Translations under genes and position numbers: made by a program | Notes under the pieces: generated by a model | What the model saw: only the letters and a program-made list of their open reading frames with translations | Database searches by the model: none | What the model was told of the DNA's origin: nothing | DNA from: a virus | Reading direction: 5' to 3' (one strand) | Virus record (IMG/VR): IMGVR_UViG_3300006929_000113 | Span: 1 to 25,371 of that record | Length of the DNA: 25,371 bases | In this document: in pieces, positions 1 through 25,371 of the stretch | How the letters are laid out: each line of letters opens with the position of its first letter | Numbering within the stretch: position 1 is the stretch's first letter

Positions 1-162
1 AAGAGGATCCCTGTACGACATCCCCGACTTGCGGTAAGGGAAATCAATCGAGGTAGGGATCGTTGCGACAACGCCAATAACACCGACATTGACCGTAGAA
101 TCGCTCGTGTTATAAGCGAAACCCGACTGTCTATATTGTATCCCTGACTGGCGGTACGTCAT
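1..162 (-). CDS. Fibre-like virion protein, 5' part only (runs off left edge)
   Basis: An open frame of 54 codons starts at ATG 162 and continues without a stop to the window edge. It is the gene after the holin on the minus strand. The translation begins MTYRQSGIQYRQSGFAYN and contains repeated aromatic/Arg motifs: YRQSG at residues 3-7 and 10-14, then YRKSGMSYRD near 43-52. Short YR(Q/K)SG-type repeats separated by Val/Ile-rich strands recur in fibre and structural proteins of tailed phages, so a fibre or appendage role is inferred. An in-frame TAG lies just upstream of the ATG, so no longer start is possible. The Shine-Dalgarno is weak (GGGATGGG, rather far upstream). The C-terminal part and true length are unknown. 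Confidence 0.6.
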   Translation of the reverse strand, partial: MTYRQSGIQYRQSGFAYNTSDSTVNVGVIGVVATIPTSIDFPYRKSGMSYRDPL

Positions 163-187
163 CGCAAAGACCCATCCCTATAAGGGG

Positions 188-394
188 TTAGCTTTTACCC
201 ATAGCAGCAGTTTCCGGGTCACCTACACGGCTAGCCGCAACAGCTTTAGCAATAGAAATAAGAGCAGCGACCCCTGCAATCTTGAAGGAGTCACCCCAAT
301 CTGGGCCGGGAACTGCCATAGCAGCAGCCCACGCCTGAGCGAACGTGGATACTCCACGCTCTAATGAATCTTTAATAAAACGCTGGGTGAACAA
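188..394 (-). CDS. Holin, r1t-like (superfamily III type)
   Basis: 68-aa membrane protein. The N-terminus MFTQRFIKDSLERGVSTFAQ matches the family signature of r1t-type holins (F-x-KD-x-x-ER-x-x-x-TFAQ). It is followed by an Ala-rich hydrophobic stretch (about 18-29), a polar turn with PDWGD at 31-35, a second hydrophobic stretch (about 38-54, IAGVAALISIAKAVAAS) and a short charged tail. In this family two membrane segments assemble holes that release the endolysin to the cell wall. It lies immediately after the endolysin and overlaps its 3' end by 23 bases, the usual lysis pair arrangement. The length is typical. r1t-type holins are known mainly from phages of Gram-positive bacteria, including actinobacteriophages, which supports the host inference. 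Confidence 0.82.
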   Translation of the reverse strand: MFTQRFIKDSLERGVSTFAQAWAAAMAVPGPDWGDSFKIAGVAALISIAKAVAASRVGDPETAAMGKS

Positions 395-1184
395 TGTCTG
401 TCCTTTTGATCTTCATAGCTTCCCATGTAGAAGGGCCAACTATGCCGTCTGGTTTCAGGCCGAAGGCCCGTTGCCACCTAATTACCTTTGCTTGGGTAGC
501 ACGCCCAAAAATACCATCTTGTTGGGCACCCACGCAGGCTTGCACGAAACGAACAGCGTTAGACCTTGAACCCTTCTTCAACAAACCGGGATAAGAAACC
601 AGTCCATCTTCAGGTTCTTTAGGTAACACCATTGTTGGTGCGTCAGTAACCATGCGACGATGAATAAGTGCCCGTAGATCTGGCATCGAGAACGAAGGAT
701 CAACTTTACGTGAAGTCCATTCCTTATGTCCTACTACTGCCACATCAGGGTTCCATTTGTGCCCGTCGCACAGAAAGGCGCACAGGTCTACCAATGCGTC
801 CATCTGAGCCTCGGGAACGTCTTGCCCTAAACCGTCGTTAATAATAGACACGCCAACAAGTCGAGCGTTAGCACTGATCTTGCCGGGACCGGATGCGTTT
901 CCCGTAACAGGAAGGTTTTTTTGCATACGAGTGAGGACGGTTTGCATTCCCCGTCCAGCGTGGTTTGCTTTCACGTTCTCGGCTGTCAACGTAACGATGG
1001 TGCCGTCACGTTTAATGAGATAGTTGTAAAGCGGTCCCGGTACTTTGTTGACGCCACGTACACACATGGCGATAACAGCGTCGGGGTCTGCGTTAGCGTT
1101 TGAAGCGGTGTGATGCACAACAATACCGACGGGCGACAAGGGCCGTCCGCTGGTTACTTTGTTTGGTGCATCAACAACATTCAT
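372..1184 (-). CDS. Endolysin: N-acetylmuramoyl-L-alanine amidase with peptidoglycan-binding domain
   Basis: 270-aa lytic enzyme that would cut the amide bond between muramic acid and the stem peptide at the end of infection. Residues about 16-170 form an Amidase_2/PGRP domain (T7 lysozyme fold): HH at 24-25 in VVHHTAS, H75 in NHAG, and H153 in VVGHKEWTSRKVDPS. The zinc triad would be H24 or H25, H153 and D162, with K160 in the place of the catalytic lysine. Residues about 198-257 are a PG_binding_1 domain (LLKKGSRSNAVRFVQ ... DGIFGRATQAKVIRWQ ... DGIVGPSTWEAM). There is no signal peptide, so release depends on the holin gene that overlaps its 3' end. The start ATG overlaps the upstream stop as ATGA. 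Confidence 0.93.
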   Translation of the reverse strand: MNVVDAPNKVTSGRPLSPVGIVVHHTASNANADPDAVIAMCVRGVNKVPGPLYNYLIKRDGTIVTLTAENVKANHAGRGMQTVLTRMQKNLPVTGNASGPGKISANARLVGVSIINDGLGQDVPEAQMDALVDLCAFLCDGHKWNPDVAVVGHKEWTSRKVDPSFSMPDLRALIHRRMVTDAPTMVLPKEPEDGLVSYPGLLKKGSRSNAVRFVQACVGAQQDGIFGRATQAKVIRWQRAFGLKPDGIVGPSTWEAMKIKRTDIVHPAFY

Positions 1185-1447
1185 TCTTGGATATTCACGT
1201 CAGGAGAAATAGGACCAGCAGCTTCAGGAAGTTCCCACGTCCCAGTTAAACGATCCCAAAAATGGGTTTGGTCGGGACCTTCATAATCTTTGCCGTCAGC
1301 GTTCTTCCATTTTTGTTCGGCTTCATCCCAGTGATCTGGCATTTCATTTGGATACGTTGACCAGTCCTCTCTATCCCACATAGCTTTAATATGGGGAGGA
1401 GCACCTTCATCTCCCCGAGTCCAAAACTCTGGATCATCCCACCTCAT
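1181..1447 (-). CDS. Small Trp-rich acidic protein of unknown function
   Basis: 88 aa with eight tryptophans (residues 3, 9, 24, 29, 40, 47, 64, 71) and many Asp/Glu. It has no membrane segment and no motif I can name. The spacing of W/D-E/P patches (MRWDDPEFW, MWDREDW, DHWDEAEQKW, HFWDRLTGTWELP) suggests short repeated binding elements rather than an enzyme. It is coupled on both sides by ATGA overlaps: its ATG overlaps the stop of the beta-propeller fibre gene and its TGA overlaps the endolysin start. This places it between adsorption and lysis genes. It could be a fibre accessory or chaperone, but that is inference from position only. Confidence 0.75.
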   Translation of the reverse strand: MRWDDPEFWTRGDEGAPPHIKAMWDREDWSTYPNEMPDHWDEAEQKWKNADGKDYEGPDQTHFWDRLTGTWELPEAAGPISPDVNIQE

Positions 1448-3102
1448 CCGATCCCTCCACTTTCAACCGTGTTAGTAGGACTCGGCGCTCCCGTAACTTT
1501 CGTGTTGTAATAACCGCCTATGGTGTTGTTAATAGCACCTTCAGTTATTGAAACAGATCCGTTGTTGACTACCCAAACATTGGCAGTAGTACCGCTGGTA
1601 TTAGCATCAGCAAACACAATGTAAGGACTCAGATCTATAGATGTCCAAGCAACCCCATCAACAGTGCCGCTTCCAGTTGTTGAACCGTCAATGTTCATTG
1701 ACGCCATCACCCCAACTACAGAACCCGGATCTGTCTGCCCGTAACCCCAAGACACAACTTGGTCCGAACCGACTCTCTTAACTGCCTGTGCGTAACAGTT
1801 ATAAGTTGCATTAGCGGCTTGATTAATCCATGTAAGAGATGGGGTGGCAGCCGAAACATCAAGTCTTGCTAAGAAAGGAGCAGAAACGCTGCCGCCGACC
1901 TTATTGCTGTAGCCGCTGATATAAAGATCAGTACCATCAATCTCAATACCGCCCCCCATAAGTGATGTTGATTCACCGCCAGCTTGCTGACGCAAACAAT
2001 AAATCCATTGCAAGGTGCCAGTCGAATTGTATTTAGCGACAAAAACGTTGTAAGGAGTGTAAGGGCCGGTAATACCGGTGGCCTGAAAGAACCCAGTAAC
2101 GTACACATTGTTACTTGAATCTAAACAAATACCTGTCCCAGTTATGTCTGTGCCACCTGTGCTTATGTTGCGCAACCCAACTGAAGTTGTCGTCCACCCA
2201 GACGAAACGCTGTAAGGCTGCCCCATATCCCACAAAATAGGAGAAACAAGGCTCTTGTCTGAGTTGTCATAATAGTCATGCAACGTAGCAATCTTTGTGC
2301 CATTCACATTTGACCTTTTGATACCACTCCCCATCTGGTTATTGACACTGGAGTTTTCGTTGTTCATGTAAACCATACGATTCCACGAAGTGGAACGCAT
2401 GTTGCCAGTAGAATCATCTAACAAAACCATTTGGTGGCGGCGCTTATTCCAACCAGCAAGACTGTCTTGGAAATAGCATAGAAACACACAATCGTTGTTA
2501 GTTTCATCATGCCAAACAACAGCACGCTGCATACCGGGAGAAAGCGCCCCAGTGTTTTGGCGGTAAACAGTTTGCCATTGCTGCGTACCAGACGAATCGT
2601 ATTTATTAACCCCAAGATTGTAATAGTCGTAAGAACTGGCAGACGTAGCTGGATACACGTTTCCAGTTTCGTACGAGTTATCAGAACTATCTACCCACAA
2701 GCCACCCGGCTGCTCCGCATAAATACCCTCTTGAGTGGCACTTGAAATAGAAAATGACCAAGCAGTTTGAACCGTTGCCGTTGTCGGAGCAGCAGCAGCA
2801 CCCCCACTCAAATCAAGATTCATGTAACAAATACGTCCGTTTGGGTTTCCCCCTCCGGGGTTCCAACGGCCCCCTAGCCGAGCGGTAGTGCCATTATTGA
2901 GAAGCTGTATGTTGTACGGGTAGAAATCGGTACCTGCTGTGTCAGGCAAACCCACAACCATGACGTAACCGCTAGCAGGAGCAGGCCAGATGCCGTCACG
3001 TTCAGCTTCAGCGATCTCCCCCAACGACCACACACCCGGCGCAGCACTAGAAGTGGGAAGGTTCTGTGGCCCTATCACAGAGCCATTCTCACCATAAGTC
3101 AT
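1444..3102 (-). CDS. Fibre or receptor-binding protein with SBBP-type beta-propeller repeats
   Basis: 552 aa. Residues about 18-40 carry a motif (SSAAPGVWSLGEIAEAERDG followed by IWP) that also opens the 220-aa protein at 4396-5058, so it is probably a docking segment. The body holds beta-propeller blades of the SBBP pattern, D-SS-N-x-Y-x-T/S-G ... KY-x-SxGT-x-x-W: about 136-177 (VDSSDNSYETG ... KYDSSGTQQW), 325-366 (LDSSNNVYVTGFF ... KYNSTGTLQW) and 386-425 (IDGTDLYISGYS ... LTW). Ser, Thr, Asn, Gly and Tyr are abundant and there is no signal peptide, as expected for an extracellular virion appendage. Such propellers are candidates for binding host glycans or surface proteins. The start overlaps the previous stop by one base (TAATG). 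Receptor binding is inferred. Confidence 0.8.
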   Translation of the reverse strand: MTYGENGSVIGPQNLPTSSAAPGVWSLGEIAEAERDGIWPAPASGYVMVVGLPDTAGTDFYPYNIQLLNNGTTARLGGRWNPGGGNPNGRICYMNLDLSGGAAAAPTTATVQTAWSFSISSATQEGIYAEQPGGLWVDSSDNSYETGNVYPATSASSYDYYNLGVNKYDSSGTQQWQTVYRQNTGALSPGMQRAVVWHDETNNDCVFLCYFQDSLAGWNKRRHQMVLLDDSTGNMRSTSWNRMVYMNNENSSVNNQMGSGIKRSNVNGTKIATLHDYYDNSDKSLVSPILWDMGQPYSVSSGWTTTSVGLRNISTGGTDITGTGICLDSSNNVYVTGFFQATGITGPYTPYNVFVAKYNSTGTLQWIYCLRQQAGGESTSLMGGGIEIDGTDLYISGYSNKVGGSVSAPFLARLDVSAATPSLTWINQAANATYNCYAQAVKRVGSDQVVSWGYGQTDPGSVVGVMASMNIDGSTTGSGTVDGVAWTSIDLSPYIVFADANTSGTTANVWVVNNGSVSITEGAINNTIGGYYNTKVTGAPSPTNTVESGGIG

Positions 3103-3320
3103 TAGCGTGCAGCGATCTCGTCGTCCGTTAAACCAAGCTCTTTCAACTTGGCATCACCTGATGCTTTGTCTGCTGCCCGTTTTTCTGCGGCAGCTTCTTC
3201 TTCGGCCTGTTGAGCTTGTACTCGTTCGGCATCAGCTTCAGCTTGCGCCACTTCTTCCGCTGTCATCTCGACATTGGTTTGGATTCCTGTCGAACAATCG
3301 ACAATCGTTTTCATTGGCAT
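3102..3320 (-). CDS. Small Ala/Glu-rich helical protein, fibre-associated
   Basis: 72 aa. The N-terminus MPMKTIVDCSTGIQT is followed by a long Ala/Glu/Gln helix (about 19-56, likely coiled coil) and ends in KLKELGLTDDEIAAR. Short proteins of the form 'IVDCSTGE-x-x-x-x-x-MTAEE ... LGLTxDEI' occur commonly next to fibre genes in tailed phages. A fibre-assembly helper or small structural role is plausible but not shown. A good Shine-Dalgarno (AGGAGC, 6 bases before the ATG) decides the start. Its TAA overlaps the start of the beta-propeller gene by one base, so the two are probably made together. Confidence 0.75.
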   Translation of the reverse strand: MPMKTIVDCSTGIQTNVEMTAEEVAQAEADAERVQAQQAEEEAAAEKRAADKASGDAKLKELGLTDDEIAAR

Positions 3321-3329
3321 GATTTGCTC

Positions 3330-3869
3330 CTAAGCGTTCGTGATGCCGTAAAGGGTGAATGAGCTACCAGCGACGAAGTTGTACCAGTCGAGTTGGAAAA
3401 AGACGGAGGTAATGGCGTCTGTGGTTGACCAGCCGTGGTTACCCTGCGTCATAGCTGACCCGTGTGTGCCTTGGCCGTAGCCGCCCAAGTGGTAGCAACG
3501 CTTCGCTGCGTTGCCGCTTGCATCTGAGTAGCCGGGAATATAGATCTTGAACTGCCCCCAGCCGGTGTTGGCGCTATAGCTGGTCGGAACAAGATTCAGT
3601 TGCATCCCGGTCACGGTGGCAGAGGCGCTTGCGTCAGCGCCACGGGTCGAAGAATCTACTGCCTTGTTGAATTTCCAGAAATAGTTTCCGCCGCTGTCGC
3701 CGTTGAATCTCATAGTCATAGTGCAATTACTGAACGCCGAGCCGCCCGTGTGTGACCCTTTGACGCTGCCGATAACCATTAGGTCGTCGTAGCTTCCCGA
3801 TATTGCCGAGAACGTAAAGCTGGCAACGCCGTCGGGTGTCGCAGTCGCTATTTTAGTAATTGTGCTCAT
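3330..3869 (-). CDS. Virion/fibre protein, tandem paralogue 3 of 3
   Basis: 179 aa from ATG 3869. A longer frame reaches back to 4007, but that would lie inside the neighbouring gene. ATG 3869 is 2 bases after that gene's stop and has GGAGG upstream, though with a long gap of about 12 bases. Landmarks shared with the next two genes are: F-x-F-S-x-I-x-x-x-Y-x-x-L (about 18-30), FNGDSGGNY (55-63), IPGYSD (111-116), an ITSVFFQL strand (153-160), and the ending FVAGSSFTLYGI (166-177). The whole is beta-strand-like and rich in Gly, Ser and Thr. This is a repeated phage structural module, probably a fibre or decoration subunit. The exact role is unknown. Confidence 0.75.
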   Translation of the reverse strand: MSTITKIATATPDGVASFTFSAISGSYDDLMVIGSVKGSHTGGSAFSNCTMTMRFNGDSGGNYFWKFNKAVDSSTRGADASASATVTGMQLNLVPTSYSANTGWGQFKIYIPGYSDASGNAAKRCYHLGGYGQGTHGSAMTQGNHGWSTTDAITSVFFQLDWYNFVAGSSFTLYGITNA

Positions 3870-3871
3870 GA

Positions 3872-4396
3872 CTACGCCCATCCTCCGAGCCAATAAGAAC
3901 TCCCAGCGACAAACGGATACGACACCGATTCGCTGTAAAGCGTCACCTGATTGATAGCAGCGGTACTGCTCCAAAAACCAATCGAGAACGAGTTCCAGTA
4001 AGCCCAACTTGAATTCGGTCCGCCTGCCGTTGTCTCAAACAACAGACCTTTTGTTGCGACGGTGGTGTCGCTGTAGTTGGGGATCATAATTTTGTTGATG
4101 GCGTACACACCGGTCTGCTGACCTGCATTCATAATTCGCGTAGAACTATCAATTTGAGAGCGTGTTCCCATGTTGAGGCTCATCACGTTATTGATGTAGC
4201 CGCCTTGCACACCATAATTCGTACCTGAATCTCCATTGACCCTGACTTCCCCACCGTCCGTCGTGGCTCCAGATTTAGCGGATCGAGCCGAAAACATGAT
4301 TTCAAGATGCGTGTACGTCTGGGGGATCGACGTGAAGTCAAGGGTATAAGAGGTGGTGGTGAGCGTTCCTTCTTCAATGATCTCAAAGTCAGCCAT
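3872..4396 (-). CDS. Virion/fibre protein, tandem paralogue 2 of 3
   Basis: 174 aa. It shares with its neighbours FTSIPQTYTHLEI (21-33), VNGDSGTNY (53-61), IPNYSD (105-110), an INQVTLYS strand (148-155) and FVAGSSYWLGG (162-172). There are no transmembrane or signal segments, and the composition is strand-forming. The start ATG overlaps the stop of the 220-aa paralogue by one base (TGATG), so translation is coupled. The three paralogues probably arose by tandem duplication and then diverged. They may form different layers or arms of one appendage, but no enzyme motif is visible. Confidence 0.78.
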   Translation of the reverse strand: MADFEIIEEGTLTTTSYTLDFTSIPQTYTHLEIMFSARSAKSGATTDGGEVRVNGDSGTNYGVQGGYINNVMSLNMGTRSQIDSSTRIMNAGQQTGVYAINKIMIPNYSDTTVATKGLLFETTAGGPNSSWAYWNSFSIGFWSSTAAINQVTLYSESVSYPFVAGSSYWLGGWA

Positions 4397-5058
4397 CAGA
4401 CAATCCCGATTCCGAATAAGGCGACAACGGTCGGCGCTATAAAGTAGTAGCCGCCACCGGCATCAGATTTAAGTTGCAGGCTGGTGACAGCGGAGGTCTG
4501 GTTATAGCCGAAAGAGATTATGCCAGTAGCCCCGGAACTGTTATCCTGAGCGCCGCCATATTGGATCTGAGCGGAGGTGCCGACACTGGCATCGGAATAG
4601 TTCATAATGTCAGCCATCCAAAAGGTTGACCCCGCAGATGTTGGCACCGAGTTCGCTGGCATGTACCCCTGAATTGATGAACCCGTCTCGAATGTCGAAT
4701 TGCTCCCAGTGTTATAAAATTCGCTATACGAATAATTGCTGGTGGTTGAATCAGCGTTAAACGTCAGCCCCGTACCGCCACTACTGGAAGCACGTTTCCC
4801 GTTAGACATAACAACCCGAAGGCTTCGATACGTTTGGGGGATACTCGTAAAAGATATCTCGCCAGAGGTACCGGGATAGCTACTGGCAGTGAATTCACCG
4901 ATTAGCTCCATCGTCCCTTTAATATGAGTCGGCCAAGTGCCAGCCCCCACATTCTCCGCAACCTCCTGCATCTGCCAGACACCAGACGCAGCACCAGAAG
5001 TCGGAGCAACTTCGGCTCCGATCCTACTCCACGTCTTACCTGCCGAAATCCCGGTCAC
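4396..5058 (-). CDS. Virion/fibre protein with N-terminal docking segment, tandem paralogue 1 of 3
   Basis: 220 aa with a GTG start at 5058, four bases after the previous stop and without a clear Shine-Dalgarno, so probably made by coupled re-initiation. Residues about 20-43 (TSGAASGVWQMQEVAENVGA, then GTWP) match the N-terminal segment of the 552-aa propeller protein: S-A-A-x-GVW-x-x-x-E-I/V-AE-x-x-x-x-G-x-WP. The remainder (about 68-220) matches the two following paralogues: FTSIPQTYRSLRVVMS (70-85), FNADSTTSNYSY, MNYSDA and a final LFGIGIV strand. It therefore looks like the full-length form, docking segment plus module, while the next two genes carry only the module. Confidence 0.78.
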   Translation of the reverse strand: MTGISAGKTWSRIGAEVAPTSGAASGVWQMQEVAENVGAGTWPTHIKGTMELIGEFTASSYPGTSGEISFTSIPQTYRSLRVVMSNGKRASSSGGTGLTFNADSTTSNYSYSEFYNTGSNSTFETGSSIQGYMPANSVPTSAGSTFWMADIMNYSDASVGTSAQIQYGGAQDNSSGATGIISFGYNQTSAVTSLQLKSDAGGGYYFIAPTVVALFGIGIV

Positions 5059-5062
5059 AGGA

Positions 5063-5389
5063 TCAGCTAATTTCTAATACGGAAAGCGTTACGTCAATCT
5101 GTGAAACTGCATCTGAATAAACGTCAAGCACGTCCCCTGTTTCCAACACCTGCTTACCGGCGACAAGGCCAATAGCAGCGTTAAGAGGAACCGACACAGC
5201 TTTCGCTATGAACTCGGTAGTACCAGCAGAAGTGTCTGTCACAGTTGCACTCACAGGATGAGTGCCCGACCCGACGTTCGCTGCTTGCATCTGCAACACG
5301 ATTGCCGTGGTTGCAGCGGGGACGGTGTAAAGGTTGCTCGCTGCTGCGGCTGCTGCCGACCAGTTATGCACCTTGAAGGTATTAGCCAT
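5063..5389 (-). CDS. Small beta-rich virion protein
   Basis: 108 aa, MANTFKVHNWS start, then LYTVPAATTAIVLQMQAANV, VSATVTDTS, VPLNAAIGLVAGKQVLETGD and DVTLSVLEIS. Proteins with this order (Y-T-x-PA-x-TT ... N-V-x-x-x-x-x-x-VTVTDTS ... V-x-x-G-D-x-I/L-x-V-x-S ... D-V-x-x-S-V-L-E-I) are a widespread family in marine and freshwater phages, usually beside fibre genes, and are taken to be structural. A strong Shine-Dalgarno (AGGAGC) precedes ATG 5389. There is no membrane segment. Location in the particle is unknown; decoration or fibre-adaptor roles are both possible. Confidence 0.78.
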   Translation of the reverse strand: MANTFKVHNWSAAAAAASNLYTVPAATTAIVLQMQAANVGSGTHPVSATVTDTSAGTTEFIAKAVSVPLNAAIGLVAGKQVLETGDVLDVYSDAVSQIDVTLSVLEIS

Positions 5390-5398
5390 TGATTGCTC

Positions 5399-5683
5399 CT
5401 ACGATAAGGCCAAGATTAAAGGGATAGGTGAATTAAGAACGTCTAACGCCTGCCATGTGCTAGTGCCACTCGTGTCACAAGTAAGCACCTGCCCAGCAGC
5501 AGTAGGTGTTGACGAACCGATCCCCATTTTTGTTTGCACAGCTACAGATGACTCGTTCACATTGACATGCATTTCGTCATGCAAAAAGTTCGTAGCGTCA
5601 AGCTCAGTCGAGCTAGTAATAGTGTTCGGGAGATTTCCGCCCGTGGTAAGTACGTCTAACGACGTTGGAAAGTTCGTTGACAT
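5399..5683 (-). CDS. Small fibre-associated protein
   Basis: 94 aa, start MSTNFPTSLDVL. It then has the pattern TELDATNFLHDEMHVNVNE with a histidine pair (H35, H39), followed by VQTKMGIGSSTPTAAGQVL and SGTSTWQAL. The combination 'N-FPTSLD ... xxHxxxHNN ... A-x-x-x-K-x-G-x-x-x-S' is common in phage fibre or baseplate-proximal proteins. The 'GQVLT-x-x-x-SG-x-x-x-WQ' piece is a recurring fibre spacer. AGGAGG lies six bases before the ATG, giving a strong start. Function is inferred from family resemblance and from its place among fibre genes. Confidence 0.72.
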   Translation of the reverse strand: MSTNFPTSLDVLTTGGNLPNTITSSTELDATNFLHDEMHVNVNESSVAVQTKMGIGSSTPTAAGQVLTCDTSGTSTWQALDVLNSPIPLILALS

Positions 5684-5693
5684 TTCATCCCTC

Positions 5694-6137
5694 CTACGGG
5701 GTTAGATCCAAAGTAAAGATGCCGGACGCATTCCAAACAATCTGGAACGTACCCGACGTAGTTGAAAAGTTCCCACCGAAATCAACGTAAGCGATCAGGG
5801 GGTCATTAGTTTCACTGGTGTTATAAATCACAGCAGCAGCAGCGTTAGTAATAGTGCTCGCTGACCAAGTGACATCAGCGGCGTCCCAAGTAATGGTGCC
5901 ACTACTAATAGTAAACGTCACACTGGTTAAGGCTTCACCGCCAGCGGTGTAACCTGCACCCACAATTTCGCCGCTGACATCAGTCTTAACTGAATCAGTG
6001 TCAAAGTTAGGGGTGTACGACGAGTCAACCAACATGCACTTAAAGTGCCCTGCGGTTGTATCATCAAAATCTATTGCAAAGTTAGTTGTTTGCGTCAAGT
6101 TGTTCTTGAACGGCAAACAGTAAAGACCACTAGCCAC
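5694..6137 (-). CDS. Beta-rich phage structural protein
   Basis: 147 aa from GTG 6137, chosen because AGGAG sits seven bases upstream. It has motifs of a broad phage structural family: MASGLY ... IDFDDTTAGHFKCMLVDSSY ... VSGEIVGAGYTAGGEALTSV ... WDAADVTWSASTI ... AAVIYN ... DPLIAYVDFGGNFSTTSGTF-x-I-x-WNASGIF. Members are found in many tailed phages next to capsid or fibre genes and are usually annotated as virion or minor structural proteins. The sequence is mostly predicted strand, with no catalytic motif. The start overlaps the end of a 26-codon frame upstream by eight bases, consistent with translational coupling. Confidence 0.82.
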   Translation of the reverse strand: MASGLYCLPFKNNLTQTTNFAIDFDDTTAGHFKCMLVDSSYTPNFDTDSVKTDVSGEIVGAGYTAGGEALTSVTFTISSGTITWDAADVTWSASTITNAAAAVIYNTSETNDPLIAYVDFGGNFSTTSGTFQIVWNASGIFTLDLTP

Positions 6138-6210
6138 GGTTAACTCCTCCGGTCCCCGTTATGGGTTTAGGTCGGATAGTTACGTTTCCGTCGCTGCTTG
6201 ATCCGGCCAT
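6130..6210 (-). CDS. Possible 26-aa coupled mini-ORF
   Basis: ATG 6210 overlaps the TAA of the upstream 39-aa gene (TAATG), the junction type used repeatedly in this operon. The frame runs 26 codons (MAGSSSDGNVTIRPKPITGT, then GGVNRG) to TAG at 6130-6132, overlapping the next gene's GTG start. The upstream Shine-Dalgarno (GGAAGG) is moderate. The peptide has no recognisable domain. It may be a real small protein or only a coupling leader that carries ribosomes to the next start. The case rests on junction geometry only. Confidence 0.4.
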   Translation of the reverse strand: MAGSSSDGNVTIRPKPITGTGGVNRG

Positions 6211-6329
6211 TATCGTTTACCCTTCCTTCGAGTGTTAGTAACTTTTTTCCCTGTTTTCTTTGCATAGGCACGAGCAGCTTTCCGACCTGCGTCAGAGTAA
6301 CTGAAATGTCTATTACCAACTTTTGGCAT
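6210..6329 (-). CDS. Small basic protein
   Basis: 39 aa from ATG 6329, very rich in Lys/Arg (MPKVGNRHFSYSDAGRKAAR, then AYAKKTGKKVTNTRRKGKR). A longer frame back to 6434 would run through the terminator hairpin after the capsid gene, so the internal ATG is preferred. Peptides of the type MPKVG-x-x-x-FxY-x-x-x-G-x-x-A-A-x-x-x-A-K-K-x-G-K are frequent in phage structural operons and may bind DNA or RNA, or be capsid-associated. No direct evidence for function is visible. It is the first gene after the capsid terminator. Confidence 0.65.
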   Translation of the reverse strand: MPKVGNRHFSYSDAGRKAARAYAKKTGKKVTNTRRKGKR

Positions 6330-6382
6330 TAAATCCAACCTTGTCTGTCTGCACCTAGAGTAGCAAAGAAATAGGAGGTAAT

Positions 6383-6419
6383 GAGAGGGCCAAGGGAAAG
6401 GGGGAACCTTGACCCTCTC
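6383..6419 (-). terminator. Hairpin downstream of the major capsid gene
   Basis: A 13-bp stem (6383-6395 with 6407-6419; one G-T pair) encloses an 11-base loop and lies 20 bases after the capsid stop. On the minus strand it is followed by a weak T-rich tract (TATTTCTTTG) about 11 bases further on. It probably acts as a partial terminator or mRNA 3'-end stabiliser that lets capsid mRNA exceed fibre and lysis mRNA. The T-tract is poor, so read-through is expected. Confidence 0.6.
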
Positions 6420-6438
6420 AAACCTATGTGTCAAACCT

Positions 6439-7368
6439 TTAGAGGCTTGATGAGCTTTCTACACGCTGGAGGCAATCTTCACGGAAGCGGCCATATCCAA
6501 CGAGGTGGTACCAGCCCACTGACACGAACCTGCGAAGGTAGTCAGTTGTTGGTCCGTACACAATTTGTGGTTGTTCACCGAAGCCGGGGGCACGAGAGAA
6601 CGCTTTTGCGAGAGCCTGACGGCCCGCAATCACAGTGTCGTATACGTCGATACCAGCAGCACCAGCACCAGCTTGGATGTTAGCGCGAGGGTTCTCAATG
6701 AACTCTACGCCACCCCATGTGCCGATTGAACCGTTGCGGACAGCTTGGCTGTCTTGACGGATCTGGTAAGCAATTACGTCAGTAACCGCAGTTTGGCTAC
6801 GAAGGTCAAACGCTACGTTAGGATGAATCATTCCAACGTAGTTGCCGTTCTCGAAGCCCGGAGCGGACTTGTCACGCAGCTTTGCGGCAGCGGTACGAGT
6901 CTGATCTGCTGTAATCGTGTCAGCGGCAATAATGTTGACGGTAGCTGCACGACCCGCAGGCAGAATGTCGTTTGTTCCACCGGCTGCGATAGCAGCAACA
7001 ACCTGATCGAGCGAGTCAACCATGTTGTAACCGATAACGTTTGCAGCGTCAGCGTCAACGTTCAAGAACGAAGTTCCACGGAGCTTTGCAGTTGTTTCGA
7101 CAGCGTTACCGTACTCTGAAAGAGAAACAGTAACAGTCGTGTCACCGAGAGCAACAGGAGTTACGTCTGTTGCTTCAACGAGTGCCGCTGTAGCCGCTGT
7201 CATGTTGTTGTAAATATCAAATGTGACGCTTGCGCCGTTGTGTGTCTGCGCTGTTGACCGAACGTCTGCGATCATTTCGTATAAAGGGTTGGAGCGAAGG
7301 GCGAAGTACGCCATCTGCTCAAATGCACCGGTTGAGGAAGATACTGAACCGGTTCCTGTCATTGCCAT
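6439..7368 (-). CDS. Major capsid protein, N4-gp56 family
   Basis: 309 aa, the shell-forming HK97-fold subunit. Family features include an N-terminal segment followed by SNPLYEMIADVR, a DVTPVALGDTTVTVSLSEYG motif with NAVETTAKLRG after it (about 68-105), a central helix, the stretch GNYVGMIHPNVAFDLRSQT (about 175-193), then GTWGGVEFIENPRA and DVYDTVIAGRQALAKAFSR. The VTLSEYGNAV and IHPDVAxDLR signatures are diagnostic for the N4-gp56 family. The gene follows the scaffold-like gene and is followed by a hairpin terminator, the classic placement for the most highly expressed virion gene. An AGGA Shine-Dalgarno lies about seven bases before ATG 7368. Length is slightly short for the family but complete at both ends. 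Confidence 0.92.
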   Translation of the reverse strand: MAMTGTGSVSSSTGAFEQMAYFALRSNPLYEMIADVRSTAQTHNGASVTFDIYNNMTAATAALVEATDVTPVALGDTTVTVSLSEYGNAVETTAKLRGTSFLNVDADAANVIGYNMVDSLDQVVAAIAAGGTNDILPAGRAATVNIIAADTITADQTRTAAAKLRDKSAPGFENGNYVGMIHPNVAFDLRSQTAVTDVIAYQIRQDSQAVRNGSIGTWGGVEFIENPRANIQAGAGAAGIDVYDTVIAGRQALAKAFSRAPGFGEQPQIVYGPTTDYLRRFVSVGWYHLVGYGRFREDCLQRVESSSSL

Positions 7369-7411
7369 GATGAAGTCCTAAGGGGAGAGGGACTCCGTGT
7401 CAGTGGCTAAC

Positions 7412-7873
7412 TCAGGTAGTTGCGTTCCAAAGATAACCCTCAGACTCCATTAAAGCCTTCAGTTCCTCTGGGGAATTTGTTGCTTTAATTCTTGCGTCTA
7501 AATCAGGATTACTTACCGGGTCGCCTCCCTCACCTGCCATAGCTATACGCTTCTCGGCCATGAGTTCAGCATCGTACCGTACGGGTGTGTCAGGCTGTGC
7601 GGCTGGTTCGCCGTTAAGAAACCCTGCTGCCGTAGCTTCCGCTGCGATAGCTTCGGGAGTCAATTCGCCTTCGTACCCTTTAACAAAGTAGCTGACCTTA
7701 CTGTCATCAGGATCTAATCCTGCTGACCGGAAAGCGTCTCGCCGTTCATATTGAGCGAGCTTTGCTTCAGCTTCGGTTGCTCTACCTTCGAGTTCCCGTC
7801 GCCAATTCGGTTTCGACTCGGATGGACTGTCAACTTCGAGTTCGTCACTTTCGACGGAATCGTTGTCTGTCAT
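7412..7873 (-). CDS. Capsid scaffold-like protein
   Basis: 153 aa, acidic, placed directly before the major capsid gene. It has a disordered acidic N-terminus (MTDNDSVESDELEVDSPSES), then a helix with RRELEGRATEAEAKLAQYER (about 25-44), then RDAFRSAGLDPDDSKVSYFV with KGYEGELTPEAIAAEATAAG following. Scaffolding proteins of actinobacteriophages often show an acidic tail plus coiled coil plus an 'F-x-x-AGIDPxDxKxxYFVKGYxGELTPEAI' segment, which this fits. It would line the prohead during assembly and leave before DNA packaging. AGGTGA stands about eight bases before ATG 7873. Its promoter is uncertain because the upstream gene lies on the other strand. Confidence 0.78.
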   Translation of the reverse strand: MTDNDSVESDELEVDSPSESKPNWRRELEGRATEAEAKLAQYERRDAFRSAGLDPDDSKVSYFVKGYEGELTPEAIAAEATAAGFLNGEPAAQPDTPVRYDAELMAEKRIAMAGEGGDPVSNPDLDARIKATNSPEELKALMESEGYLWNATT

Positions 7874-7968
7874 TTGTCACTCACCTGACCTGTACGCATC
7901 TTGGCGGTGGTACCGAAGATGGAGGTTTTGTTGGTAGCTCTCCCCAGAGGGGCCAATCAACATTTATT

Positions 7969-7998
7969 AGGATACATCACTTTGTTTCACAAATGCAA
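7969..7998 (-). promoter_or_regulatory. Weak candidate promoter for scaffold and capsid genes
   Basis: On the minus strand TTGCAT (7998-7993), an 18-base spacer and TATCCT (7974-7969) could restart transcription of scaffold and capsid after the plus-strand gene at 8059-8529. Matches to the sigma-70 consensus are only about four of six in each box, and the TG is not correctly spaced. Read-through from the right is an equal alternative. Confidence 0.25.
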
Positions 7999-8001
7999 GA
8001 T

Positions 8002-8030
8002 TTGACAGCGTGTAATACATGTGATATGAT
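8002..8030 (+). promoter_or_regulatory. Near-consensus extended -10 promoter for the plus-strand gene
   Basis: TTGACA at 8002-8007 is a perfect -35. After a 17-base spacer comes TATGAT at 8025-8030 (-10), preceded by TG at 8022-8023 (TGATATGAT). This is the strongest promoter by eye in the window. Transcription would start near 8037, giving a leader of about 20 bases containing GAAAGGGAG before the ATG at 8059. Confidence 0.85.
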
Positions 8031-8058
8031 GTTGTCACTCACTACGAAAGGGAGAACA

Positions 8059-8529
8059 ATGGTTCAAGTTGAACTTACTCATGCAGCAGCGAAATGGATG
8101 GATGCCATCTTTGACGACCTCACAGGCAAGTGGCTTGCTAGGCAAGATGGGTGTGAAGTCAATGGAGGCAGCCCTCTGTTAGAAGCGTGGGCGCTTGCCG
8201 AAGCAAGGCATCACTACGGAGAAATGCCCGACGTGAAATGGATAAAGAGCGTCGGCAAAAAGGACATCTTTGAAGCTACCGAAAAAGCGGTAGAGGCCAT
8301 GATTGCCGAACTCGAATACTGGGAAGGATATTGCGCTGACCTTTCATGGGCTGGAGATGCCACCCCGTTGGAGGCAAGCAACTGGTCACGGTCATGCAGG
8401 TCGAACCATAAAAAGATGCAAGCTGCGTTAGACCAACACCGACAAGAAGAAATAGATTACGTCAGAGAGATGTCGGCTCGGATGAACACGTTGGGCGCGA
8501 AAATTTATCGACAAATAGTGAACGGCTAA
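8059..8529 (+). CDS. Lone plus-strand gene (moron-like), unknown function
   Basis: 156-aa soluble, mostly helical protein beginning MVQVELTHAAAKWMDAIFDD. I do not recognise the family. It is rich in Trp, Ala, Glu and Lys, has scattered Cys (32, 92, 114) and no membrane segment or obvious catalytic motif; residues about 67-92 and 111-156 look like long helices. The frame is open far upstream, but ATG 8059 is chosen because a near-consensus promoter ends at 8030 and AGGGAG lies six bases before the ATG. A strong terminator follows 13 bases after the stop. The gene is opposite to all surrounding structural genes, the hallmark of a moron, an autonomously expressed cargo gene. Superinfection exclusion, host modulation or anti-defence roles are possible but unproven. 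Confidence 0.82.
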   Translation: MVQVELTHAAAKWMDAIFDDLTGKWLARQDGCEVNGGSPLLEAWALAEARHHYGEMPDVKWIKSVGKKDIFEATEKAVEAMIAELEYWEGYCADLSWAGDATPLEASNWSRSCRSNHKKMQAALDQHRQEEIDYVREMSARMNTLGAKIYRQIVNG

Positions 8530-8542
8530 CTAGTCGAGGAGT

Positions 8543-8580
8543 GAACCCCTCAGCTACGGCTGGGGGGTTCTTTCTTTTTT
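8543..8580 (+). terminator. Rho-independent terminator with UACG tetraloop
   Basis: A 12-bp stem (8543-8554 with 8559-8570, one wobble pair) closes a TACG loop as C(UACG)G, an unusually stable tetraloop, and is followed by TTTCTTTTTT (8571-8580). It ends the plus-strand gene's transcript exactly where the convergent 470-aa gene's stop lies (8579-8581). On the minus strand there is no T-tract, so it should not stop the late operon. Confidence 0.92.
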
Positions 8581-9991
8581 ACTCAGCTTCACCCAACGTT
8601 GTAATACCCGAAGCAGTAGCCAACGCACCACTACGCCCACGGAAACCAGTAGCCCGTTCCTCACGACGACGACGCATCGCAGTCACATCATCCCCCTCTA
8701 ACCCAAACTCGGCACTAGCAATATCGCTAGCAGTCAACGCCTCATCCTCACCCAAAATAGTGTCAGTCAAAGCACGCCGCTGCCCAAGACGCTGCTGAAT
8801 TTCACGTCGCTGCACATTCTCTTTCTGCAACGCCTCAGCCGTTTCAACATCCAACGCAGCCCCAACTGTTTGACGAGAAGCCGCAGCTAAACCAGCGGAC
8901 TCCAACTGCCGTCGATCCTCAAAGATCGTTTCCGCTCGTGTCGGGTCAAGATAGTAAGCCGTTAAATCCCCGTCACTAATGTTGTAGAACTCAGTCAACA
9001 AACGGCGTGTCTCTTGGTCGGCGCTATCTCTAGCTGTTTCCGCTAACGTCACTCGTTCTTGGAACTCTTGGGGAGACACATCGCCAGCTATCCACTGGTC
9101 GAAATCTTCTGGTGCGTCATGGAACGTCGCCGGAAGTTTCGCTGCCTGCATAATGCTTCGATACTGGCGTTCAATATTAAGATACTCAGTTTCGCTAATA
9201 GCAGGTAAACCTAGTTCTCGTCGTTGCGCCATCCCCGGAAACCGGGCTTTGTATTCGTCGGTTGTGCGTATACGCATCGCTAACGCTGTAGGAGATTCTC
9301 CTCGTACCAGTTCAGCGTTCAACGTTTCGGCAAGCCTAGGGTCGAGTCCGAAGTCAGCTACAAGCCCAGCAAGAATTTCTCTCGCTGATTGAAGGTTCGC
9401 TTCAGCGGCTGCTTCCGCAGCTTGTTTCTGGCTTAACGTCCATTCCTTAAACGCATTAATCGTTTCTTGATTGGAGTCATCGTCGCCATCGTCCTTAACG
9501 ATTGCCGCTGGCCCCGTCAAAAGACCCAACGCCTCATTACCGCTAATGACTGACCCACGGTCAGCTAAATAATCTTCTAACGCTTTTTGGCTAACATCCC
9601 CCCAAGCCCCATCTACCCCATCACCTTCAGGACCAAATTTCCCTAAATCGTAGCCAGCATCAACCAACATTTGTTGGACACCTTTGACATCTTCACTACG
9701 TTCTGCGAACCCAGTCCCAACATCAAAGCCAGTTAATTCATCGGGAACGTCTTGCAACCCTTCAATGTTTGTTGCACGAGTAGCACCGAACAAACTACTA
9801 GCCGTGTTATCGACAGTTATTTTGCCTTTATCGTCCCGTACAACAGTTCCACCTTTATACGGATTTTCTTTACTGCCACTTCCCGAATCTACTTGCGTAA
9901 TTTGGCCGACTTCTAAAGCGGTGTCATAGCCTTCTTGACCGGGGAAAACTTGTACCCAAGTATTATCTTCGTTGACTATAACCTTTGCCAT
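8579..9991 (-). CDS. Virion-associated protein with peptidoglycan-binding-like segment
   Basis: 470 aa. The N-terminus contains beta-like segments (VIVNEDNTWVQVFPGQEG). Residues about 100-145 resemble a PG_binding_1 fold (DVKGVQQMLVDAGYDLG ... DGVDGAWGDVSQKALEDYL). The rest is helical: ARFPGMAQRRELGLPAISET (about 250-270), then YRSIMQAAKLPATFHDAPED and WIAGDVSPQEFQERV, LTEFYNISDGDLTAYYLDP, and a charged C-terminus with GLEGDDVTAMRRRREERATG. The 'RREAGLPPIS-x-x-EY ... LP-x-x-F ... W-x-x-x-DVSP-x-E' order recurs in structural proteins of actinobacteriophage-like genomes. A role at the tail tip or as an ejected protein touching the cell wall is inferred. It starts as TAATG with the upstream gene. 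Confidence 0.72.
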   Translation of the reverse strand: MAKVIVNEDNTWVQVFPGQEGYDTALEVGQITQVDSGSGSKENPYKGGTVVRDDKGKITVDNTASSLFGATRATNIEGLQDVPDELTGFDVGTGFAERSEDVKGVQQMLVDAGYDLGKFGPEGDGVDGAWGDVSQKALEDYLADRGSVISGNEALGLLTGPAAIVKDDGDDDSNQETINAFKEWTLSQKQAAEAAAEANLQSAREILAGLVADFGLDPRLAETLNAELVRGESPTALAMRIRTTDEYKARFPGMAQRRELGLPAISETEYLNIERQYRSIMQAAKLPATFHDAPEDFDQWIAGDVSPQEFQERVTLAETARDSADQETRRLLTEFYNISDGDLTAYYLDPTRAETIFEDRRQLESAGLAAASRQTVGAALDVETAEALQKENVQRREIQQRLGQRRALTDTILGEDEALTASDIASAEFGLEGDDVTAMRRRREERATGFRGRSGALATASGITTLGEAE

Positions 9992-12012
9992 TAGCCTATA
10001 GCTCCAAACATTCTCGCTATCTGAGAAGCCGCATCATACGCAGCATCCCTAGCATTATCCGTATACTGCCACTCCGGCGTAGACCGCAACGTGCGCCCAA
10101 ACTCGGCACGAGTCATCGGACGAGCCAACCCATCAGAACTCCAATCCGTTCCAACAAGCTGATCGTACAAACCTTTATCCCCACCTAAGAAATCAACTTT
10201 ACGTTCTAACAAGTTTTCTGCTTCTTTAGCGTAAGAAGCAAAATACATTTTCGGGGTGTACCCCTGATCTATCAACGAAGCCAACGCAGGGTTATCTGCT
10301 TTAGCTTGCGCTCGTATGCCAGCTTCTATTTCTTCAACCGTGGTTTGACCTAGATACACTCGTCGGGCTGCGTTGTCTAAATCTTCGTCAGTCCACGTTG
10401 TCATGTATTGGGCTGCGTCATCACGGATATCGTTGCGAGTTACCTCAAAACGGCCCTCATCGCTATCGTACAATTCTTGTAAATACTTGCCGCCCTCCTC
10501 AACAGTCCGAACAAACTGTTCCCGAATTTCGTAAGTATCAAAACCCATGCTCTTAGCTTCAAACGCAAGATTCCAAAGAGCCTCATCATCCAAATCCAAA
10601 CCTAAACGTTCAGCCTCACGACGAATCTGATCCATCTCATCGTCAAGAAGGGCACGCTGGTTAGCGTTAGAATCAGCCCACGTTTGGTTAACTTCCCCAC
10701 CTTCGCCGTACCATTGGGATTGCCATTTCCTGCGTTCCGGCTCAGTTTGGTTATACCATTCCGTTTGCAGGAACATCCCTTTAATTTGGTTCGTGTCAGT
10801 TATACCGTTCTGATCGATGTAAGCCATCACGTTGTCAACGGTGACCATGTTCCCTGAACCCGGCGGCACTTCAACTTCAGCGGTTAACTGGCCCTCGGGA
10901 AGTTGGAGAAGGAAACCAGCCATTGAGAAATTGTCAATAATGTATTGGCGAGTGTCCTCGTCTAAGCCTTCCGGGTCGGGGTCACCCCCCGTTCCACCCC
11001 CACCAGAAACAGGCGGTCCGAACTCGGGCACCGTTTGGCTTTCATCGGTAACTCTGTCAATAAAACTTTCTTGGAGTTCCTCCGCCTCGATTCGATCAGC
11101 TTCTTCTAGCTTTTCTCCCAAAGGATCACCCGGCGGCCCCTGAGTGCCACCCCGACTATCTAAGCCTTCCCGTATACGTTCAGATTCCGATAACTCTGTC
11201 CCAGCAGAAAGAGGCTCAACATCGAGTTCACCGGGAGAAGGTTGTCTGGCCTCAGCCCGTACAGCATCTTCATCTCGACGTTCCAACTCCTCAATTTTTC
11301 TTAAAAGAGGCAGCCGCCCTTCAACAGATTTTTCAACTTCAACCCGACGCCCGTCTACCCATTCCTTCGTAGTTTCAACTTCCGTAACAGCTTTAAGTTC
11401 ATCCTTAAAACCGTTTTCCCACATCCATTCCAAGGCATCTTCGTCGCTAGCATTTTCATCCCATGACCGGATGCGCTCCCTTAATTCTTCTCGTTCAGGT
11501 GAAGGAGATCCAGATGCTTCACCAGATTCTTTCCTCAGAGGAACGAGCTTTGTTTCTAAATCTTCAACTTTTGTACCCAGTTCATCAACTTCATTATTAG
11601 TTTCCTCGAACTGGTTTTCCAAAGAAACAAGAATGCTGTTACGCCGCAATTTTTGTTTGCGTAACTCTCTTATTTCTTCTCTTTCTTTTTCTGAGTCACC
11701 AGACTTAAACTTCGGGTAACCGGGGACTGTTTCGCCCCAAATCTTTTTGTAAGCCGTGTTGACTTGGTTCCAACTAAGAACTTCGTTTTGGTACCGAGAT
11801 ATTAACTGCTCAGTTGCTTTTCGTTTAGATTCAAGATCAGCAACCTCAGATTCCGCTTGTTCTTTTTCTTTATCTAAATCTCGGATAACATCGACACGAG
11901 CTTCTTGCTCTTTATCAAACGCTTTATCTAATTCGGTTCTCTTTTTTTCTAACGATTCTCGCGCTTTGTCGTACGCTTCTCTTAGTTTTGTTTGGGCGGT
12001 TTCTTCTGCCAT
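9991..12012 (-). CDS. Large coiled-coil virion protein (probable internal/ejection protein)
   Basis: 673 aa. Residues about 1-165 are a long charged coiled coil (MAEETAQTKLREAYDKARES and similar heptads, a break near GETVPGYPKF at 93-102, then renewed heptads). About 166-345 is charged and low-complexity, ending in a Gly-rich linker (VSGGGGTGGDPDPEG). The C-terminal third is helical with YMTTWTDEDLDNAARRVYLG, DQGYTPKMYFASYAKEAENL and MTRAEFGRTLRSTPEWQYTD segments, a pattern I associate with structural proteins in phages that carry N4-gp56-type capsids. No enzyme motif is visible. It is coupled by TGATG to the gene before and TAATG to the gene after. A component of an ejectosome or portal-proximal core is the best guess. 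Confidence 0.7.
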   Translation of the reverse strand: MAEETAQTKLREAYDKARESLEKKRTELDKAFDKEQEARVDVIRDLDKEKEQAESEVADLESKRKATEQLISRYQNEVLSWNQVNTAYKKIWGETVPGYPKFKSGDSEKEREEIRELRKQKLRRNSILVSLENQFEETNNEVDELGTKVEDLETKLVPLRKESGEASGSPSPEREELRERIRSWDENASDEDALEWMWENGFKDELKAVTEVETTKEWVDGRRVEVEKSVEGRLPLLRKIEELERRDEDAVRAEARQPSPGELDVEPLSAGTELSESERIREGLDSRGGTQGPPGDPLGEKLEEADRIEAEELQESFIDRVTDESQTVPEFGPPVSGGGGTGGDPDPEGLDEDTRQYIIDNFSMAGFLLQLPEGQLTAEVEVPPGSGNMVTVDNVMAYIDQNGITDTNQIKGMFLQTEWYNQTEPERRKWQSQWYGEGGEVNQTWADSNANQRALLDDEMDQIRREAERLGLDLDDEALWNLAFEAKSMGFDTYEIREQFVRTVEEGGKYLQELYDSDEGRFEVTRNDIRDDAAQYMTTWTDEDLDNAARRVYLGQTTVEEIEAGIRAQAKADNPALASLIDQGYTPKMYFASYAKEAENLLERKVDFLGGDKGLYDQLVGTDWSSDGLARPMTRAEFGRTLRSTPEWQYTDNARDAAYDAASQIARMFGAIG

Positions 12013-12767
12013 CAGCCAAGTCCTAACGCTGCACGTACCAGATTAGAACTTTTCGACATCGAAATCGCTGCCTTCTGCCTCGGATCAGCTATGTCAGCCT
12101 GACGTTCGATAACCCCTAAACGATCAAACGTCTCAAACATGCCGCTTTGTTCCGCTGTCGCAAACTCCACTTCTGCTGCACGCACCGCATCAAACGCCGC
12201 ACGCTTCTCAGCATCAGTAGGTTTCCTACCCAGAACAGAAGCCCAACTCGCTTCCACACTACGATCTACCGCTGAACGAGGAGTAACCCCGTATGTGTCA
12301 ACTCGTTCAGATTTAAGATACTTTTCTTTAGCTGCCTCTATGTCCGCTAAACTCAACTCCCCAGCGAAACGATCTTCCAACGTAGGCACGCCTTCCATCC
12401 CTTCGGCCTCCCCCCATTCAAATTCCAGACTGGCTTGTTTAGAAGCGTTACCTAAAGCGTTAACAAAATTGTCTAAATCTGCTATTTCATCCATCGTGTC
12501 AACAACGCCATAAAATCCTTCAACCCACAACGCTTCTTGCAGCGCCTCTTTCTCGGCATCGTCTAAACCAATCACATACGCTTGAAGGTCACCCGTAGTA
12601 AACACTGGCCCAAGGATTTCTCTTTGAAGATCCCGGTCTGGGCCACCTCCAGCCGCTGGCATATCTACATAAGTATTAGGTTGTTGACCTATAACAAAGT
12701 TAGTGCCACTAATAGCTTGACTGTTGGGGTTTATTCCGTATTTAGTGAATTGTTGATTTATCGTCAT
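12012..12767 (-). CDS. Virion-operon protein of unknown function
   Basis: 251 aa, helical and acidic. It opens MTINQQFTKYGINPNSQAIS and has a Tyr/Pro-rich start, then GDLQAYVIGLDDAEKEALQE, LADLDNFVNALGNASKQAS, SWASVLGRKPTDAEKRAAFD (about 174-193) and a final SSNLVRAALGLG. The 'VLGRxPTDAEKxAA' helix resembles short repeats seen in some phage structural proteins, but I cannot assign a family. It is linked to the 1807-aa gene by an ATGA overlap and to the 673-aa gene by TGATG, so the three are probably made in fixed ratio and could assemble together. Confidence 0.65.
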   Translation of the reverse strand: MTINQQFTKYGINPNSQAISGTNFVIGQQPNTYVDMPAAGGGPDRDLQREILGPVFTTGDLQAYVIGLDDAEKEALQEALWVEGFYGVVDTMDEIADLDNFVNALGNASKQASLEFEWGEAEGMEGVPTLEDRFAGELSLADIEAAKEKYLKSERVDTYGVTPRSAVDRSVEASWASVLGRKPTDAEKRAAFDAVRAAEVEFATAEQSGMFETFDRLGVIERQADIADPRQKAAISMSKSSNLVRAALGLG

Positions 12768-15700
12768 TGCGAATTAACCGCCCATGTATTGCGTTCTATA
12801 TTATCCGAGTCGAAGTAACGGTCGAAGATTGCACTGAACTGCGGATTGGTACGCAGATCCGTACGAATAGCATCCCACAAATCTTCAAGGTCTTGATTGT
12901 TTCGGTTCTTCAAAGAAGCATTATCAGCATCGCCACTAGCTTTCCAACGACGATCAAGTTCTTCTTCAATCATTTGACGAGCATCCAAATACTCCTCAAT
13001 TTGAGGCATCTCTGGACGGTACGCAAAATCTTCCGACTCCACTACCTCACGGAACCCTTGAACAATTTTGGCTGATTCAAGAGGGTCACGAGCAGCGTTG
13101 TACGCTTGCCACCACAACGGATGCTCCACCCGAATTTCAGCTTTGGCGGCTTCTAACAGGTTCCGTAAATCATTGTTGCTGTTAGCACGCAAACTAGCTG
13201 AACCGTTTTGTTGACCACGGCGATCAAGTTCTTCGTACACAAGGTCACGAACTTCAGACCACTTAGCCCAACCCCGGTTCTCTTGGGGCTTACGCAAAAT
13301 TTCTTCAGGCGTTGCTCGTTCACGTCGCCCTTCAGCTATCTCAGTTTTATACACCGCATAGTTAAACTCAAACTGAACATCGTCGGCTCCGACTTTTCCG
13401 ATAACGAAATCTTTAAGGAGAGGATGGTTGTCAGCGAAGTCTTGGTGTTCCCGATACTTTTCTTCGCCTTTCAGTGTGCCTGAAGCTACGCCTCGGATCA
13501 TGGTGCGGCGTGCAGTTAACGCAAAGAACTCCTCGCCTTTTTCGTTAAGAAGCCAATCGTTTGCTTCGTCAAATCCTTCGTTTTCTACTTTCTTGCGGTA
13601 ACCGTCAATCACGTCATGGTAAGGAGATTGAAGCGAGAACGACATTGGTATAGCTAGCCCAGCTAACGCACGAACTTTTAGCAAATCACTTGTTCGGCGT
13701 TCTGCTTCTTTACTGAAGTTGTCTATCATTTCTTCAGTAATCATGGCGTTGCCGTTTTCGGTGTATGTGATCGCTAAATCGACAGCGACTTGCGCCAACA
13801 TCTTTTGACGTTCAGCGGTATCAAAATATGCGCCTTGCAACCGCCGTACAAACGTAGGTTCAATTTGTTGAGCTATCCGCCCAAGTACATTAGTTCCTTC
13901 AGATGCTCCATAAGGAAGCATCCAGTCAAGCGTGTCTTGCAACCCCGGATTTTTAATAACTGCTTCACTAGCAAGCGAAGTTACTACTGGCCCAAAGCCG
14001 GGTAGCCCAGCAGAAATCATGGACATTGAAGTGGGGTTAAGTTTGAGACTTGTAAAACCGAGTTCGCCTAGTTTTCCAAACGTTCTCATGCCAAGGATTT
14101 CTGAATCAAGTAATCCTTCTGGCAGTCGATAAATGAAACGTTTGTTACCTTCTTCGTCCTCACCTTCAAGAGCTTTGAAGTAGCGGATTCCTCTGGCAAC
14201 AAACACAGGGTTTTTGACAGCTAAACCAGCCCAGTTAGTTATTACTTCTTGCCATGCCCCGTAGAACGGCATGATGGTGCCAACCATTTCTTCAAAGCGG
14301 CCTCGTTCAGCGAGATCGTAAAGAAGGGATCGGGTTTCTTTTATTCCTTGACGGCGAGCAGCATCTTCAATTCTTTTTAAACGGTCAGGAGTTAAACTGT
14401 ACGTGCCATCAGCGTTGCGGTATGTCTGCGCTCGGCGTGCAACTTCTCGCCTGTATACGCCAGCAAACACGGTGCTTCGAGACAAGTTATCTACGGTGTC
14501 AGTACCCCATGCTTGCATGATGTTGTCAATGCCTTTTTTGGCTTTATTAAAAACACCGGCGCTTTCTATGCTGTCAATAATTTCGGAAGAAGCAGGAATT
14601 TCACCAAATTGGTTGAAACGTTCGTTGCCCATCCCTCGTATTTCTTCTATGCCCCCCATGACGCTTCGTTCCCCAAGCGGAATGTCTGATTGAGTGTGCT
14701 TTTTAATAAGAGGCACAATGTCTTGATTCCAAGAAATATCTTCACCTCTAGCTAGTTTGTTTCGTACCGGAGCAAAAATATCTTCTACTTCACCTACAGA
14801 AACCGTAGGAAGAATGTTGTCTATTTCGGTTCGAGTACCTTCCACCCAGTGGCGGATAGTGTCAACACTTTCCATGTGTTCTGGCATTGCATCTCGCAGG
14901 CGTGCAGCGTTATCACTTTGCAACCACCGCACAATGCCTTCATCGCTAGTCCCCTTCCAAAATAAACGAGTGTAATCTTGGAACTCGTTACCCCATTCTT
15001 CCCCTTTGGGTTTCCATTGCTTGTTGACAGTATCGTCGTACCCTGTGCTAAATACTCGTGAGTTCGGATCGTTTACATAATTCTCAAATTTGATGTGAGT
15101 TCGTTGCGTCAAATTCTGTTGAACTGCAACTTTACTTTGCTGATTTATACTGTTCGCTACTGCTCGGTTAGAAGCATTAGCAGTCAACGCACGTTTGTTC
15201 ATGTCAACGTCGTAAGGCCTATCACCAAACTCGTTGGCAAATTTATAGCCACCCATGTAGTAGCCGCCAACACGAGCATCGTTCATTAACTGACCAACTC
15301 GGTCAAAGTTAACTAACGCAGCCGAACGATCAGCTTCATCTACTTTGCCGTAAATACGGTCAAGATTACGACGTTCCCTTTTCAACGATTCTCGTTGACG
15401 GCGATCTGGGGTAAGACTACGACTGTTGCGAATGCGACGCCCACCCAAAAGGGTCTTAGATTGCATTTCTAAAAGCTCGGCAGCTTTCTTCAAATCTTCT
15501 ACTCGGGTAGCAGCGTCCGCCGGACTTAACGTATCAGTAGGGTCAGCGCCCCGACGAGTAAGTTCTTCTATCTCGTCACCAAGTTGAACCTTAGCTATGT
15601 CCCGTAACTGGTACCCAAAGTTTTGGCCGATTTCTCTAACAGCCAATTTCTGCATAGATTTACGGGCATACAACCCGTACATTCCTGCGGCAGCAAGACC

Positions 15701-18187
15701 GGCTGGTCCCATCGCCCAAATCCCTACACCTGAAAGAGCACCTACTCGTTTTACTGTGCGACGGGTGCCGTATTCTTTGCCAATAGTTTTGCGAACAAGT
15801 TTTGTTACCGCATCTTGGGAACCATCAACTACATCGTTTAGATAACCTTCATACAGTTGACCTTTATCTAGTAGATCAACGTCATCAATGCCTTTTTCTG
15901 TTAGCGCTTCTCGCATTTGCGCCAACACTGGTTCCATAACATCTTCACCGTTACGGGCAAACCATTGAGCACGCAAATTACCGAACCCGGCCATTGCGCC
16001 ACGCATAGTTTCGATACCGCCAATTAGCGCAGCGGAACGTGCAAGTTCGTCCGACAAAACTCTAATAGGCCACGCTGGTCGAAGAAGGACACCTTTTTTC
16101 CACACGCTCATAAGTTCACCCATAATGTCTTGGGTGTTCCCTATAGTGTTACGGATTGGATCTTTTTTGTAAAGATTTGAAATAAGGTCATAGCGAGGAA
16201 CTAACGAAGATTGAGCTAGTTGTTGAGGAGTAAAGTTTTGTAAGTGACGCCTTGTAGTCGTGCCGCCTTCTTCAGCAACATCAAAACTTAAAGAACCGTT
16301 ACCGTATATCCGAGCTTTAGTTGATTGAGCGTTCAAAGTTTTTTGCGCTTCGTCTAAATTCCCTTTCATTTTCCGCAACGCAAATGTGATCATCTCTGCT
16401 TTTTCTGCGTCCGGTAAACCTTTCAAAACTTTGTCACCGTAAATATCTACAACGCCTTGGTTGAGATCTCTAACAGTTTGGTCAAACAATTCTTTACGAC
16501 CTTGTTGAGATATTTGACGTGCCCATTTACCTAACAACTCATCACCGTTAATTTTGGCTTGATCGAAAAGACGAGTGCCTTTGTATTTAACTCGTTCAGC
16601 ATCACGAATCATTCGTTCAAACTGGTTAAACGATTGGTCGGCGTCATCCCAATTTATAAGATTTTGAGGTACCCGTTCGCTAAACACAGTGAGCTTTCGC
16701 CCCACAAACGAAGTTGCTCTCCCAAGGTAAGGAGTGTTAGCAACAAAAGTAGACACCCCATATCCAAGGTTGCCTATCATCGAAATGCTTAAAGGTTTAG
16801 CTAAACTTCCTACGTTTCCGCCGGTTACTTGTAGCACCAGTTGATCTGCCGCTGCGGTAACAAGATTAGGGTTTTGGTTGAGAGCATCTAAACGAGCGTT
16901 TGCTGCTGTTGCGTCCATCGGTTCGTCAGCAAATTTCGCTAACTTACGAAGTTCAAGTTCTTTAATGTTAAGTGCATCTATGTATGGCAACTGCGCCGGT
17001 ACTTTGTTTACTGCAACACGAATCTCGTTTTCTAAAAAAGCAATCTGAGTTTCTTTATCAAAAATTCCAATTTCATCTAAGTCACTGTTGCGTAGTTGGT
17101 CTAGCTCGTCGTAGAGCTTATTAAGTTCGCCAATATTACTTGTGTTTGTTTCAGGGTTAATTTTTTGTATGGCGTTCGCCCATGCCCCTGCGCCATCTTC
17201 AATAGTTTGCATGGCTTTAGCGTCACCCATAGCTAACCGGGCAACAAGGCTTCGGCTTTCCCCACTGTAACGAGAAAGCGAATACGCTAACTCTTGGTTC
17301 ATTCCCGGCAAGTTTTTGAACTCTTTATAAACTTGCCCAGCAAGTTCATCAACTCGGCTAAAATCTTTAAGGTCAAGAGACTCCCGGCCTTGCAAACGTT
17401 CTGCTAACCCTTCGTCAATACCGTTAGCCATTTTGTCAAGGCGTTCTTCAAACCGTTTAAAGCGACGAGTTTTAACAAACTCATCTGCCCCGGTAGCTAA
17501 ATTCAGAGGATTGCGGAAACTTCTGCCAGCGTCAGCAGCGTCAACAAAACGTCCACTACGTGCATACTTAGCTGCTAAAAGTGCTGGTTTGCCAGCCCAC
17601 CCCAACGGGTCAAGGGCGACGTTAGCGAACAGGTCAATGCTACCTGAGAACAGGTTAAACAGCCCTGATTGTCTAGCTTCTAAAACTTCTGCGTCGTCGT
17701 AAGGGTTTCCTGTTAACGCAGCTAACGCTACAGCTTGTCCAAGGCTACGAGTTTCAGCAATGTCGAAAGCTCGTTTCCATGTGTCAAGATCAAAGATTGT
17801 GTCCCAGCCTTCACCACCGGAAGATAATGCTCCGTCGAACACGGTGACTGCTGCGCTTAATGGGTCGTCCACAATGTTTTGGTAGAGGTAATCCATTGTG
17901 TCGAATACTGGGGTGATGACGCTTTTAATTTGTTTGCGTTGTTCTTCGGGGATAGCGCCAATAATTGTGCCGCCTACACCTTCAGGTCCGATAGCGCCTT
18001 CCATAGCGCCACCTTTGCCAAGGATGTTGTCGTTCCATGAACCCCAAATAGTGTCGGCTACGCCGTCACCTTCAAATTCGTCCTCGTCGGTTAAACCTTC
18101 TTGAAAGATATCGGTAACAAACTCAACCGACTTTGCGGTAGTTTGAAAAATTCCTTTACCAATTTTTTCTATGAAGCCCCACCCCAT
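12764..18187 (-). CDS. Giant internal virion/ejection protein (1807 aa)
   Basis: The largest gene, 5.4 kb. It begins MGWGFIEKIGKGIFQTTAKS. It has many charged helical stretches, a hydrophobic Gly/Ala-rich part in the middle third (GVGIWAMGPAGLAAAGMYGL, possible membrane-active hairpin), and a later block with RGRFEEMVGTIMPFYGAWQE, VITNWAGLAVKNPVFVARGI, GLPGFGPVVTSLASEAVIKN, then a helical C-terminus with two similar endings (EELDRRGQQNGSASLRANSN and EELDRRWKASGDADNASLKN, each followed by N-D/Q-L). The 'MPFYGAWQE' block is typical of very large phage proteins thought to be ejected with DNA. I see no lytic transglycosylase catalytic signature and no T7- or N4-type RNA polymerase motif. It lies between portal and scaffold, where podoviruses keep internal-core genes. 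Confidence 0.72.
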   Translation of the reverse strand: MGWGFIEKIGKGIFQTTAKSVEFVTDIFQEGLTDEDEFEGDGVADTIWGSWNDNILGKGGAMEGAIGPEGVGGTIIGAIPEEQRKQIKSVITPVFDTMDYLYQNIVDDPLSAAVTVFDGALSSGGEGWDTIFDLDTWKRAFDIAETRSLGQAVALAALTGNPYDDAEVLEARQSGLFNLFSGSIDLFANVALDPLGWAGKPALLAAKYARSGRFVDAADAGRSFRNPLNLATGADEFVKTRRFKRFEERLDKMANGIDEGLAERLQGRESLDLKDFSRVDELAGQVYKEFKNLPGMNQELAYSLSRYSGESRSLVARLAMGDAKAMQTIEDGAGAWANAIQKINPETNTSNIGELNKLYDELDQLRNSDLDEIGIFDKETQIAFLENEIRVAVNKVPAQLPYIDALNIKELELRKLAKFADEPMDATAANARLDALNQNPNLVTAAADQLVLQVTGGNVGSLAKPLSISMIGNLGYGVSTFVANTPYLGRATSFVGRKLTVFSERVPQNLINWDDADQSFNQFERMIRDAERVKYKGTRLFDQAKINGDELLGKWARQISQQGRKELFDQTVRDLNQGVVDIYGDKVLKGLPDAEKAEMITFALRKMKGNLDEAQKTLNAQSTKARIYGNGSLSFDVAEEGGTTTRRHLQNFTPQQLAQSSLVPRYDLISNLYKKDPIRNTIGNTQDIMGELMSVWKKGVLLRPAWPIRVLSDELARSAALIGGIETMRGAMAGFGNLRAQWFARNGEDVMEPVLAQMREALTEKGIDDVDLLDKGQLYEGYLNDVVDGSQDAVTKLVRKTIGKEYGTRRTVKRVGALSGVGIWAMGPAGLAAAGMYGLYARKSMQKLAVREIGQNFGYQLRDIAKVQLGDEIEELTRRGADPTDTLSPADAATRVEDLKKAAELLEMQSKTLLGGRRIRNSRSLTPDRRQRESLKRERRNLDRIYGKVDEADRSAALVNFDRVGQLMNDARVGGYYMGGYKFANEFGDRPYDVDMNKRALTANASNRAVANSINQQSKVAVQQNLTQRTHIKFENYVNDPNSRVFSTGYDDTVNKQWKPKGEEWGNEFQDYTRLFWKGTSDEGIVRWLQSDNAARLRDAMPEHMESVDTIRHWVEGTRTEIDNILPTVSVGEVEDIFAPVRNKLARGEDISWNQDIVPLIKKHTQSDIPLGERSVMGGIEEIRGMGNERFNQFGEIPASSEIIDSIESAGVFNKAKKGIDNIMQAWGTDTVDNLSRSTVFAGVYRREVARRAQTYRNADGTYSLTPDRLKRIEDAARRQGIKETRSLLYDLAERGRFEEMVGTIMPFYGAWQEVITNWAGLAVKNPVFVARGIRYFKALEGEDEEGNKRFIYRLPEGLLDSEILGMRTFGKLGELGFTSLKLNPTSMSMISAGLPGFGPVVTSLASEAVIKNPGLQDTLDWMLPYGASEGTNVLGRIAQQIEPTFVRRLQGAYFDTAERQKMLAQVAVDLAITYTENGNAMITEEMIDNFSKEAERRTSDLLKVRALAGLAIPMSFSLQSPYHDVIDGYRKKVENEGFDEANDWLLNEKGEEFFALTARRTMIRGVASGTLKGEEKYREHQDFADNHPLLKDFVIGKVGADDVQFEFNYAVYKTEIAEGRRERATPEEILRKPQENRGWAKWSEVRDLVYEELDRRGQQNGSASLRANSNNDLRNLLEAAKAEIRVEHPLWWQAYNAARDPLESAKIVQGFREVVESEDFAYRPEMPQIEEYLDARQMIEEELDRRWKASGDADNASLKNRNNQDLEDLWDAIRTDLRTNPQFSAIFDRYFDSDNIERNTWAVNSQ

Positions 18188-18190
18188 CGC

Positions 18191-18526
18191 CTACTCCTCT
18201 GTGGGGACTAGCTGCTGCATAGCTCGCACAACACGGCGAGTGGAAGGTGAAGCCAGTGGTGACGATGCGAGTTGCAGCATTGATGACATGATGCGAGCTA
18301 CGTTCACGCTTTTCTGTGGGATAGTCGCTACTGGTTGCACGTCTGCTTCTGCGGTAATTGGTTGAGAAGGAAGTTGCGTTGGACGCATCAAATTCCCAAA
18401 GCCGCCGGGGCTTACAGGTGCCGGAGCCATAGGGCTTATTGCTTCTTCCATTGGCACAGTCGATAACGCTTCTTCTTGCGCTTTAGCTTGACCGTACGCT
18501 TGACCGGTGTAACCGGGTTCAGCCAT
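18191..18526 (-). CDS. Small Pro/Ala-rich virion-operon protein
   Basis: 111 aa from ATG 18526 (MAEPGYTGQAYGQAKAQEEA). A longer frame to 18580 exists, but GGAAAG about nine bases before 18526 favours the shorter form. The N-terminal half is Pro/Ala/Gln-rich and likely disordered (MEEAISPMAPAPVSPGGFGN), followed by a helical C-terminus (VARIMSSMLQLASSPLASPS with TRRVVRAMQQLVPTEE). No family is recognised. It sits between portal and the giant ejection protein; an adaptor or disordered tether role is possible. It ends three bases before the next start. Confidence 0.65.
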   Translation of the reverse strand: MAEPGYTGQAYGQAKAQEEALSTVPMEEAISPMAPAPVSPGGFGNLMRPTQLPSQPITAEADVQPVATIPQKSVNVARIMSSMLQLASSPLASPSTRRVVRAMQQLVPTEE

Positions 18527-18635
18527 GATTATGAACTTTCCATTGTTTCGGATAACCGCAAATAGCGCAATCCGTAGCATCTTTTTCTAATCGCATTGGT
18601 CGCATAACTTTTGAGCCTTTGCCTTTACGTGGCAT
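18519..18635 (-). CDS. 38-aa CCHH mini zinc-finger-like protein
   Basis: ATG 18635 overlaps the portal TAA by one base (TAATG), and 38 codons lead to TGA at 18519-18521, overlapping the next gene by eight bases. The peptide is basic at its start (MPRKGKGSKVMRPMRLEKDA) and ends with C23-A-I-C26-G-Y-P-K-Q-W-K-V-H35-N-H37, that is C-x2-C-x8-H-x-H, suitable for one zinc ion. Such tiny zinc-ribbon proteins occur in phage structural operons, often beside portal genes. Coupling at both ends supports that it is translated. The role (nucleic-acid or protein binding) is unknown. Confidence 0.6.
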   Translation of the reverse strand: MPRKGKGSKVMRPMRLEKDATDCAICGYPKQWKVHNHG

Positions 18636-20398
18636 TACAAAGCTCCAAGCAAAGCACCGAGTTCGCCGCCTGCGTCACCCGGAGGAGCAGCAACCGATCT
18701 GCCTTCAGCACCCATCCCCGGCATCGCTAGTCCGGGTTGGGCTTCAGGAGCAGCAGCGTCAACTTGTTTCGCTTGACGTTCTTGTGCTTCTTTCTGGACT
18801 CGTTCTACCGCTTTAGGTAATTCCAACTGGTTGTTGGCGACGAGTTCCATTATGCGTGCTAAGTCGGCAGGAGGGATCGCTCCTTCTACTGCTTGCTGCT
18901 GTATAGAGTTAAGTAACGCTTCTTCTAACTGTTCAGCGATAACAGAGTCGTGTTCAAATTCTGGGTCATCCACCAAAGGATCAATGGACATAAACGAACG
19001 TTTCGACATGGTGCCCATACCGACTCGTTGTCCTCCCCCTATGACAAGGTTGTTGAGATCTGCTCCTGCTTGGGAGTAAGTAACAACGTTTTCGCTAGAG
19101 TCAAAGTTAACGTTAGGGGTGTATTCGACTGGGCCTTTAGCGTTCTTAGTTGTGACATAGAACGTGCGACCCTTGTTGCCGCCATACTTTTTGGACATAT
19201 CAATCGCAAGTTTGTTTTCTTCTTGCAATGACCGAGCCATGATGCGTTGCGCTTCTTGTACCGGGAAATCAACAGCGGCAGAAAGAACTGCGTCGCCTCG
19301 CCGTCCAGTACGGATATTTGTGGGGGACTCCCCACCGAACTCTGCTGGGATGCCAGCGGTTAAACGTTGCGCTCGTTCCAACCTGTCAATCGCAGGGTTG
19401 GTCATGTAGCCGGGTTGCATCTGCATGTCACGCAAGTCGCCGCCACGGATCACACCAACTTCACCGGTGAGTCCATCCGCAGGGTTCACGATTTGTGGGG
19501 TTTCCCCGGCTCGACCTACAAGCCAAGTATCGGGGAACACCCCTTTCTGTACCGCAATAACTTCCAACGCCATCAAACGGGCTTGCATCTGGTACATACC
19601 CAGAATCCCGTCGAATTGCCCTTGCGCTGAATCGAGTGATATGCGCTGCGCTATCACTACAGGTGTTTGACCCAACCGGTTCGGTACTCTTTCAAGTTCG
19701 ACAACAAGGTTGTCATCGGCCCCGTATGCAGAGGTAGCGAACAAACCAGTATTAACTGGGCCTCGCATTGCGATAAGAACTGTCTCGTCATCACCGACAT
19801 ATTCGATAAGTTCGATAGCGGTGTCTGGTCCGGCGTCACTGTCGGATTGGAAAATGCGACCAACCTCGGGATAGTTGTTATGCAACCAGCCGAGTGGTCG
19901 TTCGTATCCGAAGATGCAATCACGGGGACGCATATCGTCTACACCCATAAGTGTCGCAGGGTAAGCAGTAAGCGGATCACGAAGATGCCATTCCGGGCAT
20001 CCTGTAGTTTCGTTCCAACGAAGCTGGGTAACTGTGTTGGAATACCCAATCAGGTATCTCGCACGTTTCGCCATTTGCAAATCCATGCGACTGTTTTCCC
20101 ACCAACCGAACAACGCTTTGCGTTTAATGTCGGAGTTATCTCTGGACCGTTTCCGAGCCGGATCAAGTGGGGGACAGTAAATGTCAGGACGGGTAGACGC
20201 AATCCGCATAGCGGTCTGGTCAAGTCCTTGGGCTAGCAAGTTAGCTACCGCAGACTGCTCATCTGAATTAAGTTCGGGTAGCGGAACAATTACATCGCCG
20301 TTATAGTAATCACGCAAAGTACGCATCCGACTTTTTATTTGGTCGGTCGCTTGTGACCTTGCTCCATATATGGCGACTATCTCATCAACTGATTTCAC
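18635..20398 (-). CDS. Portal protein
   Basis: 587 aa, the dodecameric ring at the capsid vertex through which DNA enters and leaves. The N-terminus is helical (VDEIVAIYGARSQATDQIKS), then MRTLRDYYNGDVIVPLPELN and LAQGLDQTAMRIASTRPDIY, with a KRARYLIGYSNTVTQLRWNE beta region, a GILGMYQMQARLMALEVIAV long stem-like helix (about 274-293), AGIPAEFGGESPTNIRTGRR (about 343-362) and a C-terminal helical, Gln/Ala-rich tail ending GGELGALLGAL. This order is typical of portals in podo- and siphoviruses. It directly follows TerL, overlapping as GTGA, with a GTG start at 20398. There is no protease or fusion domain. The motifs and position make the call secure. Confidence 0.88.
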   Translation of the reverse strand: MKSVDEIVAIYGARSQATDQIKSRMRTLRDYYNGDVIVPLPELNSDEQSAVANLLAQGLDQTAMRIASTRPDIYCPPLDPARKRSRDNSDIKRKALFGWWENSRMDLQMAKRARYLIGYSNTVTQLRWNETTGCPEWHLRDPLTAYPATLMGVDDMRPRDCIFGYERPLGWLHNNYPEVGRIFQSDSDAGPDTAIELIEYVGDDETVLIAMRGPVNTGLFATSAYGADDNLVVELERVPNRLGQTPVVIAQRISLDSAQGQFDGILGMYQMQARLMALEVIAVQKGVFPDTWLVGRAGETPQIVNPADGLTGEVGVIRGGDLRDMQMQPGYMTNPAIDRLERAQRLTAGIPAEFGGESPTNIRTGRRGDAVLSAAVDFPVQEAQRIMARSLQEENKLAIDMSKKYGGNKGRTFYVTTKNAKGPVEYTPNVNFDSSENVVTYSQAGADLNNLVIGGGQRVGMGTMSKRSFMSIDPLVDDPEFEHDSVIAEQLEEALLNSIQQQAVEGAIPPADLARIMELVANNQLELPKAVERVQKEAQERQAKQVDAAAPEAQPGLAMPGMGAEGRSVAAPPGDAGGELGALLGAL

Positions 20399-22338
20399 CT
20401 AAACAACCTCGTATAAGCATGGTCCCCTTCTATATCTTGCCCTGAAATCCATGACGGTCGCCACTGTTTGCTCCCATCGGTGGATGGTATATATAACTTT
20501 TCTAAATTGTGTTCCAGAAACCATTGTGCCATAACACAGTCATCGGTGCGGGCACCAGTCCCTTCAGCGTTCCAACGAGTCACTTCGTTCACTAAAAGAA
20601 GGGAATGCGGTCGGGCTTCTGTCCGTTGTTTTCCGGGCAAACGCACTCGGCCAACGCGCCATAACGGAGCAAGCATCTGCACTCCGTACTTGGGATCTCC
20701 CTTGTTTCGGGAGTGCGTGTAATGCGGAACAAGCTCCACTCCACGCATCGCCGCCCAACGTTTGAAATGATCGTATTGGAGAATAAATTTTTGAGCGGCA
20801 TTTGCTTCGATGATCCAGTGGGTGATGGGGCGACCCATGTCGTTTGTTATCTGCCACCAATCTTCAGCTATGCCAGTGAAGGTTTGGTCGGCATGGTTCC
20901 AGTCAAGGAACGATGGTGCATCCATCTTACGCCGATACGATTCCAGCAAGTAGCGGAACTGGGTTTCAGGGTTAAACGCCCAACATTGCAACGCCCAATA
21001 CTGCGACGGCGAAGGATCTGCTGTCGCCACAACGAACAGGTCGCCTGAAACACCTCTTGGTATTTCCCAAAGATCCCGGTCGTTGTCCCAACAGCCGACG
21101 TAATCCACGCCGTCCGATCCAAGGCCGCCACTTACCCATAAAGGGTCAACGAGAACGCTAGCGGGATTTATGTCCGATTGTTGGTAGAGGACCTCGAACC
21201 TGTCTGGAGTTTGAGCTTTAATGTGTCTAAGTCGTCGCCACGGGAGCCGCCGAGGGTAAAGTAGGCACCCTTCGGGCCACGGTGCGGCGTCAGGTTTGTG
21301 ATCGCCTTGACAAAGTTCTTCATGGTGGACCGGATATTTGAGATGATGGTATTTTCGCCATTCGTCTGGTGCATCTTCTGGATCGAACTCCTCTAATTCC
21401 ATTTCGTCGGGTGGTGCTACCTTGTCCAAGGCGTACCGGTAAATGTCGTCTGCTGACATGCGTTGCCCTTGAAGGATCAGTAACCCTCCCGGCTCTAACC
21501 GGGTTTCGGCTACCTCATCCCACCAGCGGCGCATATCTTCACGAGACTCTGCGGACCGCATCTTACGAGGGTCATATACGTCGTCCCATATGACTAGATC
21601 GAAACGACCTCCGAGGAAACCGGAGTCCATTCCGAAAGCAGACCACGTTGGCTCTTTCTGGGAAAGAGGTTGGTCGTCTTGTTGTAGTACCGTAAACGCT
21701 TCAGATCGCCAAATCTCTGACGAGTCTGGCTTAAACATTCCGAAGTCTTGTTGAAGGGTAGCTTCGGCGTCTACAGCTAAACCTAAACGAACATCGTTAA
21801 GTTCGGCTCTGACTGGATGCGCCCTATCGAACTCTGATCGTAGCCGACGAGAATACCATTCGGCTAGACGTTGCGAAGCTGATCCGATCATTCCTCGGAT
21901 AGCCCGGTTTCTTACCGTCGCCCACGCTGGAAGAACTTTAGCAAAGAACGTTGATTTACCGGAACCGGGTGGGGCGTTGATAACAGCGTATTCTTCGTAC
22001 TCTGTTTCCATTAACCCCATGATGCGTTCGGTGGCTTCTACCTGCCACGGTTGCAAAATGATTCCGAAATAGCGTTTAGCAAAAATTTCTATATTGTCGT
22101 AAGCGGCTTGCGCTTCAGGGCAAAGATCATCGTAAGAGGGAACCCCTATAGCTGGTTGTTCCCCCAATGTTTCTTCGGCTGCCAGATAGTTGCGTGGAGC
22201 TTTACCGGCTTCAGCGTCACGGCAGGAATGATATGAAAGGTCGCATTCTTTGGCAGCGCCGTACATGGAGTTCCCGGCACGACGTAACGCTAAATACTGC
22301 GTCCATTTTTCTACACTTGTAGCTTTGCCCGAAGGCAT
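20395..22338 (-). CDS. terL: Terminase large subunit with N-terminal HTH-like extension
   Basis: 647 aa DNA-packaging motor. Residues about 1-45 look like a small helix-turn-helix (VEKWTQYLALRRAGNSMYGA then AKECDLSYHSCRDAEAG), as in small terminase subunits. The ATPase domain follows: Walker A APPGSGKST (122-130), Walker B FDLVIWDD (246-253), and motif III-like LILQGQR (287-293). The C-terminal RNase H-like nuclease has D441 in VVATADPSPS, E511 in HWIIEANAAQ and D599-D600 in ARTDDCVMAQW. All key acidic residues are present. No separate small terminase is recognisable in the window, so the N-terminal HTH may supply DNA recognition, or terS lies elsewhere. It is followed by the portal with a GTGA overlap. 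Confidence 0.94.
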   Translation of the reverse strand: MPSGKATSVEKWTQYLALRRAGNSMYGAAKECDLSYHSCRDAEAGKAPRNYLAAEETLGEQPAIGVPSYDDLCPEAQAAYDNIEIFAKRYFGIILQPWQVEATERIMGLMETEYEEYAVINAPPGSGKSTFFAKVLPAWATVRNRAIRGMIGSASQRLAEWYSRRLRSEFDRAHPVRAELNDVRLGLAVDAEATLQQDFGMFKPDSSEIWRSEAFTVLQQDDQPLSQKEPTWSAFGMDSGFLGGRFDLVIWDDVYDPRKMRSAESREDMRRWWDEVAETRLEPGGLLILQGQRMSADDIYRYALDKVAPPDEMELEEFDPEDAPDEWRKYHHLKYPVHHEELCQGDHKPDAAPWPEGCLLYPRRLPWRRLRHIKAQTPDRFEVLYQQSDINPASVLVDPLWVSGGLGSDGVDYVGCWDNDRDLWEIPRGVSGDLFVVATADPSPSQYWALQCWAFNPETQFRYLLESYRRKMDAPSFLDWNHADQTFTGIAEDWWQITNDMGRPITHWIIEANAAQKFILQYDHFKRWAAMRGVELVPHYTHSRNKGDPKYGVQMLAPLWRVGRVRLPGKQRTEARPHSLLLVNEVTRWNAEGTGARTDDCVMAQWFLEHNLEKLYIPSTDGSKQWRPSWISGQDIEGDHAYTRLFR

Positions 22339-22350
22339 AAGTTCCCCTTG

Positions 22351-22551
22351 TTAGCGTTTCCCGAAACCGTAAGATCCTTTAGGTTTCCGAGCGCCTTTGG
22401 ATTCGGCACGACGAGACTTAAACGATTGAGAAGATTTGCGGCCACGATCTCGTGCTCCCAATGACTCGTCAAGACGGTCATTGTAGCCTTGGCGACGTTT
22501 TGATGGTGAAGCGGCTGGCGGGATTCGTCCGCTACTTTTATCTTGTTTCAT
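22351..22551 (-). CDS. Small basic protein
   Basis: 66 aa, strongly basic and probably disordered (about a third Lys/Arg): MKQDKSSGRIPPAASPSKRR, then SLGARDRGRKSSQSFKSRRA and a KGSYGFGKR ending. There are no hydrophobic segments. It sits 12 bases before TerL in the same operon. A nucleic-acid-binding role is suggested by composition only. The start ATG has GGAAA about five bases upstream. The charge and position agree with DNA-packaging accessory or virion-DNA proteins, but no family can be named. Confidence 0.65.
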   Translation of the reverse strand: MKQDKSSGRIPPAASPSKRRQGYNDRLDESLGARDRGRKSSQSFKSRRAESKGARKPKGSYGFGKR

Positions 22552-22584
22552 TAGTTTCCATTTCTGGTAAAGGTACTACTTAAC

Positions 22585-22725
22585 CTATTGGCAAGATTCG
22601 CAAATCTCAGGGTTTTCTAAATCACATTCAATGGGTGTGTCATCGGTAAATGGATCTAAGTTTGGTCGTTCACCCATCTCTTCTTCGGTTTCAAAAATGT
22701 CTTGTGCGGTTCGCTCTATTTTCAC
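22585..22725 (-). CDS. 46-aa acidic mini-protein with C-terminal cysteine cluster
   Basis: GTG 22725 immediately follows the TAA of the upstream gene. The frame gives 46 residues, acidic (MKIERTAQDIFETEEEMGER), then LDPFTDDTPIECDLENPEICESCQ with three cysteines (C-x8-C-x2-C). The 'ENPEICESC' end is like small zinc-ribbon-type proteins found in phage genomes, though a fourth ligand is not obvious. The Shine-Dalgarno is weak, so coupling is likely. The gene is shorter than most callers' limits. Confidence 0.55.
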   Translation of the reverse strand: MKIERTAQDIFETEEEMGERPNLDPFTDDTPIECDLENPEICESCQ

Positions 22726-22851
22726 TTAAGACCAGCGGTCCCGTACCTTGCGGCGTTGCTTCCGCAATGCTTTATTAACAGTAAGCCAAGCCTGATCGAC
22801 TTGATTGACTTTTGAAGCGTCCGACCGACGCCATTCTTTACGGGAAGCCAT
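22726..22851 (-). CDS. 41-aa basic mini-protein
   Basis: ATG 22851 lies four bases after the stop of the 66-aa gene at 22856-23056, with CAGGTAA about seven bases upstream. The 41-residue product is basic and helical (MASRKEWRRSDASKVNQVDQ, then AWLTVNKALRKQRRKVRDRWS). Nothing diagnostic is seen. Its opposite charge to the acidic 46-aa protein encoded immediately downstream raises the possibility that the two bind each other, which is speculation. Confidence 0.55.
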   Translation of the reverse strand: MASRKEWRRSDASKVNQVDQAWLTVNKALRKQRRKVRDRWS

Positions 22852-22855
22852 AAGG

Positions 22856-23056
22856 TTACCTGTTCTTTAATGATGGATATTTTTTGTATACCGCAGTTTT
22901 AATACGCCGTTCCTGTGAAGGGGAAGCGTGCTGGGCTGCGCGAGCTAAAGCGTTCCTAGCGTGAGCTTTATCGTTAATCGGATATTTGCGTTGAGAAGGT
23001 AACGCAAACTGCGACTTTGGGAGTTTCTTACGTTGGTTAGGGGTGAGCTTCGCCAT
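22856..23056 (-). CDS. Conserved small phage protein (KYPINDKAHARNALARA type)
   Basis: 66 aa. It carries the recognisable pattern LPKSQFALPSQRKYPINDKA, then HARNALARAAQHASPSQERR and IKTAVYKKYPSLKNR. Small proteins with 'LP-x-S-x-FALP-x-x-R-x-YPI-x-D-x-x-HARNAL-R-x-x-Q ... I-x-x-AV-x-x-KYP' are widespread in phages, and the same module also occurs in larger phage structural proteins. The molecular role is uncertain. It appears to be the first gene of the minus-strand late operon. An extended -10 promoter (TGCTATCTT) ends eight bases before its ATG, implying an almost leaderless mRNA; GAGG is too close to the ATG to be a normal Shine-Dalgarno. Confidence 0.75.
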   Translation of the reverse strand: MAKLTPNQRKKLPKSQFALPSQRKYPINDKAHARNALARAAQHASPSQERRIKTAVYKKYPSLKNR

Positions 23057-23084
23057 GACCTCAAAAGATAGCAGATGGTATCAT
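23055..23084 (+). promoter_or_regulatory. Leaderless extended -10 promoter for the small membrane protein gene
   Basis: ATGACC (23055-23060), an 18-base spacer and TATCAT (23079-23084) preceded by TGG at 23076-23078. Six bases lie between the -10 and ATG 23091, so transcription would begin at or next to the start codon. No Shine-Dalgarno is present upstream of that ATG, consistent with a leaderless mRNA. Confidence 0.6.
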
Positions 23085-23092
23085 CTTGTGAT
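23065..23092 (-). promoter_or_regulatory. Extended -10 promoter for the minus-strand late operon
   Basis: On the minus strand ATCACA (23092-23087), a 16-base spacer and TATCTT (23070-23065) preceded by TGC. The -10 ends eight bases before ATG 23056. It overlaps the divergent promoter above almost completely, so the two should compete for polymerase. Confidence 0.5.
23073..23086. promoter_or_regulatory. Operator-like dyad inside the divergent promoters
   Basis: AGATG-GTAT-CATCT is a perfect 5-bp inverted repeat with a 4-base centre. It covers the plus-strand -10 and lies in the spacer of the minus-strand promoter. A bound dimeric regulator would block both. No regulator gene is in the window. 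Confidence 0.4.
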
Positions 23093-23369
23093 GACTATAG
23101 AAGAAGTCGCTGAACGAGCGGACGCTTGGTCAGAAGCGATAAAAAAAATTTTGAAAGCTATATCTGCTGCTGGAGTAGCTCTTGCCGCAGCTATAAGTGC
23201 TTTACTAATGTGGTGGCCTAACGGCGGAGAAGAAAAAGATACTACCGTATTATTACATAACACCGGTTACGGCCCGCAATGTTCCCAGCTATACAACACA
23301 ATCGACCACAACTGGACTGAACAACAATGGACAGTGTGGGAGAAACTTAAAAGAGACATGGACTGCTAG
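23091..23369 (+). CDS. Small single-span membrane protein
   Basis: 92 aa from ATG 23091 (MTIEEVAERADAWSEAIKKI). The N-terminal helix is amphipathic, followed by one membrane segment (AISAAGVALAAAISALLMWW, about 23-42) and a soluble tail with one Cys near the middle and one at the C-terminus. Longer starts at 23043 and 23055 lie in the opposing gene and the promoter, so 23091 is chosen, which also makes the mRNA leaderless. It has one span rather than the two of the r1t-type holin found elsewhere in the window. Possible roles include superinfection immunity, a second holin-like protein or host membrane modification; none is proven. It is transcribed away from the late operon toward the gene-free control region. 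Confidence 0.7.
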   Translation: MTIEEVAERADAWSEAIKKILKAISAAGVALAAAISALLMWWPNGGEEKDTTVLLHNTGYGPQCSQLYNTIDHNWTEQQWTVWEKLKRDMDC

Positions 23370-23397
23370 TTGCCCACAAAACGTTTTATGTTATAGT
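23370..23397 (+). promoter_or_regulatory. Extended -10 promoter upstream of the structured region
   Basis: TTGCCC (23370-23375), a 16-base spacer and TATAGT (23392-23397) preceded by TG-T (23389-23391). It begins one base after the stop of the membrane-protein gene. Transcription would start near 23404 and enter about 340 bases with no convincing gene. Confidence 0.6.
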
Positions 23398-23403
23398 GAC
23401 GTA

Positions 23404-23743
23404 ACGAAAACCACGACACCGTGAAAGAACGGCGCTGACCCCGGCGACAGTAGGGTTGCGAGGTGAAAAACCTTCGACCCGAACAGATCGACAGTAGGGC
23501 CAGTAAAGCGTCAGATGCATATAGTCCCCGACGGTAAAGGCCAACAATGATCCCTGCCGTCCAACAAACAATCCGAGACTGAAACCGAGTGCTTGTCAAG
23601 GGAAGCCCGGAAAGCACACAAACAATCGGACAGTCACCACCCGGCCTTTCAACAGAACAATACCCTGTTGACTGACAAAGCGAACCCTAGGCTCCGAACT
23701 AGAAAGCAGTTAGCTCTGACCCTCCCTAGGGCTAACTGTGCTC
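23404..23743 (+). ncRNA. Candidate structured non-coding RNA
   Basis: No credible gene is present, but several pairings are. There is a hairpin at 23453-23480 (GGGT..CGAGGT with ACCT.CG.ACCC, GAAAA loop); GACGG/CCGTC (23530-23534 with 23557-23561); and GTGCTT/AAGCAC (23589-23594 with 23612-23617). TCCGA|GACTG (23572-23581) and TCGGA|CAGTC (23626-23635) would pair in crossing order, as a pseudoknot. A long-range AAAGGCC/GGCCTTT pair joins 23536-23542 to 23643-23649. A closing hairpin lies at 23707-23738 (8 bp). The 11-mer CGACAGTAGGG occurs twice (23445, 23489). A promoter lies directly upstream. The closing hairpin has no T-tract, so the 3' end is uncertain. It matches no RNA family I recognise and could act in replication control next to the putative origin. 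Confidence 0.45.
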
Positions 23744-23880
23744 ACCCATCACCAAACTAGAAACGTGACCCCACATTACACCTCAACAAAAAACAAGAAC
23801 CACCACAAACCCAACACCACCACTGAACCAAAATCCCTCTACAACCGATAAACAGAATATGTATATACCCCCCTCAAGGC
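23744..23880. other. Gene-free, G-poor A/C-rich stretch left of the putative origin
   Basis: About 137 bases of mostly A and C on the plus strand (about ten G in total), with short A-runs and CCAC/AACC words. It has no gene, no promoter that I trust and no exact repeat. The opposite bias appears about 210 bases further right. It may be an easily unwound or single-strand-binding flank of the origin. Confidence 0.45.
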
Positions 23881-23927
23881 ACTTACCCCATTCCGAGGTT
23901 ATCCACAGAGTTATCCATAGGGAAAGG

Positions 23928-23960
23928 TTGTGGGTAGGTTGTGGGTATCTTGTGGGTGGG
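23928..23960 (+). repeat. Three 11-bp tandem iterons
   Basis: TTGTGGGTAGG, TTGTGGGTATC and TTGTGGGTGGG start at 23928, 23939 and 23950, an exact 11-base period close to one helical turn. Read in reverse, each is a 7-of-9 match or weaker to a DnaA box. The four GGG tracts (23932, 23943, 23954, 23958) could also form a long-looped G-quadruplex. Confidence 0.7.
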
Positions 23961-23970
23961 TGCCTCTAAG

Positions 23971-23984
23971 TTACCGCTCGGTAA
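23971..23984. promoter_or_regulatory. 14-bp palindrome in the origin region
   Basis: TTACCG-CT-CGGTAA, a perfect 6-bp inverted repeat with a 2-base centre, sits between the iterons and the third DnaA box. The form (TTAC-x-G-x-x-C-x-GTAA) resembles operators of dimeric repressors such as TetR-type proteins. It may bind a replication initiator or repressor. Confidence 0.5.
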
Positions 23985-24091
23985 TAGACTTATCCACAGA
24001 AAACTAGGGATGTGGGAAACCTGTGCTTAATTAGTTGTGGAAAACGTTTATTAATACTAAATACAACAAACCAAAGAGAACGAAGCAAGAC

Positions 24092-24167
24092 TTATGTGGG
24101 TTGTGTTGTGTTGGTGGTTTGGTTGTGGTTGTTGTAGTGGTTTAAAAGTTTTTTTAAAAGATAGTTG
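24092..24167. other. 76-base stretch without cytosine (G/T-rich), with an A/T-rich element
   Basis: No C occurs on the plus strand from 24092 to 24167. The first part is GT words (GTTGTGTTGTGTTGG and similar). The second part contains a direct repeat of TTTAAAAG (24141-24148 and 24153-24160) with four T between, a plausible DNA-unwinding element. Together with the A/C-rich stretch at 23744-23880 it brackets the DnaA-box cluster with opposite strand bias. The stretch 24061-24091 is purine/A-rich with only one T. Confidence 0.5.
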
Positions 24168-24172
24168 CGTTT

Positions 24173-24203
24173 TGCATTACATCCTGTAAGCTGCATTACA
24201 TCC
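24173..24203 (+). repeat. 12-bp direct repeat upstream of ardC
   Basis: TGCATTACATCC occurs at 24173-24184 and 24192-24203, 19 bases apart. It sits where the -10 and -35 of the ardC promoter should be, and only weak boxes are there (TTGCGT at 24165, TAAGCT at 24187). A regulator binding site is therefore likely. Confidence 0.55.
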
Positions 24204-24224
24204 ACTACGAAAGGGGCCTACGAA

Positions 24225-25371
24225 ATGGCTACCAAAACCACTACTAAGAAAAGCAAGACCGAAGAAGCAGTGAGCAAGACCGCTAGTCGGTTAGCTGAAA
24301 TGTTCCTCGATCGTATCTCTGAGGTTGACGAGAACGGGGAGCGCCAGATTATTAAAGATCCTAAGATTCTAGGGGATTGGGCGAAACCGTGGACTAGAAG
24401 AGGCTCACAAGCCCCGCATAACCCTTTCACGGGGAGCGGCTACCGGGGTGGAAACGCAGCGCTTTTAATGTTCGCAGCGTTTGAGAAAGACCACGCTTGC
24501 TATGGGACTTTTAATAACTGGCGCAAGCTCACCACGGAAGTCAAAAATAAGGACGGGGAAGTTACAAAACCCGGCGTAGTTGTATCGGTTAAAAAAGGCG
24601 AATCGGCGTGGCAGGGTATCCACTGGAAGCAGTCCTATGTTTGCGCTCAAGGTTGCCGGGGCTTCAAGAAAACTCGCGCTGAAATAACGGCGGCTTGCGG
24701 CCATGACGCTCGCCTAATCTGGACCGGTCAAAACTTCTCGGTTTTCGGATACTGGCAAGTAGAGATAACCCCTACCGGCGGGGAAGCTCGACCAATCGAA
24801 CCGGGGACCGATTTCGATTTCCATCCCGACTACATGCCGGGAGAGATAAGCGAACCACCTAAGGCCCCGGAAGTAAAAGAGCATTTTCTTAAGACTGGCG
24901 CCACGTTTACCGAAGGCAGCACCGGCGCTTATTACACCCCGGCAACCGATACCGTGAACGTACCGCCCGCCGATATGTTTAAAAGCCTTAGCACTTACGC
25001 TTCCACTATGGCGCATGAGTTTATTCACTGGACCGGCTCCCCGGACCGGTTAGGGGCCTGCACCGGTTCCGGTTGTAAGAAATGCGAAAAGGGTTTTTAT
25101 CATCGCCGGTTAACAATGGAAAAGAAAGGCTATGCAGCGGAGGAACTTGTGGCCGAAATTGGGGCCTGTATCCTAGTTAGTGACTTCGGTATTGATCACA
25201 CCCCGCTAGAAAACGAAGGTGCAGAGTCTAATCACGGGGCCTATATTCTAGGATGGATGCAGCCCCTTTTAAACGCTGTGCAGAATGCCGACGGGGAGCG
25301 CATTATCTGGGACGCTACACAAGCCGCCGATAAGGCCGCCCGATTCATTACAGATCTAACGGGGCCGTTTG
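24225..25371 (+). CDS. ardC: ArdC-type ssDNA-binding/metallopeptidase protein, 3' truncated by window
   Basis: 382 codons are visible and no stop is reached. The N-terminal part (about 18-180) is an ArdC ssDNA-binding domain: NPFTGSGYRGGNAALLMFAA (66-85), YGTFNNWRKL (93-102), VSVKKGESAW (120-129), VFGYWQVE (173-180). Residues about 220-380 are the zincin-like polyvalent-protein peptidase: YYTPATDTVNVP (236-247), HEFIHWTGSPDRL (264-276) and AAEELVAEIGACIL (304-317), the last supplying the third zinc ligand. ArdC proteins protect invading DNA from restriction and appear beside primases and replication genes in phages and plasmids. Unusual are two Cys groups: C140, C144, C158, H160 and C279, C284, C287, the second inserted between HEFIHWTGSPDRL and the EELVAE helix. 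The start ATG has AAGGGG about nine bases upstream. Confidence 0.88.
   Translation, partial: MATKTTTKKSKTEEAVSKTASRLAEMFLDRISEVDENGERQIIKDPKILGDWAKPWTRRGSQAPHNPFTGSGYRGGNAALLMFAAFEKDHACYGTFNNWRKLTTEVKNKDGEVTKPGVVVSVKKGESAWQGIHWKQSYVCAQGCRGFKKTRAEITAACGHDARLIWTGQNFSVFGYWQVEITPTGGEARPIEPGTDFDFHPDYMPGEISEPPKAPEVKEHFLKTGATFTEGSTGAYYTPATDTVNVPPADMFKSLSTYASTMAHEFIHWTGSPDRLGACTGSGCKKCEKGFYHRRLTMEKKGYAAEELVAEIGACILVSDFGIDHTPLENEGAESNHGAYILGWMQPLLNAVQNADGERIIWDATQAADKAARFITDLTGPF

Follow-up and report, generated by a model that had tools for sequence, protein, structure and literature searches.

How a small phage that has no replisome of its own starts replication is rarely known, and sequence is nearly all that is known of the phages that infect uncultured marine actinobacteria. 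The viral record IMGVR_UViG_3300006929_000113 (25.4 kb) raises this question at a non-coding locus between its structural and early genes, where sites resembling DnaA boxes are clustered. The record was studied whole, and its 25,371 nt are called the window in this work. A preliminary description had proposed a replication origin at this locus, depending on host DnaA or serving a plasmid-like lysogenic state. We asked what the cluster consists of, what surrounds it, how it changes among related phages and whether an origin is its best explanation.

Gene layout and probable host

The leftward structural module encodes a capsid protein, an amidase endolysin, a 1807-aa protein and the terminase large subunit (TerL, 20,395-22,338). 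Only the start of the rightward early module is inside the window, with an ArdC-like gene first. At least 80 TerL relatives (63-91% identity) are present in IMG/VR, several of them on contigs of 36-38 kb. In a sister contig, L083, the early genes include a WhiB-like protein; since this family has been described as confined to Actinobacteria (PMC3861242), the host of the phage, judged from WhiB alone, is probably a marine actinobacterium. A search for the host through genomes was not retained: the TerL profile matched one MAG contig, L105 (PARV01000048.1), which is labelled Gammaproteobacteria, has a TerL 84% identical to that of the window phage and is probably a misbinned phage contig.

The locus between the two modules holds the following features (strand given where it applies).

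23,094-23,369, plus strand: small gene with an ATG start, left of the cluster
23,370-23,397, plus strand: promoter-like site TTGCCC-N16-TATAGT preceding the RNA gene, from a promoter scan
23,400-23,745, plus strand: structured non-coding RNA of about 340 nt
23,745-23,819, plus strand: C/A-rich, G-poor tract after the RNA gene
23,820-23,893, plus strand: conserved block CTGAAC-N18-GATAAA ... GGCAC, common to 23 contigs including the window and L083
23,899-23,907, plus strand: exact DnaA box TTATCCACA, invariant in L083
23,911-23,919, plus strand: DnaA box TTATCCATA with one mismatch, 12 bp after the first box
23,928-23,958 (to 23,959 as 9-mers), minus strand: three degenerate DnaA boxes at 11-bp pitch, CTACCCACA, ATACCCACA and CCACCCACA
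23,971-23,984: inverted repeat TTACCG-CT-CGGTAA, not conserved in L083
23,990-23,998, plus strand: exact DnaA box TTATCCACA, not kept at the same place in L083
24,011-24,044, minus strand: weak boxes TTTCCCACA (24,011) and TTAAGCACA (24,022) and one-mismatch box TTTTCCACA (24,036)
24,041-24,080: AT-rich stretch
24,092-24,167: C-free, G/T-rich tract
24,173-24,203, plus strand: direct repeat TGCATTACATCC, two copies 19 nt apart, just upstream of the ArdC start and unchanged in L083
24,225-25,370, plus strand: ArdC-like gene with ArdcN and MPTase-PolyVal domains, cut by the window end

The palindrome and the C-free flank of the preliminary description are thus both in place, and the latter, with exactly 76 nt, is the longest C-free run in the window (the next has 32). 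The picture of a gene-free stretch between divergent genes was only partly right: the small gene nearest on the left is read on the plus strand, like ArdC, and gene polarity switches at about 23,057-23,093, 0.8 kb left of the cluster.

A local cluster of phased DnaA boxes

The two exact and two one-mismatch boxes first described are present, in numbers far above those of shuffled sequence. Scored against TTATCCACA, from which the box preference of a host whose species is only inferred may differ, the segment 23,890-24,050 has two exact boxes (mean of 0.003 in shuffles), four with at most one mismatch (0.075) and eight with at most two (0.67). None of 1000 dinucleotide shuffles of this segment matched the observed counts in any of the three mismatch classes, and over the full 481 bp P was at most 0.002 for each class. 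The entire window is not enriched (TTATNCACA with at most one mismatch occurs 22 times vs 19 expected), and the signal is therefore a local cluster.

The three repeats at exact 11-base spacing, which had been called iterons, start at 23,928, 23,939 and 23,950 and read TTGTGGGTA, TTGTGGGTA and TTGTGGGTG on the plus strand. Their letters are better read as degenerate reverse-strand DnaA boxes at 11-bp pitch, with two mismatches each in CTACCCACA and ATACCCACA and three in CCACCCACA; iterons for a phage Rep protein were rejected for this reason. Boxes that share a strand and are spaced 11 or 12 bp from one another form 4 pairs in the window (0.15 expected) and 10 pairs in L083 (0.16 expected), counts that were reached in 0 of 2000 shuffles. 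Two traits of oriC-type origins are therefore found in both contigs, namely consensus DnaA boxes clustered in non-coding DNA and weak boxes phased about 11 bp apart; opposed arrays are clear in L083, and the window has one clear array.

Conservation and turnover of the cluster

Only the window and L083 carry this version of the cluster, L083 being the sole other viral contig found with this ArdC gene and likewise the sole other one found with the exact strong pair; no exact strong pair was found in bacterial genomes. The strong pair, TTATCCACAGAGTTATCCATAGGGA, is identical in the two contigs letter for letter. L083 also keeps the minus-strand array, with four units (CTATCCCTA, ATACGCACA, GTACCCACA and CTATCCACA) at exact 11-bp steps, the last of them, CTATCCACA, being one mismatch from the consensus. 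To the right of the array, at 23,960-24,050, the two contigs have diverged and differ in their boxes: instead of the minus-strand boxes of the window at 24,011-24,044, L083 carries a second 11-bp array of opposite orientation.

L083 2964, 2975, 2986, 2998, 3009, 3020 and 3031, plus strand: array of boxes at 11- or 12-bp steps

The box counts of L083 are also far above those of shuffles. Box number and phase that are kept while positions shift are what selection for DnaA binding would leave. Directly behind its small plus-strand gene and ahead of the RNA gene, about 500 bp from the cluster, L083 has one more exact TTATCCACA at 2337-2345, where the window reads GCCCACA.

Boxes equally dense in related phages, which the preliminary description had named as counting against an origin, were not found: among the fetched TerL relatives other than L083, none has more than two TTATCCACA boxes (at most one mismatch) per 200 bp. 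Since even relatives with a TerL 84-91% identical carry no such cluster, it is not the general origin of the family, and these relatives must initiate in another way. One of them, L006, has six TCATTGAA repeats at about 640-320 (minus strand), downstream of the same conserved block and in the slot of the DnaA boxes of the window. These repeats are possibly sites of another initiator or of a repressor, and their presence at this place suggests that lineages exchange what follows the promoter-like block.

With single Pfam models, PolA, DnaB, DnaE, the DnaG zinc ribbon and the DnaA C-domain were recognised in none of 16 related contigs, some of which may be incomplete, while the controls were positive. 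Ten early proteins of L083 were considered; those recognised are an SSB, a Rad52/Erf-like annealing protein, a Cas4-like nuclease and a RusA-like resolvase, and no own initiator or helicase loader was named among the ten, several being unassigned and the contig being incomplete. Since replisome genes were not recognised in the relatives, these phages probably use the host replisome.

Flanking elements and the ArdC-like gene

The DnaA boxes start directly downstream of the conserved block, so that the sites follow a candidate promoter. Across the 23 contigs, the block consists of CTGAACCAAA, about 14 variable bases, CGATAAT or similar, and then GGCACAT. TTGAAC or CTGAAC followed after 18 bp by GATAAT is likely to be a sigma-70-like early promoter with the start of its leader, because in L013 and L027, which lost GATAAT, the neighbouring register reads TATAAC or similar. 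A simple promoter consensus scan did not call the block at 23,820-23,893, and its promoter role is thus one that we infer.

The G-poor flank (23,744-23,890, 10 G in 147 nt) is present as described, yet it is no hallmark of the cluster: its right part belongs to the block, which relatives without DnaA boxes also have; the tract at 23,745-23,819 is a possible Rho-loading tail. On the other side, the AT-rich stretch at 24,041-24,080 (83% AT at 24,041-24,070), partly kept in L083 (TACTAAATA-AACAAACCAAAG), is a candidate unwinding element, and the AT maximum adjoins the arrays in both contigs (83% in the window, 77% in L083). The TGCATTACATCC repeat is a possible operator of the ArdC gene. This gene belongs to the ArdC family by its ArdcN and MPTase-PolyVal domains, both above the Pfam cut-offs. 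ArdC-like genes were found in 2743 plasmid records and also in many phages, e.g. large Caulobacter phages; the plasmid-like lysogenic state thus gains no support from this gene.

A structured RNA beside the cluster

The structured RNA, which was absent from the preliminary description, lies between the structural and early modules. Its region is nearly unchanged in L083 and recognisable at full length in four further contigs.

L083 2374-2712
L003 8098-7767
L004 8863-8531
L005 8969-8638
L006 1173-838

Compared with shuffles, the plus strand folds with a z of -2.9, and the reverse strand folds no better than shuffles (z of -0.5). The alignment of the six sequences supports 50 pairs, 96% paired, 13 of which changed on both sides vs 7.4 +- 1.5 after column shuffles and 0-2 when the structure was slid; the slid control is biased in favour of the structure, which came from the very alignment on which it was evaluated. 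No reading frame is open in all six sequences. Rfam gave no match at the gathering score and only chance-level ones below it, and the search with an exact pattern for further copies returned just the five contigs already known. The RNA, with its compensatory changes, is thus apparently undescribed so far. A part in origin function, e.g. as a primer or regulator, is conceivable, but the RNA is also present in relatives that have no DnaA boxes. In L007, L013 (about 8200-8000, minus strand of L013) and similar loci, a shorter and different conserved non-coding stretch (GATCGCCCGTCAGAGGGGCATCTGACTCCGTGTCCAGACACGACGG...) stands in its place; this stretch, with no meaningful match in Rfam, is perhaps a second RNA type.

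GC skew

Cumulative GC skew in the window reaches its minimum at 23,893, and the predicted turn near 23.9 kb is therefore there. As evidence for an origin it is uninformative, because the drop at 23,745-23,893 is the G-poor tract itself, third-position skew tracks gene strand in both arms and relatives without boxes show the same; indeed, in four of eight full relatives (G002, G004, G007 and G008) the minimum is no more than about 100 nt away from the shared block. GC skew was thus discarded as a proof of the origin, the local G-poor tract and gene polarity accounting for the minimum.

A probable origin fired by host DnaA and its alternatives

Taken together, we hold with moderate confidence that 23,890-24,080 is most likely a host-DnaA-dependent replication origin, laid out on the oriC plan and specific to this phage lineage, and that the array probably lets the phage borrow the host replication machinery. 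Host DnaA would nucleate at the high-affinity boxes (23,899, 23,911 and 23,990) and from there fill the opposed weak-box arrays with their 11-bp pitch, so that the AT-rich stretch at 24,041-24,080 would open. The helicase, primase and polymerase to load next would be those of the host, since none was recognised in the relatives. Since the cluster is immediately downstream of the early-promoter-like block, transcription through it probably helps firing, as at ori-lambda. Of the two states first proposed, host-dependent initiation is partly supported, in that an origin-like cluster for the binding of host DnaA is well backed by the sequence (boxes far above chance, conservation with turnover in L083, opposed 11-bp arrays, an AT-rich neighbour and no replisome genes recognised in relatives). 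The plasmid-like lysogenic state does not, neither an integrase (PF00589) nor ParA (PF13614) having been detected in 16 related, possibly incomplete contigs, while the controls were positive.

The position of the boxes directly after a conserved promoter-like block would also suit a DnaA-controlled early promoter without an origin, at which host DnaA raises or represses ArdC and the early genes and couples the phage to the host cell cycle. We regard this as unlikely, because a few boxes usually suffice for such control, whereas opposed weak arrays of 11-bp pitch next to an AT-rich stretch follow the oriC plan. The same traits would be superfluous in a DnaA sink, which would titrate host DnaA and thereby keep an infected host from initiating anew, in the manner of datA or clusters of the DARS type. 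A sink would account for the dense packing of the boxes and for the free turnover of their positions, but a single cluster of 8-10 sites would be a small one unless the phage reached a high copy number, and we give this explanation little weight.

Boxes and ArdC co-occur only in the window and L083, and they might have come jointly from a plasmid, the boxes being a relic or a second origin for a plasmid state. The abundance of ArdC-like genes in plasmid records would agree with such an import, which nevertheless seems as improbable as a sink: the best plasmid and phage ArdC matches are only about 30% identical, neither integrase nor ParA was found in the related contigs, and a relic would not retain its box content while positions change. 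Finally, the sites could belong to another phage protein and merely resemble DnaA boxes, other members of the family using other repeats there, as the repeat family of L006 downstream of the same block illustrates. Against this, two boxes match TTATCCACA exactly, and in L083 the degenerate repeats come to within one mismatch of that consensus; we consider this explanation very improbable.

DnaA-box clusters in other viral contigs

The pattern TTATCCACA-N3-TTATCCAYA matched at least 120 stretches in viral contigs (L106-L225) vs 11 for the reversed pattern, so that tandem DnaA boxes are more than 10-fold enriched over this control. Of the 131 pairs that were read, 94 fall outside any ORF of at least 80 aa and 54 belong to clusters of at least four boxes. 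Terminase, GP88, endolysin/peptidase and RusA are among the 25 commonest gene families beside 37 clusters; DnaA and DnaN are not. Given this enrichment and these neighbours, DnaA-box clusters are a recurring phage feature. The viral tandem boxes often stand in clusters of 4-12 beside TerL, GP88 or RusA genes, and at several loci a TerL about 24% identical to that of the window is close to the cluster.

Skew gave no general signal: a skew extreme is within 400 bp in 5 of 21 clusters with at least four boxes (4.3 expected). The hits H1-H50 entered the analysis as counts alone. In L117, L147, L155, L194 and L215, with up to 12 boxes, skew turns from negative to positive with a minimum within about 520 bp of the cluster. 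Our search of the literature on oriC-like clusters across phage genomes found none, which is no proof of absence.

We tentatively propose, as a possibility that we hold with less conviction than the origin of the window phage itself, that a widespread, as yet unsystematised set of lytic phages replicate as minichromosomes fired by host DnaA, with oriC-like arrays near TerL or early genes, neither an initiator nor a replisome encoded by the phage and a module that is gained and lost within families. Were this true, the window phage would be a clear example, in which a structured RNA gene and an early promoter lie beside the origin. The enrichment of tandem boxes makes the use of host DnaA by phages surveyable, and an oriC-like phage array is a short piece of DNA that is testable in a plasmid.

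Comparison with known systems

Plasmid origins and oriR of P1 combine DnaA boxes with short phased repeats in a compact region. There the repeats are the binding sites of a Rep protein whose gene is adjacent, as partition genes usually are too, whereas no such genes were found here. The ArdC-like protein shares ArdcN and a zincin-like metallopeptidase domain with ArdC anti-restriction proteins, but it is at most about 30% identical to plasmid and phage members, and an anti-restriction role here is a candidate one.

In lambda (pR, pO/oop and ori-lambda), DnaA-box-like sites lie downstream of a promoter at the origin, a small non-coding RNA gene is nearby and the host replisome is used; the window, with its candidate promoter, its RNA gene and its probable use of the host replisome, would correspond to this arrangement. 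Lambda, in contrast, has an initiator O with iterons and a helicase loader P, none of which was recognised here, and the repeats of the window are themselves DnaA boxes. In oriC of E. coli, weak sites 2 bp apart form two oppositely oriented arrays with strong boxes flanking them (PMC6070618, PMC4285127). The phage locus resembles an oriC of this type in its TTATCCACA strong sites, its opposed weak sites with 2-bp spacing (11-bp pitch) and its AT-rich neighbour; it differs in that the array, known from sequence, lies within what is probably an early transcription unit and has neither dnaA nor dnaN as a neighbour.
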